Assembly: GCA_947456855.1 (NCBI GenBank)
Contig: CANGTR010000003.1
Coordinates: 1 to 64,000 of the forward strand
Length of the DNA: 64,000 nucleotides
Direction of reading: 5' to 3'
From: Sphingobacteriia bacterium
GTDB taxonomy: Bacteria > Bacteroidota > Bacteroidia > Chitinophagales > Chitinophagaceae
This document shows, one piece after another, positions 1 through 64,000 of this stretch. Positions within the stretch are counted from its first letter, which is position 1. Each line of letters opens with the position of its first letter. Position numbers and translations under genes: made by a program. The notes beneath the pieces are model-generated. The model did not search any database. It was not told the DNA's origin and saw nothing but the letters and a program-made list of their open reading frames with translations.

Positions 1-122
1 AAACCTATGGTATTTGTAGAGTAACAGGAAGGTTAATCGACAAAGCTCGTTTGCGTGCTGTTCCTCATGCAACACTTAGTTTAGAAGCTAAATTAGGTTT
101 GGTAAAGCCTTCTTCTGAATAA
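1..122 (+). CDS. C-terminal fragment of an unidentified protein (5' end outside window)
   Basis: Open frame ...TYGICRVTGRLIDKARLRAVPHATLSLEAKLGLVKPSSE* ends at TAA 120-122; family not recognised. Confidence 0.55.
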   Translation, partial: TYGICRVTGRLIDKARLRAVPHATLSLEAKLGLVKPSSE

Positions 123-139
123 ATAGTTCTTATATATTC

Positions 140-250
140 AAAGCTTGATACAAACGTCAACTGCTTTAAAATTGCTGAATTCTTCTCGCTTCGCGATGTC
201 GAATTCAAAGCGCGCAATTTTAAAAAGGTTTCCTTTTTGTATCAAGCTTT
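140..250. repeat. Nested palindromic intergenic element / long hairpin between convergent genes
   Basis: Perfect arms AAAGCTTGATACAAA (140-154)/TTTGTATCAAGCTTT (236-250), TTTAAAATTGC (165-175)/GCAATTTTAAA (214-224), TGAATTC (176-182)/GAATTCA (201-207), TCGC-TTC-GCGA (186-196); T-run follows. Confidence 0.85.
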
Positions 251-255
251 TTTAA

Positions 256-2085
256 TTACTTCACTTCCTGCATATCTACTAGCTTTTTGTAAATCCCTCC
301 TTTAGCTAATAAACTATCGTGGGTTCCTCTTTCTGCGATCTCACCTTTTTGTAAAACTATTATTTCATTGGCATGTCTGATGGTAGACAATCGATGTGCA
401 ATAACAATGGATGTTCTGTTTTGCATCATATTATTAATGGCGTCTTGTACCAATCTTTCACTTTCGGTATCAAGTGATGAAGTTGCTTCATCTAAAATAA
501 GGATGGGAGGATTTTTTAATACAGCTCTTGCAATAGTAACTCTTTGCCTTTCGCCACCACTCAATTTACTTCCTCTATCCCCAATATTCGTATCAAAACC
601 ATCTTCTTTTTTACGAATAAAATCCAAAGCATTGGCCACTTTAGCTGCATGCTCAATGGATTCTATAGAAGCTAATTCTGTACCTAAAGAAATATTATTG
701 GCAATGGTATCATTGAATAGTATGGGCTCTTGTGTAACGATACCCATTAAATTTCTAATGCTATTTAATGAAAATGATTTGATGTTATTTCCATCAATCA
801 AAATCTCACCACTGCTTACATCGTGAAATCGAGGAATTAAATCGGCTAAGCTGCTTTTGCCAGCACCCGAAGATCCAACCAGGGCAATGGTTTTGCCTTT
901 TTCAATTACCAGATTGATATTTTTTAAAATGGGCACATCGTCATAAGAAAATGAAACGTTTTTAAATTCTATTTTATCCTTGAACTCGGCAATCGTTGCG
1001 GCATTTGGTAAATCATTAACAGTTAATGGTGCTTGTAAAATTTCTTCAATTCTTTTGATTGCAGCACTGCCTCTTTGAGAGTTATAAAATGCTGTTGACA
1101 ATGATTTTGCTGGGTTTATAATTTGGGTGAATATTAAGATATAACTAATAAAACTATCACCTTCTAATCCGGCTTGGTTGCCTAAAACCAATCTGCCTCC
1201 AAACCATAAAATACAACTCAATACCATTACACCCATGAATTCCGACATTGGGGAAGCCAAGTCTCTTCTAAAATTCATTTTATTGCGAATATGATTTAAA
1301 TTATTATTGGTGTTGAAGAAGCGATTTCTTAAAATGGTTTCTGCATTAAAAGCCTTGATAACTCTTAATCCACCTAATGTTTCATCCAAAATAGACATTA
1401 AACTCCCCAATTCTTCTGCAGAAGCTGTGGATTGTTTTTTCAATGATCTACTTAACCTGCCAATTAAAAATCCAGTAACTGGCAATAAAACCAACAAGAA
1501 CAATGATAAGAGAGGGCTGATATACACTAGTACTCCTAAAATGATCAAAATATTCAAAGGATCTCTGATCAATCCTTCTAAAGTACTCATTACGCTCCAT
1601 TCGATCTCGTTGGCATCATTGCTCATCCGGCTAATGATATCACCCTTTTTTTGTTCGGTAAAAAAACCAATGGGCAGTTCTAAAATCTTAGCATACAAAT
1701 CAGACCTTAATTTGGTCATTACATAATTTCGCATTGGCGCCAGAACCCTATAAGACAAATAAGTAAACATATTTTTAAAAAATATGGAAACGATGATAAT
1801 GATACAAACAGTTCCTAAGGCATAAATGGCACCTTCTCGTGCAATTAATTCATTATAGTAATATTTGAAATAATCTATCAAGTTTTTCAATCCTTCAACC
1901 GAAAAGCTCATTTCAGGTTTAACTACTTCCTCTTTTTTATCGGTAAAGAGTAGTTTCAGAATAGGAGATAGCATGGCCAATGAAACCAAAGAAAATAAAA
2001 TAGAAAGTAGGTTGAAAACAACGTATAATGCGATGTTTCGCTTCTGGTTGCTTAGGTAAAATAGGATTCGTTCAAATCGCTTCAT
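256..2085 (-). CDS. ABC transporter, fused permease and ATP-binding protein (MsbA-like exporter)
   Basis: TM domain plus Walker A GSSGAGKSS, LSGGERQR signature, ILDEATSSLD. Start chosen at MKRFER; the ORF extends to 2133. Confidence 0.9.
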   Translation of the reverse strand: MKRFERILFYLSNQKRNIALYVVFNLLSILFSLVSLAMLSPILKLLFTDKKEEVVKPEMSFSVEGLKNLIDYFKYYYNELIAREGAIYALGTVCIIIIVSIFFKNMFTYLSYRVLAPMRNYVMTKLRSDLYAKILELPIGFFTEQKKGDIISRMSNDANEIEWSVMSTLEGLIRDPLNILIILGVLVYISPLLSLFLLVLLPVTGFLIGRLSRSLKKQSTASAEELGSLMSILDETLGGLRVIKAFNAETILRNRFFNTNNNLNHIRNKMNFRRDLASPMSEFMGVMVLSCILWFGGRLVLGNQAGLEGDSFISYILIFTQIINPAKSLSTAFYNSQRGSAAIKRIEEILQAPLTVNDLPNAATIAEFKDKIEFKNVSFSYDDVPILKNINLVIEKGKTIALVGSSGAGKSSLADLIPRFHDVSSGEILIDGNNIKSFSLNSIRNLMGIVTQEPILFNDTIANNISLGTELASIESIEHAAKVANALDFIRKKEDGFDTNIGDRGSKLSGGERQRVTIARAVLKNPPILILDEATSSLDTESERLVQDAINNMMQNRTSIVIAHRLSTIRHANEIIVLQKGEIAERGTHDSLLAKGGIYKKLVDMQEVK

Positions 2086-2146
2086 ACAGGAATAAATGGT
2101 AAAACACCACAAAGTAACTAATTTTACACCCAATAAACAGTAGAAT

Positions 2147-2530
2147 ATGGAGGAAGGTAAACGTCAAAGACAAATTGCAGGTGCATTGCAGGAACAATTT
2201 AGCGAGATATTTCGTAGGCTTAATCTATCTATGATAGATGGTGGGATGGTGTCTATATCTAGTGTAAAGGTTACACCAGACCTTTTAGAGGCCCGGGTAT
2301 ACATCAGTTTGTTTCAAGTAAAAAATGCATCTAATGTGATGAAAATCATCGAATCCAGGGCCTGGGAAATTAAAAAGGAGCTGGCTGATAAAATGAAGCA
2401 CCAATTAAGGAGAATTCCTGTGATTCATTTTTACAATGATGATACGTTGGATTATGTTTTTAAAATGGAGCAAGTATTTAAAGAAATTAATGAGGGCGGA
2501 ACAAGTTCTAATGAAAACAAAAATGAATAA
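2147..2530 (+). CDS. rbfA: Ribosome-binding factor A
   Basis: RQRQIAGALQEQFSEIFRR...ISSVKVTPDLLEARVYISLF...LRRIPVIHFYNDDTLDYVFKMEQVFKEI is RbfA-like. Confidence 0.93.
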   Translation: MEEGKRQRQIAGALQEQFSEIFRRLNLSMIDGGMVSISSVKVTPDLLEARVYISLFQVKNASNVMKIIESRAWEIKKELADKMKHQLRRIPVIHFYNDDTLDYVFKMEQVFKEINEGGTSSNENKNE

Positions 2531-2550
2531 ACTTAATACAATGTAAAGTG

Positions 2551-2599
2551 TATCTCATAATTCATATCTTATAATTCATATCTCATAATTCATAATTCT
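2551..2599. repeat. Heptad repeat array A (7 units, alternating TATCTYA/TAATTCA)
   Basis: TATCTCA TAATTCA TATCTTA TAATTCA TATCTCA TAATTCA TAATTCT with no register break. Confidence 0.9.
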
Positions 2600-2603
2600 T
2601 CAT

Positions 2604-3812
2604 TTGAACCTGCTTTTCGCCTGGCGCTATTTTAGATCAAAAAAATCAACCAATGCAATTAATATTATTGCTTGGATAGCTGTTACTGCCATTGCTGTAG
2701 GAACAGCTGCGCTTGTTATTATTTTAAGTGTATTTAATGGGTTTGAAGATTTGGTAAAAGGATTGTACGGCGATTTTTATGCTTCGGTAAAGGTTGTGCC
2801 TGCACAAGCAAAAACCTTTCATATTTCTGCCGATCAGCTCAATCAATTAAAGGCGATAAAACAAATCAAAGCAACAAGTTTTATTGCCGAAGAGAAAGCA
2901 TTGTTAATGGGAAATTATCAAGCCATTGTAACAGTTAAAGGTGTTGAGGATAATTACAATAATATCAATAATATATCAAAATATGTAAAACGTGGAAGCT
3001 TTGAACTTGGAGACAAGGAAAACCCTGGAATTATTATGGGTGCTGGCATAGAGAATGCCGCAGGAGTGGATATAGAGCGAGGTTTAACGCCCACTATTTT
3101 ATACATGCCCAATCAAAATGCAGCTAATTTGAGTGCTACGGATGGCTTAAATTCTTATGTTGTTAAACCAACCGGAACATTTGTTATTCAACAGGATTTT
3201 GACAATAAATATGCATTTACGAATTTGGCTTTTTTAAAGTACATGTTGAATATGTCGGAGGATGAATATAGTGCAATAGAAATAAAAACAAATGGACAAG
3301 ATGAACTGGTAAAAAGGGATCTACAAAAATTATTAGGGAGTGGATATAAAGTGCAAACTCGATATGAACAAAACCAATCTTTGTATGCAGTTATGCAAAT
3401 GGAGAAATGGGTAATTTATGCAATATTGTCTTTGATTTTAGTTGTAGCTGCATTCAATATGATAGGTGCTTTAACCATGTTGGTTTTAGAGAAACAAAAA
3501 GACATTGCAGTATTAAAAGCAATGGGGGCAGATGATGGTAGAATTCGAAGTATTTTTTTACTAGAAGGATTGTTATTGGCTGGAATAGGAACAGGATTAG
3601 GATTGTTTATTGCAACTTGCATTTGTTGGTTGCAAATAAAATACCATTTAATCAAATTGGGGGGATCAACTTTTATTATAGATTACTATCCTGTAAAAAC
3701 AGCCATCTCCGATTATTTATTGGTATTTTTAACAGTGAGTGGTATTGCTTTTTCAGCAGCATGGTTCACTTCCAGAAAATCGAGTAAAGCCTCTTACTCC
3801 CTCAGAACCTAA
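2604..3812 (+). CDS. ABC transporter permease, FtsX/LolC-LolE family
   Basis: N-terminal TM, periplasmic domain, C-terminal FtsX-like domain (ALTMLVLEKQKDIAVLKAMGADDGRIRSIFLLEGLLL); TTG start. Confidence 0.88.
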   Translation: MNLLFAWRYFRSKKSTNAINIIAWIAVTAIAVGTAALVIILSVFNGFEDLVKGLYGDFYASVKVVPAQAKTFHISADQLNQLKAIKQIKATSFIAEEKALLMGNYQAIVTVKGVEDNYNNINNISKYVKRGSFELGDKENPGIIMGAGIENAAGVDIERGLTPTILYMPNQNAANLSATDGLNSYVVKPTGTFVIQQDFDNKYAFTNLAFLKYMLNMSEDEYSAIEIKTNGQDELVKRDLQKLLGSGYKVQTRYEQNQSLYAVMQMEKWVIYAILSLILVVAAFNMIGALTMLVLEKQKDIAVLKAMGADDGRIRSIFLLEGLLLAGIGTGLGLFIATCICWLQIKYHLIKLGGSTFIIDYYPVKTAISDYLLVFLTVSGIAFSAAWFTSRKSSKASYSLRT

Positions 3813-3882
3813 TATCTCTTATCTTGTATCTCTAATCTCTAATCTCTAATCTCTTATCTTGTATCTCTTATCTCTTATCTCC
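3813..3882. repeat. Heptad repeat array B (10 units of [TA]ATCT[CT]N)
   Basis: TATCTCT TATCTTG TATCTCT AATCTCT AATCTCT AATCTCT TATCTTG TATCTCT TATCTCT TATCTCC in one register, filling the gap between two convergent stop codons. Confidence 0.92.
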
Positions 3883-4724
3883 TAATAGTCTCCCAGAGTT
3901 TCTGGCAACTGCGCCAAAGCTTTAGCTAGCTGATCATCATTGGGGGCAATTCCATGCCATTCATGGCTGCCTTCCATAAAATCAACGCCCTTGCCCATTT
4001 CTGTTGTCATCAATATGCAAATAGGTTTTCCTTGACCTGTCATTGACTTTGCTTTATCTAAAACAGAAACAACATCATCCATATCGTTGCCATTCATGTC
4101 TAAAACAGTCCAGTTGAATGCTTCAAATTTGGTTTTCAAGTTATCTAAATTCAAAACTTTATTGGTTGGCCCATCAATTTGTTGACCATTAACGTCAATT
4201 GTAATAATCAGGTTATCTACTTTATTATGAGGCGCAAATAAAATGGCTTCCCAATTTTGTCCTTCTTGTAATTCACCATCACCATGCAATGAAAATACCA
4301 AGTGCGGATCGTTATTCAGTTTTTTTGTTAATGCAGCGCCAATTGCAACACTCATACCTTGTCCTAATGATCCACTAGCAATTCTTACACCAGGAAGGTG
4401 TTCATGAGTAGTTGGATGACCTTGTAAACGGGTATTGATTTTTCTGAAACTCGCTAATTCTTTAACATCAAAATAGCCAGAACGGGCTAAAACAGAGTAG
4501 AATACAGGCGAAATATGACCATTCGATAAAAAGAACAGGTCTTCATTTACTCCATCCATTTTAAAATCTGTATGATGAGTCATTGAATGAAAATACAAAG
4601 CAGTTAAGAAATCGGCGCAGCCTAAAGAGCCTCCAGGGTGTCCACTTTGAACGGCATGCACCATTCTTACTATATCTCTTCTTACCTGACTGGTTATTTT
4701 TTTCAACTCATCAATACTTGCCAT
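3882..4724 (-). CDS. Transketolase N-terminal (thiamine diphosphate-binding) subunit
   Basis: VQSGHPGGSLGCADFLTALYF, GSLGQGMSVAIGAAL, SLHGDGELQEGQNWEA; about 280 aa, pyrimidine-binding and C-terminal domains absent. Start set at MASIDELKK. Confidence 0.92.
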   Translation of the reverse strand: MASIDELKKITSQVRRDIVRMVHAVQSGHPGGSLGCADFLTALYFHSMTHHTDFKMDGVNEDLFFLSNGHISPVFYSVLARSGYFDVKELASFRKINTRLQGHPTTHEHLPGVRIASGSLGQGMSVAIGAALTKKLNNDPHLVFSLHGDGELQEGQNWEAILFAPHNKVDNLIITIDVNGQQIDGPTNKVLNLDNLKTKFEAFNWTVLDMNGNDMDDVVSVLDKAKSMTGQGKPICILMTTEMGKGVDFMEGSHEWHGIAPNDDQLAKALAQLPETLGDY

Positions 4725-5099
4725 ATAAAAGGTTTTTTTTGGATTGAGCAGCGAAGATAAAACCAATTGCACCATTATAAGAAGTAAAATACTAAAATCT
4801 TGGTATGGCAGATGAAAAAAGGATTAACTATGTTCGTAAATTGCTGATTCAATAACAATTTACCAATGCTTAGTACCAATCCTTCCTTCTGATTATCCAG
4901 GTATCAAACATTATTCTCTAACTGTAGTTTTTATAGGTGTTCGCCTTTTTCTTCTGATCTCAACCTTATCTCAATCTTATCTTTCATAGATGGTTATACG
5001 GAGTAAAGACGCATGTAGTGGAAATGCCTCAGCCGTTTTAAAGCAAATAGTTCTCCCTAAGTAAAAGCATGAGATAAAGTATAATTTGAAATGATTCTG

Positions 5100-5107
5100 T
5101 AGATTTG
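5100..5107 (+). promoter_or_regulatory. Putative Bacteroidota -7 element (TAGATTTG) upstream of frr
   Basis: Match to TAnnTTTG 20 nt before the ATG; no clear -33 partner. Confidence 0.35.
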
Positions 5108-5127
5108 CGCTAATTTAAAAAGCTATT

Positions 5128-5691
5128 ATGACGGAAGACATTGATTTGATATTATCAGATTTAACCGAAACTATGCAGAAAGGGATTCAGCATTTAGAAG
5201 CTGAATTGGTTAAAATCCGTGCTGGGAAAGCTAATCCAGCTATGTTAGACGGATTAAATGTAGATTATTATGGTGCACCTACTGCGATCAATCAGGTTGC
5301 GAATATTCAGGTATTGGATGCTAGAACTATTAGTATTCAGCCATGGGAAAAAAACATGTTACAAGCCATTGAGAAATCGATCATGGCTGCAAATATTGGG
5401 GTAACACCTCAAAACGATGGTGTTCAAATCAGGTTATTTATGCCCCCTCTAACAGAAGAAAGAAGAAAAGAATTGGTAAAAAAAGCCAGTGCAGAAGGAG
5501 AGCATTCTAAGGTTGCTCTTCGAAATGTAAGAAGGGATGCAATAGAACAAGTAAAAAAATTACAAAAAGACGGGTTGAGTGAAGATGCAGCTAAAGATGC
5601 TGAAAAAAACATTCAGGAAACCACCGATAAATTTATTCTTCTGGTAGAAAAACATTTGGCTGCCAAAGAAAAAGAGATGATGGTTATTTAG
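5128..5691 (+). CDS. frr: Ribosome recycling factor
   Basis: KIRAGKANPAMLDGLNVDYYGAPTAINQVANIQVLDARTISIQPWEKNML...LRNVRRDA. Confidence 0.97.
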   Translation: MTEDIDLILSDLTETMQKGIQHLEAELVKIRAGKANPAMLDGLNVDYYGAPTAINQVANIQVLDARTISIQPWEKNMLQAIEKSIMAANIGVTPQNDGVQIRLFMPPLTEERRKELVKKASAEGEHSKVALRNVRRDAIEQVKKLQKDGLSEDAAKDAEKNIQETTDKFILLVEKHLAAKEKEMMVI

Positions 5692-6556
5692 TTTTTTTAT
5701 TAACTAAGTAAACTCCAACTAAAATAATAGAAAGGCATACTACCTGTTGAATATTTACATGTTCTCCGCCCCATATGCCCCAGCCGATGGCTACAAATGG
5801 GATTCCATAAGTAACTGTAGATGCAAATAAAGCACCAGCACGTTTTACCAGCATGTAAAAAAGAATGGAGGCAATGGCTGTTCCAAATACACCCAATGTA
5901 GCAGAAGCTAATGTAGACTGTATATAGTTATGCTCAGAAAGGGGTAAAGCAAAAAATCCGGTGAATTGAAGTATCAACCCGCAAGGGATGATTAAGAAAA
6001 TAAATGCCATAGAAGCAATTTCTAATGAACCTATTCCTTGCATATTCTTTCCTACCATATTTACATTGATCCCATAGAATAGGGTGGCCAATAATACAAG
6101 GAATGCGTAACTTATATATTGAACTGTAATATTTGCTCCAGCAGCAACCAATAAGGTTAAACCTATAAAACCAATGATGATACCTACAACTTGATTCATT
6201 TTTACCTTAAGTTGAAAAAAACCAATACCGGTAACTATAACAAATAGAGGGGTTAATGCATTTAAAATACCCGCCAATGCACTGTCTATTTTAGTTTCTG
6301 CAATACAAAATAAATAGGCAGGAAAAAAACTGCCCAATAAGCCAGAAAGCACCACCAAAGCTCTTTTTTGGGATGGAATATGTTTAAATGCTTTGATGGC
6401 GAAAGGCAATAGAATGATTCCCGCACTCATAATTCTTATTGAAGCCACTTGATAAGGGCTCAACACATTCATGCCCCCTTTCATTAAAATAAAAGAACTG
6501 CCCCAGATTAAGCAAAGTGCAATAAAAATTAGCCAATTAATGATTTTCTTTCCCAA
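5684..6556 (-). CDS. DMT superfamily (EamA) transporter
   Basis: Ten-TM pattern, LCLIWGSSFILMKGGMNVLSPYQVASIRI...; 8-bp convergent overlap with frr. Confidence 0.88.
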   Translation of the reverse strand: MGKKIINWLIFIALCLIWGSSFILMKGGMNVLSPYQVASIRIMSAGIILLPFAIKAFKHIPSQKRALVVLSGLLGSFFPAYLFCIAETKIDSALAGILNALTPLFVIVTGIGFFQLKVKMNQVVGIIIGFIGLTLLVAAGANITVQYISYAFLVLLATLFYGINVNMVGKNMQGIGSLEIASMAFIFLIIPCGLILQFTGFFALPLSEHNYIQSTLASATLGVFGTAIASILFYMLVKRAGALFASTVTYGIPFVAIGWGIWGGEHVNIQQVVCLSIILVGVYLVNKKTK

Positions 6557-6650
6557 CGTAATTATTTGTTCAAAGATGCAATTTTATGTTGCATTATGAA
6601 GATTTAAAAAAATTCATTATTTTTATTCCCATTATTAAAACAATTTAGAT

Positions 6651-7088
6651 ATGGGAATGTTGAAAGAATTCAAAGAGTTTGCCGTAAGAGGCAATTTAGT
6701 AGATACAGCAGTTGCATTTGTTATGGGTGTTTCTTTTGGTAAAATTGTTACTTCTTTTGTGGATGGAATGGTTATGCCATTGGTAGGAATGCTAACAGGC
6801 GGGGTAGATTTCAATGATAAAAAATTTGTATTAAAATCTGCAGTAGATGTTGTAAAAGACGCAGCAGGAGTGGTTCTGACTCCAGCAGTTCCAGAAGTTT
6901 CCGTGAAGTATGGCACATTTATTACCAATCTATTTGATTTTATAGTAGTTGCCTTTGCGGTGTTTATGGTAATCAAAGGAATTAATAAGATCAAAAAAGA
7001 AACAGTAGCAGACTCAGCAGCCGAACCAGCTGGCCCCTCTAGTACAGATGCTTTATTGATGGAAATAAGAGACTCTTTAAAGAAGTAG
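6651..7088 (+). CDS. mscL: Large-conductance mechanosensitive channel
   Basis: LKEFKEFAVRGNLVDTAVAFVMGVSFGKIVTSFVDGMVMPLVG... Confidence 0.97.
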   Translation: MGMLKEFKEFAVRGNLVDTAVAFVMGVSFGKIVTSFVDGMVMPLVGMLTGGVDFNDKKFVLKSAVDVVKDAAGVVLTPAVPEVSVKYGTFITNLFDFIVVAFAVFMVIKGINKIKKETVADSAAEPAGPSSTDALLMEIRDSLKK

Positions 7089-7115
7089 CACCTTTTGGTG
7101 GATAACTATTTAGTA

Positions 7116-7140
7116 AAACAGGCTTTTTTAAAGCCTGTTT
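7116..7140 (+). terminator. Hairpin downstream of mscL
   Basis: Perfect 11-bp stem AAACAGGCTTT-ttt-AAAGCCTGTTT, then T-rich tail. Confidence 0.75.
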
Positions 7141-7171
7141 ATGTTTCTTTGTATCAATCAATGCAATTGAA

Positions 7172-7963
7172 GTGAGTGCAGTTAATTATCAGATTAAGTT
7201 AGATCAGTTTGAAGGACCTTTCGACCTATTGTTGTTTTTTATCGAAAGAGATGAATTGGATATTTATAATATCCCCATTACCAAAATCATCAATGATTTC
7301 CTAGACTTTATTCATAGTTCGGAGAAATTGAATATTGAATTAAGCAGTGAGTTTATTCTATTCATTTCAACCTTAATGAGAATTAAGGCTAGATTGTTGT
7401 TGCCTCGAAAAGAAATTGATGCTTCCGGTAATGAAATAGACCCTCGTCAAGAATTAATTGATAAAATTTTAGAATACAAACGTTTTAAAGAAGCGGCAGT
7501 TCAAATGGCTGAAATGGAAGCTATGAGAATGCTGATGGTAAAACGTGGAAATCTTCAAAAAGAAATTGCAGCAATAGGAGAGGAAGCTTCTGAAGGAACT
7601 GAGATCCAAAATATTACTTTATTCAAATTGATGAAATCTTTTGAAAAGGTAATGCAACGTGTACATGACAGACAAAACAAACCTGTACACACTGTTGTTC
7701 GTTACAACTATACTATGGAAGGAAGCCGAGATTATATGCTCGATTTTGTGGCGAAAGAAAAAACGGTAGCTTTCGAAAAAGTATTTGAAATATGCGAAGA
7801 TCGCATCCATGCAATATTCTTATTCTTATCTATACTCGAATTATCTCAACAAAAATTCATGAAATTATTGGTTGGCCAGGGCATGAATAATTTTATTGTT
7901 GAATGGAACGACAATCGTGCAGCTGATATAGCGGAGGAAGGATTGGCTGAGGAAGAGATATGA
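7172..7963 (+). CDS. scpA: Segregation and condensation protein A
   Basis: YQIKLDQFEGPFDLLLFFIERDELDIYNIPITKIINDFL...; GTG start. Confidence 0.94.
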   Translation: MSAVNYQIKLDQFEGPFDLLLFFIERDELDIYNIPITKIINDFLDFIHSSEKLNIELSSEFILFISTLMRIKARLLLPRKEIDASGNEIDPRQELIDKILEYKRFKEAAVQMAEMEAMRMLMVKRGNLQKEIAAIGEEASEGTEIQNITLFKLMKSFEKVMQRVHDRQNKPVHTVVRYNYTMEGSRDYMLDFVAKEKTVAFEKVFEICEDRIHAIFLFLSILELSQQKFMKLLVGQGMNNFIVEWNDNRAADIAEEGLAEEEI

Positions 7964-8052
7964 GATAAAAGATAGGAGATATAAGATATGAGATATAAGA
8001 TATAAGATATAAGATATAAGATAGGAGATATAAGATAGGAGATATAAGATAT
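7955..8052. repeat. Heptad repeat array C-left (14 units of [GA]AGATA[TAG])
   Basis: 14 consecutive heptads, beginning inside the last scpA codons (GAGATATGA contains the TGA stop). Confidence 0.92.
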
Positions 8053-8070
8053 TAATGAACACTTAAAATG

Positions 8071-8147
8071 TATCTCTTAATTCATATCTCTTAACTCATA
8101 TCTCATAATTAATATCTCATAATTCATATCTCATAATTCAGATCTCT
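8071..8147. repeat. Heptad repeat array C-right (11 units, TATCTCN alternating with TAAYTMA)
   Basis: TATCTCT TAATTCA TATCTCT TAACTCA TATCTCA TAATTAA TATCTCA TAATTCA TATCTCA TAATTCA GATCTCT; orientation opposite to C-left. Confidence 0.9.
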
Positions 8148-8153
8148 TCATAC

Positions 8154-10076
8154 TTAATTCTTAACGAAAACTTTCTCGCTCATTAACAACCTTACAGCAT
8201 CAGCAATACCTTGTGCATCGTAAGCACATTCGCGGTGTAATTCTTTAGGAGTACCGTGTTCAACTAAACGATCCGGAATTCCTAAAATGCTTACTTCAGC
8301 TTGATAATTATTGGCGTTCATGAATTCTAAAACTGCAGAACCAAATCCACCCACAACAGTTCCGTCTTCAACAGTAACTATTTTTTGGTAGTTGCTGAAA
8401 ACTTCGTGTAATAAGTCTTCATCAATTGGTTTCACAAAACGAAGATCATAATGTGCTGGATCAATTCCTTCAGTTCTTAGTTGACGTATAGCTGCTTGGG
8501 CAAAATTGCCCGGATGACCAAAACTTAAAATAGCAATTTCTTTTCCATCTTTTAATTTCCGGCCTTTACCAATGGTGATTGCTTCGAATGGTGTTTTCCA
8601 TTCTGTCATAACACCTTCTCCTCTTGGGTAACGAATTACAAAAGGATATTTATTGCTATCCAATTGTGCAGTGTACATTAAATTGCGCAACTCTTTTTCA
8701 TTCATTGGAGCACTCACAACCATATGTGGTATACAACGCATATATGGAATATCATAACATCCATGATGAGTAGGTCCATCTTCTCCAACCAATCCTGCTC
8801 TGTCTAAACAAAACACCACAGGTAATTTTTGTATAGCTACATCATGCACTACTTGATCGTATGCACGTTGCATGAACGATGAATAAATATTACAAAACAC
8901 CCTCAATCCTTGAGTGGCCATTCCTGCACTAACAGTAACTGCATGTTGCTCACAGATACCCACATCAAAAGCGCGATGTGGCATTTTCTCCATCATGAAT
9001 TTTAGTGAAGATCCGCTCGGCATGGCTGGTGTAACCCCCATTATTTTATCATTCATTTCAGCCAACTCAATCATGGTATGACCAAATACATCTTGGTACT
9101 TGGGTGGTTGAGGAGCGTCTATTTTTTTCTTGAATATTTCACCAGTTACTTTATCGAATAATCCAGGAGCATGCCATTTAGTTTGGTCTTTCTCCGCTAA
9201 CGCATAACCCTTGCCTTTTACCGTAACAATATGCAGGATTTTAGGACCTGGCATTTCTTTTAAATCTTTTAATGTATCAACCAGATTAGAAATATTGTGC
9301 CCATCAATCGGTCCAAAATAACGAAGGTTCAATGCCTCAAATAAATTGCTGCTTTTGCTCACAACCCCTTTGATGCTGGCTTCTAGCTTGCTGGCCATTT
9401 CTCTAGAGAAATTTTTTCCAATAGGTAATTTACCCATTAAGTTCCAAACTTCATCCCTTACCTTATTGTAAGTTGGAGAAGTAGAAATGTCGGTTAAATA
9501 TTCTTTTAGTGCACCAACATTTGGGTCGATGCTCATGCAATTGTCATTTAATATAATCAACACATCGCTGTCTGCAACTCCTGCATGATTCATTGCTTCA
9601 AAAGCCATACCAGCGGTCATAGATCCATCACCAATAACCGCAACAGATTTTCTGTTTTCGCCTCTGTATTTGGCAGCCATCGCCATTCCCAAAGCAGCAG
9701 ATATAGATGTAGAAGAGTGCCCCACACCAAAAGTATCGTATTCGCTCTCTGATCTTTTTGGGAAACCACTTAGCCCATTGTATTTACGGTTGGTGGCAAA
9801 ATTGTCTCTTCTTCCGGTTAAAATTTTATGTCCATATGCTTGGTGACCCACATCCCATACCAATTGGTCGTATGGGGTATTGTAAACATAGTGAAGCGCT
9901 ACGCTCAATTCAACCACTCCTAAACTTGCAGCAAAATGCCCTCCCTGAACACTTACTATGTCAATAATATATTGCCTAAGTTCATCGCATACCTGGTGGA
10001 GTTGTTCTCTACCTAATTTTTTTAAATCCGAAGGGTTGTTGATGTTTTTTAACAATGGTCCTGGAATGAACTCCAT
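8154..10076 (-). CDS. dxs: 1-deoxy-D-xylulose-5-phosphate synthase
   Basis: YDQLVWDVGHQAYGHKILTGR, GHSSTSISAALGMA, VIGDGSMTAGMAFEAMNHAG, LDRAGLVGEDGPTHHG. Start set at MEFIPGPLL. Confidence 0.97.
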   Translation of the reverse strand: MEFIPGPLLKNINNPSDLKKLGREQLHQVCDELRQYIIDIVSVQGGHFAASLGVVELSVALHYVYNTPYDQLVWDVGHQAYGHKILTGRRDNFATNRKYNGLSGFPKRSESEYDTFGVGHSSTSISAALGMAMAAKYRGENRKSVAVIGDGSMTAGMAFEAMNHAGVADSDVLIILNDNCMSIDPNVGALKEYLTDISTSPTYNKVRDEVWNLMGKLPIGKNFSREMASKLEASIKGVVSKSSNLFEALNLRYFGPIDGHNISNLVDTLKDLKEMPGPKILHIVTVKGKGYALAEKDQTKWHAPGLFDKVTGEIFKKKIDAPQPPKYQDVFGHTMIELAEMNDKIMGVTPAMPSGSSLKFMMEKMPHRAFDVGICEQHAVTVSAGMATQGLRVFCNIYSSFMQRAYDQVVHDVAIQKLPVVFCLDRAGLVGEDGPTHHGCYDIPYMRCIPHMVVSAPMNEKELRNLMYTAQLDSNKYPFVIRYPRGEGVMTEWKTPFEAITIGKGRKLKDGKEIAILSFGHPGNFAQAAIRQLRTEGIDPAHYDLRFVKPIDEDLLHEVFSNYQKIVTVEDGTVVGGFGSAVLEFMNANNYQAEVSILGIPDRLVEHGTPKELHRECAYDAQGIADAVRLLMSEKVFVKN

Positions 10077-10259
10077 GCATGTATATTTTATGGGTAAAAG
10101 TACGAAATTGGGCCCAAAAACCACCCAATAAGGTCTAAAACAGCCAAATACACCGATGGTTCGGAATCTAGCTTAATATTTTTAGCCAATTAGCCCCAAA
10201 ATTTGCCATTAGTCCTAAATTAGATATATGAGGGGGTATAGAATTTAACTTCGTTGTAC

Positions 10260-11330
10260 ATGAGAAACAAAAGAAAAGCAATTTTGTATTGGTATTGCCA
10301 GATTGGTGGTTGGATGATGTATGGGTTAACAATGGTATTTTTTGCCTTTGTTTTTGATAGTAGGATCAATGCTATTTTTTATCCTAAACTGCTGGTCATA
10401 ATTACTACAGGCTTAATTTTTACCCATATCCTCAGAGAGTTAATTAAAGTGCTGCACTTGCGCCCCCCCGAACTATCTAAGAAATGGTTCTTATTTACCG
10501 TTATTCTTTTATCCATTTTAGTTCTATTTAATCTAACCAATAGTGCATTGGCAGAGTGGCTTGGATTATTTAATCCTAAAACAAAGGTTTCGGTAGAAAA
10601 GCGGTTTTTGGTTAATTTGGTTTCCGACTCACCATTGATATTGGTTTGGGTATCCATTTATTATTTATGGCACTATATAGAATTGGGAACTAAAATTGAA
10701 ATTCAAAAAGTAAAATTAGAGAGCTTGGTTAAAGAACTAGAATTAAATACCATCAAATCTCATATTAATCCGCATTTTATTTTTAATGCATTAAACAGCA
10801 TTCGTGCATTGGTAGATGAAAATCCTGAAAGAGCAAGAACTGCAATCACTGAGTTGAGTAATATTTTAAGAAGCAGTATGCAATCCGAAAAGCTTGCTAC
10901 TGTGCCATTTGAAAAAGAACTGAATATTGTTAAAGATTATTTAGCTTTAGAACATATACGTTTTGAAGATCGATTAATGGTTGAATTTGATATTGATGAG
11001 GATACCCTTGATCAACCAATACCACCTATGATGTTGCAAACTTTAGTAGAGAACGCCATCAAGCATGGCGTTGGTAAACAAAAGCAAGGAGGATTGGTAA
11101 AAATAATTTCTGATTTTAGAGACAATCATCATGAAGTGATTGTACAAAATACCGGATCTTTTACAAAAGAAGGGATATCTGATGGATTTGGAATAAGCAG
11201 TACACACGACAGACTTAAATTATTGTTCGGCAAAAAAGCTCATTTTTCTATTAGCAATAAAGGCAATGACTTAGTGGAAGCAGTAATTGTTATGCCTATT
11301 CATGAGTTTTCAACTTTAGTTAAAAATTAA
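10260..11330 (+). CDS. Sensor histidine kinase, LytS/YehU type (His_kinase + HATPase)
   Basis: LKSHINPHFIFNALNSIRAL-type box (INPHFIFNALNSIRALVDENPERAR), PPMMLQTLVENAIKHG. Confidence 0.93.
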   Translation: MRNKRKAILYWYCQIGGWMMYGLTMVFFAFVFDSRINAIFYPKLLVIITTGLIFTHILRELIKVLHLRPPELSKKWFLFTVILLSILVLFNLTNSALAEWLGLFNPKTKVSVEKRFLVNLVSDSPLILVWVSIYYLWHYIELGTKIEIQKVKLESLVKELELNTIKSHINPHFIFNALNSIRALVDENPERARTAITELSNILRSSMQSEKLATVPFEKELNIVKDYLALEHIRFEDRLMVEFDIDEDTLDQPIPPMMLQTLVENAIKHGVGKQKQGGLVKIISDFRDNHHEVIVQNTGSFTKEGISDGFGISSTHDRLKLLFGKKAHFSISNKGNDLVEAVIVMPIHEFSTLVKN

Positions 11331-11336
11331 AATCAT

Positions 11337-12068
11337 ATGGCTATCAAAGCAATTATTATTGATGATGAACGCTTGGCTCGTAACGAACTAAAAAAATTGT
11401 TACAGGATCATGGCGATATAGAAGTGATTGAGGAAGCTGCCAATGTAGATGAAGGGATTGAAAAAATCGAATCCTTAAATCCAGACTTGATTTTTCTAGA
11501 TATACAAATGCCTGGTAAAACTGGATTTGATTTATTGGCTGAAGTAGAGAAAGCACCTAAAGTAATATTCACTACAGCGTATGACGAATATGCAATAAAA
11601 GCGTTTGAAGTAAATGCGATGGACTATTTGCTTAAGCCAATTGAGCCCAAGCGTTTAACAGATGCTATACAGAAATTGCAAGCAGAAATGTTTAAAGAAC
11701 ATGTAGGTTTAAATGGCGCTAACAGAGGTCCATTAACCGAATATGATCAGGTTTTTGTGAAAGATGGAGAGCGTTGTTGGTTTGTAAAATTAGGGGAAAT
11801 CAGGTTGTTTGAAAGTGTTGGAAACTACGCCAAAGTATTTTTTGGTACCAATAAGCCGCTTATTTTAAAATCATTGAATGCACTGGAAGAAAGATTAGAT
11901 GACAGAATGTTTTTTAGGGCAAATAGAAAGCATATCATTAATCTAAGGTGGATTGAAAAAATTGAACCTTATTTCAATGGCGGATTAATTCTTGATTTAA
12001 AAGGAGGAGAAAAAATTGAAGTAAGTCGTCGTCAGACAGTTAAGTTCAAAGAGATGATGAGCCTTTAG
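11337..12068 (+). CDS. LytTR family response regulator
   Basis: Receiver domain (IIDDERLARNELKKLL...DLIFLDIQMPGKTGF) plus LytTR domain (FFRANRKHIINLRWIEKIEPYFNGG). Confidence 0.95.
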   Translation: MAIKAIIIDDERLARNELKKLLQDHGDIEVIEEAANVDEGIEKIESLNPDLIFLDIQMPGKTGFDLLAEVEKAPKVIFTTAYDEYAIKAFEVNAMDYLLKPIEPKRLTDAIQKLQAEMFKEHVGLNGANRGPLTEYDQVFVKDGERCWFVKLGEIRLFESVGNYAKVFFGTNKPLILKSLNALEERLDDRMFFRANRKHIINLRWIEKIEPYFNGGLILDLKGGEKIEVSRRQTVKFKEMMSL

Positions 12069-12131
12069 GAGATAGGAGATAAGAGATATAAGATAAAAGA
12101 TAAGAGATAAAAGAGAAGAGATAAAAGATAA
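12069..12131. repeat. Heptad repeat array D (9 units of [GA]AGA[TG]AN)
   Basis: GAGATAG GAGATAA GAGATAT AAGATAA AAGATAA GAGATAA AAGAGAA GAGATAA AAGATAA, starting at the nucleotide after the TAG stop. Confidence 0.9.
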
Positions 12132-12165
12132 GAGAAGAAGTAGTTAGAATTATTAATAAAGTTTT

Positions 12166-13455
12166 ATGAGAAAAATAGTTGGTTTAATTACGGTGTTGTT
12201 TTGCGCGAGTATAGTTACTGCACAAAATATTGATATTATTATCAATGCTGCAGAAGTTGAGCGGATTGAAAAAACATTGTCTGCTGATGATATGCAAGGA
12301 AGAAGAACTTTTACACCTGGCATAGATAAAGCAGCTGCATTTATTGCCGAAGAATTTAAAAAAGCGGGTTTACAAACTTTTAAGCAAAATGGCAACTACT
12401 TGCAATCATTTAATATGGTGAAAGCAAAATTTTTAACTGCTTCTGCCAATTTTGACGGAAATGAAATCGATCCGAAAAATATTATAGCACTTACTTGTAA
12501 ACCTGATTTATTAATCAACGAACAGTCTGGCTATGAATTAGTAAGAATAACAAAAGCAGATAATTTTAACACCGAAGCCAGAAAATACAGCAGCATGACG
12601 AAAAACTATATTGTTTTGGTAGACAGTAGTTATGCGGCTAATTTCAGCAGATTAATTAGGCTGAAATCGAATATGTTTGAATCCAACAATTCAGTTGTTT
12701 TTATTTTATCTCAACAAATCCCCAACAAATTTACCATTCAAGCTAAACATGAAATTTCAACACAACCATTGAGTAATGTTGTTGGAATTATACCTGGCAA
12801 ATCTTTGGCAAATGAATATGTAATATTCTCTGGTCATTACGATCATTTGGGTATTGACAGCAAAAGAGCTGTTAACAATGACTCTATTTATAATGGAGCC
12901 AATGATGATGCAGCAGGAACCACTGCAGTTATGCTATTGGCCAATTATTATAGAATAATGAATAACAATGAGCGCACGTTGATTTTTGCAGCATTTACAG
13001 CTGAAGAAGTGGGTGGTTTTGGAGCAACTCATTTTTCTAAACAGTTTAATCCTGCCGACGTTAAAGCCATGTTTAATATTGAAATGATTGGTACTGAAAG
13101 TAAGTGGGGTGCTAATAGTGCTTATATTACAGGATTCGACAAAACTGATATGGGGTCAATTCTGCAAAAAAATTTAGCAGGTACTTCTTTTAATTTCTAT
13201 CCTGATCCATATCCTGATCAAAATTTATTTTATCGTTCAGACAACGCAACATTGGCAAGATTGGGCGTGCCTGCTCACACTATCTCTACTTCAAAAATGG
13301 ATAGTGAACCCAATTACCATAAAGTTTCTGATGAAATCGGAACGCTGAATATTCCCAACATGACGCAAATCATTAAATCGATTGCTTTAAGTGCAAGGGG
13401 CATTGTAAGTGGAAAAGAAACACCTACTAGAGTAGATACGAGTGCATTGAAGTAA
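12166..13455 (+). CDS. Secreted M28 family metallopeptidase
   Basis: Signal peptide; FSGHYDHLGID...NGANDDAAGTTAVMLLA...FAAFTAEEVGGFGATHF. Confidence 0.92.
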   Translation: MRKIVGLITVLFCASIVTAQNIDIIINAAEVERIEKTLSADDMQGRRTFTPGIDKAAAFIAEEFKKAGLQTFKQNGNYLQSFNMVKAKFLTASANFDGNEIDPKNIIALTCKPDLLINEQSGYELVRITKADNFNTEARKYSSMTKNYIVLVDSSYAANFSRLIRLKSNMFESNNSVVFILSQQIPNKFTIQAKHEISTQPLSNVVGIIPGKSLANEYVIFSGHYDHLGIDSKRAVNNDSIYNGANDDAAGTTAVMLLANYYRIMNNNERTLIFAAFTAEEVGGFGATHFSKQFNPADVKAMFNIEMIGTESKWGANSAYITGFDKTDMGSILQKNLAGTSFNFYPDPYPDQNLFYRSDNATLARLGVPAHTISTSKMDSEPNYHKVSDEIGTLNIPNMTQIIKSIALSARGIVSGKETPTRVDTSALK

Positions 13456-13489
13456 AAAAGCCGCCTCAATTAAAATTGAAACGGCTTTT
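13456..13489. terminator. Bidirectional hairpin terminator between convergent M28 peptidase and OmpA-like gene
   Basis: AAAAGCCG (13456-13463)/CGGCTTTT (13482-13489) with inner TCAAT/ATTGA. Confidence 0.75.
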
Positions 13490-13507
13490 ATGTTATTTTG
13501 TATTTTA

Positions 13508-14095
13508 CTAATATATTGTAAACTCTACTCTTCTATTCTTTTGACGTCCACTAGCGGTTTTATTGCTTTCAATTGGTTTAGATTCTCCAAACCCTTCTGA
13601 TTCAATTTTGAAGCTATTAACACCTTTGTTGATCATATATTTTTTAACAGCATCGGCTCTGTTTTTAGATAAAGTCATATTGGCTGCATCACTGCCTATA
13701 TTATCTGTATGACCAGCTAGTTTTAATTGGATGCCTTTTTGATTCATTAGGTCGGCAACTCTATTTAGATACAAAAAAGAACGCTCTCTAATGATTGCTT
13801 TGCCAAAATCAAATTCAAGATTTCGAACTGCTTCATCAACAATTTTCCGATCTTCTCCGGTAATTATATAAGTATTATTGCGTACAATGGTTGTATCTCT
13901 AGATGGAGGTGGAACAGGAAGTGTACAACCAGCGCCATCTACTTTTACATTTTTTGGCGTGTTGGCGCATTTGTCGAAGTAATCACTTACCCCATCTCCA
14001 TCACTGTCCATTTTCATTTTATTCATTTGATCACGTAGGTCTGCTACTTCTGCCAAACGTTGATTGTATCTTTCTTCACTTACTGCCAGAACTAA
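13508..14095 (-). pseudogene. OmpA-family outer membrane protein, N-terminal barrel missing
   Basis: VSEERYNQRLAEVADLRDQMNKMKMDSDGDGVSDYFDKCANTP...LAGHTDNIGSDAAN...SKNRADAVKKYM...GRQKNRRVEFTIY*; no signal peptide or beta-barrel upstream. 5' limit approximate; raw ORF extends to 14167. Confidence 0.65.
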
Positions 14096-14264
14096 ATACC
14101 TCAAAGAGTTAGATGCATTGGAACAAAAAAATGATTTATTAAAATCTAAAATCAATTTGTACAACAATGGAGCAAAAGATAAGTGGGAGGCATTTAAGAA
14201 AGGTTTTAATCAAGAAGTTGATGATTTAGGTAAGTCAATATCAGCATTGGCTACAAAAAATTAA
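14095..14264 (+). pseudogene. C-terminal fragment of a small coiled-coil protein
   Basis: KYLKELDALEQKNDLLKSKINLYNNGAKDKWEAFKKGFNQEVDDLGKSISALATKN* looks like a genuine charged helical C-terminus without a plausible N-terminus. Confidence 0.55.
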
Positions 14265-14297
14265 ATACGCTATACCTTAGAAGCATGCAAGCCAATT

Positions 14298-16802
14298 TTA
14301 TTGCTTTGCATGCTTTCTTTTTGTGCTTTTTACTATCTCATACCATATCACTGATACCAGTCCTAAACTAGCAGTGATTCCCAAATCATATAAAGAAAGT
14401 GCTTCAAACTGAAAGAAGTTTGCAAACATTGGGATGTACAGTAAACATGCTGTAATGAAAATGGTTATTGCTATTATAATGGTTACAAGGTTGTTTTTAT
14501 ATTTTAATGTAGTTATAATTGAGTAATAAAAAGAACGATTTACTAAGGTTAAAAATATGTTCGCAAATATTAATACAGTAAACACCATTGTTCTTGTGTG
14601 CGATTCAGCATATTGTTGAGAAACGCTATATTGATAGGCAACGATTGTTCCTACAGTAATGGCTAATCCTTGTATAATACTGGTAGTTAGTTCCTTCCAA
14701 TTAAAAAAGGTACTACTAATTGGTCGTGGAACTTGAACCATTGTGTTTTTTTCCATCGGTTCATTCTCATAAATAATTGAACAGGTGGGACCCATTATTA
14801 ATTCTAAGAATATGACATGTACTGGTGTGAAAATATTCGGATAGATCCAACCTAATGCAAGAGGTATAAATACAGTTAGCACTATTGGAATATGGATGGA
14901 AATAATGTATTGAATAGCCTTTTTTAGATTGGTATATATTTTTCTTCCAACGGCAACGGCATCCAACATTTTAGATAAATCATCTTCTGATAAAATAATC
15001 GATGCTGCTTGCTTTGCAATTTCTGTTCCTTTTGCCCCCATTGCAATACCAATATGTGCAGCTTTTAATGCGGGGCCATCATTTACACCGTCTCCCGTCA
15101 TGGCAACAATTTCATTATTGGCTTTTAAAGCATTGATTATTTTTAGTTTCGCCTCCGGAAACATGCGGGTAAAAAGCATGGTTTCATTTACTTTGGCTCT
15201 AAGTTCATGTTCATTAAGTAGCATTAGTTCATCTCCAGATAAATGATGCTCCCATCCTTTAAAGCCAATTTGTTTTGCAATTGAAATAGAAGTAGCTGCA
15301 TTGTCTCCAGTCACTATTTTTACCCCTATTCCTGCTTGATAAAAGCCTTTTAAAACTGATTGAATGTTTTCTTTTGGAGGGTCATAAAAAGCGATTAATC
15401 CTTTAAATTGAAAAGAGAAGTTTTGTTGTTCTTTTGGAAAATCATTGTTTTTGTATTCAGCAGTTGCAACCCCTAATATTCTGAATCCTTCTGCTGCTAA
15501 TTGTTGAATGGCTTTTTCAATCTTCGCTTTTGAATTGGTATCCAATGTTGAAATTTGAATGAAGGCTTCTGGAGCCCCTTTTGCTGCAATGATTCTTTCT
15601 CCTGCAGTGTTTTCAAAAATATGTGTCATCATTGGAGGTTTTCCACTCAATGGATATTCATGAACCATTTTGAAATTGGGGCGTTCGTCTTTAGAAAAAT
15701 GATCAATATAACTGTTGTGTAAGGCAATTTCCATAGGATCAAATGGAATTGGTTCGCTGGCCCACATGGCAAGTCTGATCGTATCTCCAGATTCATCATT
15801 TTTAAAATTCGTAGCATCAAATATAGAATCGGATTCAAAAACATATAGTTTAGCCAAACTCATTTTGTTTTCAGTAAGGGTGCCTGTTTTGTCGGTACAA
15901 ATAACAGTAGCACTTCCTAAAGTTTCTACAGTTTTCATTTGTTTTACAACAATGCCCATTTTCATCAATCTCCAAGCGCCCAATGCCATGAATGTGGTAA
16001 ATGCAACGGGGATTTCTTCGGGTAGAATACTCATTGCAAGGGTTAATGCTTTGAGCAAACTGTCGAGTATATTGTGGCTGTGGTAATAATTGATTGCCCA
16101 AACAATTAAAAACACAACAGTTCCAATACCAACCATCAATTTAACAAAGTGGTTAATTTGTAATTCTAATGGTGTTGGTTCTTCATCAATACTTTCTAAA
16201 CTTTTTCCAATTTTTCCTAATTTGGTATTATTCCCTATTGCAGTCACTTCAATAATTGCCAATCCACTTCCAACGGTAGTGCCGCTATATACTTTATTGT
16301 CTTCTGCTGTTTGATCTTTATAAACACTTAAAGACTCTCCTGTAAGAATTGATTCATTCACAGAAAAATCATTGGAATGAATAATGGTTCCATCTGCAGA
16401 AATTGCAACGCCTTCTTCAATCATTAAACAATCTCCAATTACCAATTCTTCTGTATTGATTTCAACTATTAATCCATCTCTAATGACTTTGCAAGTTGGT
16501 TGTGTAAACTTTTTTAATTTTAATAATGCGTTTTTGCTGCGAGCGTCTTGGTAAAGGGATATGGCGGCAACAAGAATAATAGATACTGCTAGAAAAATTC
16601 CATCTCCTGTTTTTCCGCTGATAAAATAGATGATTGATGCAATCAATAATAGGCTTACCATTGGCTCTTTAGCCAAACTTTTGATTGCATCCAAAAAACC
16701 ATGTTCTTTTTTGAAGGTCATCAGGTTTTGGCCATGTTCTTTCCTCGATTCAATTACCTGAGATGCCTTTAAACCGCTAATATTAAAATTTTCTACAGCC
16801 AT
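14298..16802 (-). CDS. P-type cation-translocating ATPase (Ca2+-ATPase-like, P2 style)
   Basis: LTGES, CTDKTGTLTENKM, MTGDGVNDGPALKAAHIGIAMG, PEEIPVAF; no N-terminal heavy-metal domain seen. Confidence 0.93.
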   Translation of the reverse strand: MAVENFNISGLKASQVIESRKEHGQNLMTFKKEHGFLDAIKSLAKEPMVSLLLIASIIYFISGKTGDGIFLAVSIILVAAISLYQDARSKNALLKLKKFTQPTCKVIRDGLIVEINTEELVIGDCLMIEEGVAISADGTIIHSNDFSVNESILTGESLSVYKDQTAEDNKVYSGTTVGSGLAIIEVTAIGNNTKLGKIGKSLESIDEEPTPLELQINHFVKLMVGIGTVVFLIVWAINYYHSHNILDSLLKALTLAMSILPEEIPVAFTTFMALGAWRLMKMGIVVKQMKTVETLGSATVICTDKTGTLTENKMSLAKLYVFESDSIFDATNFKNDESGDTIRLAMWASEPIPFDPMEIALHNSYIDHFSKDERPNFKMVHEYPLSGKPPMMTHIFENTAGERIIAAKGAPEAFIQISTLDTNSKAKIEKAIQQLAAEGFRILGVATAEYKNNDFPKEQQNFSFQFKGLIAFYDPPKENIQSVLKGFYQAGIGVKIVTGDNAATSISIAKQIGFKGWEHHLSGDELMLLNEHELRAKVNETMLFTRMFPEAKLKIINALKANNEIVAMTGDGVNDGPALKAAHIGIAMGAKGTEIAKQAASIILSEDDLSKMLDAVAVGRKIYTNLKKAIQYIISIHIPIVLTVFIPLALGWIYPNIFTPVHVIFLELIMGPTCSIIYENEPMEKNTMVQVPRPISSTFFNWKELTTSIIQGLAITVGTIVAYQYSVSQQYAESHTRTMVFTVLIFANIFLTLVNRSFYYSIITTLKYKNNLVTIIIAITIFITACLLYIPMFANFFQFEALSLYDLGITASLGLVSVIWYEIVKSTKRKHAKQ

Positions 16803-16818
16803 TTTCGCGTTGTTACAA

Positions 16819-18090
16819 TTAGGTTCCAGTTATTTGAAAATACACCAATAATCCAGCTGAAATACCCATGATTAAAAATGCAGCTACACCTAAAATATTT
16901 GATAGTATACTATTGGTAAATTTGCCCATTACTTTTTCGTTATTACTGATATGTAAAATAATGGCGATTAATACGGGAGCTGTTAATCCGTAAAGTATGG
17001 CTGTATAAATCAATGCTTTGATGGGAGAAATGCCAATATAATTTAAGGATAGGCCCAGTAGCAATGAAATAGCTATGATGATATAAAATCCTTTGGCTTC
17101 ATGAAACTTTTTATCTAATCCCTGTTCCCATCCAAATGTTTCTGTAAAAATATAGGATAATGAACCACTTAATACTGGTATAGCTATTAAGCCAGTTCCA
17201 ATTACACCAATTGCAAAAAGCAAGTAAGCTAAATTGCCTGCCAATGGTTTTAAAGCCATAGCTGCTTGTTCTACTGTATCAATTTGATGAACTCCTCCTT
17301 TAAAGAGTACAGTACCTGTTGTAAGAATAATAAAAAACATCACAATACCAGAGAATGTCATTCCAAAGTCTACATCTTGTTTCATTTCATGAATTATTTT
17401 TTTATTGACCACTATATGCTTTTGCTTGTTTTTCATTTCTTCTACTTCTACAGATGCTTGCCAAAAGAAAAGATAAGGCGAAATGGTAGTGCCTAAAATG
17501 CCCACTAAAATGGCTAAAAATGCCTTGTTGAAATGAATTGTAGGGATAAAAGTTGATGTGATTATTTCCTCAAAATCTTGTTTGTATAAAAACGGGACGA
17601 TAAAATAGACCAACATTACAATGCACAAATATTTTAAGGTTGCAGCAATTTTTTGATAGGGTAAGTAGATGATTAAACCCAACAACAACAACGTAAAAAA
17701 TACACTAAAAAAACCTGCATCAATCCTTGGAAATAATAAGTTGCCAACGGCGCCCATTCCGGCTATATCTGCTCCTATATTCATTACAATAGCCGGGAAA
17801 CTAAAAATCAACATCAAATATAAAATAGGCCTTGGGTAATGTTTTTTTAGTGTCCCTGTTAATCCTTGTGAAGTAACCAACCCAATTCTTGCACACATTT
17901 GTTGAATGGCAGCCATAAGTGGAAATGCAACAATAGAAGTCCAAAGTGTAGAGAGCCCATATGCTGCTCCTGCTTGAGAATAAGTGGCAATTCCAGATGG
18001 GTCATCATCGCTTGCGCCTGTTACCAATCCTGGACCAATAATCTTCCAAAATCGAAGAAATGGATGGGGCTTTTTTTTAGACATTTCCAT
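16819..18090 (-). CDS. NRAMP-superfamily divalent metal transporter, noncanonical motifs
   Basis: GPGLVTGASDDDPSGIATYSQAGAAYG and GTTISPYLFFWQASVEVEE; about 11 TM. Confidence 0.88.
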   Translation of the reverse strand: MEMSKKKPHPFLRFWKIIGPGLVTGASDDDPSGIATYSQAGAAYGLSTLWTSIVAFPLMAAIQQMCARIGLVTSQGLTGTLKKHYPRPILYLMLIFSFPAIVMNIGADIAGMGAVGNLLFPRIDAGFFSVFFTLLLLGLIIYLPYQKIAATLKYLCIVMLVYFIVPFLYKQDFEEIITSTFIPTIHFNKAFLAILVGILGTTISPYLFFWQASVEVEEMKNKQKHIVVNKKIIHEMKQDVDFGMTFSGIVMFFIILTTGTVLFKGGVHQIDTVEQAAMALKPLAGNLAYLLFAIGVIGTGLIAIPVLSGSLSYIFTETFGWEQGLDKKFHEAKGFYIIIAISLLLGLSLNYIGISPIKALIYTAILYGLTAPVLIAIILHISNNEKVMGKFTNSILSNILGVAAFLIMGISAGLLVYFQITGT

Positions 18091-18423
18091 TAGAATAAAA
18101 GCGGTTGCCTTTCTTTTAAAGGTACGCTTAATTGCATCGAAATTCGAATCTATTTCTTATCTAAGCAGTTAGCAGATTTTTTTGCAGCAATTTTTAAAAT
18201 GAATAACTTCTATTATAACTGTCTAATTGTTGCTGTATAAGCAACTATTGCTTCTGTCTTAATAGTATGATACGATAACTAAAATCTGCAGTTTTCCTAA
18301 GTTGTAAAAGCGCATGTTAGGGTTAACGAAACGTCAGAAAATGAAATGATACAATGTAGATTCATTTAAATATTCGTTATCCCCACTTTAAACTTTTTAG
18401 CGGACTTGTAAACATTTATTAAG

Positions 18424-18431
18424 TAATTTTG
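18424..18431 (+). promoter_or_regulatory. Putative -7 element (TAATTTTG) upstream of katG
   Basis: TAnnTTTG match 31 nt before the ATG. Confidence 0.35.
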
Positions 18432-18434
18432 TAG

Positions 18435-22937
<4,503 letters not shown>

Positions 22938-22941
<4 letters not shown>

Positions 22942-23978
22942 ATTTTTATTTTATTCAAGATTAATTCTGCCAACAGTTCAGATAAACTGACTGAGGCCAC
23001 TGCTATTCGTTGATCGGCTGCACCATAGTAAATAAAAACTGTATCGCTTTCTACTATTGCGCCTGTTGGAAAACATACATTGTTAACCTCCCCTTTTAAT
23101 TCCCATTCTTTTTCGGGAAAGAATAATGGATAAGGCAGTCTTGCAATTTCTTTTTTAGGATTTTCTAAATCGAGTAAAGCTGCGCATGCTGAGTATATAT
23201 AGCCTTTTACACTATCATGAACGCCGTGGTAAATAATAAGCCAACCTTCATTTGTTTCAATCGGCGGACATCCCCCGCCAATATAGCTCACTTCGTGATC
23301 ATACTTTGGCGCTAGAACAATGCATTCATCGACATGTTTAAAATAGCGCTGCCAAAATTCAATTGTTAAATCAGTTAGTTTTTCTACAGCAACTACAATT
23401 TGAACATCAGGCTTTATTCTGTGTAGAAAACAAAATTGGTTATTTATTTTTCGTGGAAAAAATATCAGGTTTTTATCCCACAAAAGAACTTTTTGATCTT
23501 GATTGGTATGGCTCTTTTGGTAATCATTAAAGCGAGCATACTTTTCGTTGATCGATCTTTCATATTCGGCAAAATGGCTGAACTCTTCGTAGGTGAGCTG
23601 TGGCACTATAATTCCCTTTTTTTCCCAATGCACCAAATCTGTTGAAGTGGCCAATGCTCCTAAAGCATTAGTGCCATCATATGCTGTATAAGAAAGATAA
23701 TAAATGCCTTCAATGGCTACAATTCTTGGATCTTCTAATCCTTGAAATTCGTATTCGGCTTGTGGAACAAGCAGCGGTTGGTCATTTCGATTCTGTACTT
23801 CAGTAGGCGAAGACAAATTACAATATCCTATAGTAGAATAATTGTCTTTTGCTACTGCTCTATAAAACATGTGAATTAAATCACCTATTTTGATTACAGC
23901 AGGATTCAGTACACCTTCATTTTCAAAAATATTATTGGTGCTACGCAACACAATACCTAGCTTGTTTACCTTGACCAC
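22938..23978 (-). CDS. GH130-family glycoside phosphorylase/hydrolase
   Basis: NPAVIKIGDLIHMFYRAV, GLEDPRIVAIEGIYYLSYTAYDG, GGGCPPIETNEGWLIIYHGVH, YYGAADQRIAVA; 4-bp overlap with downstream GT. Confidence 0.88.
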
Positions 23979-24117
23979 AACAATGATTTTATTGATTGGG
24001 TACTTACTTTGAATAGACTAAGCAATACACCTTAGGCAAGATCACTTATTTGATCAAGGCTAGTCTTACACAATTCTGACTAAATGTTATAGATATTTTA
24101 TTTCAAAACGATTGAAA

Positions 24118-24771
24118 TCAAATTGCGTAGATAGCATTAAAAAAATGCTCCAATTTGGTGGGGTCTAATTTATTAGCAGTTCTTACTCCGCTACAAAGGT
24201 CTAATCCAAAGGGTTGAACCTGATCTATTGCTTGTTGCACATTATCAGCATTCAAGCCGCCAGCAAGAAAAACAGGAACCTTAGATTGTTCTACAATCTT
24301 TTTACTGAGTGTCCAATTATGCACTCTGCCAGTTCCTCCTAATTCTTTAATAGGCAAATTGGGGTTGCCGCTATCTAATAACAATGCATCAACGGAATCA
24401 GAAATACGGATTGCTTCATCAATGGAGCTTTCATCAATCACATGAATCACTTGCACTAATTTAATAGCTGGAAGTGCTGTTCTAATTTGTTGATAGGTTC
24501 CTTTTTTGAGCTCGTCTACTATTTGAATGGTATTGGTTAATGTTCTTTGATGATGCAGCATAATTTCATTTGCCGAAGTTTCGCTTGTAAGCATAAACGT
24601 GGCGATTGCTGGTGGAATAATTTTTGCAATAGCCAATATTTCTTCGTCCGATATAATGCCTGGTCCACTTGGCATATTGGCCACAAGACCCAATGCAGAA
24701 GCACCAAACTGCATGGCCATTCTTGCTTCTTCAATTGAATTAATACAGCAGATTTTTACTCTTGGAGTCAT
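24118..24771 (-). CDS. Phosphoribosylanthranilate isomerase-like protein (TrpF family)
   Basis: RVKICCINSIEEARMAMQFGASALGLV...ALLLDSGNPNLPIKELGGTGRVHNWTLSKKI...FLAGGLNADNV. Confidence 0.8.
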   Translation of the reverse strand: MTPRVKICCINSIEEARMAMQFGASALGLVANMPSGPGIISDEEILAIAKIIPPAIATFMLTSETSANEIMLHHQRTLTNTIQIVDELKKGTYQQIRTALPAIKLVQVIHVIDESSIDEAIRISDSVDALLLDSGNPNLPIKELGGTGRVHNWTLSKKIVEQSKVPVFLAGGLNADNVQQAIDQVQPFGLDLCSGVRTANKLDPTKLEHFFNAIYAI

Positions 24772-24779
24772 AAAAATGA

Positions 24780-25541
24780 TTAACCAATCTTTATGCCAGC
24801 AACACCATGCACTGCATGGCTAATTTCCTTAATAAGGCTGAGGTCTTTTTCTATAGCATTGCCAACAACAATTACATCTGCACCAGCTTTGCAATTTAAA
24901 TAGGCTTTTTCTGGCTCTGTAATGCCGCCACCAACAATCAATGGCACTTCTATATGTTTGGCAACTTTTTCAATCATTAATTCATTGATAGGGCGTTTGG
25001 CTCCACTTCCTGCATCCATGTAAATTAATTTCATTCCCAGCATTTCTCCTGCCATTGCAGTACACATGGCTATCTCGTTTTTATCTGCCGGAATAGGCGT
25101 TGCATTGGAGATATAGGAGACCGTAGTTGGCGCTCCTCCATCAATCACCATATATCCAGTTGGCATAATTTCCAGGCCGCTCTTTTTTACAAAAGGGGCA
25201 CTGATTACATGCTGCCCAATGAGTAATTCAGGATTCCTGCCCGATATCAAAGACAAATACAGTAATGCATCTGCATATTTGCTTACCTGCGAAGGTGAAC
25301 CAGGAAACAATATTACAGGAATATTGCAGCTTGCTTTAATCTGCTGTATACATTCATCCAAATGACTGGAAATCACCAAGCTTCCTCCCACAAAAAAATA
25401 ATCTACTTTGGCATCAATACCCAATGAAACCAATTGTTCTATAGCAGCAGTATCTACCTTGTCTGGATCGATTAGTACAGCAAATGATTTTTTTCCCAGT
25501 TGCTTGCGTTCGGTAAATTGATGATATATTGCTTGCTTCAT
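24780..25541 (-). CDS. Geranylgeranylglyceryl phosphate synthase family protein
   Basis: FAVLIDPDK...DYFFVGGSLV...VILFPGSPSQVSKYADALLYLSLISGRNPELLIGQHV...YMDAGSGAKRPI...LIVGGGI. Confidence 0.92.
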   Translation of the reverse strand: MKQAIYHQFTERKQLGKKSFAVLIDPDKVDTAAIEQLVSLGIDAKVDYFFVGGSLVISSHLDECIQQIKASCNIPVILFPGSPSQVSKYADALLYLSLISGRNPELLIGQHVISAPFVKKSGLEIMPTGYMVIDGGAPTTVSYISNATPIPADKNEIAMCTAMAGEMLGMKLIYMDAGSGAKRPINELMIEKVAKHIEVPLIVGGGITEPEKAYLNCKAGADVIVVGNAIEKDLSLIKEISHAVHGVAGIKIG

Positions 25542-25761
25542 TCAGTAAATTATTCTACGCCTTGCAAAAATGCAGAAAAGTTTCCGTTTAAAGCAAGATT
25601 TTGACCCCTGTTTCGGGATTTAACCATTTTCTGCAATTTGTTTAGCCTAAAATGCCCTTTTTTGGGTGTATAGCTAGTTTAAGTTGATTTTGTTTAAGGT
25701 TTTTTGTGCATTTATTGAACTATTAATCAACCAAAATTTTGTACCCATTTTTTTCTACACT

Positions 25762-25838
25762 TGTGCATAATCGAGCAAATTCAATCAGGATTTGAGGTAC
25801 GAATTTATTCACCCTCCTTATCCACAACCTGTGCATAT
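25762..25838. promoter_or_regulatory. Cluster of DnaA-box-like 9-mers upstream of nrdJ
   Basis: TGTGCATAA 25762-25770 (rc TTATGCACA), TTATTCACC 25805-25813, TTATCCACA 25818-25826, TGTGCATAT 25830-25838 (rc ATATGCACA). Confidence 0.5.
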
Positions 25839-25942
25839 TTACGGTGTTGAATTATGAAAATGGAAAGATATTTTCGTCAACCGCCTTAACAAAGTATCGT
25901 TAAAAGGGAACCCATTAAAAAAGTTAAAAACGTTACTGCCTT

Positions 25943-28900
25943 ATGCCCAACGCACGCACAACCAACAAAGGCTTACAATTCAGCCGCCGCTTCACCAAAG
26001 ATGGTGTTAGCCCTTATGACATGTTTGATTACGATTATCGCGATAGTGTAATCAAAAATCCGAATGGAGAAAAAGTATTTGAAATGAACAATGTGGAGGT
26101 TCCCAAACAATGGAGCCAAATTGCCACAGATATCTTAGCACAGAAATATTTCCGTAAGGCAGGCGTGCCTCAGGCGGATGGGTCGCTGGGCAGAGAAACC
26201 AGTGTAAAGCAAGTAGCACACCGTATGGCTCATTGTTGGAGGGTATGGGGTGAGCGTTATGGATATTTTGCTACTGAAAAAGATGCACAAGTATTTTATG
26301 ATGAATTGGCTTATAGTATTTTGAATCAAGCTTGTGTACCTAATTCGCCACAATGGTTCAATACAGGATTACATGAAGTATATGGCATCACTGGTAAGCC
26401 ACAAGGCCATTACTATGTAGATCCAAAAGACAGTAAACTAAAAAAATCAACCAATGCTTACGAGCGCCCTCAGCCTCATGCTTGTTTCATCCTTAGTGTA
26501 AGTGATGATTTGGTAAATGAAGGCGGTATCATGGATCTATGGACCCGTGAAGCGCGCATTTTTAAATATGGTTCTGGTGTGGGAACCAACTTTTCTCAAA
26601 TTCGTGGTGGTGGCGAAAAATTAAGCGGTGGTGGTACCTCTAGTGGATTAATGAGTTTCTTAAAAATTGGTGATCGTGCAGCTGGTGCCATCAAAAGTGG
26701 TGGAACTACCAGAAGAGCAGCTAAAATGGTATGCTTGGATTTAGATCATCCTGAAGTGATGGAATTTATCAACTGGAAAGTAGGCGAAGAAAAGAAAGTA
26801 GCAGCTTTAGTAGAAGCTGGTTATGATAATGGATATGAAGGAGAGGCTTATGCAACTGTTTCTGGACAAAATTCCAATAACTCTGTTCGTATTCCCAATG
26901 AGTTCTTTAAAGTGTTGGCAGAAGGCGGAGATTGGGAATTAAAAGCCCGTACCGATGGACGTGTAATGCAAAAAATTCCTGCAACTAAAGTATGGGAGCA
27001 AATTGCTTATGCAGCTTGGCGTTGTGCTGATCCTGGAACTCAATATGATACCACCATTAATGAATGGCATACATGCCCTAAAGGTGGACGCATCAATGCT
27101 TCTAACCCTTGTTCTGAGTACATGTTCTTAGACAACACAGCATGTAATTTAGCTTCTATCAACTTGCGTAAATTCCACGATAACGACACCAATATTTTTG
27201 ACGTAGAAGGTTTTGAATACACCACTCGTTTGTGGACCACTGTTTTAGAAGTTTCTGTATTGATGGCACAGTTCCCTTCAAAAGAAGTAGCTCAACTTTC
27301 TTACGATTACAGAACATTGGGTCTTGGTTTTGCTAACCTTGGTTCTATGTTGATGGTAAGTGGTATTGCATATGATTCTGAAGAAGCTCGCGGTATTGCT
27401 GGAGCTATCTCAGCCATCATGACTGGTATTGCTTATAAAACATCGGCTGAAATGGCTTCTTTCTTAGGTGCTTTTGACAAGTATGCCGACAATAAAGAAG
27501 ACATGCTTCGAGTAATGCGCAATCACCGTGCTGCTGCTTATGATGCAACTGATGCATATACCGGAATCGAAATCAAGCCACAAGGAATTAAAGCACAGTA
27601 TTGCCCTGATTATTTATTGAAGTCTGCTACAAAGGCATGGGACGATGCAGTTCAATTAGGAGAGAAATATGGTTACCGCAATGCGCAAACAACCGTAATT
27701 GCTCCTACAGGAACAATTGGATTGGTGATGGACTGCGATACAACCGGAGTGGAACCTGATTTTGCATTGGTTAAATTTAAAAAATTAAGTGGTGGTGGAT
27801 ATTTCAAAATCATCAATGAATCTGTTCCGCAAGCATTAAAGAATTTAGGCTATTCACCTGAAGAAGCATTAGCAATAGAACAATACGCTGTAGGTGCCGC
27901 TAGTTTTGAAAATGCGCCTTTCATCAACAACGCATCTTTATTGGCTAAAGGATTTTTGCCTGCAGAAATTGAAAAACTAAATGGTGCGGCACGTTCTGCT
28001 TTTGAAATAGGATTTATTTTCAATCGCTTTACTTTAGGTGATGAGTGTATGCAACGCTTAGGATTTAGCGAAGCAGAATATGCCGATTGGAGCTTCAATT
28101 TATTAGAAGCCATTGGTTTTACCGAAGAAGAAATTGATGCAGCCAACGATTATGTTTGTGGTACCATGACCATTGAAGGTGCTCCATTGTTAAAAGAAGA
28201 ACATTTGTCTGTTTTTGATTGCGCTAACAAGTGCGGCAAGAAAGGCGAAAGATATATTCATGCATATGGCCATATTCGTATGATGGCAGCATGTCAACCG
28301 TTCTTAAGTGGTGCGATCTCTAAAACCATCAACCTTCCTCACGAAGCAACTGTAGAAGAAATTGCCGACTGTTATAAAATGAGTTGGGAACTGGGATTGA
28401 AAGCAAATGCTTTATATCGTGATGGATCTAAGTTAAGCCAGCCATTGAGCACCAAATCTGATAAAAAGAAAAAAGTAGGTGAAACTGCAGCAGTAGTTAC
28501 TGAAGATACCACTGCGGCTTTAACCGAATCCAATATTGTTGATTTAAGTAAATTAACAGTGGATGAATTATTAGAAGAGGTACAAAAGCGCATGGCTGCT
28601 TCTACAGATACCAAATTAAAGCGCCAACTTTCTGGTATTGTTGAGAAAAAATCTTTACCTGCTAAGCGTCGCGGATTTACGCAGAAAGCCAAAATTGGTG
28701 GACAAGTAATTTTCTTACGTACAGGCGAATACATGGATGGAACATTGGGTGAAATTTTCATCGATCTTGCCAAAGAAGGTTCAACCCTTCGTAGCTTCAT
28801 GAACTGTTTTGCTATTGCAATTTCTGTTGGATTACAATACGGTGTTCCGTTAGAAGAATTCGTAGAGAAATTTGTATTCACTAAGTTCGAGCCATCTGGA

Positions 28901-29311
28901 ATGGTAGATCATCCGAATATCAAAACAACTACTTCTCTGGTAGACTTTGTATTCCGTGCGTTGGCTTATGAATATTTAGATAGAACTGATTTGGTACATG
29001 TATTAGACAAACCTACCATCGGTAATACCGGTGAAGGAGAAGGAGAAGCCACTTTTTTGGGAAAGCCCGAATTGAGTAGCATTCGCGTAACGGCTCCAAC
29101 TGCTAATACTACTCCAGCTGCGGTTCCTCAATCGCAAAAATTACAACGCGCAACTGCTGTTAAAGCAGATGCAGGAATGGATGCTGTAAATGCACATGCA
29201 AAAGGTATGCAAAGTGATTCACCCTCTTGTAGCACCTGCGGTCATCTTACCATCAGAAGCGGTACTTGTTATAAATGTTTGAACTGTGGAACCAGTATGG
29301 GTTGCAGTTAA
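25943..29311 (+). CDS. nrdJ: Vitamin B12-dependent ribonucleoside-diphosphate reductase
   Basis: NPCSEYMFLDNTACNLASINL, TVIAPTGTIGLVMDCDTTGVEPDFALVKFKKLSGGG, C-terminal CSTCGHLTIRSGTCYKCLNCGTSMGCS. Confidence 0.96.
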   Translation: MPNARTTNKGLQFSRRFTKDGVSPYDMFDYDYRDSVIKNPNGEKVFEMNNVEVPKQWSQIATDILAQKYFRKAGVPQADGSLGRETSVKQVAHRMAHCWRVWGERYGYFATEKDAQVFYDELAYSILNQACVPNSPQWFNTGLHEVYGITGKPQGHYYVDPKDSKLKKSTNAYERPQPHACFILSVSDDLVNEGGIMDLWTREARIFKYGSGVGTNFSQIRGGGEKLSGGGTSSGLMSFLKIGDRAAGAIKSGGTTRRAAKMVCLDLDHPEVMEFINWKVGEEKKVAALVEAGYDNGYEGEAYATVSGQNSNNSVRIPNEFFKVLAEGGDWELKARTDGRVMQKIPATKVWEQIAYAAWRCADPGTQYDTTINEWHTCPKGGRINASNPCSEYMFLDNTACNLASINLRKFHDNDTNIFDVEGFEYTTRLWTTVLEVSVLMAQFPSKEVAQLSYDYRTLGLGFANLGSMLMVSGIAYDSEEARGIAGAISAIMTGIAYKTSAEMASFLGAFDKYADNKEDMLRVMRNHRAAAYDATDAYTGIEIKPQGIKAQYCPDYLLKSATKAWDDAVQLGEKYGYRNAQTTVIAPTGTIGLVMDCDTTGVEPDFALVKFKKLSGGGYFKIINESVPQALKNLGYSPEEALAIEQYAVGAASFENAPFINNASLLAKGFLPAEIEKLNGAARSAFEIGFIFNRFTLGDECMQRLGFSEAEYADWSFNLLEAIGFTEEEIDAANDYVCGTMTIEGAPLLKEEHLSVFDCANKCGKKGERYIHAYGHIRMMAACQPFLSGAISKTINLPHEATVEEIADCYKMSWELGLKANALYRDGSKLSQPLSTKSDKKKKVGETAAVVTEDTTAALTESNIVDLSKLTVDELLEEVQKRMAASTDTKLKRQLSGIVEKKSLPAKRRGFTQKAKIGGQVIFLRTGEYMDGTLGEIFIDLAKEGSTLRSFMNCFAIAISVGLQYGVPLEEFVEKFVFTKFEPSGMVDHPNIKTTTSLVDFVFRALAYEYLDRTDLVHVLDKPTIGNTGEGEGEATFLGKPELSSIRVTAPTANTTPAAVPQSQKLQRATAVKADAGMDAVNAHAKGMQSDSPSCSTCGHLTIRSGTCYKCLNCGTSMGCS

Positions 29312-29343
29312 TTACAATAGTTAATCCTTGCCGTTTGAAAGAG

Positions 29344-29373
29344 ACGTCCCGATGAAATCGGGGCGTTTTTTTT
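29344..29373 (+). terminator. Intrinsic terminator after nrdJ (first)
   Basis: ACGTCCCGAT-GAA-ATCGGGGCGT (one G-U pair) then T8. Confidence 0.9.
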
Positions 29374-29384
29374 ATCCACCCCAT

Positions 29385-29417
29385 ACCGGTCAGACCATCT
29401 TGGTCTGACCGGTTTTT
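29385..29417. terminator. Second strong hairpin after nrdJ
   Basis: Perfect 13-bp arms ACCGGTCAGACCA-tct-TGGTCTGACCGGT followed by TTTT. Confidence 0.85.
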
Positions 29418-29461
29418 CATGATAAATTACTATATTCATACTCGTTTAAAAAGTCGATTCT

Positions 29462-31204
29462 ATGGGGGATTTTCAAATCAAAAAACAAACCAAAAAATAT
29501 GATGCAGTAATTGTAGGATCAGGTGCCGGTGGTGGAATGGCTGCCTATACATTGGCCAAAGCCGGATTAAAAGTTTGTTTGCTTGAAGCGGGTGCCGACT
29601 TTGATCCTGCAGTACATTCTGCGCAATTAAAAAATCCTTGGGATTCTCCACGCCGTGGGGCAAGTTCTAAATATCGTCCGTTTGGAGAATTTGATGGTTG
29701 TTACTGGGGATGGGAAATTGATGGAGAGCCTTATACACAAGCTCCAGGATCCGAAAAGTTTGACTGGTGGCGTGCTCGTATGATGGGAGGCAGAACCAAT
29801 CACTGGGGTAGAATTTCTTTGCGATTTGGCCCAAAAGATTTTAAAAGAAAAAGTATTGATGGATTGGGAGATGATTGGCCCATTGGTTATGAAGATATCA
29901 AGCCTTATTACGATAAAATTGATCAACTCATTGGCGTATTCGGAAGCAATGAAGGATTGGAAAATGATCCTGATGGAATTTTTCTGCCTCCACCCAAACC
30001 TCGTTTGCACGAGTTGATGATCAAAAAAGCAGCCACTGGAATTGGTATCCCTGTTATTCCTTCGCGCTTGTCTATCCTTACTAAAAAAATAAATGACGAA
30101 AGAGGTGCTTGTTTTTATTGTGCACAATGCAATAGAAGTTGTAAAGCCTATGCCGATTTTTCTTCAGGTTCTGTGCTTGTAAAGCCCGCCATCAATACAG
30201 GCAATGTTGATGTGATCACACAAGCAATGGCTAGGGAAGTAATTACCAACGAAGCAGGGTTAGCTACTGGAATTTCATACATTAATAAAATAGACAATCA
30301 AGAGTATCAAGTGAGCGGTCGTGTGGTAATATTGGCAGCAAGCACTTGTGAAACTGCTCGACTATTGTTGAATTCGAAATCGAAAAGACATCCCAACGGA
30401 TTGGCCAATGAAAGCAATGTAGTAGGAAAATATTTACATGATTCAACTGGAGCAGCCATGGGTGGTGTATTGCCAGAACTCTTTGGTAGAAAGCGTTACA
30501 ACGAAGATGGTGTAGGCGGTATGCATATTTATACCCCTTGGTGGAAGGACAATAAAAAATTAGATTTCCCTAGGGGGTATCATATAGAATACTGGGGTGG
30601 AATGAGTCAGCCCGCTTATGGTTTTGGAATGGGTATACAAGGACAGAATGGAAAATTTCAAGTGAACGGAAAAACAAAAGATGCAGGTGGTTATGGTGCT
30701 TCATTAAAAGAAGATGTACGCTTTTTTTATGGAGCTGGTGTTGGTATGGCAGGAAGGGGAGAATCAGTTCCGAATATTAATAACTATTGCGAAATAGATC
30801 CAACTGTAGTAGATAAATATGGCATTCCTGTTTTGCGTTTTCATGCTAAAAATTCGGAGTATGAAATCAATCAAGCGAAGCATATGAAAGAAACCTTCAA
30901 AGAAATAATGCACAATATGGGTGCAATCATTACTTGGGGAGCTGATGATGATGCATCCAATAATTATGGATTATCAAACCCAGGCAATATTATTCATGAA
31001 GCAGGAACTGTAAGAATGGGTAACGATAAAAAAACTTCTGCGCTCAATAAATGGAGCCAAGCACATGATTGCAAAACCTTGTTTTGTGTGGATGGATCTC
31101 AATTTGTTTCTCAAGCAGATAAAAACATTACTTGGACCATTTTAGCCTTGAGTATGCGTGCAAGCGAATACATCATTGATGAAATGAAAAAACAAAATAT
31201 TTAA
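29462..31204 (+). CDS. GMC-family oxidoreductase (gluconate/choline dehydrogenase-like)
   Basis: YDAVIVGSGAGGGMAAYTLAKAGLKVCLLEAG, C-terminal GMC domain HEAGTVRMG...VDGSQFVSQADKNITWTILALSMRASEYI. Confidence 0.93.
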   Translation: MGDFQIKKQTKKYDAVIVGSGAGGGMAAYTLAKAGLKVCLLEAGADFDPAVHSAQLKNPWDSPRRGASSKYRPFGEFDGCYWGWEIDGEPYTQAPGSEKFDWWRARMMGGRTNHWGRISLRFGPKDFKRKSIDGLGDDWPIGYEDIKPYYDKIDQLIGVFGSNEGLENDPDGIFLPPPKPRLHELMIKKAATGIGIPVIPSRLSILTKKINDERGACFYCAQCNRSCKAYADFSSGSVLVKPAINTGNVDVITQAMAREVITNEAGLATGISYINKIDNQEYQVSGRVVILAASTCETARLLLNSKSKRHPNGLANESNVVGKYLHDSTGAAMGGVLPELFGRKRYNEDGVGGMHIYTPWWKDNKKLDFPRGYHIEYWGGMSQPAYGFGMGIQGQNGKFQVNGKTKDAGGYGASLKEDVRFFYGAGVGMAGRGESVPNINNYCEIDPTVVDKYGIPVLRFHAKNSEYEINQAKHMKETFKEIMHNMGAIITWGADDDASNNYGLSNPGNIIHEAGTVRMGNDKKTSALNKWSQAHDCKTLFCVDGSQFVSQADKNITWTILALSMRASEYIIDEMKKQNI

Positions 31205-31205
31205 T

Positions 31206-31862
31206 ATGGATAGGAGAAAATCAATCAAAGCCTTAATGATTGGTACTGTTGGTGCTGGTGTTTTGGTGGAAGCTTGTAAAAGTGCTGATAAGAAAGCAAT
31301 AGCAGCATCTTCAGATGCTTCCTTGGATTTTAGAATGCAAGAAGAGAAAAATTATTTAGGCAAGCTGAGCAAGGAAGCCAATTTCTTTGATGAACATGAA
31401 ATGGCTACTATCACCGTGTTGGGCGATATCATTATTCCGAAAGATGAAGTGAGTGGATCTGCCAGCGACGCTAAAGTGCCTGAGTTCATCGAATTCATTG
31501 TTAAAGATATGCCTTCACATCAAACGCCTATTCGCGGTGGATTGAAGTGGCTGGATTTGTATTGTTATAAATTATATGAAAAAGCATTTATTAATTGCGA
31601 TACTAAGCAACAAATTGCTGTGGTTGATTCAATCGCCTATCCCGAAAAAGCAAGACCTGAATTAAAACAAGGAGTGGCTTTTTTTTCTGCTATGCGCGAT
31701 CTGGTAGCTACAGGTTTTTATACTTCTGAAATTGGTGTGAAAGATGTGGGTTATATGGGTAATGTGCCAAATCAATGGAATGGCGTACCAGCCGATGTGC
31801 TGAAGCAATACAAGCTATCGTATACCGAAAAGGAATTAAAAGAATGTGTGAGTTATGATTAA
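31206..31862 (+). CDS. Gluconate 2-dehydrogenase subunit 3 family protein (Tat/lipoprotein-type leader)
   Basis: MDRRKSIKALMIGTVGAGVLVEAC leader; FFDEHEMATITVLGDIIIPKDEVSGSASDAKVPEFIEF. Confidence 0.88.
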   Translation: MDRRKSIKALMIGTVGAGVLVEACKSADKKAIAASSDASLDFRMQEEKNYLGKLSKEANFFDEHEMATITVLGDIIIPKDEVSGSASDAKVPEFIEFIVKDMPSHQTPIRGGLKWLDLYCYKLYEKAFINCDTKQQIAVVDSIAYPEKARPELKQGVAFFSAMRDLVATGFYTSEIGVKDVGYMGNVPNQWNGVPADVLKQYKLSYTEKELKECVSYD

Positions 31863-34021
31863 CTCACACCAGATCCATTATCAATAGCTGTTTCAGGATT
31901 AATGAAATGCAATTTACCTGCTGCATCTTCGGCCATTAATATCATACCATTGCTTTCTATTCCGCGCATTTTGCGGGGTGCTAAATTACAAACCACCGTT
32001 ACTTGTTTGCCAACAATGTCCTCGGGTTTGAAATGCATGGCAATGCCTGAAACGATGGTGCGTGTTTCAAAACCAAGGTCTACTTGCAATTTCAACAGCT
32101 TATCTGCTTTCTCTACTTTTTCTGCGGCAACAATGGTGCCTACTTTTAAGTCGATTTTTGCAAAATCATCGAATACAATTTCAGGCTTAACTGCCGAGGC
32201 CCTTGGTTCGGATCCGCTGTCTGGCCCAGCCTTCGGCAGGGTGCCGACGCTGGCTGATACGATAGGTTCTTTATTCACGGCTGCTGCTTTTAATTTTTCT
32301 ACTTGTTTAATAATTTCTTCGTCTTCAATTTTGCGGAATAATAATTCTGGAGCACGCAAACTATAGCCAACACTTAATAATTTCATGCTGCCTGCATTTT
32401 CCCAATCCAATATTTTATCTACTACTTTTAATAAATAGCAAATCTTCTTTGCAGTAAAGGGTAAGAACGGATTTATTAAAATGGCTAAGTTGGCCGTTAA
32501 TTGTAAACAAATATGCAAACAATTATCAATTAGTTTCTGAGCCTCAGGGTTTGATGCTAATTGCTTGGCAACAATCCAAGGTTCTTTTTTCTGCATGTAT
32601 TGGTTGCCTATTCTTGCCAAATTAATTACTTCGAATAAAGCATCTCTAAACTTGTATTCTTCTAAAAGCTTTTCCACTTTTTCTTTAGTGGCTTTAATAT
32701 TGTCAATGGCTTCTTTATCGAGTTCATCCAACAGGTTGGCATGCAAAGGAGGAATTTTACCTTTGCATAATTTATGCATCAATACCAATGCACGATTGAT
32801 AAAGTTACCAAATATGCTTACCAGTTCACTGTTATTGGCATCCTGAAATCCTTTCCAAGTAAATTCACTGTCTTTGCTTTCTGGTGCAATCAGTGTAAGA
32901 TAATAGCGCAATACATCTGCCATTTGGCTACCGCCATTTTCTGGCTTGATAAAATCATTGATATAGTCTTCCATTTCGAGTTTCCAGTTTCTACTGGTAC
33001 TCATTTTATCGCCTTCTAAATTCATGAACTCATTGGCGGGAACATTATCGGGTAAAATATTTCCATGCAATTGTAACATTACCGGAAAAATAATACAGTG
33101 AAAAACAATATTGTCTTTTCCAATAAAGTGAACCAGTTTGGTGTCTTTGCTTTCCCAATAAGGTTTCCAGTCTTTGTCATTATTTAAAGCCCATTGTTTG
33201 GTAGCACTGATATATCCGATTGGTGCATCAAACCACACGTAGAGTACTTTGCCTGCACTGCCTTCCACCGTTTCAGGAACTTTTACACCCCAATCCAGAT
33301 CGCGGGTAACCGCACGAGGCAACAATCCGCCGTCAATCCAACTCTTGCATTGACCTACTACGGTAGAACGCCAATCATTGGCATGCTCTTCTAAAATCCA
33401 TTTGCGTAAAAAGGCTTCATGTCTATCCAGTGGTAAATACCAATGTTTGGTGCTTTTTTTGATTGGCGCATTTCCACTTAATGTACTTACCGGATTGATT
33501 AATTCATCTGGGCTTAAACTCTTTCCGCAATTCTCACATTGATCTCCGTATGCTGCTGGATAAGCGCAGTTTGGGCAAGTGCCTTTAATATATCTATCCG
33601 CTAAAAAACTAGCAGCTTTTTCGTCGAAATATTGTTCAGACTCTTTGGTAATCAAATCGCCTTTATCATTGAGCGATTGAAAAAATTCCCGGGCTGTTTC
33701 GTGATGAATTGGATCGCTGGTTCTATGATAAATATCAAATGATATTCCTAAATCATTGAAGTTTTGCTCAATAATTGGATGGTATTTATCGATGATCGCT
33801 TGTGCCGTAGTACCTTCTTTTGTAGCTTGAATAGGTATAGCTGTTCCATGCTCATCGCTTCCGCAAACAAATACCACATCACGCTTCTGCGCCCTTAAAT
33901 ACCTTACATAGGTGTCTGCAGGCAAATAGGCGCCCGCCAAATGGCCAATATGTTTCAAGCCGTTGGCATAAGGCAAAGCGGCGGTAATTAAATATCTTTT
34001 AGGTGTTTCTTGATTACTCAT
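31859..34021 (-). CDS. metG: Methionyl-tRNA synthetase with C-terminal tRNA-binding domain
   Basis: ITAALPYANGLKHIGHLAGAYLPADTYVRYLR, CPNCAYPAAYGDQCENCG, GDKMSTSRNW, C-terminal IDLKVGTIVAAEKVEKADKLLKLQVD; start set at MSNQETPKRY. Confidence 0.97.
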   Translation of the reverse strand: MSNQETPKRYLITAALPYANGLKHIGHLAGAYLPADTYVRYLRAQKRDVVFVCGSDEHGTAIPIQATKEGTTAQAIIDKYHPIIEQNFNDLGISFDIYHRTSDPIHHETAREFFQSLNDKGDLITKESEQYFDEKAASFLADRYIKGTCPNCAYPAAYGDQCENCGKSLSPDELINPVSTLSGNAPIKKSTKHWYLPLDRHEAFLRKWILEEHANDWRSTVVGQCKSWIDGGLLPRAVTRDLDWGVKVPETVEGSAGKVLYVWFDAPIGYISATKQWALNNDKDWKPYWESKDTKLVHFIGKDNIVFHCIIFPVMLQLHGNILPDNVPANEFMNLEGDKMSTSRNWKLEMEDYINDFIKPENGGSQMADVLRYYLTLIAPESKDSEFTWKGFQDANNSELVSIFGNFINRALVLMHKLCKGKIPPLHANLLDELDKEAIDNIKATKEKVEKLLEEYKFRDALFEVINLARIGNQYMQKKEPWIVAKQLASNPEAQKLIDNCLHICLQLTANLAILINPFLPFTAKKICYLLKVVDKILDWENAGSMKLLSVGYSLRAPELLFRKIEDEEIIKQVEKLKAAAVNKEPIVSASVGTLPKAGPDSGSEPRASAVKPEIVFDDFAKIDLKVGTIVAAEKVEKADKLLKLQVDLGFETRTIVSGIAMHFKPEDIVGKQVTVVCNLAPRKMRGIESNGMILMAEDAAGKLHFINPETAIDNGSGVS
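32191..32261. repeat. GC-rich palindrome-bearing segment inside metG (linker codons)
   Basis: CAGCC-tt-CGGCA-GGG-TGCCG-acgct-GGCTG at 32227-32256; hand-counted about 69% GC in a clearly AT-richer neighbourhood. Confidence 0.6.
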
Positions 34022-34132
34022 ATAATTGGTGTAGAAAGCAGCAAAAATAAGCAAAGCAGGGCTAAGTATCGATTATTCATATTGAAATGCCCTTCATGGC
34101 CCAACTTATTGGTCTTTTTTGTATTTTTCGAG

Positions 34133-35155
34133 ATGCAACGAAAATCATTTTTGCAGTTGGCTTCAATGGGGATGCTCCCCTTTGGATCATTCGCTGCCAA
34201 AGAAAATAATTCGAATCGGAATCGCATCAAAATCCCTCCTTATTTGAAAAAAGGAGACAGTATTGGTATTTGCTGCCCTTCGGGATATTCTACCATGGCA
34301 GATATTCAACAATCCATTATTCAAATTGAGAGTTGGGGTTATCAAGTTAAATTGGGGCAAACCATTGGTAAAAGAGATTTCACTTTTGGTGGAACTGATG
34401 CAGAACGTGCAGCAGACTTTCAACAAATGATGGATGATGATTCTGTTAAAGCCATCATGTGTGCAACAGGTGGATATGGTGCCGTTAGAATGGTGGATAT
34501 GCTCAATTTTGCTCGATTCAAGAAAAAACCAAAATGGATTATTGGTTTTAGTGATATCACCGTATTGCATTGTCATTTGAACCAGGTAGTTCATACTGCA
34601 AGCTTGCATTCAAAAATGTGTGGAAGTTTTCCAAAAGATTGGGCAATCGCAGATGAGATACAAGTAAATACTATTTTATCTATTAAGCGAGCTTTAGAAG
34701 GAGAAAAAATAGTTTACCCAATTATTTCCAACACCAATAATCGAATTGGTGAAGCAGAAGGCGTATTGGTTGGTGGTAATTTAAAAATATTAGAGAATAT
34801 GAGTGGATCAATCTCTTCTATTAATACGGATGGTAAAATTCTATTTGTAGAAGATGTAAGTGAGCCTTTGTATAATATAGATCGAATGTTATGCAATCTA
34901 TTGCGCGCAGGAAAATTAACTAAATTAAAAGGATTGATTATTGGCGGATTTACTAGCATTAAACCAGATACACCCGATTCTCCCTTTGGCAGAGATATTA
35001 TTACCATTGTAAAAGAAAAAGTAGATCAATTTAATTATCCTGTTTGCTTTGATTTTCCGGTGGGTCATCAGAAAAATAATTTTGCATTGAAATGTGGACT
35101 TGTCCATCGGTTAACTGTTGGGCAAGACGCCGTTTCGTTGCAGGAAATTAATTAG
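34133..35155 (+). CDS. LD-carboxypeptidase-like S66 family peptidase with leader peptide
   Basis: MQRKSFLQLASMGMLPFGSFA leader; GDSIGICCPSGY, CATGGYGAVRMVDML, WIIGFSDITVLH, CFDFPVGHQ. Confidence 0.92.
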   Translation: MQRKSFLQLASMGMLPFGSFAAKENNSNRNRIKIPPYLKKGDSIGICCPSGYSTMADIQQSIIQIESWGYQVKLGQTIGKRDFTFGGTDAERAADFQQMMDDDSVKAIMCATGGYGAVRMVDMLNFARFKKKPKWIIGFSDITVLHCHLNQVVHTASLHSKMCGSFPKDWAIADEIQVNTILSIKRALEGEKIVYPIISNTNNRIGEAEGVLVGGNLKILENMSGSISSINTDGKILFVEDVSEPLYNIDRMLCNLLRAGKLTKLKGLIIGGFTSIKPDTPDSPFGRDIITIVKEKVDQFNYPVCFDFPVGHQKNNFALKCGLVHRLTVGQDAVSLQEIN

Positions 35156-35163
35156 TTTGCAGT

Positions 35164-36075
35164 ATGATTAAAGTACCACCTTATTTAAGTAAGGGCAGCA
35201 CCATTGGCCTTACCTGCCCAGCAGGATACATGGAATTGGATAAAGTACAAAACTGTATTCATACACTTCAAAACTGGGGCTATGAAGTGATGGTGGGTAA
35301 AACCATTGGAAGTAAAAGCAAAACCTATTTCAGCGGAACGGATTCAGCAAGAAGGGATGAGTTTCAGGCGATGTTAGATGATAAAAATATTCATGCTATT
35401 CTTTGCGGAAGAGGGGGCTATGGTGTTAGTAGATTTATTGATCAATTGGACTTTTCTACTTTCAAAAAGCATCCTAAATGGATTATTGGTTTTAGTGATA
35501 TCACTGTTTTTTTAGCACATCTACATTCACAGTTAAATGCCGCTTCTATTCATTCTCCCATGGCCAATGCATTTAATGAAGGGGGACATAAGAGTATATA
35601 TGTGCAATCATTACAGAAAGCTTTAAAAGGGATAAAATCAAATTATACAGCAGCGCCAAATTCAAAAAATAAAATTGGCAAAGCAAGTGGTCAATTAATT
35701 GGTGGCAACCTGGCTTTATTGGCACATTTATGTGGAACAAAATCGGCGTATAAAACAAATGGGAAGATCCTATTCATAGAGGATATTGGAGAATACATTT
35801 ATAATATTGATCGAATGTTTCTTCAATTAAAAAGAGCAGGCCATTTGAAAAAATTAGCAGGATTAATTGTTGGAAAGTTTACAGAGATTAAAGATAATCC
35901 AAGACCTTTTGGACAAACTATTCCTGAACTCATTTTGCAACATGTTGCCGAATACAATTATCCGGTTTGCTTTGAATTTCCGGTGAGTCATGAAAAAGAA
36001 AATCTAGCTTTGAAAGTGGGAATAGAGCATCTACTTTCGGTTTCAAAAAAAGCGGTTCAGCTAAAAGAGTTGTAA
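35164..36075 (+). CDS. LD-carboxypeptidase-like S66 family peptidase without obvious leader
   Basis: GSTIGLTCPAGY, CGRGGYGVSRFIDQLDF, WIIGFSDITVFLAHLHS, CFEFPVSHEKENLALKVG; paralogue of the upstream gene. Confidence 0.92.
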   Translation: MIKVPPYLSKGSTIGLTCPAGYMELDKVQNCIHTLQNWGYEVMVGKTIGSKSKTYFSGTDSARRDEFQAMLDDKNIHAILCGRGGYGVSRFIDQLDFSTFKKHPKWIIGFSDITVFLAHLHSQLNAASIHSPMANAFNEGGHKSIYVQSLQKALKGIKSNYTAAPNSKNKIGKASGQLIGGNLALLAHLCGTKSAYKTNGKILFIEDIGEYIYNIDRMFLQLKRAGHLKKLAGLIVGKFTEIKDNPRPFGQTIPELILQHVAEYNYPVCFEFPVSHEKENLALKVGIEHLLSVSKKAVQLKEL

Positions 36076-36873
36076 AATACTATTTAAAGAATCCTGCATT
36101 ATTTTAAAATCATTTAAATCATTATGACTGCCTTTTTCTATCTCAATAAAATGATCAGTGGGCTTGAGCAATGGTTTTAATTTTTTTGCATTCCGTAAAG
36201 GGATTACTCCATCATCTGTTCCATGAAAAATAGTTATTGGTGCAGTAACTTTTGGTAAGTAAGTATAAGTTGGAAATTGATAATGCATCATTTGGTCTAC
36301 AGGGTAGATCCAAAATAAAGTCTTTACTAAATCGGCTAATCCATAATAAGGGGTTTCTAAAATCAAATGCCTGCAATCTCTAATAGAAGCTAATTGCGAT
36401 GCAATACCAGTTCCCAAAGATTTGCCATATACAACGATCTGTTGTGGGCTGTATGTAGTTCTTGCTAATTTGTACAATTGTAAAGCAGCTTCGTAAACAA
36501 TTGCTTCTGTGAACTTGCCGGTTGATTTTCCAAAACCTGGATAATCAATCATCCAAACTTCATAACCATTTGAAGTGAAATTTTTAGCAAATGGGGCATA
36601 TCTGCTAATATTGGTTCGGTTGCCATGAAAATACAATACAACCCCTTTGGCTGAGCTGTCGGCAGGTGTAAATTGAATAAGATTGATTTCGGAGGTTTCA
36701 TCAATTGCAATAAATTTTTCTTTGTAGAGTTGATTGAATGCATAAGTGCTATCTCTATCAACAATAACGGGATGCAATATCAGTTTGTCTTGTAATAAAT
36801 ACAAAGCACTTCCGATTAATGCATATACAATCAATACAATTTTTATCCAGGTATATTTCTTAGTTGATTTCAC
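36061..36873 (-). CDS. Alpha/beta hydrolase
   Basis: LYFHGNRTNISRYAPFAKNF, MIDYPGFGKSTG, VYGKSLGTGIASQLAS, FHGTDDGVIPLRNAKKL. Confidence 0.9.
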   Translation of the reverse strand: MKSTKKYTWIKIVLIVYALIGSALYLLQDKLILHPVIVDRDSTYAFNQLYKEKFIAIDETSEINLIQFTPADSSAKGVVLYFHGNRTNISRYAPFAKNFTSNGYEVWMIDYPGFGKSTGKFTEAIVYEAALQLYKLARTTYSPQQIVVYGKSLGTGIASQLASIRDCRHLILETPYYGLADLVKTLFWIYPVDQMMHYQFPTYTYLPKVTAPITIFHGTDDGVIPLRNAKKLKPLLKPTDHFIEIEKGSHNDLNDFKIMQDSLNSILQLF

Positions 36874-36896
36874 ACAGCGAAATTAGGTAGATGCAA

Positions 36897-37703
36897 TCAA
36901 TACTTTAGAATATCTCTGATGAAATTGTGGTATTCATCAAAAGAAGGCAAATTATTATGACCTCCACCATGAATTCTAATCAAAGTAATTTTATGCGGAT
37001 TAAATCGCTGCAATTCTTCGCTGTGTTTGATAGGTATTAACCAATCTTTTGTGCCATGAATAATATAGGTATGGCAATTGACTTTTCTAATCCATTTATC
37101 GGTCTGTAGCTTAAACCTGAGGATAAGCCTATGAGGAATGAATGGAGTAAATCTTTCAGCTACTTTAATAAAGCTATAATAGGGTGCATCTAAAATCAGG
37201 TATCTAGGTGTATTATCTGCTGCAATTTTTGTTGCAAATCCACTTCCTAAACTCCTGCCATAAACAAGAATATGATGCTCGTCGTATTTTTCTTTTAAAC
37301 GTTCATAAATAAATTGCATATCAGCCAACATGGCTTTTTCGCTTCTTTTTCCAGTACTTTTTCCAAAGCCCCTATAGTCAACTAATAATACATCGTACTG
37401 AAACCTGAAAAAATCCTTGGCATACTTTGCCCAGCCTTTAATGCTTCTCGAATTACCATGAAAATATAAAATGAGTCCTTTGGGTGCTGGTACATAAAAA
37501 TGTAGTCCATTGATGCGAACACCAGGTTCTATATCAAAAAAAAGTTCTTCAAATGGCGCATCGTATTGATACGTAAAATCTTGTGCAAGTTTCTCGGGTT
37601 TAAATATCATTTTTTCTTGCAGCAAATATGCTACAACAACAATGATCAAGTAGCCTAGAATAATATAAAAAATGGTAGTGGACAAACTATGGCAATGAAT
37701 CAA
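36897..37703 (-). CDS. Alpha/beta hydrolase (paralogue of neighbour)
   Basis: LYFHGNSRSIKGWAKYAKDF, LVDYRGFGKSTGKRSEKAML, VYGRSLGSGFATKIAA, IHGTKDWLIPIKHSEEL. Confidence 0.9.
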   Translation of the reverse strand: MIHCHSLSTTIFYIILGYLIIVVVAYLLQEKMIFKPEKLAQDFTYQYDAPFEELFFDIEPGVRINGLHFYVPAPKGLILYFHGNSRSIKGWAKYAKDFFRFQYDVLLVDYRGFGKSTGKRSEKAMLADMQFIYERLKEKYDEHHILVYGRSLGSGFATKIAADNTPRYLILDAPYYSFIKVAERFTPFIPHRLILRFKLQTDKWIRKVNCHTYIIHGTKDWLIPIKHSEELQRFNPHKITLIRIHGGGHNNLPSFDEYHNFIRDILKY

Positions 37704-37730
37704 TCAGTAATATCCGATTTTTTTACCAGA

Positions 37731-38024
37731 TTAACAAGTAGTGTTCCAGGCTTCCAATCCACCAGCAAGATTCATCAATTGCAAATTCGGATTTTTTAAA
37801 AGCAACTTTTGGATGGCAATCATACTTCTGATGCCTCTTTTGCAATACACCAACACTTTTTGATTGGTTGGTATTTCATTGATTCTAGCAACAATTTCAC
37901 CCAAAGGAATTAAAATGCCGCCAATGTTAAACTCATCATGTTCATCTTGTTCTCTAACATCTAGGAGAAAAAAACCTGAATCAGGTAAGATGGCTTTTAA
38001 TTCGGAGGGAGAAATGCTGGTCAT
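37731..38024 (-). CDS. Rhodanese-like domain protein
   Basis: FFLLDVREQDEHDEFNIGGILIPLGEI...VLVYCKRGIRSMIAIQKLL...LAGGLEAW. Confidence 0.93.
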   Translation of the reverse strand: MTSISPSELKAILPDSGFFLLDVREQDEHDEFNIGGILIPLGEIVARINEIPTNQKVLVYCKRGIRSMIAIQKLLLKNPNLQLMNLAGGLEAWNTTC

Positions 38025-40012
38025 CGATATTCACTCTCATCGTTAAAAATTCTCTTTAAATTCAATTTAGAAACTGGGGCAACAATTAAAGGAAATTTCT
38101 CTACAGAAACATTGCTAGGATCTAATCCAAAACCTCGCTCTTCACTCAAGCTGATTTCTTTTAACCAGAAATACAATTTCATTACGATGCGTTCAAAAAT
38201 AGGAAGCTCATTGTCTTGACTTAAATATTTTTCTAAAACGATAAACTGAAAATCGCCTACAATATTATTTTTTTCAAGACTTTCGTATCTGCTGGTAATA
38301 TTTACTTCCTTGTTTTTTACCAAATCTTCTACTACTTTACGGAACATAAGGTTTATTCTTTGCTCCATTCTAAATCCTAAGCGGAACTCTATTCTAATAA
38401 TATCGTTAGGTATAATATGCTCTACAGAATATTCGCATGTATAGGGGTCATCTAATACATCAACATGAACAAACCAATAAATATCCGCTCGCTTTGGTTT
38501 TTTATTCAATATTGAATAAATAATTTTATGCTCAATCTCATTGTGGTTATTAGCACTTGTCATGTATACCAAATGCGTAGAAAATTTTGGAATTACTTTA
38601 TCATTACTTAATTCCTGAATCATTGGTATGTAGTGCTCAAGTCTTACAAATTCAACATACCTGTTTTTAATTTTTCTGCTCCTATACCATACATACATTA
38701 CTGCAAACAAGCCGCCACCAATAATGAGTGTTACATATCCACCATGAATAAATTTTTCCATCAAAGCAATTAAAAAGGAACTTTCTACTATTAAGTAAAT
38801 AATTAAAAAAAGATAAATCCAAGTAGAAAATGTTCTTTTTAATACCATGTAATTAGAAAATAAGATAGTTGTCATAGTCATGGTTACTATGATGGCTAAA
38901 CCATATGCCGCTCCCATCCTAGAAGAATCTCTGAAATAAAGTACCACTCCTACACATCCTATATATAGTAATAAATTAATTCCTGGTACAAATAGTTGAC
39001 CCCTTTCTTCCGAAGGATAACGTACTTTCATTTTTGGCCAAAGATTCAACCTCAATGCCTCACTGATTAACGTGAATGAACCAGAAATCATTGCTTGACT
39101 TGCTATAATGGCTGCGGAAGTGGCAATTATCACACCACAAAGGATAAACCATTGCGGCATAATATCATAAAATGCATTTATTCCCAATGATTCTTTTGCC
39201 GCTGATGTAACCAGAAGTCCTTTGTGTTTGGCCAATAAAGATGCTCCCTGACCAAAATAATTGAGTAATAGGCATATTTTTACATAAATCCAAGTGATTC
39301 GGATGTTTTTACGGCCACAATGTCCCATATCGCTGTACAATGCTTCTGCTCCTGTGGTACACAAAAAAACTGCCCCCAATAACCAAAACCCATTTGGATA
39401 TTTTGCTAATAAATGAATAGCATAATAAGGATTCAATGCTTTTAATATACCCGGATGTTGGCTTATTTCATAACTTCCTAATATAGCCAACATGGTAAAC
39501 CAAATAAACATGATTGGTCCAAAAAGCTTTCCAATGCTTGCAGAACCAAATTGCTGCATGAAAAAAAATAAAGACAAAATGATTAATACAATTATTACAA
39601 TTGTACTTGTAGTAATATAGTGTAATGCCGGAAGTTCTTTTAATCCTTCTATAGCAGATGTTACAGAAATTGGTGGTGTAATGATGCCATCGGCCAATAA
39701 GGCGGCTCCCCCGATCATGGCAGGGATGACCAACCACTTTCTTCTTCGCCTAACCAAAGCATACAGTGCAAAAATGCCTCCCTCGCCATTATTATCTGCT
39801 TTTAGCACTAGTAAAACGTATTTCAGTGTAGTTTGTAGAGTAATAATCCAAATAATACAGGATAATGACCCAAAAATCAATTCCTCTGAGATTGTTTTAT
39901 TGCTTATTATTTCGTTGAAAACGTATAAAGGAGAAGTTCCTATATCTCCATAAATAATCCCTAAGGCAATGATCAGACCAGTTGCGGTGACTTTGTTTAA
40001 ATTTTTACTCAC
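38021..40012 (-). CDS. kup: KUP/HAK/KT family potassium transporter
   Basis: IIALGIIYGDIGTSPLYVFNEI, TLKYVLLVLKADNNGEGGIFALYALVRR, GDMGHCGRKNIRITW-like GAEALYSDMGHCGRKNIR. Confidence 0.96.
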   Translation of the reverse strand: MSKNLNKVTATGLIIALGIIYGDIGTSPLYVFNEIISNKTISEELIFGSLSCIIWIITLQTTLKYVLLVLKADNNGEGGIFALYALVRRRRKWLVIPAMIGGAALLADGIITPPISVTSAIEGLKELPALHYITTSTIVIIVLIILSLFFFMQQFGSASIGKLFGPIMFIWFTMLAILGSYEISQHPGILKALNPYYAIHLLAKYPNGFWLLGAVFLCTTGAEALYSDMGHCGRKNIRITWIYVKICLLLNYFGQGASLLAKHKGLLVTSAAKESLGINAFYDIMPQWFILCGVIIATSAAIIASQAMISGSFTLISEALRLNLWPKMKVRYPSEERGQLFVPGINLLLYIGCVGVVLYFRDSSRMGAAYGLAIIVTMTMTTILFSNYMVLKRTFSTWIYLFLIIYLIVESSFLIALMEKFIHGGYVTLIIGGGLFAVMYVWYRSRKIKNRYVEFVRLEHYIPMIQELSNDKVIPKFSTHLVYMTSANNHNEIEHKIIYSILNKKPKRADIYWFVHVDVLDDPYTCEYSVEHIIPNDIIRIEFRLGFRMEQRINLMFRKVVEDLVKNKEVNITSRYESLEKNNIVGDFQFIVLEKYLSQDNELPIFERIVMKLYFWLKEISLSEERGFGLDPSNVSVEKFPLIVAPVSKLNLKRIFNDESEYR

Positions 40013-40124
40013 AAAAGTACTTTGAAGCTTAAATGCTAATTTGCTTTAACAAATGTATGGGTAAATTCAATACCGTAAATAAACTGCTCTGCCGTACATT
40101 TGAATATTAAAGATTTAACCTGCA

Positions 40125-41702
40125 ATGAAATATAGAATAGCCATTTTTTTAAGTCTTTTTTTGGGGAGTATAGTAATGGTGAATGCCCAGCAACTGGTTT
40201 TTTCGGAGCCTGAAAAAGACGATGCCCGGAACTTAAATTTTGAAATATTGGGCAAAATAGATGGGAAAATACTGATCTATAAAAATGCCAGAGATTTACA
40301 TCAAATGGCAGTTTATGATATGGAAATGAAACTGGTGGACAAACTGAAAATGGATTACCTTACCGAAAAGGGCAAAGTTTTAAGCACCGATTTTATTCAA
40401 TATTCTGATTTTATTTACCTACTCTATCAATTTCAGCAAAAAAATACTGTTTTTGCCATGGCTGTTAAAATTGATGGCAACGGTAAAAAACTAGGCGATC
40501 CAGTTGTATTAGATACAACATCTAATTTGAATTTTAATGTTGATAGCAAAATTTATACTTTCATCAATAGTGAGGATAAGCAAAAAATTGTTGCTTTTAA
40601 AATCAGTACCAAGAATGAAAAAGAACATGCGGTAACTTCTTGCATTTTCGATAAGTCACTTAACTTAATAGAGAAAGTACGTGTTCCTATAAGTATGCCA
40701 GAAAAAAATGATTTTTTAGGAGAATTTGGTGTGGCTAATAATGGGAATATGGTTTGCTTAAGACAATCTGGGACTGGGCAGAATGACAATATTAATAAAG
40801 TTAGCTTATTAATAAAGCCTTTTGGCGCTATCAATTATAAAACAAGTAACCTCCCAATAAACAAGATTTTTTTGGATGATACGAGAGTTAAAATTGACAA
40901 TAGAAATGGGCACTGTATCATCACTTCTTTTTTTAGTAAAATGCGAAGAGGAAATATAGATGGATTGTATTATACATTGTGGGATTTAGAAGGCAATAAG
41001 GAATTATTAAATGCAACTACAACTTTTTCAGAAGAATATCGATCTGATGTGAAAGGTGATGGACCTCAAAAAATGGCGTTTAATGATTTTTTTCTCAAAA
41101 ATTTGATTTTGAGAAAAGATGGCGGGTTTATGATTATTGCCGAAGCGGCCTACGTAACCAATCGAGGAAATACCTTCAATCGATGGGATTATATGAATGG
41201 AAATCCTTTTTTTAATCCATTTGGGGGTGGGTTTATTGGAACTCCAATGAACTATTATCCAATGTATGGGGGAATGGGGTATTATCCTTGGGGAGGCATT
41301 AATAATTTCGGCATGATGGGTAATAATTTGGGTAATAATGTTAATAGATATTATGCAGATAATGTGGCCATCATTTCTTTTGAGCCAGACGGTAAAATGG
41401 AATGGAGTAATGTTATTAGAAAAACGCAATACGATGACAACACAGATAATTTTATTGGCTATGGCCTTGTAAATAGTGGCGATCAGATTCATTTCTTATT
41501 TAATCTTCAAGAAAAAAGAAGCAATGTTTTAACCGATCAAAGTATGATGCCCAATGGTCAAATTGATCGCAATCCAACAATAAAAAATTTAGACAAAGGA
41601 TATGATTTTATGCCAAGGCATATTAAACAAGTTGGATTAAGACAAGCTGTACTGCCTTGTATGTATAGAGGGTATACCTGTTTTGTAAAAGTAGACTTTT
41701 AA
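40125..41702 (+). CDS. Secreted protein of unknown function with G/N/Y/M-rich segment
   Basis: Signal peptide MKYRIAIFLSLFLGSIVMVNAQQ; internal NPFFNPFGGGFIGTPMNYYPMYGGMGYYPWGGINNFGMMGNNLGNN. Confidence 0.8.
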   Translation: MKYRIAIFLSLFLGSIVMVNAQQLVFSEPEKDDARNLNFEILGKIDGKILIYKNARDLHQMAVYDMEMKLVDKLKMDYLTEKGKVLSTDFIQYSDFIYLLYQFQQKNTVFAMAVKIDGNGKKLGDPVVLDTTSNLNFNVDSKIYTFINSEDKQKIVAFKISTKNEKEHAVTSCIFDKSLNLIEKVRVPISMPEKNDFLGEFGVANNGNMVCLRQSGTGQNDNINKVSLLIKPFGAINYKTSNLPINKIFLDDTRVKIDNRNGHCIITSFFSKMRRGNIDGLYYTLWDLEGNKELLNATTTFSEEYRSDVKGDGPQKMAFNDFFLKNLILRKDGGFMIIAEAAYVTNRGNTFNRWDYMNGNPFFNPFGGGFIGTPMNYYPMYGGMGYYPWGGINNFGMMGNNLGNNVNRYYADNVAIISFEPDGKMEWSNVIRKTQYDDNTDNFIGYGLVNSGDQIHFLFNLQEKRSNVLTDQSMMPNGQIDRNPTIKNLDKGYDFMPRHIKQVGLRQAVLPCMYRGYTCFVKVDF

Positions 41703-41711
41703 AATAATTCT

Positions 41712-42695
41712 GTGGTTTTTTTATTTAAAGACAAATCTGTTGTAAATATACTTTTCCTTGTTTTGTTAAGCATTGGGGTACACTTCCATTTTTTTACAAG
41801 CAATCCAGTATTGTTAATTAATACAAATGATGGTGTACTTCCCTTATTGATGCAAAGGTATTTAACCAATATCAATCCTAATTTTTTATTCATTCTTTAT
41901 ATGGCTGCATTATTGATCCAAGCCATTCGACTCAATTTTTTGTTCATTGAAGTTAAACTTTTTCAACAGGCTGATTATACTGTGGCAATGACCTATGTAT
42001 TGCTTTCTGGATTGTTTTTGCCATGGTGTAATATCACGCCAGCTTTATTGGCTAACTTTTTATTGATTTGGTTGGTGATTAAAATCGTTCAATTATACAA
42101 TCAACCCAAACCCAAAGAAGTTTTATTTAATATTGGTATTTTAACTGGCATCTCCATGATTGCGTATCATCCAATTGCTTTGATGATGATGGTAATTGTA
42201 TTTGCTTTGGCAATATTGAGGCCATTTAAATTACAAGAGTGGTTTGTGCTAATAATGGGGATATTGGTTCCTTATTATTTTTTAGGTGCTTGGTTATTTG
42301 TAACGGATCAATTAAATGCCATTATTCAGTATTTACCTGAGTTGGATTTTGAAATTCCAAAATTCATTTTCAATAAAAGTTTTATAATTAGCCTGTCGGT
42401 ATTTGTTGTAAGTTTTTTAGCCGGATTTATTTATTGGCAACAGTTTAACAGCAGATTGGTTATTCAGACAAGAAAAAATTGGTCAGTACTTTTATTGATG
42501 AGTTTGTTCTTAATTGGCGTGCCCTTTGTTTTTAAAAGTGTTGGTTTCGAAGCTAGTTTTATCTGCATTGTTCCAGTATCGGCAATTGTTTCCAATGCAT
42601 TCTCGTATCCAAGACGGCCTATATTCCCTAATTTCCTCTTTTTACTCTTTATTCTTGCAATTGTGTATAATTATTGGGATTTGGTCAATAATTAA
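41712..42695 (+). CDS. Multi-pass membrane protein, DUF6427-like
   Basis: VNILFLVLLSIGVHFHFFTSNPVLLINTNDGVLPLL... multiple TM segments; GTG start; 9 nt after the upstream stop. Confidence 0.65.
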   Translation: MVFLFKDKSVVNILFLVLLSIGVHFHFFTSNPVLLINTNDGVLPLLMQRYLTNINPNFLFILYMAALLIQAIRLNFLFIEVKLFQQADYTVAMTYVLLSGLFLPWCNITPALLANFLLIWLVIKIVQLYNQPKPKEVLFNIGILTGISMIAYHPIALMMMVIVFALAILRPFKLQEWFVLIMGILVPYYFLGAWLFVTDQLNAIIQYLPELDFEIPKFIFNKSFIISLSVFVVSFLAGFIYWQQFNSRLVIQTRKNWSVLLLMSLFLIGVPFVFKSVGFEASFICIVPVSAIVSNAFSYPRRPIFPNFLFLLFILAIVYNYWDLVNN

Positions 42696-42718
42696 GCACA
42701 GTTTCAATTGTTGATTTG

Positions 42719-42726
42719 TACCTTTG
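42719..42726 (+). promoter_or_regulatory. Putative -7 element (TACCTTTG) upstream of purQ
   Basis: TAnnTTTG match 23 nt before the ATG. Confidence 0.3.
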
Positions 42727-42748
42727 ATCTTCAAAATATATAGAACTC

Positions 42749-43408
42749 ATGAAATTTGGAGTAGTCGTTTTTCCTGGCTCAAATTGCGATAGAGACATGC
42801 AAGATGCATTGCAAAATGATTTGAATAAAGAAGTGATTATGCTTTGGCATAAAGACAAAGATTTATCTGCTTTTACAACAAACGATTGCATCGTTTTGCC
42901 CGGTGGTTTTTCTTATGGAGATTATTTGCGATGTGGAGCAATTGCTCGTTTTAGTCCAATGATGCAATCTGTTATCGAATTTGCCAATCGTGGAGGAAAG
43001 GTATTGGGTGTTTGTAATGGGTTTCAAATATTGTGCGAAAGTGGTTTATTGCCTGGTGTATTGTTGCAAAACGCCAATCAGCAATTTATTTGTAAAAATG
43101 TTTTTATAAAAAACGGAGAGGGGGAAGCATTAAAAATTCCTATAGCTCATGGCGAGGGACGTTTTCATGCAGATGAATCCACTTTAGATCAATTAGAAAA
43201 AAACGATCAAGTCATTTTTAGATATTGTACCCAATTGGGAGAGATCAATGAAATAGCCAATCCAAATGGTGCTGTAAGGAATATTGCTGGCATCCGTAAT
43301 CACAATAACAATGTATATGGTATGATGCCACATCCCGAAAGAGCTACTTCTTCTCTATTGAACAATATCGATGGAAAAAAAGTTTTTGAGATTTTAAATA
43401 TCAACTAA
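42749..43408 (+). CDS. purQ: Phosphoribosylformylglycinamidine synthase subunit PurQ
   Basis: MKFGVVVFPGSNCDRDMQDAL, LPGGFSYGDYLRCGAIARFSPM, GVCNGFQILCESGLLPG, MMPHPERA. Confidence 0.96.
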   Translation: MKFGVVVFPGSNCDRDMQDALQNDLNKEVIMLWHKDKDLSAFTTNDCIVLPGGFSYGDYLRCGAIARFSPMMQSVIEFANRGGKVLGVCNGFQILCESGLLPGVLLQNANQQFICKNVFIKNGEGEALKIPIAHGEGRFHADESTLDQLEKNDQVIFRYCTQLGEINEIANPNGAVRNIAGIRNHNNNVYGMMPHPERATSSLLNNIDGKKVFEILNIN

Positions 43409-43419
43409 ACAACATAGCT

Positions 43420-43872
43420 ATGAAAAGAGTGCTTTTTTTGTTATTGGCCTGCTTGCTTTTTTTAAGTGCTCAAAGCCAAATTAAAGATCCGGTAACCTGG
43501 ACGTATAAAGCCAATAAAAAAGCACAAGGAGTTTATGAGGTTGTAATTACTGCAGCTATTCCAAAGCCATGGCATATGTATTCTCAAACTACTCCCTCCG
43601 GGGGGCCAGTGCCTACCAAAATTACTTTCAATAATAATCCATTAATTGCAATAGATGGGAAGTTGAGAGAAACTGGTAAGATGGAAAAAGTGGATGATAA
43701 AGTTTTTGGCGTTAAAGTTTTTTATTATTCTGGAAAAGTAGTTTATGCTCAAGTTGTAAAAGTAAAAGGAGGCTTAAGTACCAATATTTCTGGTACTGTA
43801 AGTTTTATGGTTTGTGACGATACGCAGTGTTTGCCTCCTACTAAGAAAACTTTTGATCTGAAATTGCAATAA
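43420..43872 (+). CDS. Stand-alone DsbD N-terminal (alpha) domain protein
   Basis: Signal peptide; PKPWHMYSQTTPSGGPVPTKITF...GTVSFMVCDDTQCLPPTKKTFDLKL with CxxxxC. Confidence 0.85.
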   Translation: MKRVLFLLLACLLFLSAQSQIKDPVTWTYKANKKAQGVYEVVITAAIPKPWHMYSQTTPSGGPVPTKITFNNNPLIAIDGKLRETGKMEKVDDKVFGVKVFYYSGKVVYAQVVKVKGGLSTNISGTVSFMVCDDTQCLPPTKKTFDLKLQ

Positions 43873-43890
43873 GCTTACGAAAATTGATAA

Positions 43891-45864
43891 ATGAAAAAAA
43901 GCCTTGTTCTTTTTATTGCAATCTTGATGTTGTCGACATCAATTTTTGCGCAGGAAAAACAACCTGTTCAAATTGCTTTTGGTGCCAATAGAATCAATGA
44001 TTCTATTGTTCATTTAATAGTAAAAACAACCATTGATAAAGGCGCTCAAATCTTTTCTGTAAAAAAAAGAGGGGAGGATGATCCTTTTGTTTCTGCAATG
44101 CAACTTGATAGTACATGTGCTTCTTATCAAATCAATTCGGATACTGCAACAGAGCAAGGAAGCCTTTTACTGGTACCGGAAACCAATGTCAGTAAATCTG
44201 CTTATCGCTTGTTTGCTGATAGTGTAATTTTTATCTTCCCATTGCACATCAATCAAAAAGACAGTGTTTTAATCAAAGGAAAATTTGTTTGGTTGGCTAA
44301 ATCGGACAATGATTTTCCAAGTGGTGAAATTGCTTTCACTGTTCCTTTGCCTCAATCTGAAACGAAAGAAAATAACAATGATGCAGGTGCTGTTGAAGGA
44401 AAATCAATTTGGCAAATATTTCTACTGTGTTTTATTACAGGATTAATTGCCGTTATCACACCATGTGTTTTTCCGTTGATTCCTGTAACAGTTAGTTTCT
44501 TTTTAAAACGAAGCAAAACAAAGGTTGAAGGATTGAGTAATGCGCTTTGGTATTCCTTATCCATCATTTTAATTTATACTATCCCCACATTCATTTTGGT
44601 ATTAATATTTGGCGATGATGTTTTATATCAAATATCTACAAGTGCGGTTTCTAACTTGGTCTTCTTTGCTATCTTCCTTGTTTTTGCCATTTCATTTTTT
44701 GGCGTTTTCGAAATTCAATTGCCCAATAGTTGGGCCAATAAAGCCGATCAAAAAGCAGGCAAGGGTGGTTTAGTGGGTATTTTTTTTATGGCACTTACGC
44801 TGGTAATTGTTTCTTTTTCTTGTACAGGTCCGATAGTAGGCACTTTATTGGGTCAAGCGAGTACTGGTGGAGTTTCATCGGCACCTGTTATAGGTATGTT
44901 GGGTTTTGGTGCCGGTTTGGCTTTGCCTTTTTCTTTATTTGCCTTTTTCCCTACACTATTGCAATCTTTACCAAAAAGTGGCGGTTGGTTAAATTCAGTG
45001 AAAGTATGTTTTGGATTTATTGAATTGGCATTGGCATTAAAATTTCTTTCTAATGTTGATTTGATTTATCATTGGCGCCTTTTAGATAGAGATGTGTTTC
45101 TGGTTTTGTGGATTGTGATTTTTGGTTTAATGGGCGTTTATCTTTTGGGTAAGATCAAATTTTCGCATGATAGTGATTTGCCTTATTTAAGCGTGCCACG
45201 TTTGTTTTTTGCAATCGCAACATTTTCATTTGTAGTGTATTTAATTCCTGGTTTATGGGGTGCACCTCTGCGTCATTTAAGTGGATTCATACCTCCAGAT
45301 GAAACCCAAGACTTCAATTTAGATTTACTCAAATACCAACAAAATAGTCATTCAAATGCGGCTAAAACGGCTTCTTTAGCAGCAGCTCCAAAAAGGCTAA
45401 CGGATAAATTACATGTTCCTTATAACCTTACCGCCTATTTTACTTTAGAGGAAGGTCTAGCTGCAGCAAAAGCATTGAATAAGCCGATCATGCTCGATTT
45501 TACTGGTCATAGTTGTGCCAATTGCCGAAAAATGGAAAAAGAAGTATGGAAAGATCCTGAAGTATTAAAAAGAATGAGGGAGAATTTTGTATTGGTTAGT
45601 TTATATGTAGACGAATCAACAGAATTGCCACTCAATGAGCAATACATTAAAAAGGATGGCGATAAAGTAATTACTGAAGGAGATCGAAATTTAGATTATG
45701 AAATCACTCAATTTGGATTCAACGCACAGCCTTTGTACATGTTTCTAGATGTCAATGGAAAGCCAATTAGTTCCATTAAATATGGGTATAATCCAGATAT
45801 CAACTTGTTCATTAGCCATTTAGACGCGGTTAAAGCAAGTTTTGAAAAAACACCTACCAGATAA
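43891..45864 (+). CDS. dsbD: Thiol:disulfide interchange protein DsbD
   Basis: TM domain ITPCVFPLIPVTVSFFLKR and VSFSCTGPIVGTLLGQA; C-terminal thioredoxin domain DFTGHSCANCRKMEKEVW. Confidence 0.93.
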   Translation: MKKSLVLFIAILMLSTSIFAQEKQPVQIAFGANRINDSIVHLIVKTTIDKGAQIFSVKKRGEDDPFVSAMQLDSTCASYQINSDTATEQGSLLLVPETNVSKSAYRLFADSVIFIFPLHINQKDSVLIKGKFVWLAKSDNDFPSGEIAFTVPLPQSETKENNNDAGAVEGKSIWQIFLLCFITGLIAVITPCVFPLIPVTVSFFLKRSKTKVEGLSNALWYSLSIILIYTIPTFILVLIFGDDVLYQISTSAVSNLVFFAIFLVFAISFFGVFEIQLPNSWANKADQKAGKGGLVGIFFMALTLVIVSFSCTGPIVGTLLGQASTGGVSSAPVIGMLGFGAGLALPFSLFAFFPTLLQSLPKSGGWLNSVKVCFGFIELALALKFLSNVDLIYHWRLLDRDVFLVLWIVIFGLMGVYLLGKIKFSHDSDLPYLSVPRLFFAIATFSFVVYLIPGLWGAPLRHLSGFIPPDETQDFNLDLLKYQQNSHSNAAKTASLAAAPKRLTDKLHVPYNLTAYFTLEEGLAAAKALNKPIMLDFTGHSCANCRKMEKEVWKDPEVLKRMRENFVLVSLYVDESTELPLNEQYIKKDGDKVITEGDRNLDYEITQFGFNAQPLYMFLDVNGKPISSIKYGYNPDINLFISHLDAVKASFEKTPTR

Positions 45865-45940
45865 TTATGCTGAATAATTGAGCAGCATAAGAAGTAAAAA
45901 AAGGATTGTTGGCAGAACAGCAGATCCACTAGCATTAAAA

Positions 45941-45967
45941 AACCCCCGTTACTCACAGGGGTTCTTT
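45941..45967. terminator. Hairpin terminator between dsbD and ECF sigma gene (convergent)
   Basis: AACCCC...GGGGTT with flanking A and T runs. Confidence 0.7.
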
Positions 45968-45968
45968 G

Positions 45969-46550
45969 TTAAAGTGCAATTTGTTTTTCGGTCATTATCT
46001 TTCGAAGATTAATAAGTCCGTACCGCATCCTTCCTAAGGCTGTATTAATGCTACAATTGGTGATTTCGGCTATTTCTTTAAAACTCATATTGGCGTAATG
46101 CCTTAATACAATTATTTCTCTTTGTTCTTCAGGTAAAAGGTCGAGCATTTTCCGAACCCTGTTGTGACTTTGACCTTGCATGATTTTTCCATCTGGGGCT
46201 TCTTCGTATACTTGTAATACATCAAAAATTTCATTGTTGTCGCTGGTTTTGATAGCTGGTGTGCGTTTTACTTTTCGAAAATAGTCTACACATAGATTGT
46301 GCGCAATCCTCAATGCCCAAGGTAAAAATTTACCTTCTTCGGTGTAGCGCTTGTTTTTCAGTGTGTCGATTATTTTTATAAACACATCCTGAAAAAGATC
46401 TTCAGCTAAATAAGTGTCTTTCACAAAAAAGAGGATGGAAGAAAATATCTTGTCTTTATAGCGGTAAATAAGTGTTTCAAAGGCATCGGTATCGCCATCT
46501 TGAAAAGCCCGTATCAACTCATTATCAGACGCATGGTCCATTGTTCTCAT
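45969..46550 (-). CDS. ECF-type RNA polymerase sigma factor
   Basis: FETLIYRYKDKIFSSILFFVKDTYLAEDLFQDVFIKII...LPEEQREIIVLRHYANMSFKEIAEITNCSINTALGRMRYGL. Confidence 0.95.
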   Translation of the reverse strand: MRTMDHASDNELIRAFQDGDTDAFETLIYRYKDKIFSSILFFVKDTYLAEDLFQDVFIKIIDTLKNKRYTEEGKFLPWALRIAHNLCVDYFRKVKRTPAIKTSDNNEIFDVLQVYEEAPDGKIMQGQSHNRVRKMLDLLPEEQREIIVLRHYANMSFKEIAEITNCSINTALGRMRYGLINLRKIMTEKQIAL

Positions 46551-46751
46551 CGTTTGGGTTTTTGGGTTAGGATGTTCAAAAAATCAGGATATTGGATAAC
46601 GGTTTTCGAATCGAGAACAAATTAGAATTCTTTTACATTCACAATTGCTTTGTGGAAATCATATTTTCGATCGGCAATGTTATACACATTCTTAAGGGTT
46701 CATTTAAGATACTTATTCTTGTGTTGCTCAACTAAAGCTATAATAATCTGT

Positions 46752-46759
46752 TACTTTTG
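46752..46759 (+). promoter_or_regulatory. Putative -7 element (TACTTTTG) upstream of uvrA
   Basis: TAnnTTTG match 21 nt before the ATG. Confidence 0.35.
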
Positions 46760-46779
46760 TACCGATAGGACAATTCAAT

Positions 46780-49644
46780 ATGACAACAAAAAAAGTACCT
46801 GAAGCTGGGGTAATAGCCAATACATTAAATGGAGATATTGTTCTTACAGGTGCTAGAACACATAATCTGAAAAATGTTTCTGTTCGTTTTCCTAGGAATA
46901 AGCTCATTGTAGTTACTGGCGTTTCTGGCAGCGGTAAATCATCATTAACCATTGACACCTTATTTGCCGAAGGCCAACGTAGGTATGCGGAAAGCTTGAG
47001 TGCTTATGCAAGGCAGTTCATGGCGAGAATGGTTAAACCTGATGTTGATTATATCAAAGGGCTTTGTCCGGCAATTGCCATTGAACAAAAAGTAATTACC
47101 CGTACTCCCAGAAGTACTGTTGGAAGCATGACAGAGATTTATGATTACTTAAGATTGATGTATGCCAGAATTGGTAAAACAATTTCTCCTGTAACCGGAA
47201 AGCAAGTTAAAAAAGATGATGTAGGCGATGTGATGCATGCAATTACACAATTGAGAGCGGGTGCCAAAGTGATTATGCTGGTTGCTTTTAAGCAACATGC
47301 CAATAGAGCTATCAGAGAAGAGTTGAATATATTAATGCAGAAAGGTTTTTCAAGAATGTACCTTAGGGAATTAGGAACTAAGAAAGATGAATTAAAAGAT
47401 AGCAATAGAGCATTAGGAATTGTAAAACGTATAGAAGAACTTCTTGAACTATCTGACTCTGCTTTAAAAGACCAGGTTTCAAAAGCTGGATCTAGATTCT
47501 TTGTACTCATCGACCGTGTAGTAGTGAAAGATTTTGATGAAGAAGATATACATCGCTTGTCTGATTCGATCGGTACTGCTTTTTATGAAGGTGATGGCGA
47601 AATGAACATTGAAATTGATGCTGCAAAATTGTTGCATTTTAGTAATAAGTTTGAATCTGATGGAATTGTATTTGAAGAACCCTCCCCTAATTTATTTTCA
47701 TTTAATAATCCTTATGGGGCATGCCCTGTATGCGAAGGTTACGGTCAAGTATTAGGAATAGACGCTGATTTAGTAATACCTGATAAACGTTTATCATTGT
47801 ATGAAGGTGCCATTGCACCTTGGAAGGGCGAGAAGCTAGGATGGTGGAAAGAGCAGTTTATTAAAGGAGCTACCAAAATGAGTTTTCCCATCCATAAACC
47901 CATTATGGATTTAACCAAGGAACAATATGATCAATTGTGGAATGGGGGAACTGGTGCACTAGGAATCAATGATTTTTTTAAGGAAGTAGCATCTAATTTG
48001 TACAAAGTTCAATACCGTGTTTTGTTGAGTAGATATAGGGGAAGAACAACGTGTAATGAATGTGAAGGATATCGATTGCGCAAAGAGGCATTGTATGTTA
48101 TGGTGGGCGATAAGCATATTGCTCAACTATGTGAGATGCCTGTTCGTGATCTGCAAATCTGGTTCGATCAATTGGCTATTTCTGAGCATGATGGGCAAGT
48201 TGCAAAAAGAATTTTATTAGAATTACATCAACGCATAAAAACCTTATTAGATGTGGGTTTGGGCTATCTTACTTTAAATAGATTGGCCAATAGTTTAAGT
48301 GGGGGAGAGAGTCAACGCATTCAATTAACCAGAAGTTTAGGAAGTAATTTAACCAACTCCCTATACATATTAGATGAGCCATCCATTGGCTTGCATTCCA
48401 GAGATACTGCCCGCTTAATTCAAGTGTTAAAATCTTTACGCGATTTAGGCAATACTGTGGTTGTGGTAGAGCATGATGAAATGATGATGCGCGAAGCAGA
48501 TCATATCATCGATATGGGGCCATTGGCTTCTCATTTAGGTGGCGAAGTAGTTGCAGCAGGTAATTATGATTTTATCATAAATCATCCGGATAGTTTAACA
48601 GGCAAGTACCTCACTGGCAAATTACGCATCGAAGCTCCTAAGCAAGTTAGAAAATGGATTAGCAGTATTTCTGTTGAAGGTGCAAGGCAAAATAATCTAA
48701 AAGATATAACAGTGGAGTTTCCATTACATGCGCTAACAGTTGTAGCTGGCGTTAGTGGAAGTGGGAAAACAACATTGATTAAACAAATTTTGTACCCTGC
48801 ATTGCAGAAAATCAAGGGAGCTCCTGCAGATAAAGTGGGGCTACATAAAACAATTTCGGGCGATATCGATACAATTAATTTGATCGAAATGATTGATCAA
48901 AACCCAATTGGTAAATCTTCAAGAAGCAATCCCATTACTTATATTAAAGCCTACGATTCTATTAGAGATTTGTATTCGAAACAGGGGCTAGCAAAGATGC
49001 GTGGATTCTTGCCCAAACATTTTTCATTTAATGTAGATGGTGGAAGATGTGATACCTGTAAAGGCGAAGGTGAAACAGTTGTTGAAATGCAGTTCTTAGC
49101 GGATGTGCATCTTACTTGTGAATCTTGCGGTGGGAAGAGATTTAAAGAAGAAGTATTAGAAGTAAAATACAATGGCAAATCCATTTTTGAATTACTGGAA
49201 TTGAGTGTAGACGAAGCCATTGAATTTTTTAAAGAAGAGAAAGCCATTCAAAAATCCATACAGCCCTTACAGGATGTAGGTTTGGGCTATATCAAATTAG
49301 GGCAAAGCAGCGATACATTAAGTGGGGGTGAAGCACAACGTGTAAAATTAGCCAGCTTTTTAGGCAAAGGAAAAGGGATTGGGCATGTACTGTTTATTTT
49401 TGATGAACCAACTACAGGTTTGCATTTTCATGATATTAAAAAACTATTGTCTTCTTTCAATGCATTGATAGAACAAGGTCATTCTTTGATTGTAATTGAA
49501 CACAATACCGATGTACTTAAATCGGCGGATTGGTTAATTGAACTGGGTCCTGAGGCTGGAGATGCAGGCGGGGAGCTGGTTTACGCAGGAGTGCCAGCTG
49601 GTATCAAAAAAAATAAGCGCAGTGTAACTGCGCCTTATTTATAA
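46780..49644 (+). CDS. uvrA: Excinuclease ABC subunit A
   Basis: GARTHNLKNVSVRFPRNKLIVVTGVSGSGKSSLTIDTLFAEGQRRYAESLSAYARQF; two LSGGE(S/A)QR signatures; zinc-finger Cys motifs. Confidence 0.99.
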   Translation: MTTKKVPEAGVIANTLNGDIVLTGARTHNLKNVSVRFPRNKLIVVTGVSGSGKSSLTIDTLFAEGQRRYAESLSAYARQFMARMVKPDVDYIKGLCPAIAIEQKVITRTPRSTVGSMTEIYDYLRLMYARIGKTISPVTGKQVKKDDVGDVMHAITQLRAGAKVIMLVAFKQHANRAIREELNILMQKGFSRMYLRELGTKKDELKDSNRALGIVKRIEELLELSDSALKDQVSKAGSRFFVLIDRVVVKDFDEEDIHRLSDSIGTAFYEGDGEMNIEIDAAKLLHFSNKFESDGIVFEEPSPNLFSFNNPYGACPVCEGYGQVLGIDADLVIPDKRLSLYEGAIAPWKGEKLGWWKEQFIKGATKMSFPIHKPIMDLTKEQYDQLWNGGTGALGINDFFKEVASNLYKVQYRVLLSRYRGRTTCNECEGYRLRKEALYVMVGDKHIAQLCEMPVRDLQIWFDQLAISEHDGQVAKRILLELHQRIKTLLDVGLGYLTLNRLANSLSGGESQRIQLTRSLGSNLTNSLYILDEPSIGLHSRDTARLIQVLKSLRDLGNTVVVVEHDEMMMREADHIIDMGPLASHLGGEVVAAGNYDFIINHPDSLTGKYLTGKLRIEAPKQVRKWISSISVEGARQNNLKDITVEFPLHALTVVAGVSGSGKTTLIKQILYPALQKIKGAPADKVGLHKTISGDIDTINLIEMIDQNPIGKSSRSNPITYIKAYDSIRDLYSKQGLAKMRGFLPKHFSFNVDGGRCDTCKGEGETVVEMQFLADVHLTCESCGGKRFKEEVLEVKYNGKSIFELLELSVDEAIEFFKEEKAIQKSIQPLQDVGLGYIKLGQSSDTLSGGEAQRVKLASFLGKGKGIGHVLFIFDEPTTGLHFHDIKKLLSSFNALIEQGHSLIVIEHNTDVLKSADWLIELGPEAGDAGGELVYAGVPAGIKKNKRSVTAPYL

Positions 49645-49655
49645 TTTTTTTTATT
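49611..49655 (+). terminator. uvrA terminator overlapping its last codons and stop
   Basis: AAATAAGCGCAGT-gta-ACTGCGC(c)TTATTT then T-run; spans the TAA stop at 49642-49644. Confidence 0.8.
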
Positions 49656-49715
49656 TCACTTTTACCAAGCTCGATATTGGTGCTTGAATTTATCGATTGA
49701 CAACTGTTGTTTATG

Positions 49716-50138
49716 CTATCTTAATCTATCGGCACTTTTCACCAATTTATCGTCGTTGTAAATAGCTCTTGAAGCAAGCATTAAACAAGCAGGCATTGCG
49801 AAACTTATTAAAGAACCTAAATCGAGATTGGCTTCTGTAAATGTTGATTTCGCATTAAAGTATAAAAAAATCTGAACAATAGATACAACTCCTGTACAAA
49901 GGGTTACAAGCATTTGACGTTTGCGATCTTTGTACATGAATATTGCAATCAATGCTGCAACTGCAATAGCAACAGCAATAATCATGGTAAACACAGTTTG
50001 GTTTGCTGTGAATTCAATCCATTCTTTTACATTGGTGGTTGCATTTAACTTGTTGCCACTAAAAAAAGACAGCTTAAAACTAGCTCCAGCTAATACCGCA
50101 GTAACGATTAACCAAACCGTTTGAATTCTCTGTATCAT
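49716..50138 (-). CDS. DUF4293-like small membrane protein
   Basis: MIQRIQTVWLIVTAVLAGASFKLSFFSG... four TM, Bacteroidota-typical. Confidence 0.8.
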   Translation of the reverse strand: MIQRIQTVWLIVTAVLAGASFKLSFFSGNKLNATTNVKEWIEFTANQTVFTMIIAVAIAVAALIAIFMYKDRKRQMLVTLCTGVVSIVQIFLYFNAKSTFTEANLDLGSLISFAMPACLMLASRAIYNDDKLVKSADRLR

Positions 50139-50158
50139 AATATCAATTTAATGTCTTT

Positions 50159-50249
50159 CATCTCATATCTCATATCTCATATCTCTTATCTAATATCTAA
50201 TATCTAATATCTAATATCTCTTATCTCTCATCTCTTATCTCTTATCTCC
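50159..50249. repeat. Heptad repeat array E (13 units of [TC]ATCT[CA]N)
   Basis: CATCTCA TATCTCA TATCTCA TATCTCT TATCTAA x4 TATCTCT TATCTCT CATCTCT TATCTCT TATCTCC, single register. Confidence 0.92.
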
Positions 50250-50254
50250 TCGAT

Positions 50255-51535
50255 CTATCCCATTTCAGGATACAAAATAAATTGCTCCATGAATGCATTC
50301 ACTTGTTTTTTTACTGCGCTGATAACATTGGCGTCATCAGCATTCATCAATACATTGTCAATTACATTCACTACAAATTGCATGTGCTCTTCTTTGAAAC
50401 CTCTGGTAGTAATTGCAGGTACACCAAAACGAATACCTGAAGTAACAAATGCGCTCTTGTCATCAAATGGAACCATGTTTTTGTTGGCAGTAATATCGGC
50501 CTGAACCAAAACCTGCTCTGCTTTCTTGCCACTGATATTTTTATTGCGCAAATCAATTAGCATTAAATGGTTATCTGTTCCGCCACTGATAATATGGTAT
50601 CCTTTCTGAACAAAAGCAGCTGCCATGGCTTGTGCATTCTTCTGCACTTGTTGCTGGTAAACCAAAAACTCATCTGATAAAATTTCTCCAAAAGCAACGG
50701 CTTTGGCGGCAATCACGTGTTGAAGTGGGCCTCCTTGAATGCCAGGAAATACTGCCATATCCAATAAGTTACTCATCATTCGAATATTCCCTTTTACATC
50801 TTTAAGCCCCCATGGATTTTCAAAATCTTTATTCATCATAATGATGCCGCCTCTTGGTCCACGCAAGGTTTTGTGTGTAGTAGAAGTAACAAAATGACAA
50901 TGTTCAAATGGGCTATTCAATAATTTTTTAGCAATTAATCCTGCAGGATGTGCAATATCTGCTAAAACCAATGCGCCCACTTCATCAGCTACTTTTCTAA
51001 TGCGTGCATAATCCCAATCCCTGCTATAAGCACTAGCACCACAGTAAATTAATTTTGGTTTTACAGCTCTTGCTTGTGATTCAAGCATGTCATAATCAAT
51101 TAAACCAGTTTCTCTAACAACACCATAAAAATGAGGTTGATAGAGTTTACCGCTATAATTTACGGCACTTCCATGCGTAAGATGTCCGCCCATGCTCAAA
51201 TCCAATCCGAGTGTTGCATCTCCAGGTTGTAAAACAGCTAATGCAACCGCCGCATTTGCCTGCGCCCCACTATGTGGTTGCACATTGGCATATTCTACTC
51301 CAAAAATTTGTTTTAAACGATCTATTGCCAATTGTTCTGTTTGGTCTACTATTTCACAACCAGCATAATACCTTCTACCCGGATAGCCCTCGGCATACTT
51401 ATTGGTCATCACATTGCCCATTGCCTGCATTACCTGTAAACTGGTGAAGTTTTCTGATGCAATCAATTCAATTCCATGACGTTGTCTTTCTAATTCCTTT
51501 CGAATAAGGTCAAAAACCAAGCTATCTCTTTGCAT
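50255..51535 (-). CDS. glyA: Serine hydroxymethyltransferase
   Basis: [59 protein letters not shown]. Confidence 0.98.
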
Positions 51536-51722
51536 GTAAAATATTTTTGCGAAGTTAATTCAAGGAGTATACCGAACCTCAATTAAAATAAGCATTTTTT
51601 ACCATGATTTCCCCACAATAGTTGGTTAATTCGGCTTATTTGCTATTTTCACAGTCCATTTGGCTTTTGTGTGACTTGTACATGTTAATTATTGTGTCAT
51701 TTGGATTGATAAAGAACCAAAA

Positions 51723-52715
51723 ATGAAAGCAATTATACCCGTTGCTGGTGCTGGAACCAAACTCAGGCCACATACCTATACTCAACCTAAGGCCCTTATT
51801 CCTATTGCAGGTAAAACGATTCTAAGTTTTATTGTAGATCAATTGAGGGAGGCTGGTATTCATGAATTTATTTTTATCGTGGGATATTTGGGAGAAAAAA
51901 TTCAGGATTATGTAAAACATACGTATCCAGAACTAACCACCCATTTTGTATTCCAAAATGAAAGACATGGCACAGGGCATGCCATTGAATTAACTAAATC
52001 CATAGTTGGATCAGATGAGGTGTTTGTGGTATTGGGCGACACCATTTGCGAATACGATGTGCAAGAAGTAGTGAATAGCCCTTATAGTATGCTGGGTATA
52101 AAAAAAGTAGACGACCCAAGAAATTTCGGAGTTGCTTCTATCAATGAAGAAGGCTTTATAGACCAAGTAGTGGAGAAACCTGCTATTCCGAAAAGCAATA
52201 TGGCGTTAGTAGGGTTATACAAAATAAAAGAAACCCATTTTTTGTTTGAATGCCTGCACTCTTTGTTTATACAAGACATCAAAACACAGGGAGAGTATAA
52301 TTTAACGGATGCCCTCGATTGTATGATTAAGCGTGGAGCTCAGTTTAAACCCTTCAAAGTAAAGAGTTGGTTTGATTGCGGGAAAAAAGAATCTTTATTA
52401 GAGAGCAATGCAACTTTATTAAAGAAAATTGGCGGCAATACAGAATACGATCATGGGTATTTAAATACCATTATCATTCCGCCAGTGAGTATTGGAGTTG
52501 GTTGCGATATATCAAATTCAATTATTGGCCCGCATGTAGCCATTGGGGCAAATACCAGTATTAAACATTCCATTGTTCGGGATAGTATTATTGGTTCCTA
52601 TACCAATTTATTTGAAGTTGTTTTAGATAACTCTTTGATTGGAAGTGATGCATCTGTGAAAGGGCTAAGCAGGAGTTTAAATATTGGCGATAATACCGAA
52701 ATTGATTTTGGTTAA
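51723..52715 (+). CDS. Sugar-phosphate nucleotidyltransferase (NDP-sugar pyrophosphorylase)
   Basis: MKAIIPVAGAGTKLRPHTYTQPKALIPIAGKTIL..., C-terminal hexapeptide-like repeats (GVGCDISNSIIGPHVAIGANTSI). Confidence 0.9.
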   Translation: MKAIIPVAGAGTKLRPHTYTQPKALIPIAGKTILSFIVDQLREAGIHEFIFIVGYLGEKIQDYVKHTYPELTTHFVFQNERHGTGHAIELTKSIVGSDEVFVVLGDTICEYDVQEVVNSPYSMLGIKKVDDPRNFGVASINEEGFIDQVVEKPAIPKSNMALVGLYKIKETHFLFECLHSLFIQDIKTQGEYNLTDALDCMIKRGAQFKPFKVKSWFDCGKKESLLESNATLLKKIGGNTEYDHGYLNTIIIPPVSIGVGCDISNSIIGPHVAIGANTSIKHSIVRDSIIGSYTNLFEVVLDNSLIGSDASVKGLSRSLNIGDNTEIDFG

Positions 52716-52788
52716 TGTATCTGCATTTTCAATTTTGATTTTCAACAGGTTTAGCTAGTTTTATTCTTCAAAAGATAATGATCAGGAT

Positions 52789-53757
52789 ATGGATCAATTA
52801 GAATCTGCAAAACCAACATCAATTACCACGCTGTTTAATATCAAATACCCAATCATTCAAGCCGGAATGATTTGGGCTAGTGGATGGCGACTCGCAAGTG
52901 CTGTTAGCAATGCTGGTGGTTTGGGTTTGATTGGTGCTGGAAGTATGTACCCCAATGTTTTAAGAGAACATATTCAGCAATGCAAAGCTGCAACTGAAAA
53001 ACCATTTGGGGTAAATGTGCCATTATTGTATCCCAATATTGAAGAAATCATTCAAATAATTATTGAAGAAAAAGTGCCCATTGTTTTTACCAGTGCGGGC
53101 AATCCAAAAACCTATACGTCCATCTTAAAATCACATGGTATTAAAGTAGTACATGTGGTAAGTAGCAGCAAATTTGCTTTAAAATCTCAGGAAGCGGGTT
53201 GCGATGCTGTGGTTGCAGAAGGGTTTGAAGCAGGGGGGCATAATGGTCGTGAGGAAACTACTACGATGGTTTTGATACCAGCAGTTAAAGCTGCTATTGC
53301 TATTCCATTAATTGCAGCAGGTGGAATTGCAACCGGCAAACAAATGTTGGCTGCTATGGTACTTGGAGCAGATGCTGTACAAATTGGGAGCAGGTTTGTG
53401 TGTACTCCAGAAGCTTCTTCTCATGAAAATTTTAAAAATGCAGTGGTTAATGCTGCAGAAGGTGATACGCAGTTAAGCATGAAAAAACTGGTGCCAGTTC
53501 GTTTATTAAAAAATGATTTTTTTAAAATAGTGAATGAAGCAGAATTAAAAGGTGCAGATGAAAATCAATTAAAGGATATTCTAGGAAGAGCAAGGGCAAA
53601 ACGAGGTATGTTTGAAGGAGATATGGTAGAAGGAGAATTAGAAATAGGGCAGGTTTCATCGCTTATTACAACAATAAAACCTGCTGCTGATATAGTTGAA
53701 GAAATAGTAGCAGAATACAATGCTACTTTACAATCCCTTGCCAATTTTCAATTGTAA
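52789..53757 (+). CDS. Nitronate monooxygenase family flavoprotein
   Basis: YPIIQAGMIWASGWRLASAVSNAGGLGLIGAGSM, EGFEAGGHNGREETTTMVLIPAV, AAGGIATGKQMLAAMVLGADAVQIGSRF. Confidence 0.92.
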   Translation: MDQLESAKPTSITTLFNIKYPIIQAGMIWASGWRLASAVSNAGGLGLIGAGSMYPNVLREHIQQCKAATEKPFGVNVPLLYPNIEEIIQIIIEEKVPIVFTSAGNPKTYTSILKSHGIKVVHVVSSSKFALKSQEAGCDAVVAEGFEAGGHNGREETTTMVLIPAVKAAIAIPLIAAGGIATGKQMLAAMVLGADAVQIGSRFVCTPEASSHENFKNAVVNAAEGDTQLSMKKLVPVRLLKNDFFKIVNEAELKGADENQLKDILGRARAKRGMFEGDMVEGELEIGQVSSLITTIKPAADIVEEIVAEYNATLQSLANFQL

Positions 53758-53768
53758 AAGTGGGCTTT

Positions 53769-54524
53769 TTATTTTTGTAAATAAAAAGAGTTGGCCTGCG
53801 ATAAACAGGTAACCGTTAAATCATTGATGCATACATGGGCTGGTAAGTTGGCGGTATAAAAAACAATATCTGCAACATCTTTTGCAGCCAATGCTTTGTA
53901 TCCATCATACACCATTTCGGCTTTTTGTTCATTGCCTTTGAATCTTACCAGTGAAAATTCTGTTTCAGCGGCCCCAGGATGCACTGCTGTTACTTTTATT
54001 TTATAAGGCAATAAATCAATACGCATTGATTTGCTAATTGCATCTACTGCATGTTTAGAAGCACAATAGCCATTTCCATCTTTGTATACTTCTTTGCCAG
54101 CAGTAGAGCCAATATTAATAACATGACCATTTTGCTGTTCTATAAAAATGGGTAATACAGCTTTAGTTACATACATCAAACCTTTTAGATTTGTATCAAT
54201 CATTGTATCCCAATCATCGAGAGATGCATTTTCAAAACTATCTCTTCCTAGTGCTAGTCCGGCATTGTTTACCAATACATCTATTTTTTTCCATTCTGCG
54301 GGCAATGATTCAATAGAATCAAAAACGGCTTTTCTGTCTTGTACATCAAAGCAGCATGCAAGCACTTTTATATTGAATTTATTGGAAAGTTCAAGCGACA
54401 ATTCGTTTAATCGATCGGCTCTTCTGCCAGTAATAATGCAGTTCCAACCTGCTGCTGCAAATGTTTCTGCAATGGCTTTTCCAAAACCCGATGTTGCTCC
54501 AGTAACTAAAATTGTTTTACTCAT
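53769..54524 (-). CDS. SDR-family NAD(P)-dependent oxidoreductase
   Basis: ILVTGATSGFGKAIAETFAAAGW, VLVNNAGLALG, YCASKHAVDAISKSMRIDL. Confidence 0.95.
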   Translation of the reverse strand: MSKTILVTGATSGFGKAIAETFAAAGWNCIITGRRADRLNELSLELSNKFNIKVLACCFDVQDRKAVFDSIESLPAEWKKIDVLVNNAGLALGRDSFENASLDDWDTMIDTNLKGLMYVTKAVLPIFIEQQNGHVINIGSTAGKEVYKDGNGYCASKHAVDAISKSMRIDLLPYKIKVTAVHPGAAETEFSLVRFKGNEQKAEMVYDGYKALAAKDVADIVFYTANLPAHVCINDLTVTCLSQANSFYLQK

Positions 54525-54559
54525 ATGTTGTAAAATTAATCAATCAATTAGAATATAAT

Positions 54560-55354
54560 TTAAGAAAGACATGTTTTAATGAATGACAATATCAACTGAT
54601 TTATTTCTTGTGGTGCTTCCCACATACCCATATGACCAACACGTTCTAAAATATGAAATTCAATCATTTTGGATAATTCAGCTTGTTCTTTTAGGTCTTT
54701 TAAAGGAGCTGCAATATCTTCGGTTCCTGCAATCAATAACACGGGAATTGTAGTGTTGATTAACTGCTTGGTTCTATCTGGCCTATTCATCATTGCTTGA
54801 CAATAAGCTTGTAAAGATGTATTGCTAAAACTTTTGCTTTTTTGAATCAATTCATCAACCGATTCTTCATTGTTGAATTTAAATCGTACACTAAATAAAT
54901 TTGGAATGGTATTTTTCAAAAAAGAATAACCACCATATTCTTCAATGATATCAATGCTTTTTAACCTGTTTTTTTTCTTCTCTTCGCTATCGGGATATGC
55001 TGTTGAGTGAATTAAGCCAAATCCTTTGAGGTATTGCGGATATTTTTCGGCAAATGCTAAGGTGATATATCCGCCCATGCTATGGCCTAATAGAATACAT
55101 TCGGTAATTTTTTCTTTCTCTAATAACAATTGAATATCATCAGCCATGTCTTCAATGCTTAAAGTTGATTTGCCTTGCATTAAAGGGGATGAACCTGTTC
55201 CCTGAAGATTAGGAATAATAAGTAGACAAAAGTCTTTTAAAACAACTATTTGATTGTTCCAAATAGTATTGTCTTCACCAAATCCATGTAATAAAATAAC
55301 CGGAAATCCTTGGCCGTATGTATTGTATTGCAATGTTGTTTGGTTATGATTCAT
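54560..55354 (-). CDS. Alpha/beta-fold hydrolase
   Basis: VILLHGFGEDNTIWNNQI, LLGHSMGGYITLAFAEKYP, LLIAGTEDIAAPL. Confidence 0.92.
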   Translation of the reverse strand: MNHNQTTLQYNTYGQGFPVILLHGFGEDNTIWNNQIVVLKDFCLLIIPNLQGTGSSPLMQGKSTLSIEDMADDIQLLLEKEKITECILLGHSMGGYITLAFAEKYPQYLKGFGLIHSTAYPDSEEKKKNRLKSIDIIEEYGGYSFLKNTIPNLFSVRFKFNNEESVDELIQKSKSFSNTSLQAYCQAMMNRPDRTKQLINTTIPVLLIAGTEDIAAPLKDLKEQAELSKMIEFHILERVGHMGMWEAPQEINQLILSFIKTCLS

Positions 55355-55378
55355 TTGTTGATTTGAATGAGCATGAAA

Positions 55379-56953
55379 TTAAATGAATCGTTTTTTTATA
55401 AAATTATAAATAAAAAACAGTGCCAATAACAATGTGCCCAAAAGTCCAGTCAGCAATATATAATCTCCGTACTTAACATAGAAAGTGATTTTATTGTTGA
55501 GTGGGATATTGTATTTAATGATTGCAGCTTTATTCCAAGGCTGTTGTTCTACAATTTGGCCAACGTCATTGATGATTGCTGAAATACCCGTGTTGGCGCT
55601 TCTTGCAACCCATCTTCTTGTTTCGATGGCCCGTAATCTAGCATAAGACAAATGTTGTTTATGCCCGGGTGTATTGCCCCACCAACCATCATTGGTAATG
55701 ATGGTTAATAAGTTGGCTCCTTGTTGAACATAACTGTTTACATATTCGCCATAAATGCTCTCGTAACAAATAATGGGAGCCGAAACAATTCCAGTTCCAG
55801 CCATTTTGAAAACAGCCGAATTGGTTGATTTCCCATAACCACCTGTGCTTCCACCAAATTGTTCAAACACCGGGCTCATGAATCGCAGAAAAGAAGGCAA
55901 TGATTCAACACCTGGCACCAATTTGCTTTTATTGTATAGTTGAATGGGTTCACCTGCTTTAATGGCAATGGCCGCATTGAATGCATCATAATACATTCCA
56001 GAAGAACTCGTATGTGCAGTAGGCGTTTCTTTTACAGCCCCATAATTTTTAAAAGTTTCTATACCTGAAAGAATGGTAATCGTTGGATGCTGTTTTGCAA
56101 ATTCAAATATGGGTTGATAATAAGGATTACTGGTAATGTTTTCTTGCCATTCTGCAACACTCATGGCTGTTTCTGGCCAAATGATTAATTGCGTATTGCT
56201 ATCTATACTTGATTTTGAAAGCGAAATCAATAAATCGATTTGCTGATTCGCATTGCTTAATTCAAATTTTTGATAGGGATCTATATTGGGTTGAACAACA
56301 ATGATGTTTTTATTAGTAGCATTTTTCTCTTGATTGCTTAACACATTTTGATTAAAAATACCTGTTAGGGCAATTGGAAAAAGTAAAATCAATAATTGGA
56401 TTAGCTCAACCTTTTTTGTTCTTCGTTTATTAAGATCATGGCTGAATGCATAGCTCACTAAATTAAAGTACAATACCAATAAGCTTCCTCCACCAACTCC
56501 TGTATATTCATACCATTGCACATAGCTGGGATGACTTGCAAATACATTGCCCAGTGTAAGCCAAGGCCAACTTAGCTCCCAATTCAAATGAATGTATTCA
56601 AAGCATAACCAAAATAAGCCCAATGCAACCAAAGAAAATGGTTTAGGGTATTTGGATTTACAAATGGAGTACCCCCACCAAGGTAAACACATTAATAAGC
56701 TATTGGCTATGATGGCAGCGATAGCTCCTACACTTGTTGAATTCCAAAGCCACCAAGTGGTGGAGGTATTCCAGATAAGCATGGTGATAAATGTGTAACC
56801 AAATAGTTCTTTTGGGCTTTTTGTATGATCTGCAACAAAAAGCAGTGGAACAAAAGCAATAAAAATCAAAAGGGTTAAATACGAATTAGGCCATGCAGCA
56901 AAAAGCAGCAAACCCGAAAGCACAGAGAGTCCAAGCTTATGTATTTTTTTCAA
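55379..56953 (-). CDS. lnt: Apolipoprotein N-acyltransferase
   Basis: N-terminal TM block plus nitrilase domain (LIIWPETAMSV, APIICYESIYGEYV, LLTIITNDGWWGNTPGHKQHLSYARLRAIETRRWVARSANTG). Confidence 0.95.
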   Translation of the reverse strand: MKKIHKLGLSVLSGLLLFAAWPNSYLTLLIFIAFVPLLFVADHTKSPKELFGYTFITMLIWNTSTTWWLWNSTSVGAIAAIIANSLLMCLPWWGYSICKSKYPKPFSLVALGLFWLCFEYIHLNWELSWPWLTLGNVFASHPSYVQWYEYTGVGGGSLLVLYFNLVSYAFSHDLNKRRTKKVELIQLLILLFPIALTGIFNQNVLSNQEKNATNKNIIVVQPNIDPYQKFELSNANQQIDLLISLSKSSIDSNTQLIIWPETAMSVAEWQENITSNPYYQPIFEFAKQHPTITILSGIETFKNYGAVKETPTAHTSSSGMYYDAFNAAIAIKAGEPIQLYNKSKLVPGVESLPSFLRFMSPVFEQFGGSTGGYGKSTNSAVFKMAGTGIVSAPIICYESIYGEYVNSYVQQGANLLTIITNDGWWGNTPGHKQHLSYARLRAIETRRWVARSANTGISAIINDVGQIVEQQPWNKAAIIKYNIPLNNKITFYVKYGDYILLTGLLGTLLLALFFIYNFIKKRFI

Positions 56954-56973
56954 ACAAGTTTATTTTGAAGTAG

Positions 56974-58473
56974 TTATTTCCTACTATAATTAGGCGCTTC
57001 TTTGGTAATATCAATATCATGTGCATGGCTTTCTTTCATACCTGCATTGGTGATTTTGATGAAAGTTGCTTTTTGTAATGCTTCAATATTTTTTGCACCA
57101 CAATAACCCATTCCAGATCTTAATCCCCCAACGTATTGATAAATGATTTCACTCAAACTTCCTTTGTATGCAACCCTACCCTCAATTCCTTCTGGAACAA
57201 ATTTCTTGATATCGGCTTCTACATCCTGAAAATACCTGTCACCACTACCTTGGCTCATGGCACCTAAACTTCCCATACCTCTATATTCTTTGAATTTCCT
57301 TCCTTCATATATAATGGTATCGCCAGGGCTTTCTTCAACTCCTGCAAAAACACTTCCCATCATCACCATATTGGCACCAGCTGCCAATGCTTTTACCATA
57401 TCTCCTGTATACCTGATACCGCCATCTGCAATTACTGGAATGCCCATCGATTTAAGTGCAGATGCAGCTTCCATAACAGCGGTAAGCTGAGGAACTCCTG
57501 CTCCTGCAACAATTCTTGTAGTACAAATAGAACCTGGTCCGATGCCCACTTTAACGCAGTTGGCTCCAGCAGCTGCTAATGCTTTTGCACCTGCAGCAGT
57601 TCCCACATTTCCTGCAATGATTTGTAATTGTTTGAAATTTTTTCTCAATGCTTTCAATGCTTCAATTACTCCTTTGCTATGGCCATGGGCACTATCCAAC
57701 GTAACAACATCAACACCTACTTGTTGCAAGGCATAGGCACGATCCATTAAATCTTTGGTTATGCCTAAAGCTGCACCTGCAAGCAATCTTCCAAGATTGT
57801 CTTTAACTGCGTTGGGGAAATTCCGAATTTGTAAAATATCTCTGTAGGTGATCAAACCAATCAGCTTACCTTGTTTATTTACAACAGGTAGCTTTTCGAT
57901 TTTATAATTTTGAAGTATTTTTTCTGCTTTTTTAAGGTCGGTACCTTCTGGTGCAGTAATGAGGTTTTCTTTGGTCATTACTTCTTTTACTTTGCGCTTT
58001 TTATCCGATTCAAAACGCAGGTCTCTGTTGGTTAAGATGCCTACCAATTTGCCTCCACCATCAACTATTGGAATACCACCAATTTTATTTTCTTTCATTA
58101 AAAACAATGCATCACCAATGGTAGCATCCACCAATAAAGTAATTGGATCGATAATCATTCCGCTTTCACTGCGTTTAACCTTACGCACTTGTTCGGCCTG
58201 TTTTTCGATGGACATGTTTTTGTGTAAAATACCTAAACCGCCTTCTCTTGCAAGTGCAATGGCCAAATTGGCTTCTGTAACAGTATCCATTGCAGCGGAT
58301 AAAATAGGCACATTTAAAATGATGTCTTTGGTTAAATGAGCACTGATGTTAACTTCTCTAGGAAGTACTTCGCTGAATGCAGGCATCAGCAGAACATCGT
58401 CAAAAGTAAGTCCCTCGCCAAATAAACGGGAGCTGTTTTTGCTTTTTGTGGAGCGGTTGAGGTTTGTTGCCAT
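56974..58473 (-). CDS. guaB: Inosine-5'-monophosphate dehydrogenase
   Basis: [21 protein letters not shown] domains, [30 protein letters not shown]. Start set at MATNLNRS; raw ORF to 58497. Confidence 0.98.
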
Positions 58474-58476
58474 GTG

Positions 58477-58509
58477 CAAAGATAGTCTTGTGACCAAATT
58501 CCCTCCAAA
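58477..58509 (-). promoter_or_regulatory. Bacteroidota-type promoter for guaB, consistent with leaderless mRNA
   Basis: Minus strand TTTG (58509-58506), 21-nt spacer, TATCTTTG (58484-58477), 3 nt, ATG at 58473. Confidence 0.55.
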
Positions 58510-58520
58510 AATATTTATAG

Positions 58521-58528
58521 TAACTTTG
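58521..58528 (+). promoter_or_regulatory. Putative -7 element (TAACTTTG) for the MFS gene
   Basis: TAnnTTTG match 30 nt before the ATG; no -33 partner found. Confidence 0.3.
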
Positions 58529-58558
58529 CTGCTTTCCTAAAATGGATAGTTCCAAACA

Positions 58559-59761
58559 ATGTCTGTATTAAAGCCTACTGCAACAACACCTTATTTTACT
58601 TTTCAGTTTGCGCTACTTTGTTTGAGTAATTTCTTGTTTGCCACCAGTTTTAATATGATGATTCCTGAATTGCCAGGGTATCTTACTTTATTGGGTGGTG
58701 CCGAATACAAAGGGTTGATTATTGCTTTATTTACTTTAATGGCGGGATTGTCAAGACCATTCAGCGGCAAGCTAACCGATACAATAGGCAGGGTTCCAGT
58801 GATGATTTTTGGCTCCTTGGTTTGTGTAATATGCAGCTTGCTCTATCCTTTGCTTACCTCAGTTGTTGGATTTTTATTCCTTCGATTTTTACATGGGTTT
58901 TCAACCGGATTCAAGCCAACGGCAACATCAGCATATGGTGCAGATGTGGTGCATGAATCTAGAAGGGGAGAAGCATTGGGGGCACTATCTATTGGCTATA
59001 CTTTGGGATCTTCAGCCGGGCCTATGATCGGCAGTTATTTAGTAGACTATTTTAGTTATAACGTCATGTTTTATGTATCTGCAGGATTTGCACTTGCATC
59101 TGTAGGAATTTTATACAATGTAAAAGAAACTTTAAAAGACCCACAGCCATTTAAGCTACAATTATTGACAATCAATAAAACAGAAATATTTGAAAAAACT
59201 ACATGGAGGCCAGCGCTCATTACTTTACTCTTGTGTTTTTCTATTGGAACGATCTTAACCATTGCGCCTGATTTAAGTGAACATTTGGGATTGCATAATA
59301 AAGGATTGTTTTTTGCATTTTTTACAGTTGCTTCTTTACTCATAAGGGTACTTGCTGCTAAAGTTTCGGATCGATTCGGAAGGGTGCCTGTATTAATCGT
59401 ATCTTCTTTTGTATTGGTGATCGCATTAATTGTTTTGGCATTTTCCAATTCGGTTGTATTAATGATGATTGGTTCTGTTGTTTATGGGTTGAGTTGGGGC
59501 ATCAATAGCCCCGCCTTAAGTGCATGGACGGTAGATCTTTGTGCTCCAGAAAATAGGGGGAAAGCCATTGCCTCAATGTATATCGCATTAGAGATTGGAA
59601 TAGGAGCAGGGGCCATTTTTTCTGCATGGATTTACAATAACAATGCGCAGTATTTTACCTATGCATTTTTATTGCCTGGTTTTTTTGCATTGCTTGCATT
59701 TGGCTTACTTATTCGGTGGCATAATTCAGCTAAACCAAAGCAATTTTCTTCCCCGGAATAG
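58559..59761 (+). CDS. MFS transporter
   Basis: GLSRPFSGKLTDTIGRVPVMIFGS, 12-TM pattern, VSDRFGRVPVLIVSS. Confidence 0.93.
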   Translation: MSVLKPTATTPYFTFQFALLCLSNFLFATSFNMMIPELPGYLTLLGGAEYKGLIIALFTLMAGLSRPFSGKLTDTIGRVPVMIFGSLVCVICSLLYPLLTSVVGFLFLRFLHGFSTGFKPTATSAYGADVVHESRRGEALGALSIGYTLGSSAGPMIGSYLVDYFSYNVMFYVSAGFALASVGILYNVKETLKDPQPFKLQLLTINKTEIFEKTTWRPALITLLLCFSIGTILTIAPDLSEHLGLHNKGLFFAFFTVASLLIRVLAAKVSDRFGRVPVLIVSSFVLVIALIVLAFSNSVVLMMIGSVVYGLSWGINSPALSAWTVDLCAPENRGKAIASMYIALEIGIGAGAIFSAWIYNNNAQYFTYAFLLPGFFALLAFGLLIRWHNSAKPKQFSSPE

Positions 59762-60824
59762 TTTGAATAATATCCAATAATTCTAAATTCAAAACAATAC
59801 TTGCCATTTTACTACTATTGTATCCTGTTTTAATCAATAATTCATCCATCGAAAACGTTGATTGGTTTTGTAAAATTTCAATAATCGTTTGTTCTTCTTT
59901 AGAAAGTGTTTTAAATAATTCTGCTTGTTTTGTTATGGGATCTTTCTTTGTTTTCCAATTTAATGTTTCTAATAAATGTTCGGTATTGGAAAACAATATG
60001 GCCTTGTTTTCTTGAATCAATTTCAAACAACCACTGCTTTTTGGGTCGTTTAATTTACCAGGTACTGCAAATAATTCTCTGTTATAATGAAAGGCAAGAT
60101 CTGCAGTAATCATACTCCCTCCCTTTGTTGCGGTTTCAATTACAATAGTAGCATCGGCCATGCCTGCAACAATGCGATTTCTTCTGGGGAAATTGTATTT
60201 ATCAGGTTGTGTATTTAAATTGAATTCGGTTAGTAGCCCTCCATGATTTATCATATCATTTGCCAAAGATCGATGCAGTGATGGATATAAATCATCCAAT
60301 CCATGTGCAAGTACTCCGATGGTATTTTGGTGATTCCTTAGAGCAGCTTTATGTGCTATTGCATCAATTCCAAATGCTAGGCCGCTAATGATCAATGTAT
60401 TTGCAGGCAATTGTTCAACAATTCTTTCAGTAATCATTTTACCATAACTAGAATTTGTTCTTGTTCCAATAATACTGATTATGCGCTCTTCATTCAAAGA
60501 AGCGTTTCCTTTATAATATAGTAGTATTGGAGCGTCATGGCAGTTGATTAATCTTTGTGGATATTCATTGTTGAAAATGAATAAGGGTTTTATAGAATGC
60601 TTTTCTATAAAATTAATTTCTTCGTCAACTCGTTTAAAATCATTCCAAGCAATTATTTTATTAGCACTCCATTCGCCAATTCCTTCAATCTGACAAAGTT
60701 CTTTTTTGTTTGCTTTGAAAATGTCTTTAGCATTTACAAAATGTTCCAATAATTTTTTTTGTGAAACAGGGCCAATGGTCGGAACCATGGTAAGTGCAAT
60801 CTGATACTTTAAATCTGGATGCAT
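59730..60824 (-). CDS. dprA: DNA-processing protein DprA
   Basis: ISIIGTRTNSSYGKMITERI, ISGLAFGIDAIAHKAAL, NFPRRNRIVAGMADATIVIETATKGGSMITADLA. Confidence 0.95.
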   Translation of the reverse strand: MHPDLKYQIALTMVPTIGPVSQKKLLEHFVNAKDIFKANKKELCQIEGIGEWSANKIIAWNDFKRVDEEINFIEKHSIKPLFIFNNEYPQRLINCHDAPILLYYKGNASLNEERIISIIGTRTNSSYGKMITERIVEQLPANTLIISGLAFGIDAIAHKAALRNHQNTIGVLAHGLDDLYPSLHRSLANDMINHGGLLTEFNLNTQPDKYNFPRRNRIVAGMADATIVIETATKGGSMITADLAFHYNRELFAVPGKLNDPKSSGCLKLIQENKAILFSNTEHLLETLNWKTKKDPITKQAELFKTLSKEEQTIIEILQNQSTFSMDELLIKTGYNSSKMASIVLNLELLDIIQTIPGKKIALV

Positions 60825-60881
60825 GCATTTGTTTCATCCAAAATGCATCAATTTCTGATAAATTGATTAGGTATTTATACC

Positions 60882-62795
60882 TTAAAGCTGCGTGATTGTA
60901 ACGGTGGTTCTTCTGTTTTTAGATCTTCCTGTTTCGGTTTTATTGTCTCCTATGGGTTGTGAATCGCCATAACCTTTAAATCGAAGTCGATTGGTATTAA
61001 TGCCTTTGTTGATCAGCCAATCTACTATGGCTTTTGCCCTATTTTCGGAAAGTAATTGGTTGTCTGATTGTTTACCAATATTGTCTGTATGCCCATTGAT
61101 GGATATTTGAATGGAAGGGTTTTCTACTAGTACTTGTAATAATTTATTCAATTCAATAGTAGCATCTACGGGTAGTTGAAATGAATTACTGGTAAATTCT
61201 ATATTTCTAAATGTTAAACTGGCATTCAATTCGATTGGCTGAAGGGTAATATCTTTTTGATAAACACTGTCTGCTGCTTTGTTGCTTAATTGGTACAATT
61301 CATTAAAGTATAAGTATCCTTTTCTATTAACAGAAAAAGTATAGTCTTTTCCAATAGGAAGTGTTATAAAATATTCACCTGTTTCATCTGTTTGAATCTT
61401 CATCAACGCATTGCCAGTTGCATTGTTAATCAACTCAACAGAAGAAGGCAATCTTTTTCCCGTTTTTTTATCCGTAATTTTCCCTTTTACATACAATGTT
61501 CTATTTGGTCTGATATCAGGTCTCATATCAAACTTATATAAATCCAGTTGCCCTCTGCTATCGCTTCTGTCGCTTGCATAATAAGCGGTTAAACCATCAG
61601 CAGAAACTGCTAAACTGCCCTCGTTTTCAATGGTATTAATAGGGTATCCTAAATTTGCTGGAATACCCCATTCGCCTTTGCTGTTTTTTCTAACGATGAA
61701 TAAATCGGATCCGCCGTATCCTTGTAAACCATCGGATGTAAAATACATGGTTTGATTATCGGCATGAATAAATGGAGCTTGATCGTCTCCAGCAGTATTA
61801 ATGGTAGCACCCATATTAATGGCAGGAGACCATTTACCGTTGGATTGTAGATTGCTCATATAAATATCTGATCCTCCAAAACCACCAGGTCTGTTGCTGC
61901 TAAAGTAAAGCACTCTTTTGTCGGGGCTAATTGTGGGAGAACTTTCCCAGAATTCAGTATTGATGGCTTCACCTAAATTTTGAGGTTCACTCCAACCTTG
62001 TGGTGTATAATTGGAAATATATAAATCAAAATTACCAAAGCCCCCTTCTGTAAATCGAGCTGTAAATAACATCCATTCTCCATCTTGCGAAACAGTGATT
62101 GCGCCCTTCTGCGATTCGAAATTAATATCTCCTTTAATTAAACTTGCTCTGCCCAATTGTTTTCCATTGATTGTACTCTGATAAAAATCTTCTCGTATTT
62201 GATTTCCTCTTCTGGTAAAAACCAATAAACTATCTGTAACAGTTACAGATGGAAAATATTCGGCAGCAGGTGAGTTTACACTGTCGCCTAAATTGATTGG
62301 ACTAAATTGATAATCAGTGATAGGATGTTTTGCAGCATAATCAAGTGCAAATTCAAAACATTTTTTTCTGAATTTGGCACTTTTAATACTCCTATCATTC
62401 AATTTGGGAATTTGAAGAAATCGATTCACTGCATATAACGCATCTGTAAATTGACCATTACCGGCCAAGTTTATTGAATAGGGAAGTTGATATACAGCAA
62501 AATAAATAGAGTCTTTTTGTTTGGCTATTTCGTAAAATTGAATTGATCGCTGGTATTGTTTTAATTCTCCAAAAGCTCCAGCAAGCGATAGATAACCATC
62601 TAAAAAATCAGGATCTTCTTTTACTGTATTCAGCAATAATGGAACAGCTTCTTTAAATGAATCATCCCTTAAAAGCGAAATTGCTTTTTCATAGTTTGCC
62701 AATATTTTAGGGTTTACCCGATCTGCATTGTAGTTGAGTTGAGCTTGGGTAGAAAATCCCACCAAAAAAAAGACTATTGTAAAAAGTAGTTTCAT
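60882..62795 (-). CDS. OmpA-family protein with TPR-like, PD40/WD40-like, carboxypeptidase-regulatory-like domains
   Basis: Signal peptide; SPTISPDKRVLYFSSNRPGGFGGSDIYMS repeats; C-terminal ISINGHTDNIGKQSDNQLLSENRAKAIVDWLINKG...SKNRRTTVTI. Confidence 0.92.
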   Translation of the reverse strand: MKLLFTIVFFLVGFSTQAQLNYNADRVNPKILANYEKAISLLRDDSFKEAVPLLLNTVKEDPDFLDGYLSLAGAFGELKQYQRSIQFYEIAKQKDSIYFAVYQLPYSINLAGNGQFTDALYAVNRFLQIPKLNDRSIKSAKFRKKCFEFALDYAAKHPITDYQFSPINLGDSVNSPAAEYFPSVTVTDSLLVFTRRGNQIREDFYQSTINGKQLGRASLIKGDINFESQKGAITVSQDGEWMLFTARFTEGGFGNFDLYISNYTPQGWSEPQNLGEAINTEFWESSPTISPDKRVLYFSSNRPGGFGGSDIYMSNLQSNGKWSPAINMGATINTAGDDQAPFIHADNQTMYFTSDGLQGYGGSDLFIVRKNSKGEWGIPANLGYPINTIENEGSLAVSADGLTAYYASDRSDSRGQLDLYKFDMRPDIRPNRTLYVKGKITDKKTGKRLPSSVELINNATGNALMKIQTDETGEYFITLPIGKDYTFSVNRKGYLYFNELYQLSNKAADSVYQKDITLQPIELNASLTFRNIEFTSNSFQLPVDATIELNKLLQVLVENPSIQISINGHTDNIGKQSDNQLLSENRAKAIVDWLINKGINTNRLRFKGYGDSQPIGDNKTETGRSKNRRTTVTITQL

Positions 62796-62852
62796 CTTAT
62801 TTCAATCAACAATATCGGTAAAATATAGGCAGTAATTTGTTAAAATAAAAAA

Positions 62853-62875
62853 CCCTGCAATTTTAGATTGCAGGG
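62853..62875 (-). terminator. Terminator downstream of the HmuY-like gene
   Basis: CCCTGCAA...TTGCAGGG, on the minus strand followed by TTTTTTATTTT. Confidence 0.8.
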
Positions 62876-62894
62876 CATTATTCTAATAATGGTT

Positions 62895-63536
62895 TTAAAA
62901 ATTCTTGCTTCCGTTTGGTTGATAGGTATAACGGAAGGTATAGTATCTTTGTTCGGATAGTTTGATTGCGTCAGATGCTGTTGCAGGAGGGGTTACTCCA
63001 CCTTTGTAATAATTTAAGATTTCTAGTTTTGCATATTTTCCCGAAGCGGTTCTGATCATTAATACCCTTCCTGGAATTGGATTTACCAGGTTATTGATTG
63101 CATCGTAAACAAACCAACCTCTATTGCTTCCGGCAGGTATGGCAAAAGAACTGGGTGCATTGTCTACTTTAAAAGTAGAGTCTGCAGGTACAGCGCTAAG
63201 ATTGTTGTACAAACCAATAAATACAAAACCTCCACCTAAACCTGGTCCACTATTTCCACCATTGATAATAATAGAAGTGCCCCTGAACCCAATATCCCAT
63301 TTTGTTGTTGCACTATCTGCAGTTGTAATTTTTTTATTGGTTTCTAAACTATAGAAACTGTATTTGCCTGATCCAAATGGGATACCCTGTGGAGTTAATC
63401 CGATAATGGTGTCGGCCGCCAAATTGTTAACTGTTATTGAACTGGTTGGCGTGTTGTTGCTTGTAGCAGTTTCTGTTGCTTTATTGCAAGAAGCCAATGT
63501 GATGATCAATCCAATCATGTAGATTCCCTTTTTCAT
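62895..63536 (-). CDS. HmuY-family heme-binding-like lipoprotein
   Basis: Lipoprotein leader IGLIITLASC; KYSFYSLETNKKITTADSATTKWDIGFRGTSIIINGG and C-terminal RYYTFRYTYQPNGSKNF. Confidence 0.82.
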   Translation of the reverse strand: MKKGIYMIGLIITLASCNKATETATSNNTPTSSITVNNLAADTIIGLTPQGIPFGSGKYSFYSLETNKKITTADSATTKWDIGFRGTSIIINGGNSGPGLGGGFVFIGLYNNLSAVPADSTFKVDNAPSSFAIPAGSNRGWFVYDAINNLVNPIPGRVLMIRTASGKYAKLEILNYYKGGVTPPATASDAIKLSEQRYYTFRYTYQPNGSKNF

Positions 63537-63542
63537 ATATGT

Positions 63543-64000
63543 CTATTTTTTGTTTTTTTGAATAAATTGATAGGTGATAGTGGTATAAAAAATGCGGCCT
63601 GGCATATTTGGTAAATTATTGATATCGGTATAGTTCAGCAGATTGTTGACCCCGATTTGTAAATTCAACTTTTTGGCAATTGTTTTTCCAATGGCTGTAT
63701 TTATCTGAACAAATCCTTTGGCAAAAGCATCGTTGGTATTGAACAATCCGTTTCCGTCAGTATCTGTAACAGCCCACTTAGATCTGTAGATGAATCGAAT
63801 GTTTGCAAATGCATTGTTCTTTTCGTATTGAAGTTTTAAATTACCCATGTGTTTGCTTCTATTGGGTAAGCCAACATATTCACTTTTTTGCATTAACCTA
63901 CTAAAACCATTTTCGTCTCTGGTGAATACTTTTCCTTCTTCTATCTTTTTGATTTCATCTTTATCCCCTGATAGTAAAAATTGATATCCAGCATTGATAT
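63543..64000 (-). CDS. TonB-dependent receptor, C-terminal part (5' end outside window)
   Basis: Frame stays open to the window edge (...VFTRDENGFSRLMQKSEYVGLPNRSKHMGNLKLQYEKNNAFANIRFIYRSK...GVNNLLNYTDINNLPNMPGRIFYTTITYQF). Confidence 0.88.
   Translation of the reverse strand, partial: INAGYQFLLSGDKDEIKKIEEGKVFTRDENGFSRLMQKSEYVGLPNRSKHMGNLKLQYEKNNAFANIRFIYRSKWAVTDTDGNGLFNTNDAFAKGFVQINTAIGKTIAKKLNLQIGVNNLLNYTDINNLPNMPGRIFYTTITYQFIQKNKK

Follow-up and report, generated by a model that had tools for sequence, protein, structure and literature searches.

Heptanucleotide arrays at the 3' ends of scpA and dxs are members of a genome-wide family anchored to coding-sequence edges in a Chitinophagaceae genome

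Results

The scpA-dxs locus

The window, by which we mean the whole stretch of 64,000 nucleotides that was analysed, contains the convergent genes scpA and dxs, with two facing arrays of heptanucleotides between them (Table 1). The nearest named relatives of the encoded ScpA are found in Sediminibacterium and in uncultured Chitinophagaceae MAGs. The original prediction of two oppositely oriented heptad blocks at this position was upheld when coordinates and units were read again directly in the sequence. The first 9 nt of array A are also the last 9 nt of scpA, stop codon included, and TRF reports the array at 7956-8052 with a period of 7 and 13.9 copies. Array B, whose onset lies about 14 nt past the dxs stop according to a motif scan, reads on the plus strand as about 11 units in which TATCTCN alternates with TAATTCA; the repeat finder describes it by a 14-nt consensus, TATCTCATAATTCA, in 5.4 copies, equivalent to about 11 heptads. 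The best inverted repeat at the locus has arms of 76 nt that are 72% complementary and are separated by 19 nt. No intrinsic terminator, that is, a G+C-rich stem followed by a T-tract, was found between scpA and dxs, and an Rfam search of the window gave no matches above the gathering score. Chance can be excluded as the origin of the arrays, since 20 Markov-1 simulations of 64 kb contained no period-7 arrays and the identical scan of the real window returned four.

Table 1. Coordinates of the features at the scpA-dxs locus and of the other arrays in the window
Feature	Position	Strand	Basis and context
Start-type array, GAATTAT-rich	2550..2598	-	Between rbfA and FtsX/MacB permease gene; 5 nt from permease start
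Stop-type array	3812..3881	-	Fused to stop (TAG) of transketolase N-terminal subunit gene
scpA (SMC_ScpA)	7172..7963	+	ORF; Pfam PF02616, 2e-28; 7955-7963 is GAG ATA TGA, last two codons and stop all array sequence
Array A, 14 [GA]AGATAN heptads	7955..8052	+	Purine strand sense to scpA
Spacer between facing arrays, 18 nt	8053..8070	.	Sequence
Array B, about 11 heptads, GAATTAN/GAGATAN alternating, 14-nt period	8071..8146	-	Purine strand sense to dxs
dxs	8154..10124	-	Pfam DXP_synthase_N, 2.8e-120; convergent with scpA
Stop-type array	12069..12131	+	Directly 3' of TAG of LytTR response regulator gene
Stop-type array	50158..50248	-	6 nt past stop of gene 50255-51535 (-)

Four further arrays are present in the window, and the one at 3812 takes up the entire intergenic space as far as the stop codon of the permease gene, which is convergent with the transketolase subunit gene.

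A genome-wide family with fixed polarity

The source genome is a 2.48-Mb draft in 132 contigs, and the array counts given here cover 1.11 Mb (45%) of it. This part contains 36 period-7 arrays, and the other periods between 2 and 30 are nearly empty save for 14, 21 and 28. A motif-based scan for runs of three or more of the family units ([GA]AGATAN, GAATTAN and GAGTTAN) detected 56 runs, none of which lies within a gene even though 83% of the sequence is coding; several contigs terminate within arrays. The first unit of an array in this genome is often GAATTAA and the last often GAGATAC. At three places (C9:118-173, C10:50-70 and C19:27259-27283), the 3' end of the array runs on into a second heptad family, TAATAAC/CAATAAC.

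Taking an array onset within -21 to +14 nt as adjoining a coding edge, with genes called by a simple codon-usage ORF caller whose start positions are approximate, the 5' end of the purine strand adjoins a CDS edge in 39 arrays and the 3' end in 4. When only one-sided arrays are considered, the ratio is 33:1 in favour of the purine 5' end (p = 2e-9). Of the 39 arrays, 30 have this end at the stop of a gene in the same orientation and 9 at the start of a gene that points away; GAATTAN units are enriched in these start-type arrays (p = 8e-5). The heptad lattice writes a stop codon, TAA/TAG or TGA, in two phases, and the stop of the gene falls in either of these in 22 of the 32 stop-type arrays (p = 3e-6). 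Among the longer arrays, 134 of 138 sense frames are closed and 87 of 138 antisense frames are open.

The idea that the two blocks between scpA and dxs form a local device, as the original prediction implied, was dropped once the arrays proved to be genome-wide: scpA and dxs carry two 3' arrays of this family, one for each of the convergent genes. Other facing pairs are present on contigs C6 (one), C13 (two) and C2 (one). In three stop-stop pairs, one array consists purely of AGATA units and its partner is rich in GAATTAN/GAGTTAN, a composition seen in 3 of 8 paired stop arrays and in 0 of 24 unpaired ones (a post hoc comparison, about p = 0.01 by hand). Selection against a long perfect palindrome could account for this asymmetry, as could an origin of the arrays from two sources.

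Comparison with relatives

G017 is an array-free relative with a ScpA that is 94% identical; no period-7 arrays were detected in the 0.8 Mb of its genome that was covered. The proteins encoded by the transketolase subunit gene, the response regulator gene and the gene at 50255 all end at the same residue in G017, which shows that the arrays start exactly at the native stop; the stop of two of these genes is TAA in G017 and TAG here. The array at 12069 looks like a clean insertion, as the ancestral spacer appears to be retained on its 3' side. In the region that corresponds to the start-type array (2530-2610), rbfA and the permease gene of G017 share an ATGA overlap. In the source genome, rbfA is longer, the array parts it from the permease gene, and the start codon of the latter is apparently TTG; translational coupling of the two genes therefore seems to have been lost.

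In G017 and in two other relatives (G011 and G003), the scpA-dxs gap holds a bidirectional intrinsic terminator and no array. Both this terminator and the longer ScpA tail are missing from the source genome (G000) and from its sister species G023. The C-terminal tails of ScpA and Dxs in G017 exceed those encoded here by about 12 and about 4 residues, respectively. The suggestion that the array could alter the ScpA C-terminus is supported, the array itself writing the stop, and the ScpA proteins of array-bearing relatives have different endings (EEEI*, EEEV*, KEGSE*, KEESE* and KEESEE*).

The ScpA of G023 is 98% identical to that of the source genome, and the flanking DNA is 76-89% identical. 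In all 28 gene gaps that could be compared, the two species agree in the presence (5 gaps) or absence (23 gaps) of an array (p = 1e-5); the G023 stretches were picked partly for containing arrays, and the source-genome side was free to differ. The five shared arrays are on the same strand and differ in unit counts. At the facing arrays of G023 (L089, 2370-2843), about 450 nt of additional sequence lies between the arrays and dxs. In more distant relatives, namely G035 and a MAG from Kiruna (locus L248), the scpA stop is followed first by an array, composed of AGATAAA with GTGAAGA units, and then by a terminator that is still intact; in G035, the dxs side bears another array. From this order, the arrays are to be assigned to the 3' UTRs of the individual genes, not to the terminator.

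A wide distribution of the exact heptad was rejected, as it is found in only 7 of 399 genomes in a sample of the order and in 2 of 395 in a sample of the phylum, the source genome included. Arrays that adjoin stops with the purine 5' end at the stop do recur often in seven genomes (G415, G105, G055, G155, G643, G027 and G035). G055, which belongs to another family of the same order, has period-7 arrays at L087 (11170-11228 and 13077-13261) and L125 (16-506 and 7343-7595), and additionally carries 8-nt arrays (ATGAAATA) and GTATAGA heptads at these loci. A 5-nt array, (CATCT)n, is present in G036, which is congeneric with the source genome (L086, 1880-1947).

RNA structure

The long imperfect hairpin proposed for transcripts of either strand stands as a prediction. 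The facing pair has a folding energy of -55.9 kcal/mol on the plus strand (z -3.9) and of -68.8 kcal/mol on the minus strand (z -6.5), better than shuffled sequences in both cases, a trivial consequence of having two related arrays that point in opposite directions. It does not hold as a general role. Single arrays have no folding advantage over shuffles (z -0.8 and +0.5), and most arrays are single, so that a hairpin cannot be the role of the family as a whole; a general hairpin or terminator function was rejected on these grounds for single arrays. The hairpin at scpA-dxs is probably incidental, arising because each of two adjacent genes bears an array.

Discussion

The account that we favour is that the arrays may be heptad minisatellites that have grown by slippage, have been filtered by translation and serve no dedicated function, two of which happen to meet between scpA and dxs; we see its chances as evenly balanced. 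Each array would be laid down, or would grow, at a CDS edge, with the purine strand leading away from the edge. At 3' ends, the sense orientation has a stop codon in nearly every unit and closes all three frames, and the antisense orientation is largely open, which means that a sense array could take over the stop of the gene at little or no cost. Slippage or unequal recombination would add or remove units, changing array length by 7, 14 or 21 nt at a time. Edits at the terminus would move the C-terminus of proteins that, like ScpA, can do without their last residues. Where both convergent genes bear arrays, a facing pair would result, and its hairpin would be incidental. Several observations weigh against this account. 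A pure translation filter explains neither the onset exactly at the stop, instead of anywhere downstream in sense orientation, nor the identical polarity at divergent start codons. The occurrence of one unit at dozens of loci requires a step of dispersal or copying. Moreover, selection for a function could also explain why arrays persist at shared loci whose flanking DNA is 76-89% identical, and the dependence of the unit type on context, i.e., GAATTAN at start-type arrays, hints at selection as well.

An alternative we hold to be possible, if tentative: the unstructured heptad RNA that directly follows the stop, or precedes the start, would be bound by an RNA-binding protein and would set mRNA stability or 3'-end formation, tuned by the number of units. 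The precise placement at CDS edges, the position of the G035 and L248 arrays between stop and terminator, the retention of loci in G023 despite turnover of units, the variation of unit type with context and the lack of structure in single arrays are all consistent with it. There is also a precedent, in that binding of S1, Csp or Csr has been proposed for TAACTGA heptads and CspB can bind heptad repeats (MacGregor 2015, PMC4679880). However, a lineage-specific RRM or cold-shock protein was rejected as the binder, because neither family correlates with the arrays: both also occur in array-free relatives, and G055 carries arrays but has no CSD match. Likewise, the few genes identified here as neighbours of arrays (scpA, dxs, transketolase, response regulator and permease) have no obvious function in common, and relatives with a ScpA as similar as 94% manage without arrays. 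The exact edge placement and long retention nevertheless leave room for a function in UTRs. A bolder form of this proposal, which we consider rather doubtful, is that stop-fused arrays make up a functional class of bacterial 3'-UTR elements. In these, the first repeat of an RNA-binding array would double as the stop codon of the gene, and the array would be one that is retained on the same genes across species despite unit turnover and that arose repeatedly in Bacteroidota with different heptads.

It is unlikely that the facing pair acts as a bidirectional terminator or RNase III substrate that replaced the ancestral intrinsic terminator. The folding of the scpA-dxs pair, the presence of a terminator in G017, G011 and G003 but not in the two array-bearing sisters, and the low raw folding energies of three other facing pairs would agree with such a role. 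Intrinsic terminators also tend to be fewer at array ends (1 of 27) than elsewhere (56 of 395), a difference that is a mere trend (p = 0.15). Against this role, most arrays are single and unstructured, the scpA-dxs interval lacks any terminator-like site, the pair on C2 folds weakly, and the GAATTAN/GAGTTAN-rich partner in three stop-stop pairs reduces complementarity. Very improbable is a Rho-loading tract formed by the pyrimidine strand, (UUAUCUC)n, that would halt antisense transcription entering the gene from its 3' end: the antisense RNA does have the C > G composition and evenly spaced UC dimers that are relevant to Rho loading, and the polarity makes this strand antisense to the gene at 3' ends, but at start-type arrays it is the sense strand of the leader, where a Rho site should be harmful.

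With their 7-nt tandem unit, many intergenic loci and turnover in length, the arrays belong to a known class of heptameric intergenic repeats. The STRR heptanucleotides of cyanobacteria (Calothrix and Nostoc) are likewise tandem and dispersed between genes, with different units, and we know of no description of stop-codon fusion or polarity for them. The TAACTGA repeats are found in Beggiatoaceae, Cyanobacteria and some Bacteroidetes, and in the best-studied genome they lie mainly before start codons (MacGregor 2015, PMC4679880). Like the arrays described here, they are genome-wide, intergenic, 7 nt in period and patchy among lineages, have one strand with stops in all three frames, adjoin coding edges and in some cases overlap stop codons. 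They differ in their unit and in their placement: most TAACTGA repeats adjoin a start codon, and their stop-bearing strand is the sense strand of the gene that follows, whereas most arrays here (30) are at the stop of the upstream gene, and those at starts (9) have the stop-bearing strand antisense. The GGGAATC and GGGGA(T/C)T heptads of Xanthomonas and Nostoc (Rehm et al. 2015, PMC4692102) also form many intergenic arrays per genome, whose lengths vary at positions common to related species; these are G-rich and form quadruplexes, whereas the units here have no run of three or more G. Phase-variable simple sequence repeats (contingency loci) share the tandem array and the change in unit number. 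Stop-type arrays, however, lie outside the coding frame and past the stop, so that gain of a unit cannot switch the gene on or off, and at these loci only terminal residues change.

Heptameric arrays are over-represented in bacteria with no accepted reason, and Rehm et al. 2015 (PMC4692102) cite both this over-representation and the idea of polymerase slippage. The near-exclusive period of 7, together with anchoring to CDS edges in a fixed polarity, narrows the question to directional growth halted by coding sequence or arrays that work in UTRs, and both readings can be tested with the array-free relatives of 94% ScpA identity and the sister species that has arrays at the same loci. Within the literature searched, three features appear to be new: arrays fused to a stop in sense polarity, a stop codon supplied by the array, and the presence of one array per convergent gene. 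The scpA-dxs locus also shows that tandem repeats can capture stop codons and shorten the tail of a conserved protein.
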